Origin: Alphaproteobacteria bacterium
Lineage (GTDB): Bacteria; Pseudomonadota; Alphaproteobacteria; Rickettsiales; SXRF01
Direction: 5' to 3'
Length of the DNA stretch: 64,000 nucleotides
Assembly: GCA_025360605.1 (NCBI GenBank)
Contig: JANYBV010000018.1
Location: forward strand, 124,001-188,000
The translations under genes and the position numbers were made by a program. Positions 1 to 64,000 of this stretch are shown here, piece by piece; the first letter of the stretch is position 1, and every line of letters begins with the position of its first letter. Under the pieces are notes generated by a model that was not told the origin of the DNA, did no database searches, and saw nothing but the letters and a program-made list of their open reading frames with translations.

Positions 1-586
1 TGTCGCTCAGGTGTTCATGGTCGAGGGCTTTGCGTATCGCACCGATGCGCCCGTCCATCATGTCGGACGGGGCGACGATATCGCATCCGGCTTTCGCCTG
101 AACAATCGCCTGTTTGCATAAAATATCGACGGTGATGTCGTTCATTACTTTTCCGTTTTCCACCACGCCGTCCTGCCCGTGCGAGGTGTAGGGATCGAGG
201 GCGACATCGGTGATAATACCGATGTCAGGCACAGCGTTTTTTACTTCGCGGATAGCGCGGCAGACCAGATTGTCGGGAAACAACGCCTCGTCGCCGTAAG
301 GGCTTTTGAGTTTGACATCCACCACCGGAAACAGGGCAATGGCGGGAATGCCAAGCTGTTTGGCTGACTTTGCTTTTTTTACCAGAATATCCAGCGTGAT
401 ACGCGATACATCCGGCATCGACAGAATCGGGGTTTCGGTGTTGGAACCCTCCTGAATAAACAGCGGTAAAATCAGGTCGCTGGGGTGCAGGCGGTGTTCG
501 GCCAGCATCTCGCGGCACCAGTGATTTAGCCGGTTACGGCGCAGGCGGGTGGTAGGGAAAGAGGCGGAAGAAGAGGGGGCGGTCAT
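1..586 (-). CDS. hemB: Porphobilinogen synthase (delta-aminolevulinate dehydratase), C-terminus outside the window
   Basis: HemB condenses two 5-aminolevulinate molecules to porphobilinogen in cytosolic tetrapyrrole synthesis. Translating the minus strand from the ATG at 586 gives an Arg-rich start followed by LHPSDLILPLFIQEG, then FPDNLVCRAIREVKN, YTSHGQDGVVENG and IVAPSDMMDGRIGAIRKAL, in the order found in HemB. About 195 residues are visible of the usual 320-340; the second half, with the active-site lysines, lies beyond base 1. It is divergent from trpS, with about 85 bases between the starts. Identification is by family motifs and is firm; the missing part cannot be judged. Confidence 0.95.
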   Translation of the reverse strand, partial: MTAPSSSASFPTTRLRRNRLNHWCREMLAEHRLHPSDLILPLFIQEGSNTETPILSMPDVSRITLDILVKKAKSAKQLGIPAIALFPVVDVKLKSPYGDEALFPDNLVCRAIREVKNAVPDIGIITDVALDPYTSHGQDGVVENGKVMNDITVDILCKQAIVQAKAGCDIVAPSDMMDGRIGAIRKALDHEHLSD

Positions 587-670
587 ATCATTCGCGGGGT
601 TTAGGGTTGACAGGCCTCATTGATATAGCAATAACTGCTGATAATAAACTAATTTTTGGATAATCAGCAC

Positions 671-1837
671 ATGTCGCAAGCCAACCGTATCCTCTCCGGC
701 GTTCAGCCCACCGGCAATCTGCATCTGGGTAATTACCTCGGCGCGATACGCAACTGGGTAGCGTTGCAGGACTCCCACGAGTGCCTGTTTATGCTCGCGG
801 ATTTGCATGCGATCACCGTGCCGCAGGATCCTGACAAATTGCGTACGTCGGTACGCGAAACGGCGGCGGCGTATATTGCGTGTGGGGTGAATCCCGATAA
901 AAGCGCGATTTTCCACCAGTCAGCTGTCTCGGCGCACGCCGAACTGGGCTGGATCCTTTCCTGCCACACCCCGCTGGGTTGGCTCAACCGCATGACGCAG
1001 TTTAAGGAGAAAGCAAATTCTATTGAAGAGTCAGAACTTGAAAAAGTACTTAAACTATTAAAATATTTTATCGCTAATCCTGATGTGAATGCATCTCAAA
1101 AAGAGATGGACATAAATATAGCATCAGAACTAGTAAAAAAGATGCTTGAAGGTGGCAAGAACAAAGAAAAGGCCAATCTCGGTCTCTACAGTTATCCCGT
1201 GCTGATGGCATCTGACATCCTCGTATACAAAGCCACGCATGTTCCCGTGGGCCATGACCAGAAACAGCATTTAGAGCTGTGCCGCGACATCGCCGGTGCG
1301 TTCAACCGCGCCTATAACCCGAGCTATAATGTCACGGAAAACAAAGGCGGCTTTTTCCCGTTGCCGGAGCCGGTGATTATGGGTGAGGGCACACGCGTGA
1401 TGAGCCTGAAAGACGGCAGTAAAAAAATGAGCAAGTCCGACGAATCGGATTTGTCGCGCATCAACCTCACTGACGATAGCGATGCCATTGCCAAGAAATT
1501 CAAAAAATCGACCTCTGACAGTTTTCCCACCGTGGGCGAGAATAATGAGACCCGCCCCGAGGCCAATAACCTCGTCAATATCTATGCTGCACTAAAAGGC
1601 GTCACCCGCGCACAGGCCTTGGCGGAAGTAGGGGGATTGCAGTTTGGGGCTTTCAAGGGCGCGCTCACTGATGTGGCGGTCGAAAAACTTTCGCCCATTA
1701 CCAAAACCATGCGCGAGCTGGTGGCTTCGCCGGACTATATCGATCAGGTGTTGGCGAAGGGCGTGGCCAAGGCGCAGGCGATTGCCGGAGTTACGTTGAA
1801 GGAAGCGAAAAACCTGATCGGGTTTTTGCAGGGCTGA
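671..1837 (+). CDS. trpS: Tryptophanyl-tRNA synthetase carrying an unusual internal insertion
   Basis: TrpS is the class I synthetase that charges tRNA-Trp in the cytosol. The HIGH-type motif appears in PTGNLHLGNYLGAI near the N-terminus and KMSKS in KKMSKSDES. The ATG at 671 is preferred: an upstream in-frame TTG at 656 adds only five residues, and the family begins with the ILSGVQPTG stretch. The product is 388 residues against the usual 330-345. The excess is explained by about 45 residues (116-160, bases 1016-1150) between MTQFKEKA and GGKNKEKANLGLYSYP, where relatives run straight through. That segment is about 28% GC by hand count, far below its flanks. The reading frame is intact and all catalytic motifs remain, so the enzyme is probably active. 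It converges on the next gene with a 4-base gap. Confidence 0.96.
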   Translation: MSQANRILSGVQPTGNLHLGNYLGAIRNWVALQDSHECLFMLADLHAITVPQDPDKLRTSVRETAAAYIACGVNPDKSAIFHQSAVSAHAELGWILSCHTPLGWLNRMTQFKEKANSIEESELEKVLKLLKYFIANPDVNASQKEMDINIASELVKKMLEGGKNKEKANLGLYSYPVLMASDILVYKATHVPVGHDQKQHLELCRDIAGAFNRAYNPSYNVTENKGGFFPLPEPVIMGEGTRVMSLKDGSKKMSKSDESDLSRINLTDDSDAIAKKFKKSTSDSFPTVGENNETRPEANNLVNIYAALKGVTRAQALAEVGGLQFGAFKGALTDVAVEKLSPITKTMRELVASPDYIDQVLAKGVAKAQAIAGVTLKEAKNLIGFLQG

Positions 1838-1841
1838 TCGG

Positions 1842-2531
1842 TCAATCCCACGTTCCGCGGTTCATGTCGTCTTGTACCTGTTGTTGCAGAGCCCTGTCTA
1901 CAATGTCGACAGGTTTATGGAATTCTGCAGCCATGGCGGTAATCTTCCTGCATAGTAAATTGCTCCTGAGTTGGGGATCAGGGCATTCAATGCCAAGTTT
2001 TTCGCCGATATCTTCCAGCGATGTGCCACGAACGGTGACGGTAAATTCCTTGAAGCTGGCAGGGCGCAGTAGTTTGGTGGTTTCTACGACCTCCGCGTCA
2101 TCTCCTAAGTCTCCTAGCTCATAGCGAACCTTTGCAAGCAGTCTGGTCATCTGTATTTTTCCGAGTTCCGACAGGGGGCCATCCGGATTTTCGATAAAGA
2201 CACGGCAGCTAACGGCGAATTCCTGAGGGAACTCGTAGCTTAGCGGATAGTCTTCGGTATGATGTGGGTGGCCTTCTCGCGCTTCAAGATCGCGTTGCGC
2301 ATCTATTCCGCCGTAAGGCTTGCTCGGGTCGTATTCAGTGACAGGCAGGAAAGGGATATCCGCATCATCAGGGCTATCGGGTAGTTTAGGGTCGTCGTTT
2401 TTCTCCGTAACAGTAGAAAGCTGCGTAATTATGTCGTGAAAGCCTGTCGGTTTATCCTGCTCGACACCGTGAATAAACACCTTATCAGGGGTGCAATGGA
2501 TAGGTTCTGGTTTCCTGTGATCCGTTGACAT
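1842..2531 (-). CDS. Hypothetical protein, 229 residues
   Basis: I do not recognise this family. The N-terminal half is polar, acidic and proline-rich, probably disordered (NDDPKLPDSPDDADIPFLP near residue 50). The C-terminal half from about residue 100 looks folded, with mixed strands and helices (FAVSCRVFIENPDG, then FKEFTVTVRGTSLEDIGEKL). There is no signal peptide, membrane segment or recognisable motif. The ATG at 2531 is preceded by GGAAA at a suitable distance. It is transcribed towards trpS, with convergent stops 4 bases apart, and is divergent from phoR. An intact 690-base frame ending cleanly against trpS supports it being real. Confidence 0.75.
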   Translation of the reverse strand: MSTDHRKPEPIHCTPDKVFIHGVEQDKPTGFHDIITQLSTVTEKNDDPKLPDSPDDADIPFLPVTEYDPSKPYGGIDAQRDLEAREGHPHHTEDYPLSYEFPQEFAVSCRVFIENPDGPLSELGKIQMTRLLAKVRYELGDLGDDAEVVETTKLLRPASFKEFTVTVRGTSLEDIGEKLGIECPDPQLRSNLLCRKITAMAAEFHKPVDIVDRALQQQVQDDMNRGTWD

Positions 2532-2748
2532 TATGTTTCCGTATGTAAATGTTATGGTTAATATTTGTATACTAATTGCAATGAAACCACAATCAGTGTT
2601 GCAAAATTGACTTGAAAAATTTTGTATAAGTTAATTATCAAGTGTTTGATTAAAAAGGATTTTGGTATTTTGGGCGAAGATAACATTGCTTTGCGTGCAG
2701 CGCCGCCTCATGCTAAAAGAGTGCTGAAGCCAACCAACCCGCCTGAAT

Positions 2749-4200
2749 ATGCAGCAGAATAAGCCTGTCATCCCCTTAGCCACATTGCTCAAGACCATCA
2801 TGGTGGTTTCCAGCCCGTCGTTGCTGGTGCTGTCGCTGTTCGCTATTCTGGGCGTGCTGGATTTCAGCTATTTCGTCTATGGTTATATCGGTACGATGGC
2901 CATTTCTGCCATTTTCGTCATCCCGTTCCTTTCCAACATCTCGGCACTGACGCATTACGTGAACGATCTGGCGCTCGACAGGCGTGTGCGTTCGCCCGAT
3001 TTGAGTTTCCTGAGCAACGTTGGTGAATTGTCCGGTGCGCTCAACCGCCTTCAGCAATCATGGGAAAACAAGCGTCAGGAAATGGAAACGGTCATCACCG
3101 AGCGTGAAATTCTGGTGGATACGCTGCCGGATATTCTCATCATGACGAATGACAACCGCATGATTGTCCGCACCAACCGCGCGGCGCGTAATATTTTCGG
3201 CCAGAATCTGGCGCACCGCCATCTGCGTGATATTATCCCGAATGAAACGCTGATGAACGCCATCGCGGCGGTGATTGAAGATTTGCACGGGCAGGAGGTG
3301 GAGTTCCATCTCGGCGAACCGTTCATGAAAGATTTTCAGGCGATCATTGAACGTTTTCCGATTCCGTCCGAAGGCGGGATTTCCATCGTGATTACGCTGA
3401 CCGACATCACCCAGCAAAAACGCATCCAGCGCATGCGCGCCGACTTCGTGGCGAATGCCAGCCATGAAATCCGCACTCCGCTGGCCAGTATCATCGGTTT
3501 TATTGAAACACTGCGCGGCCCAGCAAAGGACGATGAGGGCGCACGCGAGGAGTTCCTGAAAGTCATGGCCGATCAGGCCGAGCGCATGTCCAAGCTGGTG
3601 AACGACCTGTTGTCGCTGTCCAAAGTGGAGATGAACGTGAACGCCGCACCGATCTCCAAGGTTGATTTGCTGCGCATTATCAGGGCGGAAAAACAGCATT
3701 TCGAATGGGCATGCAAACAGAAAAACGTATCAGTGCGCCTGAAGCTCAACGACAACCTGCCGCCTACCAAGGGCGACGATGAGGAACTCGCGCAGGTGGT
3801 GCGTAACCTGATGGGCAACGCGATTAAATACACCAACTCGGATACGGAAGTGATTATCACTGCCAAGCTTACTTCGTCGTTGCCGGATGATCCGTTGATG
3901 CGCAATCTGTCCCGTGCGATTTATTTCTCCATTCAGGATCACGGGGAAGGTATTTCCAAGGAACATATCCCGCGCCTGACCGAGCGTTTCTACCGCGTGG
4001 ACACGGCCCGCACGCGTAAGGTTGGCGGCACCGGCCTCGGGCTTGCCATTGTGAAACACGTTCTCAACCGCCATCACGGTGTGCTGATGATTGAAAGTGA
4101 AGTCGGGCGTGGCAGTACCTTCTCTGTCTACCTGCCCGTATACGAAGACATGGTACCTCAGTTGATTGATAAAAAAGAAGGATTGAGTGAATCGCTATGA
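2749..4200 (+). CDS. phoR: Phosphate regulon sensor histidine kinase PhoR
   Basis: PhoR is a membrane sensor kinase that phosphorylates PhoB when phosphate is scarce. Two membrane segments lie at about residues 12-37 and 42-62. A HAMP-like or linker stretch follows, then a PAS domain (about 118-220), HisKA with phospho-accepting His239 in NASHEIRTPL, and the HATPase domain with N box NLMGNAIKYT, G1 DHGEGIS and G2 GGTGLGLAIVKH. The length of 483 is normal for alphaproteobacterial PhoR. The stop overlaps the pstC start by four bases (ATGA), so kinase and transporter are translationally coupled. PhoB, the usual partner, is not in this window. Identity rests on domain order plus the pst context. 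Confidence 0.93.
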   Translation: MQQNKPVIPLATLLKTIMVVSSPSLLVLSLFAILGVLDFSYFVYGYIGTMAISAIFVIPFLSNISALTHYVNDLALDRRVRSPDLSFLSNVGELSGALNRLQQSWENKRQEMETVITEREILVDTLPDILIMTNDNRMIVRTNRAARNIFGQNLAHRHLRDIIPNETLMNAIAAVIEDLHGQEVEFHLGEPFMKDFQAIIERFPIPSEGGISIVITLTDITQQKRIQRMRADFVANASHEIRTPLASIIGFIETLRGPAKDDEGAREEFLKVMADQAERMSKLVNDLLSLSKVEMNVNAAPISKVDLLRIIRAEKQHFEWACKQKNVSVRLKLNDNLPPTKGDDEELAQVVRNLMGNAIKYTNSDTEVIITAKLTSSLPDDPLMRNLSRAIYFSIQDHGEGISKEHIPRLTERFYRVDTARTRKVGGTGLGLAIVKHVLNRHHGVLMIESEVGRGSTFSVYLPVYEDMVPQLIDKKEGLSESL

Positions 4201-5150
4201 TCACTTTGGTGCAACGGCGTAGTTCTTCTTCTCCCTCGAAATCGCTTAGCGGCAAGCTGGTGACGTGGTTGTTGTGGCTGTCGTCTCTTGTGTCGATTCT
4301 GGTGACGCTGTCGATTGTGTTTTCGGTATTGTTCGAGGCGCTGCGTTTTTTCAAAGTCATCAACGTTACCGATTTTCTCTTCGGCCTCCACTGGAGCCCG
4401 CAAACGGCCATGCGCGCCGGACAATCCGGCAGCAGCGGGTCTTTTGGGGTGGTACCGCTCTTTGTAGGCACATTGCTCATCACCTTCATTGCTCTTTCGG
4501 TGGCTATTCCTACGGGGCTGATGTCGGCGATTTATCTCTCTGAATATGCCACCAAACGTACCCGCAGTGTGCTGAAACCCCTGCTTGAAATACTCGCTGG
4601 CATCCCAACGGTGGTGTATGGCTATTTTGCGATTGTTCTGCTTGCGCCATTCATCCGCAGTGTGGGTAATGCCATTGGAGTGTCGATTGCGTCAGAAAGC
4701 GCTCTCTCGGCAGGGCTGGTAATGGGGGTGATGATTATTCCTTTCATTTCCTCCATGTCCGACGACATCATTACCGCTATTCCGCGCCACCTTCGCGAGG
4801 CGTCCTATGCGCTGGGGGCTACCCAGTCGGAAACCATTAAGCAGGTGGTGGTTCCGGCGGCGATGCCAGGAGTGATGGGGGCTATTTTGCTGGCGGTATC
4901 GCGCGCGGTCGGGGAAACCATGATTGTGGTGATGGCGGCGGGTATTTCTGCGAACCTCACCTTTAATCCGCTGCAATCGGTTACCACCGTTACGGTGCAG
5001 ATTGTTTCGCTTCTGGTAGGCGATCAGGAATTCGACAGCCCTAAAACGCTGGCGGCGTTCGCGCTGGGCTTAACCTTGTTGTGCATTACGCTGGCGCTGA
5101 ATGTGGTCGCGCTGGTGATTGTCAAAAAATATAAGGCCCGAAATGAGTAG
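4197..5150 (+). CDS. pstC: Phosphate ABC transporter permease PstC
   Basis: PstC is one of two inner-membrane permease subunits of the high-affinity phosphate importer PstSCAB. The 317 residues hold about six membrane segments and the cytoplasmic coupling loop LREASYALGATQSETIKQ, which contacts the ATPase. The family signature AGIPTVVYGYFAI is present. Its ATG overlaps the phoR stop, and pstA follows after 6 bases. The partner ATPase pstB lies about 2 kb downstream beyond an oppositely oriented gene. The periplasmic binding protein PstS is not in the window. Confidence 0.95.
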   Translation: MITLVQRRSSSSPSKSLSGKLVTWLLWLSSLVSILVTLSIVFSVLFEALRFFKVINVTDFLFGLHWSPQTAMRAGQSGSSGSFGVVPLFVGTLLITFIALSVAIPTGLMSAIYLSEYATKRTRSVLKPLLEILAGIPTVVYGYFAIVLLAPFIRSVGNAIGVSIASESALSAGLVMGVMIIPFISSMSDDIITAIPRHLREASYALGATQSETIKQVVVPAAMPGVMGAILLAVSRAVGETMIVVMAAGISANLTFNPLQSVTTVTVQIVSLLVGDQEFDSPKTLAAFALGLTLLCITLALNVVALVIVKKYKARNE

Positions 5151-5156
5151 TGTGGA

Positions 5157-6431
5157 ATGAATAGAGTTTTTGAAAATCATGCGCTGCACACCAAGCGCTT
5201 ACGGGCGGAAAAACGCTTCCGGTGCTACGGCCAGTGCGCGCTTGGCTTTGCCGTTTTTATGCTGGTGTTGCTGATTGGCAGCCTTGTCCAGCATGGTTAT
5301 CGGGGGTTTACGCAAACACAGATTCGCCTTTCGGTGACCTACGATCCCGCCCTGCTGGGGTTGGAAGCAGGTGAGGATATTAACGCCGTGACCGCATCCA
5401 CCCACCAGCTGCTGGTGAAGGCTGCCCTACGAAAAACATTTCCCGAAGTCACCGACACGCAGGAACAGAAAAAGATTTTCGCGCTAGTTAGCATTGATGC
5501 GGGATTGGCGCTCAAATCTGCACTCATCCACGATCACAACTTGCTGGCCCATTCAACCGACATGTGGGTTACGGCGTCCAGCCTCACCGATTTATTTCAT
5601 AAAGGCGTTATCTCCGAGCAAACGCCTGAACAAAACCGCATCATTTCCAACCAGCAGATTGCATGGCTGAAATCATTTGAGGCCAAAGGAGCGCTGCGCA
5701 CTGTTTTCAACAGCACCTTTTTCTCACGCGGGGATTCGCGTTCGCCGGAACAGGCGGGATTTCTCGGTGCGATGATGGGTTCTGCCTTCAGCCTGATCAT
5801 GTGTCTGCTTGTGGCGTTTCCGCTCGGCGTGATGACAGCGGTGTATCTGGAAGAATTCGCTAAAAAGGGCAGGTGGGTCGATGTCATTGAGGTCAATATC
5901 AACAACCTTGCGGCCGTGCCTTCGATCGTATTCGGGTTGCTTGGGTTGGAAGTATACATCAATCTGCTTGGTTTGCCGCGTTCCAGCCCCGTGGTGGGCG
6001 GGATGACGCTGGCGCTGATGATTCTCCCCGTCATCATCATTACCACGCGTGTGGCACTTACCTCCATACCCCGCACAATACGCGATGCCGCGCGGGCGCT
6101 GGGCGCAACACCGGTGCAGGTGGTGTGGCATCATGTGTTACCGTTGGCGATGCCGGGGATTATGACGGGAACTATTCTGGGTATGGCGCGTGCCATTGGT
6201 GAAACCGCACCGTTGATTATGATCGGTATGGTGGCGTTCGTGGCCGATGTGCCGCACAGTTTCACTACCTCGGCTACGGTGATGCCGGTGCAGATTTATT
6301 TGTGGGCGAGCAGCCCTGACGGCGGCTTTGTCGAAAAAACGGCAGCAGGGATTTTAGTATTGCTGATGCTGTTATTGTCGATGAACGCGCTGGCAATATA
6401 CCTGCGTAAGCGTTTTGAGGTGCGCTGGTAG
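5157..6431 (+). CDS. pstA: Phosphate ABC transporter permease PstA with a large N-terminal periplasmic region
   Basis: This is the second permease of the phosphate importer. The permease core begins near residue 203 and carries NLAAVPSIVFGLLGLEVY and the coupling loop IRDAARALGATPVQVVWHH. Ahead of it sits one membrane segment (about 25-44) followed by some 155 mostly polar residues that should be periplasmic, making the protein 424 residues against about 290 in E. coli. Long PstA proteins of this layout occur in alphaproteobacteria. No strong terminator follows on the plus strand; the hairpin downstream serves the opposite gene. Confidence 0.93.
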   Translation: MNRVFENHALHTKRLRAEKRFRCYGQCALGFAVFMLVLLIGSLVQHGYRGFTQTQIRLSVTYDPALLGLEAGEDINAVTASTHQLLVKAALRKTFPEVTDTQEQKKIFALVSIDAGLALKSALIHDHNLLAHSTDMWVTASSLTDLFHKGVISEQTPEQNRIISNQQIAWLKSFEAKGALRTVFNSTFFSRGDSRSPEQAGFLGAMMGSAFSLIMCLLVAFPLGVMTAVYLEEFAKKGRWVDVIEVNINNLAAVPSIVFGLLGLEVYINLLGLPRSSPVVGGMTLALMILPVIIITTRVALTSIPRTIRDAARALGATPVQVVWHHVLPLAMPGIMTGTILGMARAIGETAPLIMIGMVAFVADVPHSFTTSATVMPVQIYLWASSPDGGFVEKTAAGILVLLMLLLSMNALAIYLRKRFEVRW

Positions 6432-6448
6432 TTTTCCAAAAAATGGGC

Positions 6449-6473
6449 AAAAAAAACCTCGCTTGTGGCGAGG
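6449..6473 (-). terminator. Intrinsic terminator for the small membrane gene
   Basis: On the minus strand a perfect 6-bp stem (CCTCGC at 6457-6462 against GCGAGG at 6468-6473, 5-base loop) is followed by eight T. It lies about 40 bases past the stop of the gene ending at 6516. On the plus strand the hairpin is flanked by A runs, so it should not stop pst transcription. Confidence 0.8.
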
Positions 6474-6515
6474 GAAAAAACATTAGGTTGCCCTGATGTT
6501 ATTTTTAAATTTGTA

Positions 6516-6929
6516 TCAGACTTCGACCACCTCCTTGACTTGCGTCTTGGCGGTATCTTGGTCTCGTTTGCCTTCATCCTTGCGGACGATCTTCCAGACC
6601 AGCATGATCACGAAGGCGATCTCCGTGACTGCTGTGCCAGTGTTGTACTGGCTGCGGGGGATCGTGGACGCTGCGAACATGAGACATGCGCAGGCGTACA
6701 GGATCTTGAACGGGGCACGCATCGGGTCGAGTTGACCGCGCTGCATGTGGGTGATCACGACGAACACCGACACTCCACCGAACATTGCAAAGACTGGAGC
6801 CATCCACTCAGGGATAAACGTCATGTAGCTGCTCGCGAGCGGCCACAACGGGAAGACGACGGCGGAGGCAATCAGCGCACTGATGCCACACATCGTCACG
6901 GTCTTCAACACTTCAACAAACCGATTCAT
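6516..6929 (-). CDS. Small four-helix membrane protein, unknown
   Basis: The 137-residue product is not a family I recognise. About four hydrophobic stretches are visible: roughly 8-30, 38-58, 72-90 and 96-113, the last ending VIMLVWKIVRK. A charged tail rich in Lys, Asp and Glu follows. The start is the second of two adjacent ATGs, placed by AGGAGG four bases upstream; a longer frame reaching 6992 has no such site. It sits on the minus strand between pstA and pstB, with its own terminator and an AT-rich upstream region, so it breaks the pst operon. Topology recalls small holin-like or inner-membrane orphans, but nothing proves either. Confidence 0.75.
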   Translation of the reverse strand: MNRFVEVLKTVTMCGISALIASAVVFPLWPLASSYMTFIPEWMAPVFAMFGGVSVFVVITHMQRGQLDPMRAPFKILYACACLMFAASTIPRSQYNTGTAVTEIAFVIMLVWKIVRKDEGKRDQDTAKTQVKEVVEV

Positions 6930-7005
6930 CATTCCTCCTGAAGGGGAAAAGAGGCACGGACACGAAGCATGGATCCTAAACGCTAGGATCAAAAAACATG
7001 TAATG

Positions 7006-7020
7006 TTAATATATTGTTAA
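7006..7020. promoter_or_regulatory. Possible CtrA-type binding site (TTAA-N7-TTAA)
   Basis: TTAA at 7006-7009 and TTAA at 7017-7020 are separated by exactly seven bases, the consensus spacing for the cell-cycle regulator CtrA. It lies between the divergent small membrane gene and pstB. The region is AT-rich, so chance occurrence is quite possible; chpT elsewhere in the window shows that the CtrA phosphorelay is probably present. Confidence 0.35.
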
Positions 7021-7051
7021 TATTTATGCAATGGTTAAATATTTATCTTTA

Positions 7052-7082
7052 TTGACCAGAGCGTTAGGAAGTGTTGCATAAT
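7052..7082 (+). promoter_or_regulatory. Candidate sigma-70-type promoter of pstB
   Basis: TTGACC at 7052-7057 and TGCATA/CATAAT at 7075-7082 are spaced 17 or 19 bases depending on the chosen -10. Transcription would start about 20 bases ahead of the pstB ATG. No clear Shine-Dalgarno sequence is visible before that ATG. Confidence 0.4.
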
Positions 7083-7111
7083 GACTCGGAATTGCTTATA
7101 ACCTACGCCGC

Positions 7112-7867
7112 ATGTCCAAAATATCCGCACGCAATATTGATGTGTTTTACGGTGCCAAGCAGGCGCTGACCGATATCAATATCGAAGTTCCTGCCAACAG
7201 CGTCACCGCACTCATTGGCCCTTCCGGCTGCGGAAAATCGACCTTTTTGCGTTGTATTAACCGCATGAACGACACCATTGATCACTGCCGCGTGGAAGGC
7301 AAAATCATGGTTGATGACCGCGACATCAACGCCCCCGAGCAGGATGTGGTGCATTTGCGCTCGTGGATTGGCATGGTGTTTCAAAAACCGAATCCTTTTC
7401 CTAAATCCATCTATGATAATGTGGCGTATGGCCCGCGCATCCACCATCTGGCGGCGACTAAGACGGATTTAGACCATATTGTAGAGAAAAGCCTGATAAG
7501 TGCAGGCTTATTCAATGAAGTAAAAGATCGCCTGCACGAGCCAGGGACGAGCCTTTCCGGTGGCCAGCAGCAGCGTTTATGTATTGCGCGTACGATTGCG
7601 GTTAATCCGGAAATCATCCTGATGGATGAGCCGTGTTCGGCGCTTGATCCTATCGCCACAGCGCGTATTGAGGAGCTGATTATCACGCTCAAAGACCAGT
7701 TCACTATTGTTATAGTCACTCATTCTATGCATCAGGCGGCGCGCGTGTCGCAACAGACCTGCTTTTTCCATATGGGAAAAGTCGTGGAATCCGGTGCTAC
7801 CAGCCAGATTTTCACTAATCCTGTACACCAGCAGACCAAGGATTATATCACTGGCCGCTACGGTTGA
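7112..7867 (+). CDS. pstB: Phosphate ABC transporter ATPase PstB
   Basis: PstB is the cytoplasmic ATPase that powers PstCA. The 251 residues contain Walker [10 protein letters not shown], the PstB-typical [17 protein letters not shown] around the Q loop, signature LSGGQQQR, Walker B IILMDEP and the H-loop region [14 protein letters not shown]. Length is normal. It is separated from pstA by 680 bases holding an opposite-strand gene, so it probably has its own promoter. PhoU, usually next to pstB, is absent here; the next gene is a PAS_5 protein. Confidence 0.96.
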
Positions 7868-7984
7868 TATATAATTCAATGTCTTACTGGAAATCATTGC
7901 GCTTGGATGCCAATCTAAGGTATAGTTAGAAGATACCCAAAATAGATAAAATTTTAAATAAATACAGTTGGTTGGTTTCCTGCT

Positions 7985-8452
7985 ATGAGCAGCTTGTCAG
8001 GTGTTGAGCGACGTATCAATTTACGCTTACTTTCCTATTGGGAAAAACTGCGTCACGGACGTGATATGCCGCCGCTGAGCGAGTTCAATCCCGATGATTT
8101 ACGGGATTTATGGGAAAGCTGCTTCCTGATTGAGATGGCGCAGCTGGATAAATCCGATGGTCATTACAAGCATTTGGGGCAATTTATTCGTGATTCGTAT
8201 GAGCAGGGAACGATTAAAGGCGACTCCGGAGCGATGATTTCTCCCGACCCTTTTGTCACGCAGCAGCATTTCCGTTCGGTCATCGCCAGTGGAAAACCGC
8301 TGCTGGATGAAGGGGAATTCTCCAATGGTGATAACAAAATAGTCAAATATCGCCAGTGCTTACTGCCATTGGGCGCAAGCGGCAAGGTCGAGGCAGTTTT
8401 CGGCGGAATGAACTTCAAAATCTTTGCGGTCGAAGATGTTAATGAATGCTGA
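7985..8452 (+). CDS. PAS_5-family protein
   Basis: The 155-residue product matches the layout of the PAS_5 family of alphaproteobacteria: an N-terminal helix RLLSYWEKLRHGRDMPP, then LRDLWESCFLIEM, a short acidic middle, and strands ending VEAVFGGMNFKIF. The family is a compact PAS-like sensor fold without an attached output domain, and its ligand is generally unknown. No signal peptide or membrane segment is seen. It lies between pstB and rplM on the same strand with AT-rich spacers on both sides. Confidence 0.75.
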   Translation: MSSLSGVERRINLRLLSYWEKLRHGRDMPPLSEFNPDDLRDLWESCFLIEMAQLDKSDGHYKHLGQFIRDSYEQGTIKGDSGAMISPDPFVTQQHFRSVIASGKPLLDEGEFSNGDNKIVKYRQCLLPLGASGKVEAVFGGMNFKIFAVEDVNEC

Positions 8453-8545
8453 AAATAATGATTGACTTGCCGTGAACCTTACAATAAATTCCAGCTCCTT
8501 TTAACGGTATTTTATAGTCTTTTTTTTAGGACAAGCGTTCGTTTT

Positions 8546-9007
8546 ATGTATACTTATTCGGCAAAACCATCTGAAGTTGAAAAGAAATGGCTCATCATTG
8601 ACGCAGAAGGCGTTATTCTTGGCCGCCTTGCTTCACAGGTAGCCATGCTTTTGCGCGGCAAACACAAAACCATTTTCACACCACACATTGATACTGGTGA
8701 CAATGTCATCATTATCAATGCTGAAAAGGTTAAACTCACCGGCAGAAAACTCAAAAATAAAATGTATCACCGTCACACCGGTTTTGCAGGCGGTATCAAA
8801 ACGGATACCCCAGGTTTCCTTCTTGCGGGCAAACACCCTGAGCGCGTGATTCAACGTGCTGTTGAGCGCATGATGCCTAAGGACAGCCCGCTGGCTCGTC
8901 AGCAATTTTCTAAACTGCACGTCTATGCCGGATCCGAAAATCCGCACACCGCGCAACAAGCGGAAGTGTTCGACTTCGCTTCCCAAAATCCAAAGAATAA
9001 GAGGTAG
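8546..9007 (+). CDS. rplM: Large-subunit ribosomal protein uL13
   Basis: L13 is an early assembly protein of the 50S subunit. The start is taken at the ATG at 8546, giving [15 protein letters not shown], which matches the family N-terminus; the frame is open back to 8462 but that extension is not L13-like. The 153 residues include [35 protein letters not shown] and HTGFAGGIK. The purine-rich AGGAC upstream is further from the ATG than usual. rpsI follows after 5 bases in the conserved rplM-rpsI operon. Confidence 0.97.
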
Positions 9008-9012
9008 TTTCC

Positions 9013-9477
9013 GTGGCTAAAGTAAAATCTGATAACGTAAAAGCTGAAACCATCACGGTTAAAAAAGAAAAAGCCAGCTCCGGTCCGAAAGAACTCGTGA
9101 CATATAGCACTGGCCGCCGCAAAAGCGCCGTTGCCCGCGTGTGGGTGAAGCGTGGAACCGGTAAAATCATCGTGAACGGCAAGGGCTTTGAACAGTATTT
9201 TGCACGTCCGGTGCTTCGCATGATCATCAACCAGCCTTTCGCTGCGATTGACCGTATCGGCAATTTCGACATTTTTTGCACCGTGGTTGGCGGTGGTCTT
9301 TCCGGTCAGGCCGGTGCCGTTCGTTTAGGCATTGCCAAAGCACTGGATGAAACCGATTCAACCTTCCACAAGCCGCTGCGTACCGGTGGGTTCCTTACCC
9401 GTGATAGCCGTGTTGTTGAACGTAAGAAATACGGCCATAAGAAAGCTCGCCGTAGCTTCCAGTTCTCCAAACGCTGA
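9013..9477 (+). CDS. rpsI: Small-subunit ribosomal protein uS9
   Basis: S9 lies in the 30S head and its C-terminal tail reaches the P-site tRNA. It starts with GTG at 9013 after AAGAGGTAG. The first 28 or so residues are a charged extension ([20 protein letters not shown]). The conserved body follows: [33 protein letters not shown] and the invariant tail ending RRSFQFSKR. The N-terminal extension is typical of alphaproteobacterial S9. A strong terminator follows. Confidence 0.97.
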
Positions 9478-9500
9478 TTGGTGCTTTTCATTTATACGGA

Positions 9501-9528
9501 AAAAGGCGCCACTCGGGCGCCTTTTTTT
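9501..9528 (+). terminator. Intrinsic terminator of rplM-rpsI
   Basis: GGCGCC and GGCGCC flank a short ACTCG loop; an A run precedes the stem and seven T follow it. It starts about 25 bases past the rpsI stop and separates the ribosomal operon from argC. Confidence 0.92.
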
Positions 9529-9572
9529 ATGGGATTCATTACGACTATTCATATGATTTTTCTGGGGGCATT

Positions 9573-10616
9573 ATGACAAAAAAGATTTCCATCGCCATTA
9601 TCGGAGCCAGCGGTTACACCGGAGCCGAGCTTATCCGTATTCTGTTACCCCATCCCAATGCGCATATTTCTGTCCTGACGGGTGATTCACAAGCGGGAAA
9701 AGACATTGGCGATGTTTATCCGCATCTGCGCTTCAAAGGCCTACCCAAGCTCATCAGCCTTGAAAAAATCAATTATACGGGCATTGACCTCGTATTCTGC
9801 TGCCTGCCGCACGGCACTACCCAAAGCGTGATTGCCGCTATGCCGGAGCATGTTAAAATCATCGACCTGTCGGCTGATTTTCGTTTATTTGATGTGGAGA
9901 CCTATGCCAAATGGTACGGCCACGCCCACAAAGCCCCTGCGTTACAAATGGAAGCCGTGTACGGGCTTACCGAGTTGGTACGTGACGAGGTGAAAAATGC
10001 CAGGTTAGTGGCCAATCCAGGGTGTTATCCTACGTCGGTGCTGCTTGCGCTTATGCCGCTACTGGAGCATAAGCTGATTGAAAGCGACGGCATCATCATT
10101 GACGCAAAATCGGGAGTTACGGGAGCTGGCAGAAGCGTAAAACAATCTAATTTGTTTACGGAAATCAATGATGGTATCAGCGCCTATGGGATTGCCTCTC
10201 ACCGACATGCTCCGGAGATAGAGCAGGCGTTAAGCTATTCGGCTGACAAAGATGTAATGGTGACATTTACCCCGCATTTAATGCCGATGAACCGTGGCAT
10301 GCTTTCTACCATGTATGTCAGATTACGCGGTAAGCATAACGCAGACGAGTTACGCCTTACATTGCAAAAGCAATACAGCTTTGAGCCGTTTGTGCATGTG
10401 TTGCCGCCTTCCGTGATGCCGTCTACCCATCAGGTGCGCGGCACGAATGATTGCGTGATTGGTGTATTCGCTGACCGTGTGGCGGGGCGTGCCATTGTTG
10501 TTACGGCCATTGACAATCTGGTCAAAGGCGCGTCAGGGCAGGCGGTGCAGAACATGAACGTGATGTATGGCTGGGACGAAACCACGGGCTTGGAACTGAG
10601 TGCTGTGTTTCCATGA
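9573..10616 (+). CDS. argC: N-acetyl-gamma-glutamyl-phosphate reductase
   Basis: ArgC reduces N-acetylglutamyl phosphate to the semialdehyde with NADPH in arginine synthesis. The N-terminal nucleotide-binding motif is IIGASGYTGAELIRIL. The catalytic Cys lies in VANPGCYPTS, followed by DAKSGVTGAGRS and, near the end, DNLVKGASGQAVQNMN. The length of 347 is standard for the long type. GGGGG stands six bases before the ATG. The stop overlaps the next start by four bases. Confidence 0.97.
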   Translation: MTKKISIAIIGASGYTGAELIRILLPHPNAHISVLTGDSQAGKDIGDVYPHLRFKGLPKLISLEKINYTGIDLVFCCLPHGTTQSVIAAMPEHVKIIDLSADFRLFDVETYAKWYGHAHKAPALQMEAVYGLTELVRDEVKNARLVANPGCYPTSVLLALMPLLEHKLIESDGIIIDAKSGVTGAGRSVKQSNLFTEINDGISAYGIASHRHAPEIEQALSYSADKDVMVTFTPHLMPMNRGMLSTMYVRLRGKHNADELRLTLQKQYSFEPFVHVLPPSVMPSTHQVRGTNDCVIGVFADRVAGRAIVVTAIDNLVKGASGQAVQNMNVMYGWDETTGLELSAVFP

Positions 10617-11041
10617 GCATCAGGGAAATATCCTACGCATCCGAGTGGTATGAGCAATCGAAACAGCTGCGCCAAGTCGTGTTGCGAACGCCTATCGGCC
10701 TTGTGCTGAACGAGAAAGATGTGGCGGGCGAGGATCAGCAATGGCATGTGGCGGCTATTGATAATGACCGCGTCGTCGGCGTCATTATTTTAAAGCCGCT
10801 GGAGCAGGGCGTGATCAAGTTCCGGCAGGTCGCTGTCTCGTCCACCCAGCAGGGAAAAGGGGTGGGCAGAGACCTCATGGCATTTGCCGAATCGCTGGCC
10901 CAAAGCAAACAGTTTACCTCTGTGGAAATGAATGCGCGCACCACCGCGCAGATTTTTTACGAGAAGCTTGGCTATCGGGCCACAGGTGATATATTCATGG
11001 AAGTCGGCCTCACCACCATCAAGATGATCAAAACCCTATGA
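10613..11041 (+). CDS. GNAT-family N-acetyltransferase
   Basis: A 142-residue GNAT-fold protein that should transfer an acetyl group from acetyl-CoA. The acetyl-CoA loop is QQGKGVGRDLM (R/Q-x-x-G-x-G/A), preceded by the strand FRQVAVSS and followed by MNARTTAQIFYEKLGYRATG, the typical beta5-alpha4 end. The substrate cannot be told from sequence. Four-base overlaps on both sides couple it to argC and to the carbonic anhydrase gene. A role in arginine synthesis is possible from position but unproven. Confidence 0.85.
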   Translation: MSIREISYASEWYEQSKQLRQVVLRTPIGLVLNEKDVAGEDQQWHVAAIDNDRVVGVIILKPLEQGVIKFRQVAVSSTQQGKGVGRDLMAFAESLAQSKQFTSVEMNARTTAQIFYEKLGYRATGDIFMEVGLTTIKMIKTL

Positions 11042-11586
11042 GCAACAAACCCTACATTCTTCCCTACCGCGGCGAATACCATCCCAACGGTGTCGTCCCC
11101 ACCATCTCGGAGAAGGCCTTTATCGCCCCGGGGGCGGCGGTGATTGGCGATGTGTATATAGGTGCAGATACGGGCGTGTGGTTTGGTTGCGTGATACGTG
11201 GCGATGTTAATTCCATCCGCATCGGTGAGCGCACCAACATTCAGGATGGTACTGTCGTCCACGTTACCCGTGGGACTGGTCCGACAACGATTGGTTCCAA
11301 TGTAACCATTGGACATTCCGTGCTTTTACATGCCTGCACCTTGGAGGATGCCTGCTTTATCGGCATGCGCGCCACACTGATGGACGGGGTGGTGGTGGAA
11401 TCAGGTGCGCAGGTGGCTGCCGGAGCGCTGGTGACCCCGAATAAAAGGGTGCCTGCGGGGCAGTTATGGGCAGGCAGTCCCGCCAAGTATTTCAGGGACT
11501 TAACACCGGAGGATACGGCATTTATTCCGGTTTCTGCCGAAAATTATGTCAAACATGCACGTGAATATCTGGCGCTAAAGCTCTGA
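11038..11586 (+). CDS. Gamma-carbonic anhydrase-like hexapeptide-repeat protein
   Basis: A 182-residue left-handed beta-helix protein of the gamma-carbonic anhydrase/YrdA/PaaY type. Hexapeptide turns run from about residue 25 to 140. The three expected metal-ligand histidines are seen in VVHVT, IGHSV and LLHAC. The conserved IRGDVNSIRIG and AGSPAKYFRDLT are present. The family forms trimers with a metal at each interface; carbonic anhydrase activity varies between members, so the enzymatic call is cautious. It is last in a three-gene coupled set with argC and the acetyltransferase. Confidence 0.88.
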   Translation: MSNKPYILPYRGEYHPNGVVPTISEKAFIAPGAAVIGDVYIGADTGVWFGCVIRGDVNSIRIGERTNIQDGTVVHVTRGTGPTTIGSNVTIGHSVLLHACTLEDACFIGMRATLMDGVVVESGAQVAAGALVTPNKRVPAGQLWAGSPAKYFRDLTPEDTAFIPVSAENYVKHAREYLALKL

Positions 11587-11659
11587 TTGCCTTCATAAAA
11601 CTTTCACATTTCTGGTCGCTTTTTCCTGTACAATGATGGGGTAACTGGAAATAGGGTTT

Positions 11660-12850
11660 ATGCCTGCACCGATCATCAATGATCCCACCAAAGAACTTGG
11701 CTATGTTGCCCAGCGCAGCAGCCTGTGGGTGCTTGGCAAGCAGTCTGCCGAGCTGGTGGGGGAGAATCTCGGGCGCAACATCACCGACGAAGGCGCTCGT
11801 AATTTTGCTTCAGCCGCAGGCTCGCTGAGCGGTATTGGCGGCCTGATCATGATTGGTATTGCCGGTGCGGTCAGCGCCGGACTTACCCAGATGGACCATA
11901 TCCACCGCAAAGAGAATCTCAAGGAATTTTACAAGGAAGAGCTCTCGTCAAAACTCAATAAGCCGATCGATAAACTTTCGCGCTCTGACCTCAATGTGAT
12001 GGCCAAAGGCAATGGGGTCATCGACGAGGAAATGGCCAGAAACCGCAAGCAGCGCAATTTTGGCGTGGTGTTGTCGCTGGTGGCGAGTATGGCTTCTCTG
12101 GCGGTCATTACACTGGCCTTGCCGGCTATTCCCTTATTAGCACCGTTACTCGCGGCTGAAACCACGCTGGCGCTGGTGGGTGCGGTGGCCCTCAAGGCGG
12201 CGGTCGGTCTTACCACCTATAATCTGGTCAAGGCACCATTGCACAGCCTTGCCGATAAGTTGTTTAACATCGACGAAAAAACCACCAACGATTACATCGT
12301 AAACATCAAGCGTGAACGCGATCAGGGCAAGGTTATCTCGCGTGAGCAGGTGATGTCGGTGTTTGTCGCATCCAATCCCGAGCTGGATAAATATATCGTT
12401 GCGGAATATGGCAAGCATTACGACGATCTCGATCTCGCCGGTAAACAGCAGGTCACCAAGGAACTTGCGGGCCATCTGCCATTAGATAAACTCACGATTG
12501 AAATCAACTCCGGTAAGGTCAACGTATCGGAGCTTGCGTTTGCGGTGGAAGGACAGAAATCCGGCGTAAACCACGAAAAATTTATCCCCGAAGCACCCAA
12601 ACCCGGCCTTATGATGTCGATGTTCAAGGGCATGGGGCACATGTTGGGTTTCAAATCTCACACGCATGACCACGATCATGAAATGTCAGTGAAGGCAATC
12701 GCAGGGGCGACGGCGGTGGCGGTAAGCCATCACACGCATGCGCCTGCCGAGAAAGGTTTCGCCGCCGAGCGCGCACCGCACAAGACCCATGTCGAGCATC
12801 TCGAGCAAACCCGCAGCGATGCTGCGATGAATCTGGGGCTGCCGAGCTAG
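11660..12850 (+). CDS. Membrane-associated protein with a His-rich tail, unknown
   Basis: The 396-residue product is not a family I recognise. A Gly/Ala-rich hydrophobic segment lies near residues 52-76, and a longer hydrophobic hairpin near 130-185 (about VVLSLVASMASLAVITLALP onward). The region between them is amphipathic and charged, and another charged domain spans about 195-310. The last 65 residues are His-rich: SHTHDHDHEMS, VSHHTHAPAEK and HKTHVEHLEQ, which could bind a metal. There is no signal peptide. It stands alone after the carbonic anhydrase gene and converges on thiD with a 6-base gap. Function unknown. Confidence 0.8.
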   Translation: MPAPIINDPTKELGYVAQRSSLWVLGKQSAELVGENLGRNITDEGARNFASAAGSLSGIGGLIMIGIAGAVSAGLTQMDHIHRKENLKEFYKEELSSKLNKPIDKLSRSDLNVMAKGNGVIDEEMARNRKQRNFGVVLSLVASMASLAVITLALPAIPLLAPLLAAETTLALVGAVALKAAVGLTTYNLVKAPLHSLADKLFNIDEKTTNDYIVNIKRERDQGKVISREQVMSVFVASNPELDKYIVAEYGKHYDDLDLAGKQQVTKELAGHLPLDKLTIEINSGKVNVSELAFAVEGQKSGVNHEKFIPEAPKPGLMMSMFKGMGHMLGFKSHTHDHDHEMSVKAIAGATAVAVSHHTHAPAEKGFAAERAPHKTHVEHLEQTRSDAAMNLGLPS

Positions 12851-12856
12851 TTTCTT

Positions 12857-13663
12857 TTATGTATTTTGCACGGTATGCGCGTGTTCAAGCGGCCCGTGGC
12901 CTTTGCCCAGTTTTGGGGCGAGTTCAATCGCCTTATAGACATAATCGCGGGCGCGATTCACCGAGTCTTTAAGTGTCATGCCTTGTGCCAGTCCGGTGGC
13001 AATGGCCGAGGCCAGTGTGCAACCGGTGCCGTGGGTGTGGGTGCTGTTGAGGCGCGGTGAGGTGAATACATGGGTTTCATGGGCGCTGACCAGCAGGTCG
13101 GTTACCATATCGCCTTCCAGATGCCCGCCTTTAAGCAACACCGCCTTGCAACCCAGCTGTAAAATTCGTTCTGCCACCGCTTGCATATCATTCACTGAGC
13201 GCACAGATACTCCGGCAAGGAATTCCGCTTCCGGCAGGTTGGGGGTGATAAGGGTGGCCATGGGGATAAGGCGTTTTTTCAGTGTCTCCAGCGCGTCTGG
13301 TTGTAGCAAAGCCGCGCCACCTTTGGCAAACATAACGGGGTCAAGCACCAGTGGAATCGTTTGGGTATAGGGGGCAATAGTATCCGCCACGGTTTCAATC
13401 ACGCTGATGGTATGGAGCATACCGGTTTTGAACGCATCAGCACCGATATCTTCAAGTACGAGGGTAATTTGCTTACGGATAAAATCGTCGGGTACGTCGT
13501 GGATACCAAACACGCCTTGGGTATTTTGTGCGGTGATAGCGGTGATGGCCGTAGCAGCATACCCTTTAAGGCAAGTCACGGTTTTGATGTCGCCCTGAAC
13601 GCCAGCACCGCCGCCGGAATCCGAGCCGGCGATAATAAGGATGCGTGCCTTCTGGCTAGCCAT
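12857..13663 (-). CDS. thiD: Hydroxymethylpyrimidine/phosphomethylpyrimidine kinase
   Basis: ThiD phosphorylates HMP and HMP-P in thiamine synthesis. It is a ribokinase-fold enzyme with [15 protein letters not shown] at the N-terminus, [10 protein letters not shown] in the middle, LKGGHLEGD, and the anion-hole motif [17 protein letters not shown] near the C-terminus. The length of 268 is normal. It is the last gene of the long minus-strand run, overlapping the glmM stop by 8 bases. The thiamine gene thiE is found separately at 31743-32384. Confidence 0.96.
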
Positions 13664-15002
13664 TTTTGATGGCTTTGCGAACGGATTCGCAGATGGTTTC
13701 CACCACGGCGGCCACTTTTTTATTATCTTCGCCTTCGGCCATTACGCGCACCAGCGGCTCGGTGCCGGATTCGCGGATAAACACGCGGCCCTTGGTGCCC
13801 AGTGATTCTTCAGCATCTTTGATCGCCTGCTTCACCTGCGGGTTTTTAAGCGGCGAGTTACCGCTATAGCGCACATTTTTGAGCAATTGCGGCAGCGGAG
13901 TAAACAGCTTGCTGCAGGCGCTCATGGATTTTTTAGTATCGATCATATACGCCAGCACCTGCAAGGCAGCGATAATGCCGTCGCCAGTGGTGCAGTAGTC
14001 ACTTAGTATAATGTGGCCGGATTGCTCGCCGCCGATATTATAGCCCTTTTTGCGCATGGTCTCGACGACATGGCGGTCCCCCACCTTGGCGCGTTCCAGT
14101 TTGAGGTCGATGCTGGTGAGGTAATGCTCCAGCGCGAGGTTGGACATGTGGGTCGTCACCACGCCGTTGCCGCGCAGTGCGCCTTCTTTTTTCCATTTGG
14201 TGGCAATAATAGCAATTAGCTGGTCGCCGTCCGCGAGCTTGCCTTTTTCATCGCATATAAGCACGCGGTCGGCATCGCCGTCGAGGGTGATACCGATATC
14301 GGCTTTTTCTTGCACTACGGTCTCGCAGACGAGGTCAGGAGCGGTGGATCCGCAGGCATCATTGATATTCGTGCCATCAGGTGTAATGCCCACGGCGATG
14401 ACTTCCGCGCCCAGTTCACGTAATATCATCGGCGCCACGTGATAGGCCGCACCATTGGCGCAGTCGACGACAATTTTTAGGCCTTCAAGCGTCAGGCGTT
14501 TGGGGAAGGTGCTTTTTGCGAATTCGATATAGCGTCCCTGCGCGTCATCAAGGCGTTTGGCGCGGCCCAGTTTTTCGGGCGAGGCAAGGAAGTTGAATTT
14601 ATTGGAATGCACCAGCGATTCGATAATGACTTCAACTTCATCCGATAGTTTATAGCCATCAGGGCCAAATAATTTGATGCCGTTATCGCGGTACTCATTA
14701 TGGGAAGCTGAAATCATCACCCCCAGATCGGCTCGTAGGGAGCGAACCAGCATGGCCACCGCCGGAGTCGGCATCGGGCCGACCAGAACCACATCCATGC
14801 CCGCGGCAATAAAGCCGGAAGTAAGGGCAGGCTCTAGCATGTAGCCGGAAAGGCGGGTGTCTTTAGCAATCACCACGCGGTGGCGGTGGGTGCCGCGCAT
14901 AAAGTGATGCCCCGCTGCCATGCCCACCTTCAGCGCAATCCCCGCTGTCATAGGCGGGGTGTTAGCCGTTCCGCGAATGCCGTCCGTGCCAAAGAGCTTC
15001 AT
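13656..15002 (-). CDS. glmM: Phosphoglucosamine mutase
   Basis: GlmM converts glucosamine-6-phosphate to glucosamine-1-phosphate for UDP-GlcNAc, feeding peptidoglycan and LPS. The 448 residues carry the N-terminal FGTDGIRG, the phosphoserine loop [15 protein letters not shown], the metal loop [10 protein letters not shown], the sugar-binding GGEQSGHII and the phosphate-binding [12 protein letters not shown]. It lies directly after ftsH (8-base gap), a common bacterial linkage. Confidence 0.97.
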
Positions 15003-15010
15003 TAAAGAAC

Positions 15011-16954
15011 CTAAGCCGCTGGTGGCATGTTGCTGGTTTGCTCGTCATCGCGTTTCGGGCGCGACGATGGTAGCGATGATTTGATTGGCGGTGGTTTCAC
15101 GGCGTTCGGATTGATGCGCTTGATTTCCTCACCATTGACGAGTGTTTTGATTTCCTCGCCGGTCAGGGTTTCATATTCAAGCAGCGCACCCGCAATGCGG
15201 TGCAGTGATTCGATATGCTCCGTCAGAAGGCTATGTGCCTTATCATGCGCTTCCTGCACAATGCGCTTCACTTCCGAATCAATCAGGTTGGTCATCTGCT
15301 CGGAGATCACCTGCGAGGCTTGCCCCATGCTGTAGCCGAGAAATACTTCACCGCCCTGATCGCTGCCGTAAAACAGAGGGCCGATTTTATCGCTCATGCC
15401 CCATTCGGTGACCATAGCGCGAGTGAGTTTGGTGGCGTATTTAATGTCGGACGATGCGCCGCTGGACACTTTATCGTATCCGAAGATAATTTCCTCGGCC
15501 ACGCGCCCACCCATGGATACCGCGAGATCAGCATACATTTTTTCACGGTGATAGGACAGCTTGTCCGATTCCGGCAGGCGCATTACCATGCCCAGCGCGC
15601 GACCGCGTGGAATAATGGTAGCTTTATGGATAGGGTCGGAGGCAGGGCAGAAAATCGACACCAGCGCATGGCCACCTTCGTGGTACGCGGTCATTTTCTT
15701 TTCTTCTTCGCTCATCACCAGTGATTTGCGTTCAGCTCCCATCATCACCTTGTCCTTGGCGGCTTCCAGCTCACGCATGGTCACTACTTTTTTACCCATG
15801 CGGGCGGCCAGAAGGGCGGCTTCGTTGACTATATTGGCGAGGTCGGCACCCGAAAATCCGGGGGTTCCACGGGCGATTACCTTGGCATCCACGTCTGGGG
15901 CTTTGGGAACCTTGCGCAAGTGTACTTCCAGAATCATCGCGCGTCCGTTCATGTCAGGATTAGGTACTACGATCTGGCGGTCAAAGCGGCCCGGACGTAA
16001 CAGCGCTGGGTCCAGCACGTCTGGACGGTTGGTTGCTGCGATGATAATCACGCTTTCATTGGCTTCAAAACCATCCATCTCGACCAGCAACTGGTTGAGG
16101 GTTTGTTCGCGTTCGTCGTTACCGCCGCCAAGTCCGGCACCACGGTGACGGCCTACTGCGTCAATTTCGTCGATAAAAATAATGCAGGGGGCATTTTTCT
16201 TGCCCTGTTCGAACATGTCGCGCACGCGAGATGCGCCCACGCCGACAAACATTTCCACGAAGTCGGAACCGGAAATGGTGAAGAATGGTACTTTCGCTTC
16301 ACCGGCAATGGCGCGTGCCAGCAGCGTTTTACCGGTACCTGGAGGTCCCACCAGTAAACAGCCGCGCGGAATTTTGCCACCGAGGCGCTGGTATTTTTGC
16401 GGGTCTTTCAGGAAATCGACGATTTCGTGGAGTTCGTCTTTCGCTTCTTCGATACCGGCCACGTCATCAAATGTGACGCGTTCGGTTTTTTCGGTGAGCA
16501 GGCGGGCGCGGGACTTGCCAAACCCTAAAGCACCACCACGGCCACCACCGCCTTGCATCTGGCGCATGAAGAAAATATAGACACCCACCAGCAGTAAAAT
16601 TGGGAACCACGACAATAAAACGCTCCAGAAGGAATCCATTTTCCCATCATCGCTGACGGCTGAAATTTTGACATTTTTAGCGGTGAGTTTATCGACCAGA
16701 TTCGGATAATCGGGAGATTGGGTGAAGAACGCTGTGCCGTCGCTACTGTGACCGGTGAGGACCGAGCCTTTGCCCGCAGAGTTGCGGATCACGACATCAT
16801 TGACCTGCCCCTGATCGACTTTATCGAGGAATTCGGAGAACGCGAGGCGGCTGTAACCGTTATGTTCCATGCCTCCCTGAAACATGCTGAACATGGCCAC
16901 CAGCAACACGCCGATGATCAACCAGATAAATATATTTTTCCCGTAATTTGGCAC
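15011..16954 (-). CDS. ftsH: ATP-dependent membrane zinc protease FtsH
   Basis: FtsH is a hexameric inner-membrane AAA+ metalloprotease that degrades misfolded membrane proteins and short-lived regulators. Two membrane segments (about 8-26 and 108-128) flank a periplasmic domain. The AAA module follows with Walker A GPPGTGKT, Walker [11 protein letters not shown] and the SRH region. The zinc site is HEGGH, fitting HExxH. The 647-residue length is normal, with a Pro-rich tail. It is preceded by tilS and followed by glmM. Confidence 0.98.
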
Positions 16955-16998
16955 GTTTAAAGCATCCTTTATTTAGTCTGTTTCAATATATTCATACC

Positions 16999-18339
16999 TT
17001 AAAACGCGCGGGCAACAAGCGGTTTCGGTGGGGTGAACTGAGCGGTAAATTTAGCATCCGTGTAGTGTTGGTTCAGGTAATCTATATGGGGAACGGCAAT
17101 CATTTCTTCAAGATGCCAAAAGGAAGGTAGGCTGGCAAGAACCATTTTAGGCGTATTTCGTTGATTTTTGTTGATTATCGGGGGCTCGTGGCATTTTAGC
17201 CATGTCAGCCCTTCACGGCCTAGTGCGCGTACGCTCACAGGGGTTTTAATGCCATGACATTCAACCAAAAAACGCCTATCCCACAAGATGGATGTGGCAG
17301 GACTGACTTCGATGGGGCCTTCCAGTGCATTGGGTTCGCGGTAGACCAGCCAGTCATTGGACTTGGCGCGGAACTGAAATATCAATCCTGAAAAACTACG
17401 TCTGGAGGTAGGAACTGGGGCAGAAAGAGCCCTCAAAAAACGTTCCAGTTTTTCGGTTCGCGGGGCGTATTCGAGACCGCTTAATGTGGTCACCAGTGCC
17501 GATAGGCTTCGCAGTGCCAGCTCGTAGGGCATCTCTGAAAATGTAGGACGTTTGAGGGTGGCATAGCCTTCAGGAAAGAGCAAAACCGATTCAGTAAGGC
17601 AACTGGCTACTTTTTTATTCAATAGGTTGTTGAATTTTCTAAAACACTCACTCACGCGCTGCGCCCGATTATGGAGTGCATCACTGTCCGGTGATTGGGC
17701 TAAAAGAAGGCGGATGTGATTGCGTGTATACACGCTTTTCTGATTGCTGGGGTCTTCTATCCATGGGTGATGGCGTTGATTTAAAGTGGCTACAAGGCGC
17801 TGCTTGGATACGCTTAGCAATGGGCGCAGAAGGCGTATTCCATTCAGGTCAGATACTACTGCCATTCCCGCCAGCCCCGCCATGCCACTACCACGCGCCA
17901 GCCGGAAAAAAAGGGTTTCGGTTTGATCTTCCCTCTGGTGTCCAGTGAGCAGGTGCGGGATATGGTGCTGGCGGCAATAACTGCTTAGCAGCCCATACCT
18001 TGCATTGCGGGCGGCGTTCTGTATGCCCTGCAACACATCCGGCGGAGTCCATGTCAGAATATGATGTTCTATGCCAAGTGTTGCGCACCACTGGCCAATC
18101 TGCTGTGCCTCGTGTGCGGATTCACAACGTAGTGAATGATCGACAGTGAGGGCTGTGATGCGGCCGCCACGTTGTTGTGCCCATTCATGGGCAAGCAGTG
18201 CGAGTGCCATGCTGTCGCTGCCGCCTGAAAGTGCGACGGCGAAATACGGGTTGGTTTTAAACGGCCCTGTTTTATCGATGAGTGCGCTGAACTCGGTCGA
18301 ACCTAAAGGAACGAATGTATCAGCCTTTGTGACAGCCAA
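16999..18339 (-). CDS. tilS: tRNA(Ile)-lysidine synthetase
   Basis: TilS attaches lysine to C34 of tRNA-Ile(CAU) so that it reads AUA. The PP-loop SGGSDSMALALLAHEW and the downstream LLTGHQREDQTETLFFRLARGSG are diagnostic. The open frame reaches an ATG at 18438, but that would overlap cpoB by 119 bases and adds a Lys/Arg-rich stretch coded inside cpoB. The TTG at 18339, with AGGA about 11 bases upstream and a 20-base overlap, is a more economical start; this choice is inference. The C-terminal part is divergent from the E. coli enzyme. Confidence 0.9.
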   Translation of the reverse strand: MAVTKADTFVPLGSTEFSALIDKTGPFKTNPYFAVALSGGSDSMALALLAHEWAQQRGGRITALTVDHSLRCESAHEAQQIGQWCATLGIEHHILTWTPPDVLQGIQNAARNARYGLLSSYCRQHHIPHLLTGHQREDQTETLFFRLARGSGMAGLAGMAVVSDLNGIRLLRPLLSVSKQRLVATLNQRHHPWIEDPSNQKSVYTRNHIRLLLAQSPDSDALHNRAQRVSECFRKFNNLLNKKVASCLTESVLLFPEGYATLKRPTFSEMPYELALRSLSALVTTLSGLEYAPRTEKLERFLRALSAPVPTSRRSFSGLIFQFRAKSNDWLVYREPNALEGPIEVSPATSILWDRRFLVECHGIKTPVSVRALGREGLTWLKCHEPPIINKNQRNTPKMVLASLPSFWHLEEMIAVPHIDYLNQHYTDAKFTAQFTPPKPLVARAF

Positions 18340-19282
18340 CGCGCTTTTGTTCCTGTTCCGCTTTTTCGGCGGCGCTTGACGCCGTCTTTTTGAATTTGCT
18401 GACGACTTGCTGCAACACGAGGCAGGCTTCTTTTTCACGGCTGAGCGCGCTCAGCGACATTGCCAGTTTCAGGAGATTGTCAGCCGCTTTGGGGCCTTCG
18501 GGCATTGCTTCAAATCCCTGACGGAAAAAGTCAGCGGAATTTACATAATCACGGCGGATATAAAAGGTTTCGCCTTCCCAGTAAAACGCATTACCCACCA
18601 GCGGATCTTTAGGGTGCTTTTTGGTGAAGGTATCGAAGGCAGCAGCTGCTTCCTCATACTGTGTCTGGTTGAGCAGGCGGAAGGCGTAATTATAAAGTTC
18701 GCGCGGGGTGGAGAAGCTGGAAAGGTCTTCCTTGGCAGCCGGTTTTGCATCGGCAGGGGCTGGTTTCGCAGCAGCAGGTGTGGCGGGTTGCGTTGCAGGG
18801 GCAAGAGGTTTATCCAGCAGCGGCTTTACTGATCCTGAACCGGTGGCTTCCCCGAGCGTTGGCGAGGATGGCACTGCGGAAGGTGCAGTAGCAGCTCCCA
18901 GTGGCTTAGGTGCCGCGCCCTGCGCGTTCATTTCATTAAAGCGGAAATCAACATCGCGCTGCAGTTTATCAAAATTTTCCGAGAGTTTCCGGCTGCGGTT
19001 ATCGCTTTCTTCTACCTTACCGCGCAACTCACGCAGCTGGTCTTCGATACCGCTTAAGCGTACTTCCAGCTGCGCGGAGCCGCCGGCAGGCAGGTTGGCA
19101 TCACCACTACCGGCAGGTGTTCCATCTCTGGATATCTGGCGCTGGATGAGCATCATATCATGTTCAATGTGGCTTATGCGGTCGTTCGTCTGGCCATTAT
19201 CGGCGTTTTGCGGTGACGCACTGAAAGAGATGAGCGACACACCGGCGAACAGTATATAAGCGATTGAACGAGATGCTTTCAT
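18320..19282 (-). CDS. cpoB: Cell-division coordinator CpoB (YbgF), Tol-Pal associated
   Basis: CpoB links peptidoglycan synthesis with Tol-Pal constriction in the periplasm. A signal peptide spans about residues 1-23 (ending near ISFSASPQ). A coiled-coil trimerisation segment lies at about 35-125 (LSGIEDQLRELRGKVEESDN), followed by an Ala/Pro-rich linker to about 190, then TPR repeats beginning LYNYAFRLLNQTQYEEAAAAF. Length of 320 is normal. It follows pal, as in most proteobacteria, and its end overlaps tilS. Confidence 0.93.
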   Translation of the reverse strand: MKASRSIAYILFAGVSLISFSASPQNADNGQTNDRISHIEHDMMLIQRQISRDGTPAGSGDANLPAGGSAQLEVRLSGIEDQLRELRGKVEESDNRSRKLSENFDKLQRDVDFRFNEMNAQGAAPKPLGAATAPSAVPSSPTLGEATGSGSVKPLLDKPLAPATQPATPAAAKPAPADAKPAAKEDLSSFSTPRELYNYAFRLLNQTQYEEAAAAFDTFTKKHPKDPLVGNAFYWEGETFYIRRDYVNSADFFRQGFEAMPEGPKAADNLLKLAMSLSALSREKEACLVLQQVVSKFKKTASSAAEKAEQEQKRVGCHKG

Positions 19283-19362
19283 AAGGACTTAATCATAACG
19301 TATGGATAAAATTTTGCACTAAATTCGTATGGATATTTAAAAGCAAAAAGGATGCCAGATAC

Positions 19363-19398
19363 ACTTCGCCCCGCTACCGATAAGCAGCAGGGCGAAGT
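19363..19398 (-). other. Long perfect hairpin between pal and cpoB
   Basis: A 9-bp perfect stem (ACTTCGCCC at 19363-19371 with GGGCGAAGT at 19390-19398) encloses an 18-base loop that itself can pair GCT with AGC. It starts ten bases past the pal stop. The nearest T run is only five bases and about 13 bases downstream, so it may act as an mRNA stability or partial-termination element rather than a full terminator. Confidence 0.6.
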
Positions 19399-19408
19399 TT
19401 AGAACGTA

Positions 19409-19903
19409 TTACTGGTTGGTAAGTACAGTCACAGAGCGACGGTTCTGACCCCAAGCCGATTCATCCGAACCGATAACAGCTGGGCGTTCTTTGCCGTAGC
19501 TGATGGTGGAGATGCGGTTAGCAGCAATGCCAATGCCGGCAAGGTATTTCTTGGTAGCGGCTGCACGGCGTTCACCCAGAGCAAGGTTGTATTCGCGGGT
19601 GCCGCGTTCATCGCAATGACCTTCAACGGTCACATTGACGTTTGGATATTGTTTCAGCCAAGCAGCCTGACGGTCCAGCGTGTGCTGTGATTCAGCGTTC
19701 AGGGTTGAGCTGTCGAGTTCAAAGAACACGCGATCACCCACGTTCTGCGTCAGGTCTTCAGCGCTGCCTGGGCGCACTGGGCCGCCGTTAGCGGTTCCGC
19801 CTTGGCCGGATTTTCCGCCGCTGGAGCTGCTTGGGGTTGAGTCGCACGCTGCGAGCAGGAAAAGTGCAGAAACTACTGCGAGGGATTTAGCAAAAAAATT
19901 CAT
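19409..19903 (-). CDS. pal: Peptidoglycan-associated lipoprotein Pal
   Basis: Pal is an outer-membrane lipoprotein that binds peptidoglycan and TolB. The start is placed at 19903 because GGAG lies eight bases upstream and the product then begins with a lipoprotein signal MNFFAKSLAVVSALFLLAAC; the frame open to 19963 would add 20 residues that spoil it. The mature protein has a Ser/Gly-rich linker and an OmpA-like domain with FELDSSTLNAES, VEGHCDERGTREYN and LGERRAAATKKYL. About 164 residues, normal. Confidence 0.96.
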   Translation of the reverse strand: MNFFAKSLAVVSALFLLAACDSTPSSSSGGKSGQGGTANGGPVRPGSAEDLTQNVGDRVFFELDSSTLNAESQHTLDRQAAWLKQYPNVNVTVEGHCDERGTREYNLALGERRAAATKKYLAGIGIAANRISTISYGKERPAVIGSDESAWGQNRRSVTVLTNQ

Positions 19904-20067
19904 AAAAACAACTCCATAAGCCAATAAGTTCAACGTTACGCCGCTAGTATTTGAGCTACCCAAAAACGTTTAGTAACGCGTCCGGATATGCCGCATTTAA
20001 TAGCTATCCCGCTATCAAGTAGCGAAGCTGTGCTATAAATCAACGGCTAACTTAGGCACAGTAATGA

Positions 20068-20102
20068 TAAAAATACACCGTTGTGTTATAAAGGCAACAG
20101 TG
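20068..20102 (-). terminator. Terminator-like hairpin at the end of tolB
   Basis: On the minus strand CACTGTTG (20095-20102, inside the last tolB codons) can pair with CAACGGTG (20076-20083) with one G-T wobble, followed by TATTTTT. This could reduce read-through from tolB into pal, which would then need its own promoter in 19904-20067. Confidence 0.45.
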
Positions 20103-21420
20103 GTGACCATGCCGGATCGGAAGCGTTCTGCGGGGTGAGTACCTCGCGGAGGTTATATCCGGTCACGTCAATCGTGTACAAGCGCACATCACCCGAGTGC
20201 CCACCTGAAGATGGAAACTGGCGGTGGAATACGATTACACGGCCATTAGGTGACCAGCTTGGACCTTCATCCAGATAGCTTTCTGTCAGCAGGCGTTCAC
20301 CGCTGCCATCAGTGCGCATAACACCAATGTAAAAGCGTCCGCCGGACATTTTGGTAAAGGCGATCAGGTCACCGCGCGGCGACCAGACAGGGGTGCCGTA
20401 TTTACCATCTCCGAAACTGATGCGGTGAACGTTGCTGCCATCGGCATTCATCACATAAAGCTGTTGTGAGCCGCCGCGGTCAGAGTTGAACACAATCTGC
20501 CCGCCATCCGGCGCGTAGCTCGGTGAGGTGTCAATGGTGCCGCTGCCAGTGGTCAGCTTAATGAGGCGGCGGGTGCGCAGGTCCATTTTATAAATCTGGG
20601 TGCTGCCACCTTCGGCGATGGACATAATAATGGCGTTGCCGTCATTGGAGAAGCGCGGAGCAAACGACATTCCTTCGAAGGCACCGAGCGATTCCTCACG
20701 TCCGGTCTGCAAATCACGCAGGAACACGCGTGGCTGCTTGCCTGCGTAGGACATATAGAGGATTTCCTGTGAGTTGGGCGAGAAGCGCGGTGTCAGCACG
20801 AGATACTGGCCATCGGTGAGGAATTTATGGTTTTCACCGTCCTGATCCATGATCGCGAGGCGTTTGATACGTTTGAGATCAGGGCCGCTTTCGGACACAT
20901 ACACAATGCGCGAATCGAAATAGCCGTTTTCACCTGTCAGGCGTTTATATATTTCATCAGCTATGATGTGTGCAATACGGCGCCAGTTATTCTGGAAGGT
21001 GTTATATTCTTTTCCGGCGATTTGCTCTTCGCCGTAAATATCCCACAGGCGGAAGGACACGCGGATTTTATCACCGCCCTCGCTGGTAACGGCACCGGTG
21101 ACGAGGCCGGCAGCGTTGATTTGGCGCCAGTCAGCAAAACGCGGTACCGATGTGTTTACGGTCACCTGTTCAATGAAAGATTCCTTGGCAATGGGGCGAA
21201 AGAGGCCGGAGCGTTCAAGGTCAGCCGACACCACGCGCATAATTTCTGCACCTGTGCTGCTACCCGGAAGGTCAGGCAACGCAATCGGCACCGGCTCGAC
21301 ATTACCACGGGTGATGTCGATATGCAGCGGAGCTGCCTGAGCGGTAGCGCTGCCAAGTATGATGGCGGAGCCGAGTGTTATCAGCGAGAGAATACGATGA
21401 ATACTACGTGTAAATCGCAT
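20086..21420 (-). CDS. tolB: Tol-Pal system periplasmic beta-propeller TolB
   Basis: TolB is the periplasmic propeller that shuttles between Pal and TolA. The start at 21420 gives a signal peptide (MRFTRSIHRILSLITLGSAI, cleavage near TAQA-APLH) and has AAGG six bases upstream; 23 more codons are open upstream but hide the signal. The N-terminal domain holds ITRGNVEPVPIALPDL. Propeller blades follow from about residue 190, with repeated D-x-R-x-G and SPDG-type motifs (TDTSPSYAPDGGQIVFNSDR; WSPRGDLIAFTK). About 444 residues. Confidence 0.96.
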   Translation of the reverse strand: MRFTRSIHRILSLITLGSAIILGSATAQAAPLHIDITRGNVEPVPIALPDLPGSSTGAEIMRVVSADLERSGLFRPIAKESFIEQVTVNTSVPRFADWRQINAAGLVTGAVTSEGGDKIRVSFRLWDIYGEEQIAGKEYNTFQNNWRRIAHIIADEIYKRLTGENGYFDSRIVYVSESGPDLKRIKRLAIMDQDGENHKFLTDGQYLVLTPRFSPNSQEILYMSYAGKQPRVFLRDLQTGREESLGAFEGMSFAPRFSNDGNAIIMSIAEGGSTQIYKMDLRTRRLIKLTTGSGTIDTSPSYAPDGGQIVFNSDRGGSQQLYVMNADGSNVHRISFGDGKYGTPVWSPRGDLIAFTKMSGGRFYIGVMRTDGSGERLLTESYLDEGPSWSPNGRVIVFHRQFPSSGGHSGDVRLYTIDVTGYNLREVLTPQNASDPAWSPLLPL

Positions 21421-21501
21421 GTGTAGCCTTTCTGGTAATCGTGCGGTCATAATTTTTCTAAAGTAATTGGAGTCAACATCAGTACGCATAAATTTTCAAT
21501 A

Positions 21502-22362
21502 TCAATTCAACATATATTTTGGATCAAACCGTAATTCCATCGATCTCCATGTGTCGTATTTGGCCGGTGGCAAGTCTTTCAGAGGGCTGCACTGCTTGAC
21601 AGCACGAATGGCGCTATCAGCAGCCGTTCTGAAAAAACTATCGGTAGTGTAGCGCAAGCGGCTTTCATTTGCCAGTTCGACTTTAATGTAGGTGCCGTCG
21701 ACATTATATTCGGCGTTGAGGACAACGACGAGATTTTGCGCGTCCTTTGCTCCCGCAGGCACAGTCCAGCATTTTGCGATCTGGCTCATGATTGCATCTT
21801 TTTCGCTCATCGACATTGGCAGGTTAGGATTATATTGGTTAGAGATACTCTTGCTTGGCGAGGTGTCTTCTTTCTTTTCGTCTTTTTTCTTGTCCAGTTT
21901 GTCTGCCTGTGCGGTTTTCTGGACTGCTTTCAATACGGCGGCCAGATCGTCGGCTTCCTTTTTTTGTTTTTCTTTTTTCTTTTTTTCTTCTTTTTGTTTT
22001 TTAATTTCTTCCGCTTTTTCTTTCTCTTTTTGCAGCTCGGCGGGGCTTGGCTCTGGCGGTGGTGGTGGGGTGTTGTCGGCTGTTTTTACGGGTGGGGAAG
22101 GCTTTTTCTGTTCTGCTTTTTTCTCGTCAGGCTTTACCTCCTCAGCGGGAGCTTTGTCCGATGGTTTGATATTAGTGATGCCCGTAATCGGTAATATTTC
22201 GACACTTATGCTCACCGGTTCTTCCGGCGGTGGTGGTGAAAGGAACGAGGGTAGGCCAAGGATGGAAATGACAACAAAAAGCAGATGCAAGATCGCCGAT
22301 ACGGTGCGCCCCTTGCGCCGTTCACGATCATAGTAATGAGTGTTTTTAACCTTGGGAGACAA
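21502..22362 (-). CDS. tolA: Tol-Pal system protein TolA
   Basis: TolA spans the periplasm from the TolQR motor to Pal/TolB. A single membrane helix lies at about residues 21-43 (TVSAILHLLFVVISILGLPS). A Pro-rich stretch follows, then a Lys/Glu-rich helical arm (about 105-165, KEEKKKKEKQKKEADDLA). The C-terminal globular domain runs from about 190 with MSQIAKCWTVPAG and ends LRFDPKYM. The 286 residues make it shorter than E. coli TolA, as is usual in alphaproteobacteria. Confidence 0.92.
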   Translation of the reverse strand: MSPKVKNTHYYDRERRKGRTVSAILHLLFVVISILGLPSFLSPPPPEEPVSISVEILPITGITNIKPSDKAPAEEVKPDEKKAEQKKPSPPVKTADNTPPPPPEPSPAELQKEKEKAEEIKKQKEEKKKKEKQKKEADDLAAVLKAVQKTAQADKLDKKKDEKKEDTSPSKSISNQYNPNLPMSMSEKDAIMSQIAKCWTVPAGAKDAQNLVVVLNAEYNVDGTYIKVELANESRLRYTTDSFFRTAADSAIRAVKQCSPLKDLPPAKYDTWRSMELRFDPKYMLN

Positions 22363-22364
22363 GA

Positions 22365-22823
22365 TTATTTTCTCTTTTCCTCGCCACCGGCATTTCCAAC
22401 GTCCGTGATGAGGGCGACTTTGCTGAAGCCAGCGGCATTGACTTCGCCTACCACCGCCATAATCTTGCCATAGTCGATGTTTTTATCTCCACGGACAAAA
22501 ATACGGGTGTCTTTTTTCTCGCCTGTAATGGCTTTCAGTTTGGCTTGCAGCGCTTCGAGCGGAACTTCCTGTTTCTGCACAAACACCTTCCCATCTGCAG
22601 TAACGGAAATAGCTAACGGCTCATCCTGACCGCTGACGGGTGTTGACTTGGTTTGTGGCAGGTCGACAGAAACGCCCGTGGTCATCATCGGTGCGGCGAC
22701 CATGAAGATCACCAGCAACACCAGCATCACGTCGACCATCGGGGTGATGTTAATCTCGGAAAAAGGCTGCGCACGCGCCCTGCGCCGTTTGTTCTGGTTA
22801 TTATTTCCCATGCTGAGTGCCAT
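22365..22823 (-). CDS. tolR: Tol-Pal system protein TolR
   Basis: TolR pairs with TolQ in the proton-driven motor. The membrane helix at about residues 30-50 carries the essential Asp in MVDVMLVLLVIFMV. The periplasmic ExbD/TolR domain follows with DLPQTKSTPVSGQ and IFVRGDKNIDYGKIM. Length of 152 is normal. It is separated from tolA by 2 bases and from tolQ by 5, indicating one transcript. Confidence 0.96.
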   Translation of the reverse strand: MALSMGNNNQNKRRRARAQPFSEINITPMVDVMLVLLVIFMVAAPMMTTGVSVDLPQTKSTPVSGQDEPLAISVTADGKVFVQKQEVPLEALQAKLKAITGEKKDTRIFVRGDKNIDYGKIMAVVGEVNAAGFSKVALITDVGNAGGEEKRK

Positions 22824-22828
22824 TGGGG

Positions 22829-23581
22829 TTACCCTTCCAGCTGGCGTGACAGGATGGTATCAAACTCGGTGCTGAAATCTTCCAGCTTGTTGGAGAAACG
22901 TGCCAATTCGTTGGAAAATTTATTGTAGGCGATAACGGCAGGAATAGCGGCGAACAGGCCGATGGCCGTGGCAAACAGAGCCTCCGCGATACCGGGGGCA
23001 ACCGCCACCAGCGAGGTATTTTTGGAAGCGGCAATAGCATGGAAGCTGTTCATGATGCCCCACACCGTGCCGAACAGGCCGATGAACGGAGCCGATGAAC
23101 CGACAGTGGCCAGAAAGCCAAGGCCGCTTTCCACCTGTTCCAGTTCGCGGTTGCGCGATACCTGCATCACCTGAACGATACGCTCACGCAGGCTCATTTT
23201 GAGTCCGGCGGCAGGAGAGTTTCCGGTTTTGGAGCGGAACCATTCTTCCATAGCGGCCACGAAGATGATGGCCATCGGGTGGTTGGCGCGTTTTTTGGAT
23301 TTTTCATAAAATTTATCGAGGGCATCGCTCGACCAGAACTCATTTTCGAAGCGCTGTGCCTTGGCTTTCACATTGCGGAAGAGGTACCATTTTTCGACAA
23401 TGATCGCCCAGCACCAGAACGATGCCATGATGAGCAATATCATCACGAGTTTTACCACCCAGTCGGCCTGCATGAACATACCAACCATTGAAAAATCGTG
23501 CATCGATGCGGTACCTGCGAGGGTAGTGGAATCTACGCCCTGAACAGCGGTGTTAACTGCTGTTGAAACTGGATCTGCCAT
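22829..23581 (-). CDS. tolQ: Tol-Pal system proton channel TolQ
   Basis: TolQ is the three-helix inner-membrane motor subunit of the MotA/ExbB/TolQ family. Membrane segments lie at about residues 38-58, 150-172 and 188-210; the family motif TVWGIMNSFHAIA and EALFATAIGLFAAIPAVIAYN are clear. Length of 250 is normal. It follows ybgC by 29 bases. Confidence 0.96.
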   Translation of the reverse strand: MADPVSTAVNTAVQGVDSTTLAGTASMHDFSMVGMFMQADWVVKLVMILLIMASFWCWAIIVEKWYLFRNVKAKAQRFENEFWSSDALDKFYEKSKKRANHPMAIIFVAAMEEWFRSKTGNSPAAGLKMSLRERIVQVMQVSRNRELEQVESGLGFLATVGSSAPFIGLFGTVWGIMNSFHAIAASKNTSLVAVAPGIAEALFATAIGLFAAIPAVIAYNKFSNELARFSNKLEDFSTEFDTILSRQLEG

Positions 23582-23610
23582 TGGGTTACTTTCGCCTGAG
23601 TTGAACTGGG

Positions 23611-24021
23611 TTAGTGATTAAAAACTTTTAGCATTGCCTTGCGTACGAAATCGGGCAACTTCACCAGCTTGAGTTCGGCACCGACGACAACGAGTTTCAC
23701 CTCCATTGTCACCAGCTTTTCCTCACCTCGGCGGATGGTTTGCAGCAACTCCATACTGACTTTGTTTATATCGTGTAAACGTGTCTCTATTGTCAAGAGA
23801 TCATCAAGCATAGCTGGCTTTAAAAATTCGACAATGCATTTACGCACGACGAACCCGACATTATGTTCGCGCAGCAGGTCGGACTGGTCGATGCCCGAAA
23901 GCCGCAGAGCCTCGGTGCGGGCGCGTTCGGCAAAGCGTAGATAGTTGGCGTAATAGACGATACCGGCGGCATCGGTGTCTTCGTAATAAATACGGACGGG
24001 GAAAGTGTGGGTGCCTTTCAT
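23611..24021 (-). CDS. ybgC: Acyl-CoA thioesterase YbgC
   Basis: A hotdog-fold thioesterase linked to the tol operon throughout proteobacteria. The active-site motif YYEDTDAAGIVYYANYL holds the catalytic Asp, and RARTEALR follows as expected. The 136 residues are normal. It overlaps the J-protein gene upstream by four bases and precedes tolQ. In E. coli the family acts on acyl-CoA and associates with phospholipid-synthesis proteins; the physiological substrate here is unknown. Confidence 0.94.
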   Translation of the reverse strand: MKGTHTFPVRIYYEDTDAAGIVYYANYLRFAERARTEALRLSGIDQSDLLREHNVGFVVRKCIVEFLKPAMLDDLLTIETRLHDINKVSMELLQTIRRGEEKLVTMEVKLVVVGAELKLVKLPDFVRKAMLKVFNH

Positions 24022-24899
24022 AGGACGGGATTCAGCGGTGCAATGGTGAAAAGGGGTTGATAATATATGACAAAGTTTGACATAAGGTCAGGGTAATAAC
24101 GTGTGAGCGTGGTTAACAGCAATTGCGCACCAAAAAGCATCCACCCTCCGACGATGGATTCTTTTTCAAAGGACGCAACGACTATGCTTAGCATCCATAT
24201 CGAAAAAAGCCAGTGCCACTCGCTGTAAAAAGCCAGCCAGCACATAAAAAACCCAAAGCGCATGAATCCTGAAAAAAAGCCCTCAAGGCGGTACTCAAAT
24301 GAAAACTGAAGGCTGAACAGTTCCTGAAAACGGTCGTAATAGGCGGAGTTAACCACCAGCATCAATACAACAAACCATGCCACATTGTAGGGCCGTGAGC
24401 GCGGCTCTTCGATAAAATCCTGCAACTCGTCCTTAAACAGCACGACAAGGAATGTGATGACAAACGCGATTACACCAAGGAACGCCGCGCCTTGCAACAG
24501 GTTGCCACACACCAGCACCAGCGCATACAGCGCAAGGAACATCATGGTTATCAGGTGGATGCGGTCATCGTGGTCGCCGTTGATGATGCCGTCAAAGAGC
24601 TGGCTGAACAGGGAAGGCGGCTGCACCGGCACCACCACATCCTCGCCGCGGCGGTAATCGGGGTGGTAGTCATCATGGGTGGTGCGCGTAAAATCGTATG
24701 AAGCGCGAGAATGTTCTTTTTTTAAGACATCATACGCCTGCGTCAGCTGCCGGAATTGTGCGGCCGATTCGGCGTTGTCGGGATTATGGTCGGGATGAAA
24801 TTTCTGTGCTAGCTTGCGGTAGGCGCGCTTAATCTCTTTGGTGGAGGCAGAAGGAGTAACGCCCAGTAACGCATAGTGATCGGGGCGTTTGTTCTCCAT
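24018..24899 (-). CDS. Membrane-anchored J-domain protein
   Basis: The N-terminal 70 residues are a J domain: HYALLGVTPSASTKEIKRAY, the HPD tripeptide in KFHPDHNPDN, and FRQLTQAYDVLKKE. The rest, from about residue 105, is a hydrophobic domain with about five or six membrane segments. No zinc-finger or client-binding domain is seen, so it is a type III co-chaperone that would recruit DnaK to the inner membrane. ATG at 24899 forms TGATG with the upstream stop; a GTG one codon earlier is possible. It is coupled to ybgC downstream. The membrane domain is not one I recognise. Confidence 0.85.
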   Translation of the reverse strand: MENKRPDHYALLGVTPSASTKEIKRAYRKLAQKFHPDHNPDNAESAAQFRQLTQAYDVLKKEHSRASYDFTRTTHDDYHPDYRRGEDVVVPVQPPSLFSQLFDGIINGDHDDRIHLITMMFLALYALVLVCGNLLQGAAFLGVIAFVITFLVVLFKDELQDFIEEPRSRPYNVAWFVVLMLVVNSAYYDRFQELFSLQFSFEYRLEGFFSGFMRFGFFMCWLAFYSEWHWLFSIWMLSIVVASFEKESIVGGWMLFGAQLLLTTLTRYYPDLMSNFVIYYQPLFTIAPLNPVL

Positions 24900-25246
24900 C
24901 ACCCCTCAACGTCAAGCAATTCCGGAACTGCGGATTGTTCCAGCCAGAGCAGTGGCTCCATTTCGTCGATGGATTCCCAGTGTTTTTTAAATTGCTGGTG
25001 GAACACATCGATAGGATTTTGTGATTTGGCGGCCACGGCCTTCGAGCGTTCAAGGTCGCCTTTCATCAGGTAGACCAGATAATACTCGCCCTGAATCTGG
25101 TCGAGGAAGGCAGCTTCCAGCGTCACCGATTCGTTTTTCAGGCTTAAGAGCGCCTCGTTTTTTCGTGCGTTGATTTCATGCGCCCACTGCCGCGCTTTTT
25201 CGAGTGAATCGGGCTTTAACTTAATGCGTACGGCTTTAATCTGCAT
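24899..25246 (-). CDS. DUF6176-like small protein
   Basis: The 115 residues resemble the DUF6176 family: an N-terminal strand MQIKAVRIKLKPDSLEKARQ, a helix, then VTLEAAFLDQIQGEYYLVYL and a Trp-containing end. This is a compact ferredoxin-like alpha/beta pattern of unknown function. GGAG stands six bases before the ATG. It sits 2 bases after ruvB and its stop overlaps the next start, so it is co-transcribed between recombination and Tol genes. The family call is from memory of pattern only. Confidence 0.65.
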   Translation of the reverse strand: MQIKAVRIKLKPDSLEKARQWAHEINARKNEALLSLKNESVTLEAAFLDQIQGEYYLVYLMKGDLERSKAVAAKSQNPIDVFHQQFKKHWESIDEMEPLLWLEQSAVPELLDVEG

Positions 25247-25248
25247 GG

Positions 25249-26286
25249 TTACTCCTCCGTCATCATGTCAGTTTGCGGTTGGTATTGCGGAGATGGCAAG
25301 CCGAGATGGGCGAAACATCCCTGTGTCAGCATTCGTCCGCGTGGGGTACGCTGGATGAATCCGATTTGCAGCAAATAAGGTTCGATGGTTTCCTCGATTG
25401 CATCGCGCTGTTCGGACAGTCCGGCGGCAATGGTTTCCACGCCCACCGGCCCGCCCTGATAATGGTCGGCAATGTAGCGCAGATAACGGTGGTCGGCGGA
25501 ATCAAGGCCAAGCCCGTCCACCTCGAGGCGGCTGAGCGAATGGTCGGCCAGTTTTTTATCAATGATATTTTTTGAAGCCGCATGGGCAAAGTCGCGCACG
25601 CGGCGCAACAGCCGGATGGCAATACGCGGTGTCCCGCGTGAACGGCGGGCAATTTCGTGGGAGCCGTCGGGAGTAATTCCTATTTGCATCAGGGTGGCGG
25701 CGCGTTCGATGACTTTTTGCAGTTCGGGCGTTTCATAAAAACGTAAACGCAGCGGAATCCCGAAGCGGTCACGCAGCGGGCCGGTCAGCAGCCCGAGCCG
25801 TGTGGTTGCACCCACCAGCGTAAAGCGCGGCAGGTCAATACGCACGGTACGCGCAGCGGGGCCTTCCCCGATCATGAGGTCGAGTTTAAAATCTTCCATC
25901 GCCGGATAGAGGATTTCTTCAACGGTGGGATTGAGGCGGTGGATTTCATCCACGAACAATACATCACCTTGCTGTAAGTTGGTAAGAACCGCGGCTAAGT
26001 CACCGGCTTTGGTCAATATAGGGCCGGAGGTTGGGCGGAAGCCCACGCCCATTTCCTTGGCGATAATTTGTGCCAGCGTGGTTTTCCCGAGTCCGGGCGG
26101 GCCATAGAGAAGCACATGGTCCAGCGCATCCTCGCGCCCGCGTGCCGCGTTAATAAACACTTTCAGGTTGCCGCATACTTCCGGTTGTCCGGTAAAATCA
26201 TCAAACGACAATGGCCGGATGGCCTGTGTGTTCAGGTCTTCTTCGCTGGTAACAGGGTCAATGAGGCGGTCTTGCGCGTTCTCCAT
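25249..26286 (-). CDS. ruvB: Holliday junction branch-migration helicase RuvB
   Basis: RuvB is the hexameric AAA+ motor that drives branch migration with RuvA. Walker [15 protein letters not shown], Walker [12 protein letters not shown], sensor 1 [11 protein letters not shown] and the C-terminal winged helix ([22 protein letters not shown]) are all present. Length of 345 is normal. It follows ruvA by 2 bases. Confidence 0.98.
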
Positions 26287-26288
26287 CG

Positions 26289-26921
26289 TCAGGCACGCAC
26301 TAATTCTTTAAGGCTGAGTTTAATCAACTGGTCGATGCTTGGTACACCGCTGACATTCTGGCTGGCCTTCATGGTCGCGCCATATGCCTCGCTGCGTGAA
26401 TAGCCCAGATTCACCAGCGCTGAAATCGCATCTTCAATGGTATTATCGACGGGCTCGGCTTTTTTCTTCGGTGTCGCGGATACGTTGCCGGTAGCGATCT
26501 GGAAGGAAGACGTTGGCAGCTTGGCCACCTTGTCCTTGAGTTCGGTTACGATGCGTTCGGCCAGCTTTGGTCCTACGCCGCTGATGCGGCTGAAAGCGGC
26601 AGTATCTTTGGCCAAGATGGCGTGTGCAAGTTGTTCCGGCGTGTAGGCTCCTAATATGGTCAGCGCCATTTTATTACCGACACGCTGCACCGTGGCCAGC
26701 AGGTCAAACCAGTCACGTTCCACCGTATCGGGGAAGCCATAAAGATGAATGTGGTCTTCGCGCACATGGGTTTCGATCACCAGTTGTGCCGCTTCACCTT
26801 CGGCCGGCAGTGCCGCCAGCGTACGCGCGGAGCAAAACACCTGATAGCCTACTCCGCCGACATCAAGGATAACGTTGTCATCATCAATGCAATCCACTTT
26901 TCCGCGTAATTTTCCGATCAT
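26289..26921 (-). CDS. ruvA: Holliday junction DNA-binding protein RuvA
   Basis: RuvA binds the four-way junction and loads RuvB. It starts [13 protein letters not shown] (OB fold), has two helix-hairpin-helix motifs ([24 protein letters not shown]), a flexible linker, and a C-terminal UBA-like RuvB-contact domain ([15 protein letters not shown]). Length of 210 is normal. It overlaps ruvC by four bases. Confidence 0.98.
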
Positions 26922-27418
26922 GTGAGCGCCTTTGCCTTGAGTTGATGAAGCGTGCGGTGGTGTGCGTGGCAGATGGCAACAGCCAGCGCATCGGCCGAAT
27001 CAGCCTGTTTTGCATTGCTTGCTGGCAGCAGCATTTTTACCATCATGCCCACCTGTTTTTTATCGGCGTGTCCGACACCGACGACACTTTTCTTAACCAT
27101 AGTGGCACTATATTCAGAGACTGGCAAGCCTGACAAGGAAAGTGTTAACAGCAGTCCGCCGCGTGCTTGCCCAAGCTTCAATGTTGAGCTGCCGCTGACA
27201 TTGACGAAGGTCTCTTCGATGGCGGCTTCGTCGGGGTGGTAGAGGGTAATGGCCTGTTGCAGGCCGTCATAAAGCTGCTTGATACGTTCAGCGATCGGAC
27301 GCTCGCTGTCGGAAGCAATTGTACCACAGGCGATAAAGGAAAGCTGGTTGGCTTGCGCAGAAATAACCCCCCAGCCGGTGCGCTGCAATCCCGGATCGAC
27401 TCCGAGAATAACCGTCAT
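26918..27418 (-). CDS. ruvC: Holliday junction resolvase RuvC
   Basis: RuvC cuts Holliday junctions symmetrically. The RNase H-like fold begins ILGVDPGLQRTGWGVI with the first catalytic Asp. AAIEETFVN carries the catalytic Glu, and the C-terminal DSADALAVAICHAH has the last acidic residues. Length of 166 is normal. It overlaps yebC and ruvA by four bases each. Confidence 0.98.
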   Translation of the reverse strand: MTVILGVDPGLQRTGWGVISAQANQLSFIACGTIASDSERPIAERIKQLYDGLQQAITLYHPDEAAIEETFVNVSGSSTLKLGQARGGLLLTLSLSGLPVSEYSATMVKKSVVGVGHADKKQVGMMVKMLLPASNAKQADSADALAVAICHAHHRTLHQLKAKALT

Positions 27419-28164
27419 GAAGTCAGCTTTTGCAATAGTGCTTCGGGGATTTCAAAATTGGAAAACACCTCTTGCACATCATCATTGTCTTCGAGAATAT
27501 CGATCATTTTCAGCATCTGTGTGGCGTGTTCTTCGCTCACTGGGACCAAGTTTTTAGGAATCCATGTCAGCTTGGCAGAAGCGGCGGCCCCGAAGGCTTT
27601 TTCTAACTGTTCACGCACGGCGCCAAACTGGTCGGTGGCGCAGGTAATGACATGACCTTCGACGGTAGATTCGCAGTTTTCAGCGCCGGCTTCGAGTGCA
27701 GCTTCAAACATTTTTTCTTCGCTTGCTGCCGTTGCCGGATAGGTGATGACACCAACAAAATCAAACATAAAGCTCACACTGCCAGTTTCGCCTAGGTTAC
27801 CGCCAAATTTGGTGAAGGTGGCGCGCATTTCCGGTGCGGTTCGGTTTCGGTTGTCGGTCAGCGCCTGCACAATCACGGCAACGCCGCCGATACCATAGCC
27901 TTCATACCGGATTTCTTCGTAGTTTTCGCTGTCGATGTTACCGGAACCACGTTTGATAGCAGCTTCGATGCGGTCACGCGGCATGTTCACTTCGCGTGCC
28001 CAGGCAACCGCTGTACGCAGGCGCGGGTTAGAGTTTACGTCCGGCATGCCGCCTTTGGCAGCAGAAATGATTTCGCGCGTAACTTTAGTGAATATTTTTG
28101 CTTTCTTTTTATCTTGCGCACCTTTGCGGTGCATGATGTTTGCAAATTGGGAATGGCCAGCCAT
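27415..28164 (-). CDS. yebC: YebC/PmpR/TACO1-family protein
   Basis: A 249-residue member of the YebC family, which includes transcription regulators and, by recent work on relatives, factors that relieve ribosome stalling. The start MAGHSQFANIMHRKGAQDKK is diagnostic, with YEEIRYEGYGIGGVAVIV and the three-domain layout visible. It heads the ruvCAB operon, a common arrangement in alphaproteobacteria. Note HSQFANI where many relatives have HSKWANI. Confidence 0.95.
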   Translation of the reverse strand: MAGHSQFANIMHRKGAQDKKKAKIFTKVTREIISAAKGGMPDVNSNPRLRTAVAWAREVNMPRDRIEAAIKRGSGNIDSENYEEIRYEGYGIGGVAVIVQALTDNRNRTAPEMRATFTKFGGNLGETGSVSFMFDFVGVITYPATAASEEKMFEAALEAGAENCESTVEGHVITCATDQFGAVREQLEKAFGAAASAKLTWIPKNLVPVSEEHATQMLKMIDILEDNDDVQEVFSNFEIPEALLQKLTS

Positions 28165-28196
28165 GGAGAACCTGCTTGATTAAAAGGTATTATATT

Positions 28197-30224
28197 TTAG
28201 GGAGCGTTCTGATCGCCAACGGTCTGGACAATCATATCAACGCGGTCAGGATCGCCACCCGGATTTTTGTCGCCTTCCGCCTGCACGTTGATGCGCAGGT
28301 TGTTGACACCGGCATCAATCAGGAACGCCCTGACGGATAAAGCGCGAGACAAAGAAATACGACGCGCGGTACTGACCTGATCGCCGATTGCAGCAGCATA
28401 GGCAATCAACGTTACACGCTGATTATTATTCTGTATCAGCTGTTTGGCAAGCTTATTGATGTCTTCTTTTACTGATAACGGCACTGTGGTTTCAGTACTC
28501 TTGAATGCGATGGTCAAAGAAGGCTTAGAGCTATCCGTTGGCTTTGCAGGCGCTGTGGCAAGGGCTTTGGCGGTCGCATCCACGGCAGCGGAATCGGCTG
28601 CCGGAGCCGGAGGTGCTGGTGGTGCAGGAGGGGCAGCCGCAGGAGCATTGATAAGCGGTTCATCAGCTTTTGGTGCAGGCGCTGCCGGAGCCGGAGGGGC
28701 TGGCGGTGGCGGTGGTGCAGGAGGAGCTGCCGCAGGAGCAGGAGGCGGCGGTGGAGGCGGAGGAGCGGCGGCTGCCGGTGCAGGCGGAGGTGGCGCTGCT
28801 GCCGGTGCAGGCGGAGCTGGAGGTGTAGGAGCAGTTGGTGCGGCCGGTGGCGCTGCCGGAGGAGCAGGAGGGGCAGGAGGTGTAGCAGCAGCGGGGGCTG
28901 GTGGAGCCGCAGGTGGTGCTGGTGGCGCAGCGGCTTTCTTCGCATCTTCTGCCGCTTTCGCTGCCGCGGCTTTTTTAGCTTCTTCAGCAGCCTTCGCATC
29001 AGCAATTTTTTTAGCTTCCTCTGCTGCTTTTGCATCAGCAGCGGCCTTTGCATCGGCTGCTTTCTTCGCTTCTTCGGCAGCCTTCGCATCAGCAATGGCT
29101 TTGGCAGCGGCTACTTTTTTGGCTTCCTCTGCCGCTTTCGCTTCATTAGCAGCATTGGCAGCCGCCACTTTTTTGGCTTCTTCGGCCGCTTTGGCATCGG
29201 CAACAGCTTTAATCTTGGCTGCTTTGGCGGCTTCTTTTGCAGCCTTGGCATCAGCGATTTTTTGCGCAGCGGCTGCCTTCTTTGCATCGGCAGCTGCTTT
29301 GGCATCGGCCAATTTTTTATCATGCGCGGCTTTTTTCTCGGCCGTTTGCGGTTCAGCTTTTACTTTTGCGGCTTTTGCCGCCTGTTTATGTTTTTTGCCA
29401 GCCTTGTTATCGGTATCGGTTTTGGCGACGGCTTCTTTTTTGCCTTTGCCTTTTTTCTTCGATGCTTCTTTTACAGGTTTTTCAGGCAGCGGCTGACCTT
29501 TCGGGCCTTCAATCCATACCAGTCGTGGGGCAGATTGCACCTGAACCTGTTGTTGCTGGTAATTTGGTTGAGCAACAGGCTGCTGATAGTTTGATTGTGG
29601 AGCTGCCTGATCGGTTGCCGGAGGTAAAGCGACACCTTGTTGTAAAGGCAGCGGGGCCGTTTTTTGTTCGGGCGGATAAACCACCTGTTCGGTCATTTGC
29701 GGTGCGGCGGTCTGAACGGGCTGTTGCTGCACCGGAGCGCTCGCATTATAGGGTTGAGCAGGGGCATAAGGTTGTACCGGAGCGTTTTCCACTGCCTGTG
29801 GTGCTGCCTCTTCGGTCTGTTGCTGAGCCGCATTCGGATCAGCAAGCTGGTCCTTATAATATTGAGAAAATGGCTGGCGTTCCGGACGGTATCCGCCGGC
29901 AGGAGCGAGTTGTGACAACGGTTGTGCGGCAGGCGCTGCGTTTGGCTGCGGCGCGGCTTGCGCTACCGGTTGCTGTACGGGCTGCGTGTATACGGTGGTT
30001 TGTGAAGTGGCATTGGACCCTAGGAGAGGTTTGAGCGGCTGCTGAGTGTCACTGGTGTTGCCGCCGGTAACATAGGCATTAGCAACGGGCATGCCCGGAG
30101 TTGGGATCTGGTCGGCAGCATAGGCATCGGCAGAAAGAACCATCAGGCAGGTGCCTGCGATAAAACGCAATAGAGGGAGGCGGGCAATGTCTATTACAAC
30201 GTTCAGGTTCTTACAATGAGCCAT
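28197..30224 (-). CDS. OmpA-like envelope protein with TolA-like Ala/Lys repeats and Pro/Ala-rich region
   Basis: The start at 30224 (AGGA five bases upstream) gives a 675-residue protein with an export signal ending ADAYA near residue 36. Layout: Gln/Pro-rich region to about residue 250; a Lys-rich stretch; repeated AKAAEEAKK units coded about 28930-29330; an Ala/Pro-rich segment coded about 28590-28930; and a C-terminal OmpA-like domain coded 28197-28520. In that domain the SLSRALSVRAFLIDAGV helix keeps its Arg, but the usual HTD motif reads AYAAAIGD, so peptidoglycan binding may be altered. The low-complexity parts resemble the periplasm-spanning arm of TolA. It lies 32 bases ahead of yebC. 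Confidence 0.85.
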   Translation of the reverse strand: MAHCKNLNVVIDIARLPLLRFIAGTCLMVLSADAYAADQIPTPGMPVANAYVTGGNTSDTQQPLKPLLGSNATSQTTVYTQPVQQPVAQAAPQPNAAPAAQPLSQLAPAGGYRPERQPFSQYYKDQLADPNAAQQQTEEAAPQAVENAPVQPYAPAQPYNASAPVQQQPVQTAAPQMTEQVVYPPEQKTAPLPLQQGVALPPATDQAAPQSNYQQPVAQPNYQQQQVQVQSAPRLVWIEGPKGQPLPEKPVKEASKKKGKGKKEAVAKTDTDNKAGKKHKQAAKAAKVKAEPQTAEKKAAHDKKLADAKAAADAKKAAAAQKIADAKAAKEAAKAAKIKAVADAKAAEEAKKVAAANAANEAKAAEEAKKVAAAKAIADAKAAEEAKKAADAKAAADAKAAEEAKKIADAKAAEEAKKAAAAKAAEDAKKAAAPPAPPAAPPAPAAATPPAPPAPPAAPPAAPTAPTPPAPPAPAAAPPPPAPAAAAPPPPPPPPAPAAAPPAPPPPPAPPAPAAPAPKADEPLINAPAAAPPAPPAPPAPAADSAAVDATAKALATAPAKPTDSSKPSLTIAFKSTETTVPLSVKEDINKLAKQLIQNNNQRVTLIAYAAAIGDQVSTARRISLSRALSVRAFLIDAGVNNLRINVQAEGDKNPGGDPDRVDMIVQTVGDQNAP

Positions 30225-30373
30225 AGCAATCCTAAAAAAACGAGCGACAAACATGCACCAGAGAACTGGTACACTTAATTCACTTTATTGATTAAGTCAA
30301 AATAGCAGATTTAAGCAACTGAAATCTCGCTGCCGAATTTAATTATATTTTTTTAGTGTTGAAAAAACAAAAA

Positions 30374-31177
30374 CTATGAAAATTTTGTCAGGAGTTTCTG
30401 CATAGTCGTATGCAGAGATTTGTTCGTGGCCATCAATGATTTGGAGTAGATATCCACAGGCTTGCCATCGAAGCTGCTGACGATACCACCTGCTTCCTGA
30501 ATTAATAAAATACCAGCCGCCACATCCCATGGTTGTACCAGATGGTACCAGCACGCATCGAAGCGTCCGGCGGCGATATAGGCAAGATCGAGTGCGGTTG
30601 CACCGAAGTAGCGCAGCGTGGCGCCGGTTTCAATGACTTGGTTAAGCAGTGTGTAGCTTTTCTTGTCGGGGCTTGTGGAGTAGCCGGGGTTGCCCGTTAC
30701 TAATAAAGCGTCTTCAAGGGTGGGGCGGTTGGAGACGTTGATTTTGCGGCCATTTACGAATGCGCCTTTACCTTTTTCGGCGGCGAAGAGTTCGTTATGG
30801 ATAGGGTCATAGATCACGCCTGCGACCAATTCGCTTTTGCCGGAAGCGGTACGTTCTTCAAGTCCGATCGAGATGCAAAAATAAGGGATGGCGTGGATGA
30901 AATTGGTGGTTCCGTCGATAGGGTCGATTACCCAGCGGAAACGGTCATCTTTTCCGGCCACTTCACCACCTTCTTCCATTAGGAAACCGAAGGTGGGCCT
31001 CACTTTTGCCAATTCGCGCTGGAGGAATTTTTCTGTTCTCACGTCGGTGGCGGTCACGAAGTTGGCGGTTCCCTTACGGGAAACCTGTAGCTGGTCGACT
31101 TCGCTGAAATCGCGCAGCACGCCTTTGCCCGCCTTGATAGCGGCGGCAGACATGACATTGATAAGTGCGGTGCTCAT
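30374..31177 (-). CDS. suhB: Inositol monophosphatase family protein (SuhB-like)
   Basis: A magnesium-dependent phosphatase of the inositol monophosphatase family; in E. coli SuhB also takes part in rRNA antitermination. The metal-binding motif is WVIDPIDGTTNFIHAIPYF, with GGEVA nearby and the second motif PWDVAAGILLIQEAGG. Length of 267 is normal. It follows efp by 6 bases, an arrangement common in alphaproteobacteria. The true substrate cannot be read from sequence. Confidence 0.93.
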   Translation of the reverse strand: MSTALINVMSAAAIKAGKGVLRDFSEVDQLQVSRKGTANFVTATDVRTEKFLQRELAKVRPTFGFLMEEGGEVAGKDDRFRWVIDPIDGTTNFIHAIPYFCISIGLEERTASGKSELVAGVIYDPIHNELFAAEKGKGAFVNGRKINVSNRPTLEDALLVTGNPGYSTSPDKKSYTLLNQVIETGATLRYFGATALDLAYIAAGRFDACWYHLVQPWDVAAGILLIQEAGGIVSSFDGKPVDIYSKSLMATNKSLHTTMQKLLTKFS

Positions 31178-31183
31178 TGGGGA

Positions 31184-31753
31184 TTAAGAGGCTTTCGCGC
31201 GTTCAACATATTCAAGCGTGGTGGTATCGACGATAATGGTCTCACCAGCCGGAATAAACGGAGGAACCATCACGCGCACACCATTTTCAAGAATGGCGGG
31301 TTTATAGGAAGAAGTCGCCGTCTGGCCTTTAACCACAGGGTCAGCTTCAACAATTTTAACAGCCACTTTGCTTGGAAGCTTCACCGAAAGCGGGCGACTT
31401 TCGTAGGTTTCGATTTCGACCGTCATGCCGTCTTGTAAAAATGCGAAGCGTTCGCCGAGCATGTCCTTGTTCATGGTGATCTGTTCATAGGATTCGTTAT
31501 CCATGAAGGTCAGCACGTCGCCATCGGCGAAGAGGAAGTTATAGGGTTTGGAATCCAGCGATACGCGCTCGATCTTTTCATCGGATGCGAAACGAGGGGT
31601 GTTTTTGGTGCCGGTCATGATGTCTTTGAGTTCCACCTGATTGAACGAGCGCAGGTTCCCCGGCGTACGGATTTCGTGCTTCACCACAAGCCACAGCTTA
31701 TCCTGCCATTCAATCACCATACCCATGCGCACCGCGCCACCATCAATCTTCAT
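31184..31753 (-). CDS. efp: Elongation factor P with Asn at the modification position
   Basis: EF-P relieves ribosome stalling at polyproline. The 189 residues show all three domains, and the C-terminal part is strongly conserved (PVVKGQTATSSYKPAILENG, VMVPPFIPAGE). The loop that inserts into the peptidyl-transferase centre reads RTPGNLRSFNQVELK; the residue after PG, normally a modified Lys (or Arg in the EarP type), is Asn33. No modification gene is next to it. It lies between thiE (11-base overlap) and suhB. Confidence 0.96.
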   Translation of the reverse strand: MKIDGGAVRMGMVIEWQDKLWLVVKHEIRTPGNLRSFNQVELKDIMTGTKNTPRFASDEKIERVSLDSKPYNFLFADGDVLTFMDNESYEQITMNKDMLGERFAFLQDGMTVEIETYESRPLSVKLPSKVAVKIVEADPVVKGQTATSSYKPAILENGVRVMVPPFIPAGETIIVDTTTLEYVERAKAS

Positions 31754-32384
31754 TTCGTATCTCCTTATTAAATTCTTCTACTGCCTTGGCCGGCCCCTCA
31801 GGATGCTCCCACACGGCGGTAATGACCGCAATGAAATCCGCTCCGGCTTTAACCAAAGGCTTACAGTTATGCGGGGTAATACCACCGATAGCGACGCAGG
31901 GCAAGATCATAAATGCCTGCCACCATTCAAGAATGTCCAGTGTTGGTGTTCCCCAGCGGGCCAAGGCTTCAGGACTTTTGCTTTTGGTGGGGTAAAACGC
32001 TCCGAAGGCCACATAATCCGCGCCCTGTTCCCCTGCTTCCATGCCTAAATGGCGGGAATCATGGCAGCTCACGCCAATCACACGGTCGGGCCCGACGAGC
32101 GCGCGGGCTTTCCTGATGTCGCCGTCGTCCTGACCTATATGCACGCCGTCAGCGTTGGTGGCCACGGCGAGGTCAGGCCGGTCATTCATGATAAACGCCA
32201 CATCGTGGGCATGGCAGATAGGAATTAATATTTTGGCAGCTTCAACAATGGCTTGATCGGTGGTGTGTTTAAGGCGGATCTGGAAGCTTCCAACGTCTCC
32301 GCCATCAAAGGCTTGTTCAAGTCGTTTGGCAAATGTGTCAATTTCAATGGTGGGGGGGCTAATAAGGTAGAGTCGGGTGGTCAT
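31743..32384 (-). CDS. thiE: Thiamine-phosphate synthase
   Basis: ThiE joins HMP-PP and the thiazole phosphate to thiamine phosphate. The TIM-barrel protein of 213 residues has FQIRLKHTTDQ, the phosphate-binding FIMNDRPDLAV, ADGVHIGQDD, IGVSCHD, the AFYPTKSK loop, and PCVAIGGITPHN. It lies 2 bases after the giant repeat gene and overlaps efp by 11 bases, so these are probably on one transcript. Confidence 0.94.
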   Translation of the reverse strand: MTTRLYLISPPTIEIDTFAKRLEQAFDGGDVGSFQIRLKHTTDQAIVEAAKILIPICHAHDVAFIMNDRPDLAVATNADGVHIGQDDGDIRKARALVGPDRVIGVSCHDSRHLGMEAGEQGADYVAFGAFYPTKSKSPEALARWGTPTLDILEWWQAFMILPCVAIGGITPHNCKPLVKAGADFIAVITAVWEHPEGPAKAVEEFNKEIRNED

Positions 32385-32386
32385 GG

Positions 32387-35300
32387 TTATTTTCTTACCG
32401 TTTGCGGTCCTTTTCCGTTAGCAATAATTTTTTTAGCATGCGTAGTGCCTGAACCTTCCTGAGTGTTCAGAGCTATATCGAACTCTATGTTTAGCGCATT
32501 TGCAACCTCGGCGGGAGTAAATGTTTTGGTCACAAGGTGCGGCCCTTCATTTTCAATGGTTGCGGTCTCATGATATCCGTAGCCCACCGAAGGTAACCTG
32601 ATCTTGACCGCGTTACCATTACTGGTTTCGGTGGTGAGTGGCTTTTCAAAGACAATAGCCTCACGCTCAATATCGCTTAAATCCATAGACGCCTGTATCA
32701 TATCCCTTAGCACCGCTTCCATTTTACTGCCGTCCTCATCGGGGGCGTATTTATCAAGCAACTGTTTGGGTACAAAAAGAAACGGGACGGGAGGATAGTA
32801 TTCTTTGGGGGCATAATTCTTAAATGGATTATCGGTAGAGAAACCATTGGATTTTTTGATAATGCTCAGCAGATGCCCCAGCCGCAGGTGATCGGCGCTT
32901 TCTTTGCAGCTATGGACGGGGTGTTCTGTAATAGCTTTCTTGAGTGTCTCCAGATCCGGTGGGTTTTCGGTGAATGTAGTCCCAAGTATTGCATCAAAAG
33001 ACTTGAACACCTGTGTCTGCTGATCTTCGGTCAGTGCATGGGAGGTGAGGTAGTTGTGAAATTCAGCCAGTTGAAGATCAAAAGCGCGTGGTTCACCAAT
33101 AAACTGTATGTTACCGCTTTCCTCGCGGTTAAGAACAAGCACGCACATTGGCGGGGTAGGAAAGATTTTATCTTCATTGGAAGTAAACCGCCGCCGTATC
33201 ATATCGATAAAACGTTTTCCGCGGCTTGGCTTTGGTTCTTCTTTACCATTTGCAGCAGCACCATTACCGATATTTTCACTTGAATAAATCAGCCGGACGT
33301 TGCTCTCATGATTGCCTCGTGTCGATGATCCGATGTTTTTTACACCTGCTGTTTCTTCCAGTGCTTTTGCGACCTGTAATGCGCTTAGTGTTTCCAGCGT
33401 AACGTTACCATCAACGTGTTCATGTTCATAGGTAATGGGCCTGAGTTTTATTTTATAAAGAGATCCTGTTTTTTCCAGTTTGATGGCTGAAAACTGTTGA
33501 AATTTCAGACCAAAGGTGGAGCGGAATACATCTTGCAAGGCTTTTTCCACCTCCTTGTCGTCTTGTAACCTCAGGGTTTGTTTGATGTCCTGTGTAATAT
33601 ACAGGCATGGCACGGTTTCTTCGCCATGTTTAACAAACCAGATGTTTGCCTTTCGTATTTCACGCATGATTGGTGCATCGGCAAGAAATCTTTTGCGTTG
33701 TTCTTCCGGCAGTGCCGAGAAGGCGGCAAACCTCTCAGCGAAACTACGTTTTTGGGGGACGAAAAGGTGCTTGTCCGGCGCAATGACGGGATCAACCGGT
33801 TCAGGCTTTGTCCTGAAACGTACTTTGTTATCCACCACAGCTGTGGTCGGAGTATTTTCAATTGGCACACCTAACGAGTCAGCATCACTCAGCAATTGGG
33901 CGACCTGAGTCGGGGTGAGTGTTTCCGTAACGGTCTCACGTTTAACCGGAGGCGCCTCTGTCTCTTCGGCAACGGTTTCAGATTCATCTGTTACCGCAGG
34001 TTTTGGAGGTTTGGGGGGGATGGGCCTTGGCGTGACGATGTGTTCATCATTGGGATCGGGCGCGCCATCGACCGCGTCATAGGTGCAGCTGATAAAAGGG
34101 AGTTTCACTTTCAGTAGCGTATTACCGGAACCGTTGCTGGCACGCTCTACCCTGATCGCTCCGATCTGGTCTTCGTGCAATCCAAGGGTAAACGCTAAAA
34201 TATCGCGGACTATTTCGGTTGCTCTTGTTTCAATGGGCTCATTGTTATGGTTGTGTAGGGAGCGTTCAAATTCCGGCAACGAAAAATATAAAAAAGGTTC
34301 AATCTGGTCTTCGGGTTTGATCGTCTCGCTGGTGGGGAGCTTCACCTTTGGTTTGGGGGGCTTTTTTTCTGTTTTTTTCTCCGTCTCAGGTGGCGGCGGT
34401 TTAACGCTGTCTTTAGAATAAAAAATTGCGCCACGTTTCAGCACATCGAAGGATGCGCTGTTCCTGAGTGTACTGTGGTAGTTTTTAAGCGGGTTATGGT
34501 CGGGCAATCTTGATTGTGGCCTTTGAACCCTTTGCAGGAATACTTCCAGTGCGTCGCGGTGCGGGGTGTGAGGCTTTAGCTGCACGGCCATTTTTAACGC
34601 CCCTGCCATGGTCGTTGGACCATCGGGGTATTTTGCCTTGATGGCTTCTGCCAGTATGTTTGGGTTTTTTCCAAGCGTAGCTGAAGTAAAAGGTGTATTA
34701 AGCTGTTCACGCAGTTCGTTATTAATAACATAGCACGCCCACTCTTTTTGCAATTGAGTGAGGTCGTGAACCATGAAATGGCATAATCTTGCGACTCTAT
34801 ATTCAATGGGGCCTTGGGTTTCGGCGAGCCGCTGTGCTTCCGGCAATAAATTCACATAGCTGATTTCTTCCAGTGGATTCATCTTGCTTAAGTCCAGTGT
34901 GCGGGGCTCTTTTTTCTGTTCGCCATTAGCAGGTGGGGGCGTAGAAACAGGGGGCGCTGGAGGCTTGATAAAGGCAAAGTCTTTTTCAAAAATAGGTGTG
35001 TCTTCCGAATTTTTTAACCTGATGCCGAGTGCTTCGCTTAACGCGATGGCAAGTTCAGCGCGGCTTTGGGTGATTTTTTCAACCTCGCTTCCTTTTTCAA
35101 AACAGGGGTCGCCGGTGCCTTTTTCATATTCGGTAGTGATTTCAGGAATTTTGATTCTGTAATAGCGTCCCTTGGCCTGGACATTGATGCTCTGTAACTG
35201 GCTGTCTCTGAGGCCAAGACTCGTCTGTAGTATATGGCGGGCAAAATCAGGTATATTGCTGCTCGGAATACCTGCCACTTGTGCAAAATCACGAGGCAAG

Positions 35301-38077
35301 AACAGATAAGGTTGGGATGCTTCCGGTGGCATAAGTGGTGGTTTTTCATTGACACGTGTTCCGAGAAGATTGCTCAGTTTTCGTGCGATGTGTTCTGCTG
35401 TTCTTTTGGATATGGCGGCAGGTTTGCTTGCCGTGTTTGCAGAGGTGTCTGATGAAAATGTTGGGATTCCAACCTTATAATGCTCAGCATTTTCATGGAT
35501 AGTGATCTTGTCGAGCAATTCATCCGGCAGTCCGAGTTGTTCCTTGAATACCGTTCTCAGCACTTCAGGCAGTTTATCTTTAATCTGGCATGTTTTTTCT
35601 TTGGGCGGTGAGTCTGTCTTGTTGGCGCTGGTGGAGTTATCAGCCGGTATGTTATCGGGTGCCGCGCTTTTTTGCAGCCTTCCGTCGGTTTTGCCAAATT
35701 TTGTGTGTTTGGGGGCGATAGCAGGAGTTTTGGCTTTAACGCCATTGGTGGTTGGGGTATCTTCAGTTTTTTCGATTTTTTTGGCGATGCTAAAGTAAGG
35801 TTGCCTGAATTCAGGCAAATTATCTTCGGCGGATACAAATGGTTTGATAAAACAAATTTCCGCTTTCTTGACGCAGGCAAGAATCTGGGCGCGCTCATCG
35901 TTGCGGATGTTCAGGCCCATGCGCTCACGTTGTGCCGGAGAAAAACTTTTAATGTAAGCAAGGCGTTCAAAAAATCCGAGTTTTTCTAGCCGTGCAGGAT
36001 CAATTTTATGGGGATCTTCTTTGGGAAGGGATATCTCGGCGGGAGTTTTCTTTTTTTTGGGCGCGACTATAAATGGCCTGCGAACAGGGATTTCATTATC
36101 AAGATCATCCAAAGAAATCTCTGGTTCCTCATGGCTTTCTGTTGCCGCGTCTTCGGCCGGCTTGGCATGGACAGTTTTCCGTCGATCAAAGAATTTGCGC
36201 AGCGCTGAAGAAAGCTTGCAGGCTTCAATGACAATGTCATTATGTTCTTCGCTTACCGGTTCATCGGGATAAAGGGTGAGGTCAAACGTGGTGACGGGAT
36301 CACGCGTCACGCGATTTTTTATTTCCGCGTTATAGTGTTGCTTGTTTAGCAGGGCGGCAGCATTTTTCTTAACTTCAACTTGTATATCATGATGGATGGT
36401 ATGGGCATGATCTTTTGAAAGCATTTCGATCAGCAATTCATCAAAAAGTGCATCGAATCGTGCTTTGTTGTCATTTTTGATCACCCTTCGCAATGATTCG
36501 GATTGTCGGCAAGCGGCAATGATTGCGGCATTGAGTTTGGCATGGGCAGGGTCGTCCGTAACTATGGTCAGCGTAAGGCGATCGGCAAGTGACTGGAGTT
36601 TTTCTTCCTGAGTCGTCATTTCCGGAATTGTATTTTTAATAATTTTGGCAAGGTTCATCCGAATTTCTTTTTCAACCGCTTCAGGTATTTTTAATGGCTT
36701 TTCCGGACGGAGGTATTCATTAAGCAGATCAAGATATAACTCCTGATAACTGTCGGTATTACGCAACTTAACCAGCTTACGCATGGCTTGGGATTGCTTG
36801 CAGGCCTCAATGACGGCTTCATTATGGCCTTTGCTCGTTTCGTCATTCATGTCGACCACTAAATCAACATCGCGGGCGTGATAAACGGGGTGTTGTTTGG
36901 AATAGCCGGAATTAAATAGCTGTAGGGCATTTTTTAAAATGTCTGCTTCAACTTCAGCCGGTAGGTTTTCCGTACGTTCCGGCGAAAGAAAGGGGATGAT
37001 GCCTTCTACGAATTTACGGTCATAGCTTTCGTCTTCCTCCAGTTCGAAAGAGGTGCGAGGCCTTGAAGCGCCTTTGGGCAATTTAGCATAATCCTCTAGA
37101 GGTATAGTCATCCTGTTGCTGGGATTGTCGATATGCCGGAGCTTCACCACCCATGATTGTCTTCTCCGTTCATCGGTTTCGAGTTGGGTACGTGCTATGA
37201 AGTCAGGAAAAATTTCAGATACGCGTGTAATTTCTGATGCCAGCGGGGTGTTTTCATAAAACTTACCCCATAGCTTGGTAAATTCAGGTACATGATCTTG
37301 AATGACAGGTACTATTTCCCTGACTTGTTCAGGTGAAAGCGGTTCTATGAAGGGATTATCGCTTTGTTGTTTTTTTACGAAGGGGCCTTTGTCTTCAGAA
37401 GCTTCGATTAACTCAAATTTGGTTTCTCTGCCATTTTTTTTGTCAATCACATGGACGTGTGCGGGGCCATGTTCGTATTTATCACCACGTGTTGTTACTT
37501 GCGGATGTTTTACCCCACGCCCATTTTCAACAAAGCTGGTCAGGTTGTCGTTACCGTCAACGGTTGGGGGGGTGCTTTCACTTTTCAAATCAGTGCTATC
37601 GAATTTTTCCGGTGCATAGACCACAATACGGTAGTCATTCTTACCGGAGGTAACGTCGAATCCCCATCCATACGATCCGGCTGCTTTGGGGTGTTCCGGA
37701 TCAGGGGCAAACTGTATCAGATGCTCATCAAATAGAGCGTCAAACCGTGCTTTATTTTCCTTTTTGATAAAGTTGCGTAGAGATTCCGTCTGTTTGCATG
37801 CTGTTATGATGGCTTCATTGAGTTTGGCGTGATCAGGATCATCAGGCACAATTATCAGTTCCATGCGTTCGGCGAGTGCGGAGATTTTTTCTTCCTTGCT
37901 GGTTATTTCCGGAATTGAACTTTTGATAATATTTGCAAGGTTAAGCCGTATACTTTTTTTAATAGTATCAGGAATTTTCAAAGGCTCGTCCTGTCGCAGA
38001 TAGGACTCTAGCAGTTCAGTATACAATGCCTGATAACTATCGATGAAGTTATGTTGTGCAGGTGATGGCTTATCCAT
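32387..38077 (-). CDS. Giant modular repeat protein (1896 residues), unknown family
   Basis: I recognise no domain family across this uninterrupted frame. No signal peptide or membrane helix is seen, so it should be cytoplasmic unless exported by another route. The protein is built from internal repeats. Module A is at residues 13-122 and 442-551, about two thirds identical by eye. A related half-module with the core EACKQS is at about 376-438 and 565-632. Module B is at about 835-912, 921-1028, 1260-1410, 1489-1582 and 1764-1872. Module C is at about 1080-1200 and 1651-1755, each ending NP(L/F)KNY. Module D is at about 696-768 and 1438-1500, with a shorter version near 1066-1090. Linkers are rich in Pro, Lys and Thr. 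No clear ribosome-binding site precedes the ATG. It is followed by thiE (2 bases), with fba upstream. A frame this long without a stop, with conserved repeats, is certainly coding; function is unknown. Confidence 0.9.
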   Translation of the reverse strand: MDKPSPAQHNFIDSYQALYTELLESYLRQDEPLKIPDTIKKSIRLNLANIIKSSIPEITSKEEKISALAERMELIIVPDDPDHAKLNEAIITACKQTESLRNFIKKENKARFDALFDEHLIQFAPDPEHPKAAGSYGWGFDVTSGKNDYRIVVYAPEKFDSTDLKSESTPPTVDGNDNLTSFVENGRGVKHPQVTTRGDKYEHGPAHVHVIDKKNGRETKFELIEASEDKGPFVKKQQSDNPFIEPLSPEQVREIVPVIQDHVPEFTKLWGKFYENTPLASEITRVSEIFPDFIARTQLETDERRRQSWVVKLRHIDNPSNRMTIPLEDYAKLPKGASRPRTSFELEEDESYDRKFVEGIIPFLSPERTENLPAEVEADILKNALQLFNSGYSKQHPVYHARDVDLVVDMNDETSKGHNEAVIEACKQSQAMRKLVKLRNTDSYQELYLDLLNEYLRPEKPLKIPEAVEKEIRMNLAKIIKNTIPEMTTQEEKLQSLADRLTLTIVTDDPAHAKLNAAIIAACRQSESLRRVIKNDNKARFDALFDELLIEMLSKDHAHTIHHDIQVEVKKNAAALLNKQHYNAEIKNRVTRDPVTTFDLTLYPDEPVSEEHNDIVIEACKLSSALRKFFDRRKTVHAKPAEDAATESHEEPEISLDDLDNEIPVRRPFIVAPKKKKTPAEISLPKEDPHKIDPARLEKLGFFERLAYIKSFSPAQRERMGLNIRNDERAQILACVKKAEICFIKPFVSAEDNLPEFRQPYFSIAKKIEKTEDTPTTNGVKAKTPAIAPKHTKFGKTDGRLQKSAAPDNIPADNSTSANKTDSPPKEKTCQIKDKLPEVLRTVFKEQLGLPDELLDKITIHENAEHYKVGIPTFSSDTSANTASKPAAISKRTAEHIARKLSNLLGTRVNEKPPLMPPEASQPYLFLPRDFAQVAGIPSSNIPDFARHILQTSLGLRDSQLQSINVQAKGRYYRIKIPEITTEYEKGTGDPCFEKGSEVEKITQSRAELAIALSEALGIRLKNSEDTPIFEKDFAFIKPPAPPVSTPPPANGEQKKEPRTLDLSKMNPLEEISYVNLLPEAQRLAETQGPIEYRVARLCHFMVHDLTQLQKEWACYVINNELREQLNTPFTSATLGKNPNILAEAIKAKYPDGPTTMAGALKMAVQLKPHTPHRDALEVFLQRVQRPQSRLPDHNPLKNYHSTLRNSASFDVLKRGAIFYSKDSVKPPPPETEKKTEKKPPKPKVKLPTSETIKPEDQIEPFLYFSLPEFERSLHNHNNEPIETRATEIVRDILAFTLGLHEDQIGAIRVERASNGSGNTLLKVKLPFISCTYDAVDGAPDPNDEHIVTPRPIPPKPPKPAVTDESETVAEETEAPPVKRETVTETLTPTQVAQLLSDADSLGVPIENTPTTAVVDNKVRFRTKPEPVDPVIAPDKHLFVPQKRSFAERFAAFSALPEEQRKRFLADAPIMREIRKANIWFVKHGEETVPCLYITQDIKQTLRLQDDKEVEKALQDVFRSTFGLKFQQFSAIKLEKTGSLYKIKLRPITYEHEHVDGNVTLETLSALQVAKALEETAGVKNIGSSTRGNHESNVRLIYSSENIGNGAAANGKEEPKPSRGKRFIDMIRRRFTSNEDKIFPTPPMCVLVLNREESGNIQFIGEPRAFDLQLAEFHNYLTSHALTEDQQTQVFKSFDAILGTTFTENPPDLETLKKAITEHPVHSCKESADHLRLGHLLSIIKKSNGFSTDNPFKNYAPKEYYPPVPFLFVPKQLLDKYAPDEDGSKMEAVLRDMIQASMDLSDIEREAIVFEKPLTTETSNGNAVKIRLPSVGYGYHETATIENEGPHLVTKTFTPAEVANALNIEFDIALNTQEGSGTTHAKKIIANGKGPQTVRK

Positions 38078-38287
38078 AAGCGCGACAATCCGCGTTTAAT
38101 GGCAGGCAATCCAAGCAATTGTTCTCGACGCAACAGATGGTTTTCATCACTGCCTTTTTCAGCCAGTTTTTACGGTCACTTAAACTAGATTAACTTCTTT
38201 GGTAAGAATAGTGACAATTTGAAGAAAAGCAGGCTCACGCCCTCTTTTCAAACAGGGTAAAAACCGGTGCCGAGGAAGGTAGGCGGA

Positions 38288-39217
38288 TTAAAGTTCGCCT
38301 TTGTACACTTTAATGATATTATCGAGAAGCTTAAGCGCTTCTTCGCGTGGACGCTGGAAGGTGTTGCGGCCGATGATGGAGCCGTTGCCGCCTCCATCGC
38401 GGATGCCGCGTACTTCGTCCAGCAGCTCTTTTTCGCCCTTGGCATTGCCACCGGAAAATACGACGATACGCTTACCGGCAAAGCAGGCTTGTTTCACATG
38501 GGCGATACGCTCAGCCATGGTCTTAATGCCAACCTTTTCAGATTCATAGACCTTTTTGGCTTCAGCCTGTTCAAGGAATTCGGTTGGGGGCTTCACTTTA
38601 ATGATGTGGGCGCCGAGCAGGGCGGCCATATGAGCTGCGTATGCACAGACATCCATAGCGGTTTCACCATCTTTGGAAATGGATGCCCCACGTGGGTATG
38701 ACCAAATCACGACGGCAAGGCCAGCGGCTTTGGCTTCTTCCGCCAGTTCGCGGATTTCTTCCATCAGGCTGAAGGCTTCATGAGAACCCGGATAAATGGT
38801 AAAACCAATAGCGGAGCAACCAAGGCGAAGCGCATCCGCCACCGTGGCGGTTACGGCCTGATCGGGCACACTGTCTTTCGGGGTGAGAGAATTTGAGCTA
38901 TTAACTTTTAAAATCAATGGGATCTGACCAGCAAAGGTGTCGGCTCCGGCTTCGATCATCCCAAGCGGTGCGGCGTAGGCGTTCAGACCTGCATCGATAG
39001 CGAGCTGAAAATGATAATGCGGGTCGTAGGCATCAGGATTTTTGGCAAAACTGCGGGCAGGGCCGTGTTCGAAGCCCTGATCGACTGGAAGAATCACCAC
39101 ATGCCCCGTGCCACCCAAGCGACCCTGCATCAGGATGCGTGCAATGTTGGCTTTGGTACCTGGGCAATCACTTTCGTAATGGCTGAGGATTTTTTTTACT
39201 TTGGGGGTCATTTTCAT
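38288..39217 (-). CDS. fbaB: Class I fructose-bisphosphate aldolase (DhnA/FbaB type)
   Basis: This aldolase splits or forms fructose-1,6-bisphosphate by a Schiff base. The 309 residues form a TIM barrel with HVVILPVDQGFEHGPARSF, the Schiff-base lysine region AHIIKVKPPTEF and the phosphate-binding VVFSGGNAKGE and GGGNGSIIGRNTFQR. It is the prokaryotic class I type, not the zinc class II enzyme. GGAGAG lies five bases ahead of the ATG. About 210 bases without a recognised gene separate it from the repeat gene downstream. Confidence 0.93.
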   Translation of the reverse strand: MKMTPKVKKILSHYESDCPGTKANIARILMQGRLGGTGHVVILPVDQGFEHGPARSFAKNPDAYDPHYHFQLAIDAGLNAYAAPLGMIEAGADTFAGQIPLILKVNSSNSLTPKDSVPDQAVTATVADALRLGCSAIGFTIYPGSHEAFSLMEEIRELAEEAKAAGLAVVIWSYPRGASISKDGETAMDVCAYAAHMAALLGAHIIKVKPPTEFLEQAEAKKVYESEKVGIKTMAERIAHVKQACFAGKRIVVFSGGNAKGEKELLDEVRGIRDGGGNGSIIGRNTFQRPREEALKLLDNIIKVYKGEL

Positions 39218-39324
39218 GTAGTCTCTCCGGATTCATCGTGGCAAAGTCTGTTGCATAGCCTGTTTCTTTCTGATTATCAATTGGTAATATCCGTTCTCCC
39301 ATCCGTTTTTCTGGTATCAAACCT

Positions 39325-40935
39325 GTGGCTTCTATCATTTATAACCTAAAGGAAAATAAGCGGTTTTTACTTAAATTGCTGGCATTAAGCACGTTCGTGA
39401 TGACTCCTTTATGGGTGATGCTGGCGCTGAAATGGCCCCGTGCCCATGACTTTATTTTTTATGCGGGCATATTAAGCGATTTTTCCGCCCAATTCTGGCA
39501 GGGGCAGTGGTATCCGCGCTGGCTGATGAATGTGTATGATGGGTATGGCAGCCCCATCTTTGTGTACTACAATCCGCTCAGTTTTTTCCTGCTCACACCC
39601 TTCCAGTGGCTTGCGCCTTGGGATCCTTATGGGCTGTGGCGTACAGTGTTGGGTATGCAGCTTGCCCTGTTCGCTGCGGGTATCACCAGTTACAGGTGGC
39701 TACGCCATTATTTTCCGGTGGCACAGGCGCAGACAGGCGCACTGCTGTATGCCGGTTTTCCCTATGTCACGATTGTGGTGTATTTCAATTATGGTCTGGG
39801 GTCACTCTGGGCAATTGCCTTTATGCCGCTGGTTTTGGAATCGATTGACCGGATACGCAATCAGGGTTGGCGCAGCGGTGTGCCAGTTTTGGCAGTGGCG
39901 TATGCGCTAATGTGCCTTTCGCATCTGGTGACGCTGTTTACATTTATCATGGTTCCATTGAGCTATGCAGTCGTTATGGCTGCACCGAAAGACCGATTGC
40001 GCCAGCTTTTCTGGGTAGGTTTTAGTGGATTTCTGGCGATTTTATTATCGCTGTTTCATTTGCTACCCATGCAGCTCAACCAGCCGTATATCGTTGCCGA
40101 GCGCTTTACTTCCGGCCACCTAAATTACGCCGGACATTTCTGGATGTTGCACTCGCTGTTCGGGTTTTTATGTTTTATTCCGCCGCTGGTGGGATTGTAT
40201 TTCGAGCAACCGAAATTTGCAGGCAAACGACCGGTGACACGCGTCATGCGTTACTGGATGATTACGCTGGCCGTGATGCTGTTTATGATCCTGCCCTGTT
40301 CGAAGTGGCTGTGGGATGCGGTGACACCGTTACATTACCTGCAATTCCCAATGCGTTTCTATATCCCGATGTGGCCAGCGGTTGTTTTCTTGGCGGTGAC
40401 ATGGTTGCCGCAGGCCAAAACGCGCGGCATCTATCCTTTTTTACTGACGGTGATGCTGGCGAATACCGCCATCAATTCGTGGGAATCATGGTTTAATGAC
40501 GCTACGCCCGCTGCAGGCACTAAAACCATTGTGGGTCTTAACAACAACCCTGAATCTTTTCCGCGCTGGGTAGAAATGCCGTTACCTTACGGCCTTTTTG
40601 AAAGCGGCCAGCAGGCGGCTATCGTGGGTGTTAAGGGCATTGTAAGTGTGACACACTGGTCCGCAGGCGATATACGGTTGCATACCGAGATGACCGGCGG
40701 CGAGGGACGCGTGGTCTTGCACCAGTTTTATTATCCCTATTGGCACAGCAACGATGGAACCGTTGAACCCTTTCACGGCTTGCTTTCTATAAAAGTGCCT
40801 TCCGGTAGCCACGACATCACGATCACGGGTGGCGAGTTGGCAGGCGAACGCTTAGGGGAAATGATTAGTCTGGCGGCACTGTGTGCTATTGCGCTGATTT
40901 CAGTTTATAAGCGCCGCGAAATTCCGGCAGGCTGA
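39325..40935 (+). CDS. Polytopic membrane protein, PTPS-related/glycosyltransferase-like
   Basis: The 536 residues hold about ten membrane helices and a periplasmic C-terminal beta-rich domain (about 430-515) before a last helix. The N-terminal part matches the pattern of the 6-pyruvoyl-tetrahydropterin synthase-related membrane family (PF10131), related to GT-C glycosyltransferases: RAHDFIFYAGILSDF, then QWYPRWLMNVYDGYGSPIFV and the YYNPLSFFLL stretch. The first loop Asp after RAH suits a GT-C catalytic position. The start is a GTG without a good ribosome site, so the N-terminus is uncertain. Its last 50 bases overlap the end of cheR on the other strand. Substrate unknown. Confidence 0.8.
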   Translation: MASIIYNLKENKRFLLKLLALSTFVMTPLWVMLALKWPRAHDFIFYAGILSDFSAQFWQGQWYPRWLMNVYDGYGSPIFVYYNPLSFFLLTPFQWLAPWDPYGLWRTVLGMQLALFAAGITSYRWLRHYFPVAQAQTGALLYAGFPYVTIVVYFNYGLGSLWAIAFMPLVLESIDRIRNQGWRSGVPVLAVAYALMCLSHLVTLFTFIMVPLSYAVVMAAPKDRLRQLFWVGFSGFLAILLSLFHLLPMQLNQPYIVAERFTSGHLNYAGHFWMLHSLFGFLCFIPPLVGLYFEQPKFAGKRPVTRVMRYWMITLAVMLFMILPCSKWLWDAVTPLHYLQFPMRFYIPMWPAVVFLAVTWLPQAKTRGIYPFLLTVMLANTAINSWESWFNDATPAAGTKTIVGLNNNPESFPRWVEMPLPYGLFESGQQAAIVGVKGIVSVTHWSAGDIRLHTEMTGGEGRVVLHQFYYPYWHSNDGTVEPFHGLLSIKVPSGSHDITITGGELAGERLGEMISLAALCAIALISVYKRREIPAG

Positions 40936-41710
40936 CAAAGAGGTTGGTGGGGTCCACAAGGCTTTCGGTTGCGCCAAGGATTAGCACCCCGTGAGGTGGT
41001 AATGCTTTGGCCATTTTTTCGGTGATTTTTGCTTTCGTTGCATCATCAAAATAGATCAGCACATTGCGGCAGAAGATAATGTCGAATGTGCCAAGTGCCT
41101 TATAATCATCCATCAGGTTGTTCGTTTTGAACTGTACCATATTGCGGATATCGTCTTTCAATTGCCAGCTGGTGTCGGGCAGCGAATTGAAATATTTAAT
41201 CAGCATCTGGATAGGCAAGCCGCGTTGTGCCTCAAACTGGGAGTAGATACCAAGCTTCGCCTTATCGACAACTTTTTTGGCGAGGTCGGTTGCGATAATT
41301 TCAAAATTCCATCCGGCCATTTTAGCCGCGTCTTCGCGGATGCAGATACCGATGGTGTAGGGCTCTTGTCCGGTGGAACAGGCGGCGCTCCAGATACGCA
41401 TGCGCTTGGATGTTGCAAGGCTGTTTATCATCATTGGAAACACAATGCTGCGTAGCTGTTCATACGGTTTGATATCGCGGAAGAATGAGGATTCGTTAGT
41501 GGTCATTGCTTCAGTAATTTCCACCAGCAATTCTTCGGTAGGCTTGGTGCGGATGGTTTGGCACAGATGCGAGATATCGTTAAGCTGCCTGCTTCGTGCG
41601 ACGGGCAGCAGGCGGCTTTCCAGTAGGTAATGTTTATCTTCCGTCAGTGCAATTCCGGAGCGTTTTTTGAGCAGTTCGGATAGCAGGCGGAATTCATCAT
41701 CACTAATCAT
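40886..41710 (-). CDS. cheR: Chemoreceptor glutamate methyltransferase CheR
   Basis: CheR methylates receptor glutamates with S-adenosylmethionine for adaptation. The N-terminal helical domain begins FRLLSELLKKRSGIALTEDK, and the SAM-binding motif is IWSAACSTGQEPYTI, with FDIIFCRNVLIYFDD later. Length of 274 is normal. It is last in the che operon and lies 1 base after cheB; its 3' end overlaps the convergent membrane-protein gene by 50 bases. Confidence 0.96.
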   Translation of the reverse strand: MISDDEFRLLSELLKKRSGIALTEDKHYLLESRLLPVARSRQLNDISHLCQTIRTKPTEELLVEITEAMTTNESSFFRDIKPYEQLRSIVFPMMINSLATSKRMRIWSAACSTGQEPYTIGICIREDAAKMAGWNFEIIATDLAKKVVDKAKLGIYSQFEAQRGLPIQMLIKYFNSLPDTSWQLKDDIRNMVQFKTNNLMDDYKALGTFDIIFCRNVLIYFDDATKAKITEKMAKALPPHGVLILGATESLVDPTNLFVSLPEFRGAYKLKSAQ

Positions 41711-41711
41711 A

Positions 41712-42833
41712 TCAGCCCTGCCTGTCTATTTGTCGCACAAGCAATGGTGCTATGTCGTTTAAAGGCAAAATGGCCTTACATAAGTGATTTTCCGCCACTG
41801 CTTTTGGCATGCCGTAGACAACGGAGGTGGCTTCATCCTGAGCGATTACACTGCCGCCGTTTTTTACTACATCTTTGGCGCCTTCCATCCCGTCTTGTCC
41901 CATTCCCGTCAGCACAACGACTGCAAGGTGCTGGCCGTAGATCGCGCTTAACGAGCGTAGCATGGGGTCAGCTGCCGGACGGCAGAAATTTTCCTGCGGG
42001 TTTTTATTGAGGTTGATGATGACATCATTCATGCCGTTTTTCGTCATCACCATGTGAAAATCCCCAGGGGCAATGTACGTATGCCCTGCGAGCGCCACTT
42101 CATTACTTTTACCCTCAGTGCAGGGACGGCCAGCCGACTTTGTGATCTGATCTGCCAGCAAGGTCGTGAAGGTGGGGGGCATGTGCTGGGTAACGAAGAT
42201 GGGGATATTTTTCAGATGTCCCTTCAACTGACCAAATAGCGTCATCAGTGCCTGTGGGCCACCCGTAGATGATGCAATCGCAAGTGCGCGGATGCCTGAG
42301 GGATTGAGTAATTCACCCGCCATAAGTTTCACCACATTTGCCGCAGGTTCGCGGTTTGGAGGCCGTGGGGCAGGGATGTATTGTGTTGGCATTGCCGGTG
42401 TAGCAGTAACAGTGTCATTGATGGAAGATTGTGGCAGGCCGCCAAGTGCCAGAATTTTGGTGATGAGTTCGCGGTAAAAACCTTCGACCTCGTTGCCGAA
42501 TTTGGCGGTTGGCTTGGCAAGATAATCCGTTGCCCCAAGCGACAGTGCCTGCATGCTGATCGAGGCATTGCGTAAGGTCAATGTCGAGGACATGATAATT
42601 TTGCTGTTTGGGCTGATCCTGATCAGTTCGGGCAGGGCGGTGATACCGTCCATGACAGGCATTTCAATATCAAGCACGATGATCTGTGGCTGAAGCTCTT
42701 TCGCTAGTGAAATTGCTTGTTGGCCGTTGGAGGCAGAACCGGCAATGGTGATATGTGGATTGGCGGTGAGTGCCTTGTTCATCAGGCCACGTATGATTGC
42801 CGAGTCGTCGACCAGCAACACGCTTACGGTCAT
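41712..42833 (-). CDS. cheB: Chemotaxis methylesterase/glutaminase CheB
   Basis: CheB removes methyl groups from receptors when phosphorylated by CheA. The receiver domain (about 1-120) has LLVDDSAIIRG, the phospho-accepting Asp in IIVLDIEMPVMDG, and DYLAKPT. The catalytic domain (about 180-370) has the Ser in IASSTGGPQALM, His in VTQHMPPTFT and VVLTGMGQDGMEG. AAGGAG lies seven bases before the ATG. Length of 373 is normal. Confidence 0.97.
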   Translation of the reverse strand: MTVSVLLVDDSAIIRGLMNKALTANPHITIAGSASNGQQAISLAKELQPQIIVLDIEMPVMDGITALPELIRISPNSKIIMSSTLTLRNASISMQALSLGATDYLAKPTAKFGNEVEGFYRELITKILALGGLPQSSINDTVTATPAMPTQYIPAPRPPNREPAANVVKLMAGELLNPSGIRALAIASSTGGPQALMTLFGQLKGHLKNIPIFVTQHMPPTFTTLLADQITKSAGRPCTEGKSNEVALAGHTYIAPGDFHMVMTKNGMNDVIINLNKNPQENFCRPAADPMLRSLSAIYGQHLAVVVLTGMGQDGMEGAKDVVKNGGSVIAQDEATSVVYGMPKAVAENHLCKAILPLNDIAPLLVRQIDRQG

Positions 42834-42866
42834 GGCAAAACTCCTTCGTGTGGGTACGCCATAGAG

Positions 42867-43232
42867 CTAGAGCATGTTGATTTGTTCGAGTTTCCCTCGG
42901 ATAATGCCAGCATCAAATGGTTTCATAACATATTCATCAGCGCCCGCACTCATTGCTTGTACGATATGTCCGAGTTCGCTTTCAGTGGTGCAGAACAGGA
43001 CTTTAGGGATATTTCCATCGGGCATAGCCCTTAGTAATTTAAGAAACTCCAACCCGTCCATCACCGGCATATGCCAGTCGAGTAAGATAAGATCAGGCTT
43101 TTGAGTCTGACAATGTTCATAGGCTTTCTGGCCGTCTTCGGCTTCCGACACTTCAAAACCAATTTCTTCGATAATCCGGCGGACGAGTTTACGCACCACT
43201 TTCGAATCATCAACAATAAGGCAGCTTTTCAT
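42867..43232 (-). CDS. cheY: Chemotaxis response regulator CheY
   Basis: A single-domain receiver of 121 residues that should carry the signal from CheA to the flagellar switch. It has the acidic pair in LIVDDSKVVRK, phospho-accepting Asp in LILLDWHMPVMDG, the conserved Thr in LFCTTESE, and Lys in YVMKPFDAG, so all active-site residues are intact. It lies between cheW (2 bases) and cheB. Confidence 0.95.
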   Translation of the reverse strand: MKSCLIVDDSKVVRKLVRRIIEEIGFEVSEAEDGQKAYEHCQTQKPDLILLDWHMPVMDGLEFLKLLRAMPDGNIPKVLFCTTESELGHIVQAMSAGADEYVMKPFDAGIIRGKLEQINML

Positions 43233-43234
43233 AA

Positions 43235-43705
43235 TTACAATTTCAATAGGGCATGCACATCAACAAGCACAAGTAATTCATCGGGTAGTTTATGAATGCC
43301 CGTAGCAATGTCTTTCCATGCGTTGCCGAGGTTGGCGGGGGTTTTTTCTATATGCACAGCAGGAATGGTCAGGACCTCAATCACGTTATCTACCATCAGG
43401 CTGTATAATTCACCCTTGATCTCAATAACGACGAAGGTGCAGTCGGTGTTGATCATCGTGTCCTGAAGATTGAGGCGTTTGCGCAGGTCGATGACAGTGA
43501 CGATGCGGCCGCGCAGGTTCAGCGATCCGGCCACTTCCGGCGGAGCCAGTGGGATAGGCGTAATTTTCTGGTGACGCAGCACGTCACGCACGTTTTTTAC
43601 TTCAATACCGAACATCTGGTGTTCAACGCGCATTGTGACATACATGCGTGCATCGGCATCGAAGTCAGCATGGATTTTGAGGCTCATTTCGGTCGCTGTT
43701 TGCAT
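43235..43705 (-). CDS. cheW: Chemotaxis coupling protein CheW
   Basis: CheW couples CheA to chemoreceptors at the membrane. The 156 residues contain the CheW beta-barrel with FGIEVKNVRDVLRHQKITPI, the receptor-facing GSLNLRGRIVTVIDLRKRL and LVDNVIEVLTIP. It lies 3 bases after cheA. No chemoreceptor gene is visible in this window, so receptors must be coded elsewhere. Confidence 0.95.
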   Translation of the reverse strand: MQTATEMSLKIHADFDADARMYVTMRVEHQMFGIEVKNVRDVLRHQKITPIPLAPPEVAGSLNLRGRIVTVIDLRKRLNLQDTMINTDCTFVVIEIKGELYSLMVDNVIEVLTIPAVHIEKTPANLGNAWKDIATGIHKLPDELLVLVDVHALLKL

Positions 43706-43708
43706 ATG

Positions 43709-46612
43709 CTAGTGCCTCACATCAGGCATATCACCCATCAGCCAGCGCGATACTGATTCCAGCAAGCCGGTGCGGTCTGTTTTCACGATACAGTCATTCA
43801 GGCCGATGCTGCGGCTACGTTTCATAGTCGCTTCGCTCATGAACGCGGTGTAGGCGATAATCGGGATATGTCCGGTTTGCGGTGAATTGCGGCACAGCGT
43901 GGCAAATTCAAATCCGTCCATACCGGGCATTTCGATGTCGGTGACAATCATATCGAATTTAGAGTTATGTTTTTGCAGCACATCGAGCGCATCTTCCGCA
44001 TTATCGGCAGTCGTTACCTTATACCCCACCGACGACAGGAACGGTACGGTGAGATTACGGAAGAACGGACTGTCTTCAACCAGCAGAACCTTGCATTCCG
44101 AGGCTTTTCTGTGGCTGATGGTCTCATTATCCGAAATAGAACTGTTGATCAGGTCTCTCAGGAAATAGCCTACATCCACCACATCGGTACTCTTTCCGGC
44201 GACGACCATGCTGCCGAGGAAGCCATGTTTTTTAAGTTCGCTGGAGGAAAGTTTGATGGCAAATTCGGTGTAGACGATATCGATAATTTCTTTGACCACC
44301 ATGCCGATGACTTTTTTGTCGTAACTGAATACCACCACGTCCACCGTGCCGCTGTCAGGCAGTGCAAAGTCGTCATTCAGGGTAATCAGGCGCATCAGGT
44401 CGCCGCGATACTGGATAACGGGGCTGTCTCCGGCAATTTCAATCTGGCTGACATCAATTTCTTCAAGACGCGATACCAGTTCCAGCGGTACTGATTTCGG
44501 TGCGCCTTTGCCGGTGCTGAACAGTAAGAAGCCAATCAGCGCCTGTGAATCCATGTGTGCGGTGCTGACGGTGGCCACATCGGCATGTGTATTGACATCA
44601 ATATTGCTGATGGACTTCACAATGCCGTTCGGATCAAGGATCATGATCACGCTCCCATCACCCAGAATGGTGTTTCCCGAGTAGACAGGGATGTGTTTGA
44701 GAATGGTGGAAACAGGCTTCACTACGATTTCTTCCGTGTCATAGACGCGCTCTACAACAATCCCGAAATCGTATCTGCCCACGCGGCACACCGCGACGTA
44801 CATTTCCTTCGCAAGCATTTGCGTCAGATTAGTGGAGTGGCCAAGGATTTCTGACAGGATAGCAAGCGGCAACAGCTTATTGCGCAGGCGCATTACCGGT
44901 GTATTGTTGATTGTTTCCACAGTCAGCTCGGAGCCGGGGGACACAGACACCAGTTCCAGCACATTGATTTGCGGGATCGCGAATTTCTGTCCTGCCACTT
45001 CAACCAACAAAACTGATACGATAGCGAGCGTGAGCGGAATTTTAATGCTGATCTGCGAGCCTTTGCCCCAGACGGAATCCAGATCAATGGTGCCGCCTAT
45101 TTTTTCGATATTGGTTTTCACCACATCCATGCCCACGCCGCGTCCGGACACTGCTGTCACTTTTTCGGCGGTTGAAAATCCGGGGTGGAAAACGAATTGT
45201 GCTATTTGTTTTTCGGTCATGGTTTCAAGGGCTGCTTCGGTGGCCATACCGTTGGCGATAGCTTTGGCTTTCACGCGTTCGATATTGATGCCGCGCCCGT
45301 CGTCTTTAATTTCGATGATAATGTGCCCGCCTTCGTGATAGGCGCTCAACACCACGGTTCCGGTTTCTGGTTTGCCGGCAATCAGGCGGTCAGCGGGTGT
45401 TTCCAGACCATGATCGCAGGAATTGCGTACCATGTGGGTGAGTGGGTCTTTGATGACTTCCAGCAGCTGGCGGTCGAGTTCCGTTTCCGCACCGTTCATT
45501 TTGAGGTCAATTTTTTTGCCCAGTTCGAGCGACAGATCGCGGATCAGACGCGGGAATTTAGACCATGCGTTACCGATTGGCTGCATGCGCGTTTTCATCA
45601 CTCCGTCTTGCAGTTCGGTAGTGATATGGCTGAGCTGCTGCAGCGGGGTCAGAAAATCCTTATCTTCTTTGGTGCGGACAATCTGCATCAGCTGGTTGCG
45701 GGTAAGCACCAGTTCGCTGACCATCTGCATCAGTGTTTCAAGCACGTCGATATTGACGCGGATACTCTGGTTTGCGCCCACACCTTCCTTGGCTTCGCCC
45801 GAAGGTGATTCGGCAGGTTCTTTCGCCTTGGTAGCAGCAGGTGTTTTGGCGGGAGCTGTGGCATTGGCAGGTTGTGGCTTGGTTGGCGTGTGGGCTCCAT
45901 TTGCGCCGTTTGCCTTAGTGGGTGCAGCGGCACTAATCTTGGAAGCGGTTTCATCGGCCATCATTTTCTCAATGGCTTCTTTAATTGCGGGATCATCCTC
46001 GCCCTTGAAATGCGGGAATGCTTCATCAGAAGCCGCAGGAGTGGTGATGGATCCGGCCATCTTGGTGGCGGCTTCATCAGCCAGAATTTTATCAATCGCT
46101 TCTTTAATCGCAGGGTCATCTTCACCCTTAAAGTGCGGGAATTGTGCATCATCGGCAACAACGGCAGATGCTGCAGCGACAGGTGTTTCCGCAGTTGGAG
46201 CTACCGGTGCAGCAGCTCCAGCGGCCATAACGGTTCCGGTATCGGCATAATGATTAAGCCGGTTAATCAGATCACTGTCTTCACCTGCCTGTTCTGTGCC
46301 ATGCTGCCCGAGGTGGTCTATCAATCCTTTAATGGTATCGAGCGATTCAAGAATCAGGGTGATGGCTTGCGGTGTGGCTTCGAGTTCTTTGTCGCGGATT
46401 TTCCCCAGCACGTTTTCACCGGCATGGGCAACACTTTCAAGGCGTGGCAACCCAAGGAAACCGCATGTTCCCTTGATGGTGTGCATCATGCGGAAGATAT
46501 TACCGAGAATGACCGAATCGTTAGGGTTCTGTTCAAGTTTGACCAGCTCTGAATCCAGTGTTCCGAGGTTTTCGGTGGACTCGGTAATAAACTCACTAAT
46601 CAGATCATCCAT
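43709..46612 (-). CDS. cheA: Hybrid chemotaxis kinase CheA with C-terminal receiver
   Basis: CheA is the receptor-controlled histidine kinase. Domains in order: HPt with His44 in RMMHTIKGTCGFLG (about 1-110); an Ala/Pro-rich linker with two near-identical 27-residue units at 158-184 and 199-225 (FPHFKGEDDPAIKEAI core); dimerisation domain from about 283; HATPase with NSCDHGLETP, DDGRGIN and GRGVGMDVVKTNI; two CheW-like domains; and a C-terminal receiver of about 125 residues with the phosphorylatable Asp in MIVTDIEMPGMDG. No normal P2 domain is seen. The length of 967 is large because of the second CheW domain and receiver. chpT precedes it by 26 bases. Confidence 0.95.
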   Translation of the reverse strand: MDDLISEFITESTENLGTLDSELVKLEQNPNDSVILGNIFRMMHTIKGTCGFLGLPRLESVAHAGENVLGKIRDKELEATPQAITLILESLDTIKGLIDHLGQHGTEQAGEDSDLINRLNHYADTGTVMAAGAAAPVAPTAETPVAAASAVVADDAQFPHFKGEDDPAIKEAIDKILADEAATKMAGSITTPAASDEAFPHFKGEDDPAIKEAIEKMMADETASKISAAAPTKANGANGAHTPTKPQPANATAPAKTPAATKAKEPAESPSGEAKEGVGANQSIRVNIDVLETLMQMVSELVLTRNQLMQIVRTKEDKDFLTPLQQLSHITTELQDGVMKTRMQPIGNAWSKFPRLIRDLSLELGKKIDLKMNGAETELDRQLLEVIKDPLTHMVRNSCDHGLETPADRLIAGKPETGTVVLSAYHEGGHIIIEIKDDGRGINIERVKAKAIANGMATEAALETMTEKQIAQFVFHPGFSTAEKVTAVSGRGVGMDVVKTNIEKIGGTIDLDSVWGKGSQISIKIPLTLAIVSVLLVEVAGQKFAIPQINVLELVSVSPGSELTVETINNTPVMRLRNKLLPLAILSEILGHSTNLTQMLAKEMYVAVCRVGRYDFGIVVERVYDTEEIVVKPVSTILKHIPVYSGNTILGDGSVIMILDPNGIVKSISNIDVNTHADVATVSTAHMDSQALIGFLLFSTGKGAPKSVPLELVSRLEEIDVSQIEIAGDSPVIQYRGDLMRLITLNDDFALPDSGTVDVVVFSYDKKVIGMVVKEIIDIVYTEFAIKLSSSELKKHGFLGSMVVAGKSTDVVDVGYFLRDLINSSISDNETISHRKASECKVLLVEDSPFFRNLTVPFLSSVGYKVTTADNAEDALDVLQKHNSKFDMIVTDIEMPGMDGFEFATLCRNSPQTGHIPIIAYTAFMSEATMKRSRSIGLNDCIVKTDRTGLLESVSRWLMGDMPDVRH

Positions 46613-46638
46613 AACCAGTCCCTTACATTGCCCTCAAG

Positions 46639-47289
46639 TTAGTTACTAGCCGTTTGCAAAATTTTCATTTGCAGCTCATCGCCGTTCAGCGTGTAAGTAA
46701 ACTCCGCGCCCAGATCGTCGATAAAGCGCTTGGTAAGATAGGTTTGAACATTTTTAGGGGTAAGCTGCGCTGTGGTGAGCTTGCCGGTGAATATCACGTC
46801 AATTTCCTCGTCCCATTTCAGTCCCGTGCCTTGGGCATTGAAGCTCACTATTTTCTTGCCTTGATCATCTTGTGCGATACGCACGGCAATCGTGCCGCCG
46901 CGAACAAGAACGCTCGCAGCTACAATCAGCAGGTTGAAGATAAGGCGGGACATTTTCAGGCTGATGGACACATTCACCGCATCGGTGTGGTTATCCGGCC
47001 AGTCGAGTTTGATTTTGGTATCGCTGAAAAAATCGATAGCCAGCTTTTGCTTTTCTTCGAGGCTTGCTTCGCCATGATCGCGCACCTTACCGTAGGACAT
47101 GCGGTAGAATTGCAGGCGGGTTACGGCGGAAAAAGCGCTGCTGGTGATAAGCTCAACGGCTTGTCCTTGCAGGTTGAAACCTTCTTCACTTAAAAATTCT
47201 GCACCATTATTCACAGCACCGATCGGTCCGGTGAGATCGTGGCAAAGGCGTGTGCATAGCAGTTCCGCCATGATTAATTCTTCTAACAT
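46639..47289 (-). CDS. chpT: ChpT-like histidine phosphotransferase
   Basis: ChpT passes phosphate from the CckA receiver to CtrA and CpdR in alphaproteobacterial cell-cycle control. The 216-residue protein has the phospho-accepting His in RLCHDLTGPIGAVNNGAEF (a DHp-like helix) and a degenerate HATPase-like C-terminal domain without the ATP boxes, as expected. It starts the chemotaxis transcript here, 26 bases before cheA. A dedicated role with this CheA cannot be excluded, but the motif matches ChpT. Confidence 0.85.
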   Translation of the reverse strand: MLEELIMAELLCTRLCHDLTGPIGAVNNGAEFLSEEGFNLQGQAVELITSSAFSAVTRLQFYRMSYGKVRDHGEASLEEKQKLAIDFFSDTKIKLDWPDNHTDAVNVSISLKMSRLIFNLLIVAASVLVRGGTIAVRIAQDDQGKKIVSFNAQGTGLKWDEEIDVIFTGKLTTAQLTPKNVQTYLTKRFIDDLGAEFTYTLNGDELQMKILQTASN

Positions 47290-47323
47290 TGCTTATTCCA
47301 TGATCGCATAAGTGTGTTACGTC

Positions 47324-47345
47324 AAAAATATCTCCCATGAGGAGA
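47324..47345 (-). terminator. Possible terminator between acsA and chpT
   Basis: On the minus strand TCTCC (47341-47345) pairs with GGAGA (47331-47335) around a five-base loop, followed by TATTTTT. The stem is short. It lies about 150 bases past the acsA stop and 35 bases ahead of chpT. Confidence 0.4.
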
Positions 47346-47400
47346 CACTGATTTAATCATTCTCCACTATTCATGACAAAGATAAATATTTGGTAAATAA

Positions 47401-47414
47401 AGCGGTTAACCGCT
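47401..47414. other. Perfect 14-bp palindrome downstream of acsA
   Basis: AGCGGTTAACCGCT is fully self-complementary. On the minus strand it can fold into a 5-bp stem with a TTAA loop followed by TTTATTT, so it could serve as a weak terminator of the acsA transcript or as a binding site for a dimeric regulator ahead of chpT. Confidence 0.4.
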
Positions 47415-47500
47415 ACGTTTGTTTGTCGGGTGGGACAGGAGATACGTTTACAACTGGTAAAAACGCCTGCACAAACGCCCATCTGTTTCAGGGCAGAACA

Positions 47501-49468
47501 CTACCGCTTCTTATCCCTGATCAGTATTTCAACAATTTCCGGATTGGTGAGGGTGGACGTGTCTCCGAGGCTGGAAAGCTCGCCCTCGGCTATTTTTCTT
47601 AAAATACGGCGCATAATCTTGCCGGAGCGGGTTTTGGGCAGGGAGGGTGTGAAATGGATGTGGTCGGGGGTGGCGATGGGGCTGATGCGGGCGCGTACCC
47701 ATTGCGTTAGTTCTTTGTGTAAGGCATCGTCGCCCTCTTGGCCGACATTCAGGGTGACATAGGCGTAGATGCCCTGACCCTTCAGGTCATGCGGGAACCC
47801 GACCACAGCGGCTTCCGCCACATGCTGGTGGGCGACCAGTGCGCTTTCAATTTCGGCGGTGCCAAGGCGGTGGCCGGAGACGTTGAGTACGTCGTCCACC
47901 CGTCCGGTAATCCAGTAATAGCCATCCGCGTCGCGTTTTGCGCCGTCACCGGTAAAGTAATAGCCTGCCATCTGCGAGAAATAGGTCTGTTCAAAGCGTT
48001 CATGGTCGCCGTAGATGGTGCGGGCCTGACCGGGCCATGAGTCGGCGATGCACAGCAGCCCCTCGCATACGCCGTCCTGCACCACGGCGTGCTGGTTCAG
48101 GATTACAGGTTTCACGCCAAAAAACGGCAAGGTGGCCGAGCCGGGTTTAAGGTCGGTAGCCCCTGGAAACGGGGCAATCATGTTGCCGCCAGTTTCGGTC
48201 TGCCACCATGTATCGACAATCGGGCAGCGTTTTTCGCCGACCGTGCGCCAGTACCACAGCCACGCTTCGGGGTTGATCGGCTCACCCACGCTGCCAATCA
48301 GGCGCAGTGACTTGCGCGAGGTTTGGGTTACGAATGCGTCGCCCTCACGCATCAGGGCGCGGATAGCGGTGGGGGCGGTGTGAAAAATGGTGACTTTATG
48401 TTTGTCAATCACCTGCCAGAAGCGCGAGCAATCTGGGTAGGTGGGGATGCCCTCATACATCACGGTAGTGGCAGCGTTGAGCAGCGGGCCATAAACTCCG
48501 TACGTGTGTCCCGTCACCCAGCCGATATCGGCGGTACACCAGAAAATATCACCTTCCTGACCGGTTGCGATATTCGGGGCGTGGTAATCGAACGTGTATT
48601 TATGGGTGATGGATGCCCATATCATGTATCCGGCGATGGTATGTACCACGCCTTTGGGTTTGCCGGTGGAGCCGGAGGTGTAGAGGATGTAAAGCGGGTC
48701 TTCGGCATCCATGACCTCGGGGAGGCATTGCGGGGATGCTTTGGCGGTTTCCTCGTGATACCACACGTCGCGCTTGCCATCCCACGCGATGGGGCTGCCC
48801 GTGCGCTTCACCACCACCACGCGGTGAACCATGGCGGCTTCTTTGCCCATCAGTTTCAGTGCGTCGTCGACATTGGTCTTGAGCGGTACTTTTTTGCCAC
48901 CGCGCAGGCCTTCGTCGGCGGTGATGACAAGTTTGCTGTGGCAGTCGGTGATGCGTCCGGCCAGTGCGTCGGCGGAAAATCCGCCAAACACCACGGAATG
49001 CACCGCCCCGATGCGCGCACATGCCAGCATGGCAACGGTGGCTTCCGGAATCATCGGCATGTAAATGGTGACGCGGTCGCCCTTGATCACGCCGTGGCTT
49101 TTCAGCACGTTGGCAAGGCGGCAGACGCTTTCATGCAACTCGCGGTAGGTGATATGTTTTGATTCGTTCGGGTTGTCGCCTTCCCAGATATAAGCACTTT
49201 GTTCGGCATGGTTATAAAGGTGGCGGTCGAGGCAGTTTTCGGTGATGTTGAGCTTTCCGCCTTCAAACCATTTGATCGATACCGGCATCTCGAAGCGCGT
49301 ATTCTTCACGCGGTCCCACTTTTTTTTCCAGACGAATTCCTCCGCCTGCTTTGCCCAGAATGTGTCCGGATGGGTGGTGGATTCCTCATACCAGTCGCGA
49401 TAGCGCTTGGCGTTGATAAAGGCGTTTTGCGCCCACTGCGAGTTTACGGGAACGACGGTTTCTTCCAT
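47501..49468 (-). CDS. acsA: Acetyl-CoA synthetase
   Basis: AcsA activates acetate to acetyl-CoA through acetyl-AMP. The 655 residues carry the AMP-binding core [39 protein letters not shown], and the C-terminal [17 protein letters not shown] with the lysine that is acetylated to switch the enzyme off in many bacteria. It lies 3 bases after ptsH, joining central carbon metabolism to the regulatory PTS operon. Confidence 0.97.
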
Positions 49469-49471
49469 AAA

Positions 49472-49765
49472 TTATTCACCTTCACCAAACTTGTTTTCAA
49501 TAAGTTCCCTGAGTGCGTCCAACACTTCCGTAGCCTGATCACCCTCGGCAGCAATGGATAATTTAGAACCGGGGTCTGCCCCCAGCATCATCAGACCAAG
49601 GATAGACGAACCACCGACGCTGGCGGAGGGTTCCTCCGTGCCATGGCCGATTTTGATGACTTTGACAGAGGCGGTGTAGCTGGTAACTACTTTCACAAAT
49701 TTGGCGGCAGCGCGGGCATGGAGCCCTCTTTTATTGACGATCCCGACAATGATTTCGCTGGCCAT
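49472..49765 (-). CDS. ptsH: Phosphocarrier protein HPr
   Basis: HPr relays phosphate within the PTS. The 97 residues have the phospho-accepting His16 in NKRGLHARAAAKFVK and the regulatory Ser region ASVGGSSILGLMMLGA, the target of HPr kinase, whose gene is in the same operon. Enzyme I is not in the window. Confidence 0.95.
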   Translation of the reverse strand: MASEIIVGIVNKRGLHARAAAKFVKVVTSYTASVKVIKIGHGTEEPSASVGGSSILGLMMLGADPGSKLSIAAEGDQATEVLDALRELIENKFGEGE

Positions 49766-49773
49766 GATATTTG

Positions 49774-50184
49774 TTAGTTCTCGCCTTTATTGGCAAGCAG
49801 GTTGCCCGCCACGTTGATATATTTGCGCGCTGCTTCCTGCGCCTGATTCACCGCGTCCTGCAACGGCACTTTACCGCGCACGCTGGCAAGCTTGATCATC
49901 ATCGGCAGGTTGACGCCGGCGATTACTTCCACGCCTTGCTCGCGCATGACCGAAATAGCAAGATTGGAAGGGGTTCCGCCGAACATATCGGTGAGGATAA
50001 CCACGCCTTTGCCGGTATCCACCTCTTTGATGGCTTTTAAAATCAGTTCGCGTGCATTGTCGCCGTCATCTTCGGGTTCAATGCCTATGGCGGCCATCTG
50101 TGACTGCTTGCCGACCACATGTTCCGTGACGGCCATAAACGCTTCAGCCAGTTTCCCATGGGTTACAATGACGACTCCGATCAT
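49774..50184 (-). CDS. PTS EIIA component, mannose/sorbose type
   Basis: A 136-residue EIIA-Man domain protein with His9 in GVVIVTHGKLAEAF as the phosphorylation site, then VVILTDMFGGTPSNLAIS. No IIB, IIC or IID genes are beside it, so as in other alphaproteobacteria it should be a regulatory phosphoprotein rather than part of a sugar importer. It lies between rapZ and ptsH. Confidence 0.93.
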   Translation of the reverse strand: MIGVVIVTHGKLAEAFMAVTEHVVGKQSQMAAIGIEPEDDGDNARELILKAIKEVDTGKGVVILTDMFGGTPSNLAISVMREQGVEVIAGVNLPMMIKLASVRGKVPLQDAVNQAQEAARKYINVAGNLLANKGEN

Positions 50185-50205
50185 ACCATTCCTATCTATT
50201 GATAT

Positions 50206-51045
50206 TTACAATTCTAAATCTCTGTGACGAAGCGTCACCTTATACCCGACTGATTCCAAAAAGCCACCCAGCTTTTGCACCATGTACACCGAGCGGTGAC
50301 GTCCTCCGGTGCAACCGATGGCGATGGTCAGATAGTTTTTTCCCTCTTCCAGAAACCGTGGCAGCAGCGGCTGCAACAGCTCATTCAGCTTGGTATAAAA
50401 ATCGGAAAAACCGCTGTCAGTCTCGATATATTTTCCCACAGCCTCGTCCATACCGGTCTGCATTTTCAGTTCAGGGTCGTAATGCGGGTTTTTCAGGAAG
50501 CGCACGTCAAACACCATGTCGGCATCACGCGGAACCCCGCGGCGGAATGAAAACGAGGTCAGCACCAGCGACAGGCGGCGTTCCGTGCTTGCGAAATGGC
50601 TGGTGATGATGGTGCGCAGGTCGGCGGCCTGATAATCGCTGGTGTCGATCACCTTGTCGGCAGCATCGCGGATTTTTTGCAACAGTTGACGTTCATGCTG
50701 GATACCGTCCAGTACGGGGCGATCCAGTGTCAGCGGGTGGCGGCGGCGCGTTTCGGTGTAGCGGCGGCGCAGTATTTCATCGTCGCTGTCGAGAAACAGC
50801 ATGGTGAATTCAATGTCGGGGTTGAGGCGCAGCGGTGTGATGGTTTCAATAAAATGGTCAGCGGAAAAATCACGGCTGCGAATGTCGGAACCCACCACAA
50901 GGTTTCCGGTGGTCTGCGGATTGGTGAGCGCAGGCAGGAACGCCAGCGGGATATTGTCGATGGCTTCGAATCCGCAATCCTCCAGCGCTTTGAGGGCAAC
51001 CGATTTGCCCGCACCCGACATGCCGGTGACCAGAACAAGTTTCAT
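50206..51045 (-). CDS. rapZ: RNase adapter/nucleotide-binding protein RapZ
   Basis: The RapZ (YvcJ) family binds nucleotides; in E. coli it guides RNase E to the small RNA GlmZ to control glmS. The 279 residues have Walker A VTGMSGAGKSVAL, FLDSDDEILRRRYTETRRRHP, the signature FSFRRGVPRDADMVFDVRFL, and GCTGGRHRSVYMV near the end. Located between hprK and the EIIA gene, as is typical for the group. Its target here is unknown. Confidence 0.95.
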   Translation of the reverse strand: MKLVLVTGMSGAGKSVALKALEDCGFEAIDNIPLAFLPALTNPQTTGNLVVGSDIRSRDFSADHFIETITPLRLNPDIEFTMLFLDSDDEILRRRYTETRRRHPLTLDRPVLDGIQHERQLLQKIRDAADKVIDTSDYQAADLRTIITSHFASTERRLSLVLTSFSFRRGVPRDADMVFDVRFLKNPHYDPELKMQTGMDEAVGKYIETDSGFSDFYTKLNELLQPLLPRFLEEGKNYLTIAIGCTGGRHRSVYMVQKLGGFLESVGYKVTLRHRDLEL

Positions 51046-51054
51046 ACACCACCC

Positions 51055-51483
51055 TCACATCTGTGGGGGATGGGACAAAAACAGGCGGATTTTAGCAGGC
51101 GTGGATTGTTCAAAAGCATGCAGCGATAATAATGGCACTTGCACCGCAAGGCAATCAAAGAACTCAGGCTCCGGCATCCGTTCGACTTCGTGGGGGGCAA
51201 CCAGCTGAACGACAAGCGCCAGCGGGATGTTTTGGATGTAGGGCAGGGTAACAATACCCACGCCACGCACCTCCAGCAGGCCTTCAAGGCGTGGTGCAGG
51301 GGAGATAAGCAGGGTGTTCCCTTCTTTACGCAGGACAATCTGGTCATCGCCTACCAGTGTTGCCCCGCTATCAATCAGGCGCAGGGCCAGATCGGATTTC
51401 CCGCTGCCGGATTCACCGAGTAAAAGAATAGCTGTGTGGTTGATAGCGATGCAGGACGCATGGATGGTCTGCGTGTCAGGCAT
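51055..51483 (-). CDS. hprK: HPr kinase/phosphorylase, short alphaproteobacterial form
   Basis: HprK phosphorylates HPr on serine. The 142-residue product has the P-loop LLLGESGSGKSDLALRLID followed by LVGDDQIVL and LEGLLEVRGVGIV. It corresponds to the C-terminal catalytic domain only; the N-terminal domain of the Gram-positive enzyme is absent, as in most alphaproteobacteria. It lies 5 bases after ptsN. Confidence 0.93.
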   Translation of the reverse strand: MPDTQTIHASCIAINHTAILLLGESGSGKSDLALRLIDSGATLVGDDQIVLRKEGNTLLISPAPRLEGLLEVRGVGIVTLPYIQNIPLALVVQLVAPHEVERMPEPEFFDCLAVQVPLLSLHAFEQSTPAKIRLFLSHPPQM

Positions 51484-51488
51484 GCGCC

Positions 51489-51953
51489 TTACGCCGCATC
51501 ATGCACATGTTCGTTGAGCAGTAGTCCGTGCAGGGCGCGGGCATCTCTGGCTTTACGCAGGGCTTCGCAGAGGACTTTATCGCGCAGCAACCGCGAGATC
51601 GTGGCGAGTGCCTTGATGTGGTCGGTGTTGGCAGATGCAGGGGTCAGCAGTAAGAATAGTAAATCTACTGGCCTTCCGTCGGCAGCATTAAAGTCAATCG
51701 GCTTTTCGAGCTGGATGAACATAGCGTGGATTTCATCCAGACGCTCAAAGCGGCCATGCGGGATGCATACGCCGTTGCCCATGCCGGTGCAGCCGAGCTG
51801 TTCGCGTTCCTGCAGCACTGCGTAGATTTCACGTTCACTCAGCGGGACAATGCTGGCGGCAAAGCTTGCCATCAATTTCAGTGCCTGTTTTTTGTCACGG
51901 GCAGAAACCTGAGCAATTACCGCTTCCGGCGGCAAAATGGAAATGAGGTTCAT
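51489..51953 (-). CDS. ptsN: Nitrogen-regulatory PTS EIIA (PtsN)
   Basis: EIIA-Ntr is the output phosphoprotein of the nitrogen PTS. The 154 residues begin MNLISILPPEAVIAQVSA and hold the phosphorylatable His in GNGVCIPHGRFERL, then LLFLLLTPASANTDHIKAL. It sits between hpf and hprK; rpoN, its frequent neighbour upstream, is not present here. Confidence 0.95.
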   Translation of the reverse strand: MNLISILPPEAVIAQVSARDKKQALKLMASFAASIVPLSEREIYAVLQEREQLGCTGMGNGVCIPHGRFERLDEIHAMFIQLEKPIDFNAADGRPVDLLFLLLTPASANTDHIKALATISRLLRDKVLCEALRKARDARALHGLLLNEHVHDAA

Positions 51954-51968
51954 AGCGATAAATTGTGC

Positions 51969-52553
51969 TTAAGCGGCTTTGCTGTCTGGATCAACCCATG
52001 CGATATTGCCGTCATTGCGGCGATATACGACATTCAGGCGGCCATGAGCCGAATTAAAGAACATCAGGGCAGGAAGATCCTGCAAATCCATTTTCATCAC
52101 GGCCTGACTAACCGTCATAGTTCCGATTTCGGTATGTTGTTCGGCAATAACCAAACCGGCGTTTTTATGATCATCTTCTTCGCCGACTTCCGGCTTCAGG
52201 GTGTATTTCTTACCCTTGCGCGGTATTTCCTGAACGTTGTCAACTTCCGATTTATGGTGGTTGGTCAGTTTGCGTTTGTAACGGCGCAACTGGGTGGTGG
52301 TTTTTTCCAGCGCTTCATCGAAGGCGGAGTGGGCATCGCCCGCTTCACCACGGCTGCGAACCACGAGACCTGAATGAGTTCCAAGATTTCCGGTAATGTC
52401 GACGCGGAACATGTGCGCCTCGCGGGAGACGACTACTGTCACACTGGTGACGCGGTCGATATATTTTATGATATGTTCTGCAAGCTGGCTCTCAATATGG
52501 GTTCTTAAGGCTTCGCCTACGTCGACGCCTTTGCCGGAAACGTGAATTTGCAT
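51969..52553 (-). CDS. hpf: Long-form ribosome hibernation-promoting factor
   Basis: HPF binds the 30S subunit and dimerises ribosomes in stationary phase. The N-terminal domain (about 1-105) has the fold starting MQIHVSGKGVDVGEALRTHI and a basic stretch TTTQLRRYKRKLTNHHKS. The C-terminal dimerisation domain (about 135-190) has MTVSQAVMKMDLQDLPALMF and GRLNVVYRRNDGNIAWVDP. The 194-residue length marks the long form. It is the first gene behind a clear promoter. Confidence 0.95.
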   Translation of the reverse strand: MQIHVSGKGVDVGEALRTHIESQLAEHIIKYIDRVTSVTVVVSREAHMFRVDITGNLGTHSGLVVRSRGEAGDAHSAFDEALEKTTTQLRRYKRKLTNHHKSEVDNVQEIPRKGKKYTLKPEVGEEDDHKNAGLVIAEQHTEIGTMTVSQAVMKMDLQDLPALMFFNSAHGRLNVVYRRNDGNIAWVDPDSKAA

Positions 52554-52589
52554 GATACTCTCGTTGATTGTTTCTACTGACGATTTACA

Positions 52590-52618
52590 AGGATATTCCT
52601 TTGTTGCGATACCGTCAA
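52590..52618 (-). promoter_or_regulatory. Sigma-70-type promoter of the hpf-ptsN-hprK-rapZ operon
   Basis: On the minus strand TTGACG (52613-52618) and TATCCT (52590-52595) are separated by exactly 17 bases. Transcription should start near 52583, about 30 bases before the hpf ATG. This is the best-formed promoter seen in the window. Confidence 0.65.
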
Positions 52619-52701
52619 GGGGAGCTGTAAGTTCCCGTTTTAATACATTGAAAAAAAAGAGTTTTACGTGTTTATTGGGGCGATTTTAAGGCTAAAAAAC
52701 G

Positions 52702-53832
52702 CTATATTTTAGGCATTTTGATGCCAAGCGCCTTGGTCAGGCGCTCGGTTTCGCCGTAATACGCCACACGCTTCAGGCAGCGTGGCATAATGCCACTCCA
52801 CTGGAAATGGCCTTTAAGTTTTCCGTCGGATTCTTCGCTGTCAACCACATAGGTGAACAGGTCGTTCATGGTCACCACGTCGCCTTCCATGCCGGCGATT
52901 TCCGAGACGTATGTCACGCGGCGTACACCGTCACGCATACGGCTGGTCTGGATGATAAGATGCAGAGCCGAGGAAATCTGTGCGCGGATGGAGCGCATCG
53001 GAATATTCAGGTTAGCCATAGAAATCATATTTTCGAGGCGGGCTAGCGCATCACGCGGATGGTTGGCGTGGATGGTGGTGAGCGAGCCTTCGTGGCCGGT
53101 ATTCATCGCCTGCATCATATCGAACGCTTCAGGGCCGCGCACCTCGCCGACGATGATACGGTCGGGGCGCATACGCAGGGCGTTACGCAGTAAATCACGC
53201 ACGCTGACTTCTTCATCCGGTGCCTGCCCAAGCATGGCGGGTTTGGTTTCAAGGCGCACCACGTGCGGCTGCTGCAATTGCAGTTCCACCGCATCTTCAA
53301 TGCTTACAATACGCTCTTTATCGTCAATCGTGCGCGATATCGCGTTGAGCAGGGTGGTTTTTCCCGAGCCGGTACCGCCGGAAAACACGATATTCATTTT
53401 GCAATGGCCGACCACTTTGAGAAATTCGCCGAGTGGTTGCGACACGCTTTCACGGCGCACCATGTCGTCAATCGTGATTTTATCGCGTGAGAATTTACGG
53501 ATGGAGATGGATGTGCCGTCTACGGCCAGCGGCGGTGCGATCACGTTCACGCGGCTGCCGTCGGCAAGGCGTGCATCCACCAGTGGGCGGTTTGCTTCCA
53601 GTGTGCGACCCACAGCGCTGACAATGCGCTCGGCAACACCGTGCAGGGTGGCTTCATCGGGGAATTCGGCATCGGTTTTTTCGAGCTTGCCGCCACGTTC
53701 CACGAAAATCTCTTTCGGGCCGTTGATCAAAATATCGCTGACGCTGTCGTCATTCAGCAGCGCAGCCAGTGGCCCCATATCGCCGATGGTGCTCCAGTTG
53801 ATAGTAGGTACTTTATCGGGTGCTTCGCTCAT
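52702..53832 (-). CDS. CpaF-type secretion/pilus assembly ATPase
   Basis: A hexameric type II/IV secretion ATPase of the CpaF/TadA group that powers Flp-type pilus assembly. The 376 residues show an N-terminal domain with [20 protein letters not shown], Walker [15 protein letters not shown], an Asp box [30 protein letters not shown] (Walker B region) and the His box [18 protein letters not shown]. The N-terminal extension of the longest CpaF proteins is missing. No other cpa/tad genes are nearby, so it stands alone or its partners lie elsewhere. Confidence 0.88.
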
Positions 53833-53895
53833 GCAACCAACATAAGCGATTAAGCTTAAGATTTGGTTAGATAAATTTTAATTATTGGTTAGTGG

Positions 53896-54918
53896 TTACG
53901 CCACGTACTTGCCGGTCAGATTTCGTAATTCGTGAATAATATCATTATCTTGTAGTGTATTTTTTACTTCTGGTTTGCTTAGCGCCGCTTGCAGCGCGGA
54001 GATATGTTTGCGCGCCACCATCTGGTGTTCAACGTGGTCCACCTTCAGGTGGTTGCGGCAGAAAAGATAGAGCATATACGCCATTTTGGACGCACCATTA
54101 TAGCCGAATGTGCCTGAACGCGAGCTGAGCATCAGCGCCGTTTCACTCATATCCATTGGCAGCAGCGTGTAATAATTGCCTTCAGCCATTTTTTTCTGGA
54201 GCAGTTTTAACTGGGTCAGGTTTTCCTGTAACCAGCCGATGGACTCTGCATCCGCGGCTTCAACCGTTTGCTGGGCGTTGGCGATGACTGTGGGGGTAAT
54301 CACTGACGACAGTAAAGTATCCGCACCGAGTTTCAGCTTAAGCTTGTAATCGGGTAACCACAGTTTCGGCAACGAGTCCTTGGTCATCACCGTCGCTTCG
54401 GTTGCGAGTGGCTTTGACTGCGCTTTCAGGAGCGTCTGGCGGCGTTCCGGCGCATCTTTGCGAATGATGGTTCTGCTGCGGCGGTCGGGACCGATATAGT
54501 ATTGCGACAACACGAACTGTCGCGGCGCTTCGATCAGGCGCTCAAGGCGGGAATATACAGTTTTAGCGGTAAATGGCTTGACGACATATTCATTGATGCC
54601 GTAATCGCGGGCGGTGATAACATCTTCTTTTTCGGCGCGTCCGGTGAGCATGATAATCGGCAATGTCTGGTCGGGGCTTGTGCGGTCGCGGCGGATACGG
54701 TTGAGCAGTTCAAGGCCATCAATTTCGCGGGTATTCCATTCGGTGATCATGAAATCAATCGGCTTCAGGTGCAGTACTTCCAGTGCCTGAGAGCCATTCG
54801 GGGTAACGCTGACATTGACAAATCCCATGCGCACCAGCATATCCCGCAGGATTTTTGCCAGCTGTACATCGCTGTCGACGACGAGAATATTAAAATCTTT
54901 GAGTTTGTTCGGAGCCAT
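53896..54918 (-). CDS. Receiver-domain protein lacking the phospho-accepting Asp (paralogue 1)
   Basis: The N-terminal receiver domain (about 10-130) keeps Asp15, Thr92 in IIMLTG and Lys114 in YVVKPF, but the phosphorylation site reads FMITEWNTREIDG, with Glu60 in place of Asp, and the acidic pair is Asp-Ser. After the PDRRSR stretch comes an alpha-helical C-terminal domain of about 190 residues whose SRSGTFGY motif resembles the AGTFGY part of alphaproteobacterial HPt domains, with Leu where the His should be. It is a tandem paralogue of the next gene. I infer an adaptor or constitutive-state regulator rather than a phosphate relay. Confidence 0.85.
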   Translation of the reverse strand: MAPNKLKDFNILVVDSDVQLAKILRDMLVRMGFVNVSVTPNGSQALEVLHLKPIDFMITEWNTREIDGLELLNRIRRDRTSPDQTLPIIMLTGRAEKEDVITARDYGINEYVVKPFTAKTVYSRLERLIEAPRQFVLSQYYIGPDRRSRTIIRKDAPERRQTLLKAQSKPLATEATVMTKDSLPKLWLPDYKLKLKLGADTLLSSVITPTVIANAQQTVEAADAESIGWLQENLTQLKLLQKKMAEGNYYTLLPMDMSETALMLSSRSGTFGYNGASKMAYMLYLFCRNHLKVDHVEHQMVARKHISALQAALSKPEVKNTLQDNDIIHELRNLTGKYVA

Positions 54919-55022
54919 TACTATTGGAGGGGTATGAGTGGAACGTCTTCGCTCATAATAGCGTATTATTAATCTTTATGCTAGATCGCGTATCAATGAG
55001 TCAACAAAAATTAATAAATATA

Positions 55023-56051
55023 TTAAGCGGCTTCGGCGGTAAACTTTTTTGCCAGCTGCTGGAGTTCACCAATAATGACCGCAACGTCGACGGTGCCGAC
55101 CTTGCCGGTGGTATTGCTGAGCGAAACTTGTAACACGCTGATATGCTTTTCGATAATCAGAAGATGCACCGGCTGCGTGATTTGAGGGGTGTTGCTGGCG
55201 AACAGGTAGAGCAGGTACGCCACTTTTGACGCACTGATGTAGCCAAAAGTACCCGCGCGTCCGCTCATGCTGAGTGAAACGTCTGCTATTTCCTTTAGGT
55301 AGTTGCCTACCTCACTCTCGGTTTTGAGCAGCTGGTACAGGTCTTTCAGTACTTTGAGGTCATCACGGATCCATAACAGCGAGTCGCCGGTGATTGATTC
55401 AATGGCGGCCTGTGCCTTATGCAGAACATCATTGGTGATGATGGAGCTTAGGGTGTTTCCTTTGCCCAGCTTGCGTGTAAGCGCATAATCCACCACCCAC
55501 ACCTTGGGGTCATCGATAGAAGCAATCTCGCCGACAGTGGCTTTGGGTTTCATCTGTGGTTTGACTTTGGATTTCCGGAGGTCTGGCTGTCCGGTAGGGG
55601 GGTGCCCCTGAGAGCGGCGGTCGGGGCCGACAAAGTTGGTCGATACGATAAAGTGCCGCGGGTTTTCAACCAGCCGTTCAAGGCGGGTGAAAATGGTTTT
55701 CGCGGTAAATGGTTTGACAACATATTCATTCACACCGGCGTTGCGCGCGGTTACCACATCAGCCTGTTCGGCACGTCCTGTAAGCATAATGATGGGCAGC
55801 GTCGGGTCGGGTGAGGAAGGGTTGCGGCGGACTGATTTCACCAGTGACAAACCGTCCAGTTTTTGTAGATTCCATTCGGTAATCAGCAGGTCGAATGATT
55901 TTTTTTGTAGAAATTCTAATGCTTTTTGTCCCGTTCCAGCAAGCGTTACATTGGAGAATCCCATGTCTTGCAATGTCTTTTGGAATACTTTGCTGAGTTG
56001 GTAATCAGAATCGGCTACGAGGATGTTAAATAACTTTAAATTTCCAGTCAT
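55023..56051 (-). CDS. Receiver-domain protein lacking the phospho-accepting Asp (paralogue 2)
   Basis: The 342-residue protein has the same layout as its neighbour: receiver domain with LVADSDYQLSK, Glu59 in DLLITEWNLQKLDG instead of Asp, conserved IIMLTGRAEQAD and YVVKPFTAK, then GPDRRSQG and a helical C-terminal domain with GRAGTFGYISASKVAYLLYL. The His expected seven residues before GTFGY is Leu. Shared substitutions in both copies indicate that the loss preceded the duplication or is selected. It lies 104 bases upstream of its paralogue on the same strand. Confidence 0.85.
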   Translation of the reverse strand: MTGNLKLFNILVADSDYQLSKVFQKTLQDMGFSNVTLAGTGQKALEFLQKKSFDLLITEWNLQKLDGLSLVKSVRRNPSSPDPTLPIIMLTGRAEQADVVTARNAGVNEYVVKPFTAKTIFTRLERLVENPRHFIVSTNFVGPDRRSQGHPPTGQPDLRKSKVKPQMKPKATVGEIASIDDPKVWVVDYALTRKLGKGNTLSSIITNDVLHKAQAAIESITGDSLLWIRDDLKVLKDLYQLLKTESEVGNYLKEIADVSLSMSGRAGTFGYISASKVAYLLYLFASNTPQITQPVHLLIIEKHISVLQVSLSNTTGKVGTVDVAVIIGELQQLAKKFTAEAA

Positions 56052-56096
56052 GAATATCTTATAATTGGTGTTCTAAAATGAGATTATTTTAAGACA

Positions 56097-56513
56097 CTAA
56101 TCCACATTCTTAATTTTTTCAATAGTCCTGAGGCCACCTAAACCAAGCATTCCCATCAGCACGGTAGTTAATTCCTGCATATCGAATGCAGGTAACTTAA
56201 CGTTACCACCACTGTTAGCAATCAGGAATGCCAGCAGTGGTTGCAGCACGAAGTGATACCCGAACGCTACGCCGCAGACCCAACCGATAAACGGTCGCCA
56301 TCCGCTGACAAACAGGTTGGGATTTTGTGCTTCCGCTTCGTCGATCTGCGTTTGGCTCTGGTCAGCTTGCAAGGCGAGCCGCATCTGTTCCAGAGCTTGC
56401 ACGTTTTCTTCCTTGATGAGTTCCAGTTTTGCTTTAGCGCGCGCGTCGGGGTCGGGAATGATACGGTCGAGTAGTTGTGAAATCGCCGGAACCAGTGCAA
56501 GCCATACAGGCAT
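56097..56513 (-). CDS. GTA-type 3TM holin family protein
   Basis: The 138-residue product matches the holin family of gene transfer agents and prophages (GTA_holin_3TM): an N-terminal hydrophobic start MPVWLALVPAISQLLDRIIP, an amphipathic charged helix (about 22-62), the conserved LFVSGWRPFIGWVCGVAFGYHF and two more membrane stretches. AGGAGG-like bases precede the ATG. No endolysin, capsid or tail gene is near, so it is an orphan and may serve another membrane role. Confidence 0.8.
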   Translation of the reverse strand: MPVWLALVPAISQLLDRIIPDPDARAKAKLELIKEENVQALEQMRLALQADQSQTQIDEAEAQNPNLFVSGWRPFIGWVCGVAFGYHFVLQPLLAFLIANSGGNVKLPAFDMQELTTVLMGMLGLGGLRTIEKIKNVD

Positions 56514-56631
56514 ACGATCCTCCTAATTTTCTTTAGTAAAACATAGGATTAGCAGGTCAGGAAGGGGCAATTAGCAGTAAATTTACTAATTTTGATTAAT
56601 ATGTAGATCTAATCAGGACAGGATAATATGT

Positions 56632-57213
56632 ATGGCATCCCCACGATTTGAAGGAAGTGAGCGTAAAGCCGCAGTTTTCTTTATTGAGAATCCTGTCAAT
56701 TCTTATGAAATATACGAGCACGCCAAGAGAATGACAGATTTTGGTGGCCCGTTAAACGGGGTGAGTGTGGTGTATGTCCCATCCGAAATGAGAGCTGGCG
56801 ATGCCGAAAAAATTAGGCAAGAAGCCAATGATTTCAGAACGCAAAGCACACTGGTGATTGCAGAAGCTCCTAAGGTGAAATTAAAGAAAATGATGCGCAG
56901 CCCTAAGTTTGAAACGCTGGAAAACGTGGTGGGCATCAAGGAACTGGTAACCATCAATGATGCGGATATGTGGAGCGCGGGGCATGATGCACGCGATGAG
57001 TTGAAACTTGATCAGAAGGTGGTGGCAGCCGCAAAGAAAATTCTTGGCAGCAAAGGGATGGCTTCAACAATGAGCGATCCTGTCGATACGAATGAAAGAG
57101 ATGGTGATCCAGACCATACTCGCAGCGACTGGACTACTTCCGTTGACCATCATGGCAATGAACGTCCAAGCGGCGGCAGAAGAGGTGGCGGTGGCGGATT
57201 TAGGGGCGCTTAA
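56632..57213 (+). CDS. Hypothetical protein with Gly/Arg-rich tail
   Basis: The 193 residues are not recognised. About residues 1-130 look like a compact alpha/beta fold (KAAVFFIENPVNSYEIYEHA; GVSVVYVPSEMRAGDAEKIR; STLVIAEAPKVKLKKMM). The remainder is polar and disordered, ending PSGGRRGGGGGFRGA, an RGG-like tail that could bind nucleic acid. No signal peptide. AGGACAGGA lies upstream of the ATG. It faces away from the holin gene and converges on the next gene. Confidence 0.75.
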   Translation: MASPRFEGSERKAAVFFIENPVNSYEIYEHAKRMTDFGGPLNGVSVVYVPSEMRAGDAEKIRQEANDFRTQSTLVIAEAPKVKLKKMMRSPKFETLENVVGIKELVTINDADMWSAGHDARDELKLDQKVVAAAKKILGSKGMASTMSDPVDTNERDGDPDHTRSDWTTSVDHHGNERPSGGRRGGGGGFRGA

Positions 57214-57230
57214 GTAAGCATAGTATAGTT

Positions 57231-57644
57231 TTAAGAGACGCCGCCGATATGGATATTATTATCGCCGGTCGGGTTTCTTGCTTCCTCAAGATTAGCTAGT
57301 CCGCGCACGAACACGTACATAGAAGCCAGTATCGGAACCGATGCCATCAGCCCGTTATTAGTGATCAGATAGTCGGCCGCATGCCACGATGAGGCAACAG
57401 CGAAAGAAATTTCTGTAATGGCATACACCATCAGGCTTTTTTTGCGCAGACAGTGAAAACCATAACCCAATCCCAGTATAAGCGCCACAAGCAGCAGGTG
57501 AATATAAGCGGGCCCTATCATTTCGGATAAGTCGCCATAACATTCCGGCAAAACAGGAAACAACAATAAAAATACTGCCGTGCCCGCAGCGATCATGCCG
57601 ATCAGAGTAAAGGTAACAGGGAATTTTTTTACGAGCTTAATCAT
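57231..57644 (-). CDS. Small four-helix membrane protein, unknown
   Basis: The 137-residue product has about four hydrophobic stretches: roughly 9-30, 43-64, 70-88 and 97-113. It ends in a polar tail with TGDNNIHIGG. I do not recognise a family. Size and topology resemble the small membrane gene at 6516-6929, though sequence similarity is not evident by eye. It converges on the hypothetical gene at 56632 with an 17-base gap and lies 46 bases past prfC in the same direction. Confidence 0.7.
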   Translation of the reverse strand: MIKLVKKFPVTFTLIGMIAAGTAVFLLLFPVLPECYGDLSEMIGPAYIHLLLVALILGLGYGFHCLRKKSLMVYAITEISFAVASSWHAADYLITNNGLMASVPILASMYVFVRGLANLEEARNPTGDNNIHIGGVS

Positions 57645-57690
57645 GTGGCTACATTACGATGGAGTATATCCTCATTCAAGCAGATAGAAT

Positions 57691-59259
57691 TTAGCGGTGT
57701 TCCCGCGTTTTCATGAATTCCACATCCGGCCAGTCTTTCTGGATACGCTCCAGATGCCATGCGTTGGGTGCGAGATAAGCGATCGCGCCGTTAGCATCCT
57801 CGGCGGCGTTGTATTTATTTTTATCACAGAATTCTTTGAGTTTGTTATCATCCTTGCATTTGACCCAACGGGCGTTGGTGTATTGCACTTCTTCGAAGCT
57901 GCCATTGACGCCGTATTCGGTTTTGAGGCGTGACGCAATCACCTCGAACTGCAATTGCCCGACCACGCCGATAATCCAGCTCGAACCGTCCAGCGGTTTA
58001 AAAATCTGTGACGCACCTTCTTCGGAGAGCTGTTCGAGTGCGGCTTTGAGCTGTTTGGATTTTAGGGGGTCGTCAAGGCGCACGCGCTGGAACAATTCAG
58101 GGGCAAAGCTTGGGATGCCGGTGAAATAAAGTTGTTCACCTTCGGTGAGGGCATCGCCGATACGCAAATGCCCATGTCCGGGAATGCCGATAATATCCCC
58201 TGGCCACGCTTCCTCCGCCAGTTCACGTTCACGCGCTAAAAACAACACAGGGTTGTTGAGCGCGAGTGTCTTGCCCGAGCGCACATGCAGCACCTTCATG
58301 CCGCGCGTGTATTTGCCCGAGCATATACGCACGAAAGCAATGCGGTCACGATGGTTTTTATCCATGTTGGCCTGAATTTTAAACACGAAGCCGGTAAATT
58401 TGGATTCATCGGGGCTGACATCGCGCTGGTCGGCATGTTGTAGGCGGGGGCTGGGAGCCATAGCACAGAGTGCTTCCAGCAATTCACGCACTCCGAAATT
58501 ATTGATCGCCGAGCCAAAAAACACGGGTGTTAAATGTCCCTCGGCATACGATGTGGCATTAAACGGCGGGTAGATGGTGCGGATCATCTCCACATCCTCG
58601 CGTAGCTGCGCCAGTTGCGCCTCGGGGATATATTCCGACAGGTTGGGGTCGTCCACGCCGTTAAATTTCATCGACTCGCTGACCTTCGCACCTTGGCCGC
58701 CATCAAACAAATACAGCGTATCATGCACAAGGTTGTAGCAGCCTTTGAAGCGTTCGCCCATGCCAATCGGCCATGTAATCGGGCAGACATCGAGGGCGAG
58801 TGTTTTTTCAATTTCATCGAGCAGGTCGAACGGTTCACGGCTTTCGCGGTCCATCTTGTTGATGAAGGTGATGATCGGCGTATCGCGCAGGCGGCACACC
58901 TCGAAGAGTTTCAGCGTCTGGGTTTCAATACCCTTCGCACCGTCCAGCACCATCACGGCCGAATCCACCGCCGTTAGCGTGCGGTAGGTGTCTTCCGAGA
59001 AGTCTTTATGGCCTGGGGTGTCGAGCAGGTTGATGGTGTTGTCGCCATACTCAAAGGTCATCACCGAGGCGGTCACTGAAATACCGCGCTGCTGTTCAAT
59101 CGCCATCCAGTCCGAACGCGCACTTTGGCCGCCTTTTTTGGCTTTCACCGCGCCTGCCAGATGGATTGCGCCTCCGAACAGCAACAGCTTTTCGGTCAGT
59201 GTGGTCTTACCGGCATCGGGATGGGAAATAATGGCGAACGTGCGGCGGCTTGAGAACAT
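57691..59259 (-). CDS. prfC: Peptide chain release factor 3
   Basis: RF3 is the GTPase that frees RF1/RF2 from the ribosome after termination. The G domain has SHPDAGKTTLTEKLL, the RF3-type LLDTPGHKDFSEDTYRTL, and INKMDRESREPFDLLDEIE. EF-G-like domains 2 and 3 follow, ending LAPNAWHLERIQKDWP. The 522 residues are normal. It is last in the pepA-lprI-holC-prfC set. Confidence 0.97.
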   Translation of the reverse strand: MFSSRRTFAIISHPDAGKTTLTEKLLLFGGAIHLAGAVKAKKGGQSARSDWMAIEQQRGISVTASVMTFEYGDNTINLLDTPGHKDFSEDTYRTLTAVDSAVMVLDGAKGIETQTLKLFEVCRLRDTPIITFINKMDRESREPFDLLDEIEKTLALDVCPITWPIGMGERFKGCYNLVHDTLYLFDGGQGAKVSESMKFNGVDDPNLSEYIPEAQLAQLREDVEMIRTIYPPFNATSYAEGHLTPVFFGSAINNFGVRELLEALCAMAPSPRLQHADQRDVSPDESKFTGFVFKIQANMDKNHRDRIAFVRICSGKYTRGMKVLHVRSGKTLALNNPVLFLARERELAEEAWPGDIIGIPGHGHLRIGDALTEGEQLYFTGIPSFAPELFQRVRLDDPLKSKQLKAALEQLSEEGASQIFKPLDGSSWIIGVVGQLQFEVIASRLKTEYGVNGSFEEVQYTNARWVKCKDDNKLKEFCDKNKYNAAEDANGAIAYLAPNAWHLERIQKDWPDVEFMKTREHR

Positions 59260-59345
59260 GGGTGAACAGGTAAAGGTTATGGATAACGAAGTGGGTTATA
59301 TAGCAAGGCGTTAACTTGTCATCTGTTATCTGTAAGTTACTGCCC

Positions 59346-59795
59346 CTAAGCGGCTTTTTCCCAGCCGCCGGACTGGGTCTGGCGCAGGTAGGCCATGTCA
59401 TGGCCGCCTTTTTTGTAGGTCGACCAGCGCGTTCGGGCACTTTCCAGCGCCTGTTGGTTATTGCCGTCAAAGATGTCGATAATGCGTTCAAACGGCGCGG
59501 AAGGATCCGGCACCGCCCCATTCACCACCACGAGCAGTTTGGCCTCGTTCAACGGTTCAAGGCTGGATGATAGCAGGATGGGTTGTGCCTGCGGGTTGGG
59601 TTCTTTGGTGCTGCCATGCGGCAGGAAGCTCGACGGATCATAAGTCCACAATACCTCGTTCAGATGGTCGATATACTCTTCGGAATCCGCCACCAGTAAC
59701 GTTTTAAAACCACCCGCCACCGCCTTTTCCAACAGCTTGGGCAGCGCGCGCTCCAGCGGGGTGGTAAGCAGGTGGTAGAACTGGATAGTGGTCAT
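59346..59795 (-). CDS. holC: DNA polymerase III chi subunit
   Basis: Chi links the clamp loader to single-strand-binding protein. The 149 residues begin IQFYHLLTTPLERALPKLLEKA, typical of HolC, followed by LLVADSEEYIDHLNEVLWTYDPSSFLPHG and DGNNQQALESARTRWSTYK. Length is normal. The usual pepA-holC linkage is retained with one gene inserted. Confidence 0.93.
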   Translation of the reverse strand: MTTIQFYHLLTTPLERALPKLLEKAVAGGFKTLLVADSEEYIDHLNEVLWTYDPSSFLPHGSTKEPNPQAQPILLSSSLEPLNEAKLLVVVNGAVPDPSAPFERIIDIFDGNNQQALESARTRWSTYKKGGHDMAYLRQTQSGGWEKAA

Positions 59796-59810
59796 GGAGA
59801 GCTTTCGTTT

Positions 59811-60353
59811 TTAATTAATCATGGTGCGGAAGGGGCGTTGCAAGCGACGGCCAACCACAGGTTCCACTTCTTTGAGGAATTTTTCAAGTTCGTGGTAATC
59901 CCTCAAATCGTCACCGATAACGCCAAACAGTATTTCCATGGTGCGGTATTCGGTCATGGCGGCTCTGCAGCGTGCCAGATCGATGGCGGGAACACCGTTT
60001 TGGTTGTGGGAATAGAACTCGCAATTTGCGTCGCGGTATTGAATCCACAGGCGTTGCGCCTCCTTCAGCGTTTCATACTGTTTATCGGATTCGTTTGCCA
60101 ACTCCACGGCATGTGCGTCCGAAGCGGGTTGTGCCCTGAAATTTTTCGTGGTCTGCGCGATAATTTCCAGCGCGCGCTGGTAGGTCATGTTGAGTGCCTT
60201 GTCCCACTTTTTGAACTGTACGTTCGAGCAATCTTCCATTTGCTTGAACGATATAGCTTTCGCACATTCGATGTTGGTGAATTGCACATCTGACCGCGCC
60301 TGCGCGGGAAGCAGTAATAAACTGCCAATCACCAGAAGCTTATTTAGCTTCAT
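59811..60353 (-). CDS. Periplasmic LprI/DUF1311-family protein
   Basis: A 180-residue exported protein. A signal peptide spans about residues 1-21 (MKLNKLLVIGSLLLLPAQA). The LprI-type domain follows: MEDCSNVQFKKWDKALNMTY, LKEAQRLWIQYRDANCEFY and a third Cys in LARCRAAMTEYR. The family includes a mycobacterial lysozyme inhibitor, but most members have unknown function. It overlaps the pepA end by 14 bases and precedes holC. Confidence 0.85.
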   Translation of the reverse strand: MKLNKLLVIGSLLLLPAQARSDVQFTNIECAKAISFKQMEDCSNVQFKKWDKALNMTYQRALEIIAQTTKNFRAQPASDAHAVELANESDKQYETLKEAQRLWIQYRDANCEFYSHNQNGVPAIDLARCRAAMTEYRTMEILFGVIGDDLRDYHELEKFLKEVEPVVGRRLQRPFRTMIN

Positions 60354-61851
60354 AGTAATCTTTCACCAGCTCGTTCAGCAAGCGTACGCCATAAGCGGTA
60401 GCGCCTTTAGGGCAGATGTCGCTGTCCTTCTTTTGCCATGCCATACCTGCGATATCCAGATGCGCCCATGGCGTTTTGTTCACAAAACGTTGCAGGAACT
60501 GTGCGGCAGTAATCGAACCGGCTTCACGGCTGTTGGTGGAGTTCAGCATATCGGCGATGTCGGAGTTGATCTGCTTGTCATACACATCACCCAGTGGCAA
60601 ACGCCACAGCTCTTCACCGACTTTTTCACCGGTTTTGAACAGTTGTTCCGCCAGTTTATCGTCATTGGAGAAGAGTCCGGCGCGGCTGCTGCCCAGTGCA
60701 ATCAGGATCGCACCCGTGAGCGTTGCCAGATCGATAATGAATTTCGGTTTGAAATGTTTCTGCGTGTACCACAGCGCATCGGCCAGCACGAGGCGGCCTT
60801 CCGCATCGGTATTGATGACTTCGATGGTCTGTCCCGAGTAGGAGGTAACCACATCGCCTGGGCGCTGCGCATTGCCGCCTGGCATATTTTCCACCAGTCC
60901 GGCCACGCCGATGACGTTGACTTTGGCTTTGCGACCCGCGAGTGCTTTCATCAGGCCAAGCACCGTTCCGGCACCGCCCATATCGTATTTCATTTCTTCC
61001 ATGCCTGACGACGGCTTAATGCTGATACCGCCGGTATCAAACGTCACGCCTTTGCCGACAAACGCAATCGGCTGAGCCTTGGAGGTTTTTCCGAGGCCGT
61101 TCCATTTCATGATGACCATCTTGGATTCTTTGGAAGACCCTTGGCCCACGCCAAGAAGCGCACCAAATCCGAGTTTGTACATGTCCGGTTCGTCCAGCAC
61201 CTCGACTTCCACGCCGAGCGCTTCCAGCTTCAGGCATTCTTCTGCGAAGGTTTCCGGATAAATGATGTTGGCCGGTTCACTCACCAGATTACGGGTCAGG
61301 AACACGCCTTCCGCTAACTTGTCCAGCTCACCGTAGAATTTGGCGGAAGATTTGGAATCGGCCAGTGCCACGGTAAAGCCGGTGATGGTGGGTTTCTCGT
61401 CGGCGGGCTTGGTGGTGAAATACTTATCGAAATTATAGCTGCGCAAGTTGGCGCCATGGGCGATGCGCGCTGCGGCTTCCGGCAGGGGTACAGGGCAGCC
61501 TTTGAGTTCATCGAGCATAAAGGTGGCGGATTTGGCACCGATGGCGTTGATCTGCGCGGCCACCGCGCCGCCGAGGCTTTCCAGCGACTTGCGGGTAATG
61601 CTTTTGACCGCGCCGATGCCCGCGAGGAGTATACGGTCGCATTTCAGGCTGTCAGGGGCAACCACGGAGACGAACTGGCCTTTTTTTCCGGTGAATTTAG
61701 GGGAGGTTATGGCTTTGAACAGCGCACCGCCAGCCTGCTTGTTGAAGGCAGAGGCGAGGGGGCTGAGTTTGCGGTCATCGGCGACTGCGAATATGATGAC
61801 ATGATCCAGTTTGGCCTTGGCAGTGGTGATTTCCTGAAAATTAATATTCAT
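60340..61851 (-). CDS. pepA: Leucyl aminopeptidase
   Basis: PepA (M17) removes N-terminal residues in a hexamer with two metal ions. The C-terminal catalytic domain has VGKGVTFDTGGISIKPS, the signature NTDAEGRLVLADALWY and later GSSRAGLFSNDD. The N-terminal domain is divergent, as usual. The 503-residue length is normal. It is divergent from lptF with 43 bases between starts, so their promoters overlap. Confidence 0.97.
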   Translation of the reverse strand: MNINFQEITTAKAKLDHVIIFAVADDRKLSPLASAFNKQAGGALFKAITSPKFTGKKGQFVSVVAPDSLKCDRILLAGIGAVKSITRKSLESLGGAVAAQINAIGAKSATFMLDELKGCPVPLPEAAARIAHGANLRSYNFDKYFTTKPADEKPTITGFTVALADSKSSAKFYGELDKLAEGVFLTRNLVSEPANIIYPETFAEECLKLEALGVEVEVLDEPDMYKLGFGALLGVGQGSSKESKMVIMKWNGLGKTSKAQPIAFVGKGVTFDTGGISIKPSSGMEEMKYDMGGAGTVLGLMKALAGRKAKVNVIGVAGLVENMPGGNAQRPGDVVTSYSGQTIEVINTDAEGRLVLADALWYTQKHFKPKFIIDLATLTGAILIALGSSRAGLFSNDDKLAEQLFKTGEKVGEELWRLPLGDVYDKQINSDIADMLNSTNSREAGSITAAQFLQRFVNKTPWAHLDIAGMAWQKKDSDICPKGATAYGVRLLNELVKDYYEAK

Positions 61852-61894
61852 ACAGACTTCCCTTTATACACTTTACGCGCTATGCAATGTTCCT

Positions 61895-63007
61895 ATGTAC
61901 CAATACAGCAAATATATCGTTAAAAATCTTGTCCATTCGACATTGCTGATAACGTTTAGCCTTACCAGCATCGTTTGGCTGACGCAAGCATTGCGCTTCA
62001 TTGACTTCATTGTGAATCAGGGCGTGTCGATCATGGTTTTTTTGCAGCTGACGCTCATGCTGGTGCCGTCGCTGCTCATCCTTATTTTGCCGCCCGCTTT
62101 GTTCTGCTCGGTTCTTTTTGTATACAACAAGCTTAAGCTCGAAAGTGAGCTGATCGTTATGCAGGCGGCGGGGTTGAGCCGTATCCGCCTTGCCATTCCC
62201 GCCATTCAGGTGGCAGTAGGGGTTACGCTGATTGGGTATTTTATCACTATGTATTTACAACCGGTGAGCTATGGCCGTTTCCGCGAAATGCAATCGTTTC
62301 TTCGTAATAATTATGTATCCATCTTGTTACAGGAAGGGGTGTTCAGCAATCCGGTCAAGGGGTTGACGGTGTTCATCCGCGAGCGCAACAAGGATGGTAC
62401 GCTGCATGGTATATTAGTGCATGACAACCGCCAGATCGACATGCCGATCACCATGATGGCGGAAGAAGGCAAGCTGGTGGAAACGCCGCAGGGGCCGCGC
62501 TTTCTTCTGCTAAACGGCAACCGTCAGGAAATGCGCGATGGCCGCCTGTCCTTCCTTACCTTTGAAAACTACACAATGGACATCAGCCTCTACACGCAGT
62601 CGATCGGCACCCGTGCGCCGGATGCACAGGAGCAATTTCTGTCTGACCTTCTGAAAGATAATGAGAGGTTGAGCCCCAATGAAAACCAGAAACGCCATGC
62701 CGAGGCGCATCAGCGTATCCTTTGGCCGGTGTACTCCCTATCACTGACGCTGGTGGCGCTGGCGGTGGTATTGTCCGGAGAATTTAACCGCCGTGGCAAC
62801 TGGCAGCGCATTGCGATCGCCATTGTATGCGGTATTGCGGTGATTATTGCTGGTGTCGGCTTCCGCAGCATGATGGCGTTGCGCCCTGCCATGATTTATG
62901 TGGCATATGTCAATCTTCTGGTTCCTGTCGCCCTTTCCCTATGGGTGCTGGCGGATCATAAAAAACGCCGCAAAATAATAGTATCGCAAGAGGTGAGTGC
63001 CACATGA
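61895..63007 (+). CDS. lptF: LPS export permease LptF
   Basis: LptF is an inner-membrane permease of the LptB2FG exporter that moves lipopolysaccharide to the outer membrane. Two N-terminal membrane segments, a third near residue 100, a periplasmic beta-jellyroll domain (about 125-260, VFIRERNKDGTLHGILVHDN) and three C-terminal helices are visible. Length of 370 is normal. It overlaps lptG by four bases. Orientation and order match other proteobacteria. Confidence 0.96.
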   Translation: MYQYSKYIVKNLVHSTLLITFSLTSIVWLTQALRFIDFIVNQGVSIMVFLQLTLMLVPSLLILILPPALFCSVLFVYNKLKLESELIVMQAAGLSRIRLAIPAIQVAVGVTLIGYFITMYLQPVSYGRFREMQSFLRNNYVSILLQEGVFSNPVKGLTVFIRERNKDGTLHGILVHDNRQIDMPITMMAEEGKLVETPQGPRFLLLNGNRQEMRDGRLSFLTFENYTMDISLYTQSIGTRAPDAQEQFLSDLLKDNERLSPNENQKRHAEAHQRILWPVYSLSLTLVALAVVLSGEFNRRGNWQRIAIAIVCGIAVIIAGVGFRSMMALRPAMIYVAYVNLLVPVALSLWVLADHKKRRKIIVSQEVSAT

Positions 63008-64000
63008 GGCTACCGTGGACGTTGTTTCAGTATATCGGGCGGCATTTCTTCTTAGCCATTATGCTTGCCATGTTCGGGCTGGTAGTGGTCAGCATGCTCA
63101 TCGACATTGTCGAACTTATCCGCCGTGCTACCGGCAAGCAGGAAGTGCCTTTCTCCGTTATTATGGAGCTGGCGCTGCTGCGTGTTCCCGCGCTCGCCCA
63201 AAAGCTGATGCCATATGCGGTGCTGATCGGTAGCATGATGGCGCTGACGCGCCTGACGCGCACGCATGAGCTGATCGTGGCGCGTGCGGCGGGGGTTTCC
63301 GTGTGGCAGTTTTTGGCTCCGGCAATCGCGGTGGTTATGACACTCGGGGTGTTTATGACCACGGTGTTCAATCCGTTTTCGTCCGTTTTATTACTGCGGT
63401 TTGAGCGTCTGGAAGGAAAATATTTATCGGCCACGCCAAGCCTGTTGTCTATTTCCGATTCCGGCCTGTGGCTGCGCGAGATGGATTATGATTCCGACAC
63501 GGTCGGCGAACATATCATTTACACCATGCGTATCTCGCAAAGTACGATGGAACTCGCCAATGTGATTGTCTTCAGCTTCGACAAGAAGCAGAAATTCCTC
63601 AACCGCATGGATGCTACTAGGGCCGTGCTGGAAGAGGGTAATCTTCATTTGTTCAACGTCACGCGCTCGGTTCCGGGCAAGCCACCGCAGATTATCAACG
63701 ATGTGACCCTGCCGACCACACTCACACTCACTCATATTCAGGATAGTTTCGCCACGCCTGAAACGCTGTCATTCTGGCATTTGCCATCGTTCATCACCAT
63801 GCTGGAAAACGCCGGTTTCTCGGCGCTGCGCCACCGTTTGTACTGGCATAGCCTGCTCGCCAATCCGTTCTTAATGGCGGGTACGGTGTTTGTGGCGGCG
63901 GTGTTTTCCCTGCGGTTGCCACGGCGTGGCAAGGTGGGGCTGCTCATTGTGTCGGGCATTGTCAGCGGCTTTTTGCTGCATTTTTTCACGGATATTATTT
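63004..64000 (+). CDS. lptG: LPS export permease LptG, C-terminus outside the window
   Basis: The partner of LptF. The visible 332 residues begin MRLPWTLFQYIGRHFFLAIM, with helices near the N-terminus and around 55-110 (VPALAQKLMPYAVLIGSMMA; TRTHELIVARAAGVSVWQF), a periplasmic domain, and the first C-terminal helices (FVAAVFSLRLPRRGK). Only about 30-40 residues should be missing beyond base 64000. Confidence 0.95.
   Translation, partial: MRLPWTLFQYIGRHFFLAIMLAMFGLVVVSMLIDIVELIRRATGKQEVPFSVIMELALLRVPALAQKLMPYAVLIGSMMALTRLTRTHELIVARAAGVSVWQFLAPAIAVVMTLGVFMTTVFNPFSSVLLLRFERLEGKYLSATPSLLSISDSGLWLREMDYDSDTVGEHIIYTMRISQSTMELANVIVFSFDKKQKFLNRMDATRAVLEEGNLHLFNVTRSVPGKPPQIINDVTLPTTLTLTHIQDSFATPETLSFWHLPSFITMLENAGFSALRHRLYWHSLLANPFLMAGTVFVAAVFSLRLPRRGKVGLLIVSGIVSGFLLHFFTDII

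What the first reader, a model, noticed from the sequence alone, without database searches (positions are those of the whole stretch)
32387..38077. A 1896-residue mosaic of repeats with no recognised domain
One unbroken minus-strand frame codes a protein made almost wholly of at least four distinct internal repeat families (A, B, C, D) in the order A, half-A, A, half-A, D, B, B, D', C, B, D, B, C, B. Order and copy number suggest growth by unequal duplication of whole blocks. D-B and C-B pairs recur, as if D-B-C-B were a larger unit duplicated once. There is no signal peptide, membrane helix or catalytic motif I can name. This is the strongest candidate for an undescribed system in the window.
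Basis: partly seen in the sequence, partly recalled or inferred. Interest (0 to 1): 0.85.

Follow-up and report, generated by a model that had tools for sequence, protein, structure and literature searches.

The report
Orphan modular repeat protein, rare lineage
A very large protein assembled from two building blocks that no library we searched knows, repeated four and five times, plus one small distantly known domain, was found in almost no other genome examined; it looks real and kept by selection, but its job is still a guess.

Summary
Window 32387-38077 (-) is one open 1896-codon frame. Two repeat families hold up: A (4 copies) and the D-B unit (5 B copies, 2 clear D copies). C and 'D-B-C-B duplicated once' fail: C1 and C2 best share six residues and 133 of 1000 shuffles score as high. 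AlphaFold models A (all-helical) and D-B (alpha/beta) with fair confidence; no convincing PDB match. Strong A and B hits came only from this genome and one of another genus of the same family (262 sampled order genomes; weak hits in others, two of five checked and chance-like); in 385 class genomes only this one. By inference the host is a free-living-type Rickettsiales with duplicated VirB4 (rvh T4SS-like). The gene fills an accessory slot between an aldolase gene and thiE; two relatives carry W alone there. Copies A1/A3 show dN/dS about 0.14, suggesting constraint. Best reading: a soluble, multivalent binding protein, possibly an rvh T4SS substrate; function inferred, not shown.

The parts
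32387..38077 (-). whole open frame, 1896 aa, with stop
   Evidence: genome place C30:156390-162077, one match in the genome
37712..38041 (-). A1 (aa 13-122), helical module; later copy of A3 plus the helix that follows it (inferred)
37043..37705 (-). W (aa 125-345), DUF4160-like domain with conserved EHGPxHVHVxDK and a C-terminal extension
36755..37030 (-). A2 (aa 350-441)
36425..36754 (-). A3 (aa 442-551); modelled alone (aa 440-552), pLDDT 83.5, pTM 0.74
36158..36445 (-). A4 (aa 545-640), longest branch among the A copies
35843..35992 (-). D1 (aa 696-745), start of unit 1
   Evidence: aa 696-760 tested; D1-D4 0 of 1000 shuffles
35333..35587 (-). B1 (aa 831-915), cut from D1 by an ~85-residue insert
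34958..35323 (-). B2 (aa 919-1040)
34814..34882 (-). start of a D-like stretch (aa 1066-1088) before C1
   Evidence: weak
34478..34825 (-). C1 (aa 1085-1200), not shown to be a repeat
33788..34312 (-). B3 (aa 1256-1430), with a proline-rich insert
33278..33760 (-). D4-B4 (aa 1440-1600), the one complete D-B unit; modelled, pLDDT 77.5, pTM 0.70
32807..33136 (-). C2 (aa 1648-1757), not shown to be a repeat
32414..32788 (-). B5 (aa 1764-1888)
32390..32449 (-). last 20 residues, net charge +5 with no acidic residue
   Evidence: the only one of 39 window genes chosen for that call at +4 or more
38288..39217 (-). aldolase gene (Pfam DeoC/LacD family; 'FBA' is my recalled name), upstream edge of the slot
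31743..32384 (-). thiE-like gene, downstream edge of the slot (2 nt gap)

Best explanation
SHOWN: an open, apparently constrained gene for a protein without membrane stretches, built from two module types that no library searched here knows (A; D-B), both predicted to fold (A helical, D-B alpha/beta), with proline-rich linkers and a DUF4160-like domain (W) between the first two A copies. SHOWN: it lies in an accessory slot between an aldolase gene and thiE, where two relatives keep W as a free-standing gene and others keep unrelated genes or nothing. INFERRED origin: an A/B-type gene, found elsewhere in the chromosome of a second genus, was joined to the resident W gene; later a copy of A3 was placed in front of W. 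INFERRED mechanism: the repeated modules act as several binding sites in one chain, so the protein gathers or grips partner molecules while W supplies the one distinct activity. INFERRED and weakest: it is made in the cytoplasm and handed to the rvh-type type IV secretion system by its basic tail, to act on neighbouring microbes or protists.
For: Open frame, repeats and linkers. A1/A3 NG86 dN 0.235, dS 1.73, ratio about 0.14. Folded models from 8 and 5 sequences. A second protein with A once and D-B three times in G007, 1001-1008 aa. Slot survey: in 13 family genomes, own included, thiE follows the aldolase gene; 6 of 13 hold cargo (this gene; W in G008 and G010; Abi_alpha in G005; MAPEG in G013; a frame with a sub-cut-off CCDC90-like match in G003), 7 of 13 do not. 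W profile: 3 of 262 genomes of the order, all three in this slot, though these are also the three sequences it was built from; the plain protein search found the two relatives on its own. VirB4: 17 of 17 order genomes tested have at least 2 matches, own genome 3; control 1 of 14. Basic tail: 1 of 39 window genes at net +4 or more; 8 of 206 mechanically listed ORFs at +5 or more.
Against: Nothing here tests secretion or binding. The G007 tail is only +3 by my count of the tail printed, and 14 of 206 ORFs reach +4, so the tail is weak evidence. The nearest VirB4 lies about 39 kb away, not beside the gene. No ankyrin, TPR, LRR or similar effector domain was found. The two A/B proteins have different neighbours. 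No partner gene was found. The joining order of W, A and B rests on few genomes. dS is near saturation, so the dN/dS value is rough.
Confidence: 0.33

Rival explanations
1. A purely intracellular scaffold or structural protein: repeats give many docking sites for a cytoplasmic complex, and nothing is secreted.
For: No membrane-like stretch; repeated modules on linkers; stop lies 2 nt before thiE, among housekeeping genes.
Against: No match in the 2 held genomes of the same genus (98% and 79% complete) nor in most of the family, unusual for a housekeeping scaffold; no conserved partner gene found.
Confidence: 0.3
2. An accessory defence or toxin gene: W is a DUF4160-type toxic core and A/D-B sense or restrain it.
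For: W relates to DUF4160; in Thermus a DUF4160 protein behaved as the toxin of a DUF4160/DUF2442 pair (PMC12724237, section 7 read), and DUF4160/DUF2442 is listed as a toxin-antitoxin pair in PMC12654330 (one passage); the same slot holds Abi_alpha in G005; a chance-level PHROG match to Ren-like exclusion protein, E 0.043.
Against: No DUF2442 in this protein or the nine neighbours scanned; no PADLOC match (best Csn2, E 0.068); the G007 protein has A and D-B without W. The Thermus paper saw no effect of the single genes in E. coli.
Confidence: 0.2
3. A decaying or selfish orphan frame without function.
For: Low GC (0.461 against a mean of 0.524 over 39 window genes, z -2.4), strong divergence of B copies, rarity.
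Against: 5.7 kb open frame; A1/A3 dN/dS about 0.14; predicted folds.
Confidence: 0.07

Closest known systems
   Same: one A module then three D-B units, 28-39% identity per matched piece
   Different: 1001-1008 aa, no W match, other N-terminal and middle parts, other chromosomal place
Free-standing W proteins of G008 and G010
   Same: same slot between the aldolase gene and thiE; found by the plain protein search (E 4e-16 and 7e-11)
   Different: about 243 and 195 aa, no A or B match
Pfam DUF4160 (PF13711)
   Same: three of three W sequences match it at E below 1
   Different: full protein and the two relatives stay below the curated cut-off of 23 bits, the cut-out window domain reaches 23.1; long extension; no DUF2442 partner seen
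Rickettsiales rvh T4SS effectors (REMs), as described in PMC11077975 (passages read)
   Same: modular, often lineage-restricted proteins shaped by fission, fusion and duplication; duplicated VirB4 in this genome
   Different: no homology to a named effector was tested; secretion untested

Membership tests
Pfam DUF4160 (PF13711) | score over the curated cut-off of 23 bits | tested here: inconclusive
   full protein 18.7, W cut out 23.1, G008 16.7, G010 21.6 bits
DUF4160/DUF2442 toxin-antitoxin pair | adjacent DUF2442 partner | tested here: not met
   Pfam scan of this protein and nine neighbours shows none at E 0.1
rvh T4SS effector | genome holds duplicated VirB4, a mark of the rvh T4SS | tested here: met
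   VirB4 family PF03135: 3 matches in own genome, 2 or more in 17 of 17 genomes tested; other T4SS parts not searched
rvh T4SS effector | no Sec signal or membrane helix | tested here: inconclusive
   hydropathy only, no membrane-like stretch; no signal-peptide program at hand
rvh T4SS effector | C-terminal signal / binding to the coupling protein RvhD4 | not testable with these tools
   tail net +5 is compatible but 8 of 206 ORFs reach it
repeat effectors with ankyrin, TPR, LRR or pentapeptide repeats | recognisable repeat of one of these classes | tested here: not met
   no such Pfam match in the protein (E 0.1) or in the A and B copies
LAGLIDADG-like fold for D-B | clear structural match over most of the domain | tested here: inconclusive
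   I-DmoI Z 4.8, rmsd 3.9, 81 aligned; RNA polymerase III chain Z 5.3, rmsd 4.3, 96 aligned; both in the range the tool calls common

The most novel reading that the evidence does not exclude
A free-living-type Rickettsiales uses its rvh type IV secretion system to export a giant weapon whose DUF4160-like toxic core (W) rides inside a carrier made of two new domain folds (A and D-B) that bind the target cell's proteins; it would be a concrete substrate for the ancestral, pre-parasitic role of rvh.
Probability: 0.1. Interest if true: 0.8.

Novelty: new variant of a known kind. Interest (0 to 1): 0.45.

Why it matters
Two module families without a detectable relative outside one bacterial family are new to the libraries searched here. 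The gene also gives a snapshot of how a giant orphan protein can arise: a small gene (W), still alone in the same slot of two relatives, sits inside a repeat protein in a third. If the secretion reading holds, it offers a testable substrate for the question of what the rvh T4SS did before Rickettsiales became parasites, a question raised in PMC9352585 and PMC11077975 (passages read).

Tried and rejected
C as a repeat family and D-B-C-B as a duplicated block: not supported, C1-C2 133 of 1000 shuffles. Whole-protein self-BLAST printed no off-diagonal pairs, so I used windowed Smith-Waterman. Of five weak profile hits in the order I looked at two: G112 reads as ClpB and G116 as an undecaprenyl-diphosphate-synthase gene, names recalled from the sequences; G118, G147 and G160 were not examined. 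No confirmed relatives in viral contigs (3 scans), no match in phages or plasmids. NCBIfam: best E 0.32; PHROGs: best E 0.043 for this protein. PDB sequence searches: best E 1.4 for the protein, 0.28 or worse for the profiles. Foldseek: no match with E 0.001 or better for B in PDB (best 0.064) or viral models (best 0.013), or for A in PDB (best 5.2); VIA-align best Z 5.3 for B and 3.5 for A. These do not prove new folds; A was not compared with the viral library, and W, C1 and C2 were not modelled. B-copy tree: unresolved. Neighbour hyp143 of the G007 gene: found in G007 and its congener G011 of 11 genomes, in another context in G011 (contig 74% complete genome), and G011 gave no A/B match, so no linkage seen. 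Promoter and terminator scan of 37900-38400: none found. A first guess of another order was dropped; its name was not in the taxonomy. Papers: none naming JAGVLO, none with Rickettsiales, metagenome-assembled and DUF4160 together; one search held 219 papers, of which I saw the 10 listed titles and abstract starts; searches listed 4 and 6. I read passages of PMC9352585, PMC11077975, PMC10847448 and PMC12654330 and one section of PMC12724237.

Full report
What is there. Window 32387-38077, minus strand, is a single open frame of 1896 codons, with one match in the genome. Its start lies 210 nt after the aldolase gene (38288-39217) and its stop 2 nt before the thiE-like gene (31743-32384), followed by efp and an inositol-monophosphatase gene.

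Repeat anatomy. Windowed Smith-Waterman gave a 99.9% null score of 54 from 1500 shuffled pairs; the best off-diagonal pair scores 367. Module tests with 1000 shuffles each support A (aa 13-122, 350-441, 442-551, 545-640) and B (aa 831-915, 919-1040, 1256-1430, 1486-1600, 1764-1888); B1 is the weak member, tied mainly to B2 and gB1. For D, D1-D4 is 0 of 1000 while D1-gD2 is 462 of 1000. C is not supported: C1-C2 133 of 1000, z 1.3. In the G007 protein D and B form one unit of about 170 residues in three successive copies, and a profile of these finds the B copies in the window protein. So I read D-B as one module, split or shortened in most copies of the window protein.

History of the repeats. 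A1 and A3 are 65% identical in protein (70 of 108) and 70% in DNA (224 of 318). The in-register match ends at about aa 121/550, beyond the A core, and so seems to take in the first helix of A4. dN 0.235 and dS 1.73 (NG86) point to purifying selection, with the caution that dS is near saturation. The A tree joins A1 with A3 (99/97) and, less firmly, A2 with A4 (83/83). For B no inner branch is well supported. By score, four of five window B copies (all but B1) match some G007 copy better than any window copy; by identity and path in the tree, however, B4 is nearest to B3. The B repeats thus look old or fast-diverging, but this is not settled.

The W domain. Residues 125-345 are not part of the repeats. 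Three related sequences (window, G008, G010) share EHGPxHVHVxDK and 32 invariant columns. DUF4160 is matched by three of three: 23.1 bits for the cut-out window domain against a cut-off of 23, and below it for the other two and for the full protein. I call it DUF4160-like.

The slot. Of the 16 family genomes seen (own included), the aldolase gene was found in 14 (for the relatives, 13 of 15, plus the window); G011 and G014, 74% and 55% complete, gave none. In G015 no thiE followed in the stretch fetched. In the other 13 thiE follows; cargo lies between in 6 of 13: this gene, W in G008 and G010, Abi_alpha on the other strand in G005, MAPEG in G013, and in G003 a 114-aa frame with a CCDC90-like match under the cut-off. 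In 7 of 13 (G001, G002, G004, G006, G007, G009, G012) the gap is about 105 nt or less. G001 and G002 are of the same genus and lack the gene.

Distribution. Protein search: 4 of 90 relatives matched at E 0.001, own included (G000, G007, G008, G010). B profile: 4 of 262 order genomes at E 0.01, own and G007 strong (E 2e-45, 2.5e-50), two weak (0.002, 0.005). A profile: 5 of 262, own and G007 strong, three weak (0.001-0.008). Own and G007 rows were in the profiles, so their strength is by construction; what counts is the lack of other strong hits. Class: 1 of 385 for each at E 0.001, own only; G007 was evidently not drawn. W: 3 of 262 in the order, which are the three sequences of the profile, and 1 of 260 in the class. 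One scan of the 84,980-species collection with a single peptide pattern confirmed 1 locus of 23 matching stretches, the G007 record JAGVLO010000008.1; that scan is narrow and may leave out the window's own genome. No viral, phage or plasmid match.

Which organism. Inference: three genomes of family f12 in the same order each hold five ATP/ADP translocases, and the other 14 of the 17 tested, four of f20 among them, hold none. Five is, from recall, the Rickettsia number, so the order is probably Rickettsiales. The own family lacks the translocase (0 of 8 tested) and holds two or more VirB4 (8 of 8). The window has cheA, cheB and cheR and a TadA/VirB11-type ATPase whose TadA-model score, 306.7 bits, is under that model's cut-off of 373. 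This fits the free-living-type families Mitibacteraceae and Athabascaceae of PMC9352585 (passages read), reported to have chemotaxis, an rvh T4SS with duplicated components and no translocase, Tad being reported for Mitibacteraceae. The family name stays unproven. PMC9352585 and PMC11077975 (passages) suggest rvh there may serve to kill other microbes or ward off protists; PMC9352585 could assign no verified effector to the ancestral system.

Structure. AlphaFold2 models: D4-B4, 161 residues, pLDDT 77.5, pTM 0.70, helices, two strands, helix, four strands, helix; A3, 113 residues, pLDDT 83.5, pTM 0.74, six helices. For alignments of 8 and 5 rows this supports folded modules. Comparisons with the PDB stay in the range the tool calls common. 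W, C1 and C2 were not modelled.

Function. The best I can support is a soluble multivalent protein. Repeated modules on flexible linkers often mean multivalent binding (general knowledge, not a test here). Lineage restriction, low GC (0.461, z -2.4 among 39 window genes), no membrane-like stretch, a basic tail and duplicated VirB4 make a secreted substrate a fair candidate, but each is weak: 8 of 206 mechanically listed ORFs have a tail of +5 or more. The DUF4160 link to a toxin in Thermus (PMC12724237, section 7), which had no effect in E. coli, and the Abi_alpha gene in the same slot of G005 keep a defence or toxin role open; the missing DUF2442 partner speaks against a classic pair.

Verdict. 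Real, apparently constrained, assembled from modules without known relatives, and rare; function inferred with about one-third confidence. I file it under no known family.

Noticed in passing
window 28197-30254 (-): OmpA-domain protein with a long alanine/proline/lysine-rich low-complexity stretch (54- and 108-base tandem repeats) whose frame length varies widely between relatives (349-747 aa); GC3 0.434 despite GC 0.563.
   Followed up: partly
slot between the aldolase gene and thiE (window 32385-38287) and loci L030, L033, L034, L037, L039: Variable accessory slot inside a conserved housekeeping block: Abi_alpha, MAPEG, W or nothing in different relatives.
   Followed up: yes
L027 3599-4138 (+): In congener G001 a 179-aa frame without Pfam match at E 0.01 sits between thiE and efp instead, a second nearby insertion point.
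   Followed up: partly
L044 8340-11363 (-), aa about 1-90 and 205-450: The G007 A/B protein has its own N-terminal and middle segments without a Pfam match.
   Followed up: no
G000 C30:116713-117318, and C13, C37: Three VirB4 matches in the own genome; one lies about 7 kb outside the window on the same contig.
   Followed up: partly
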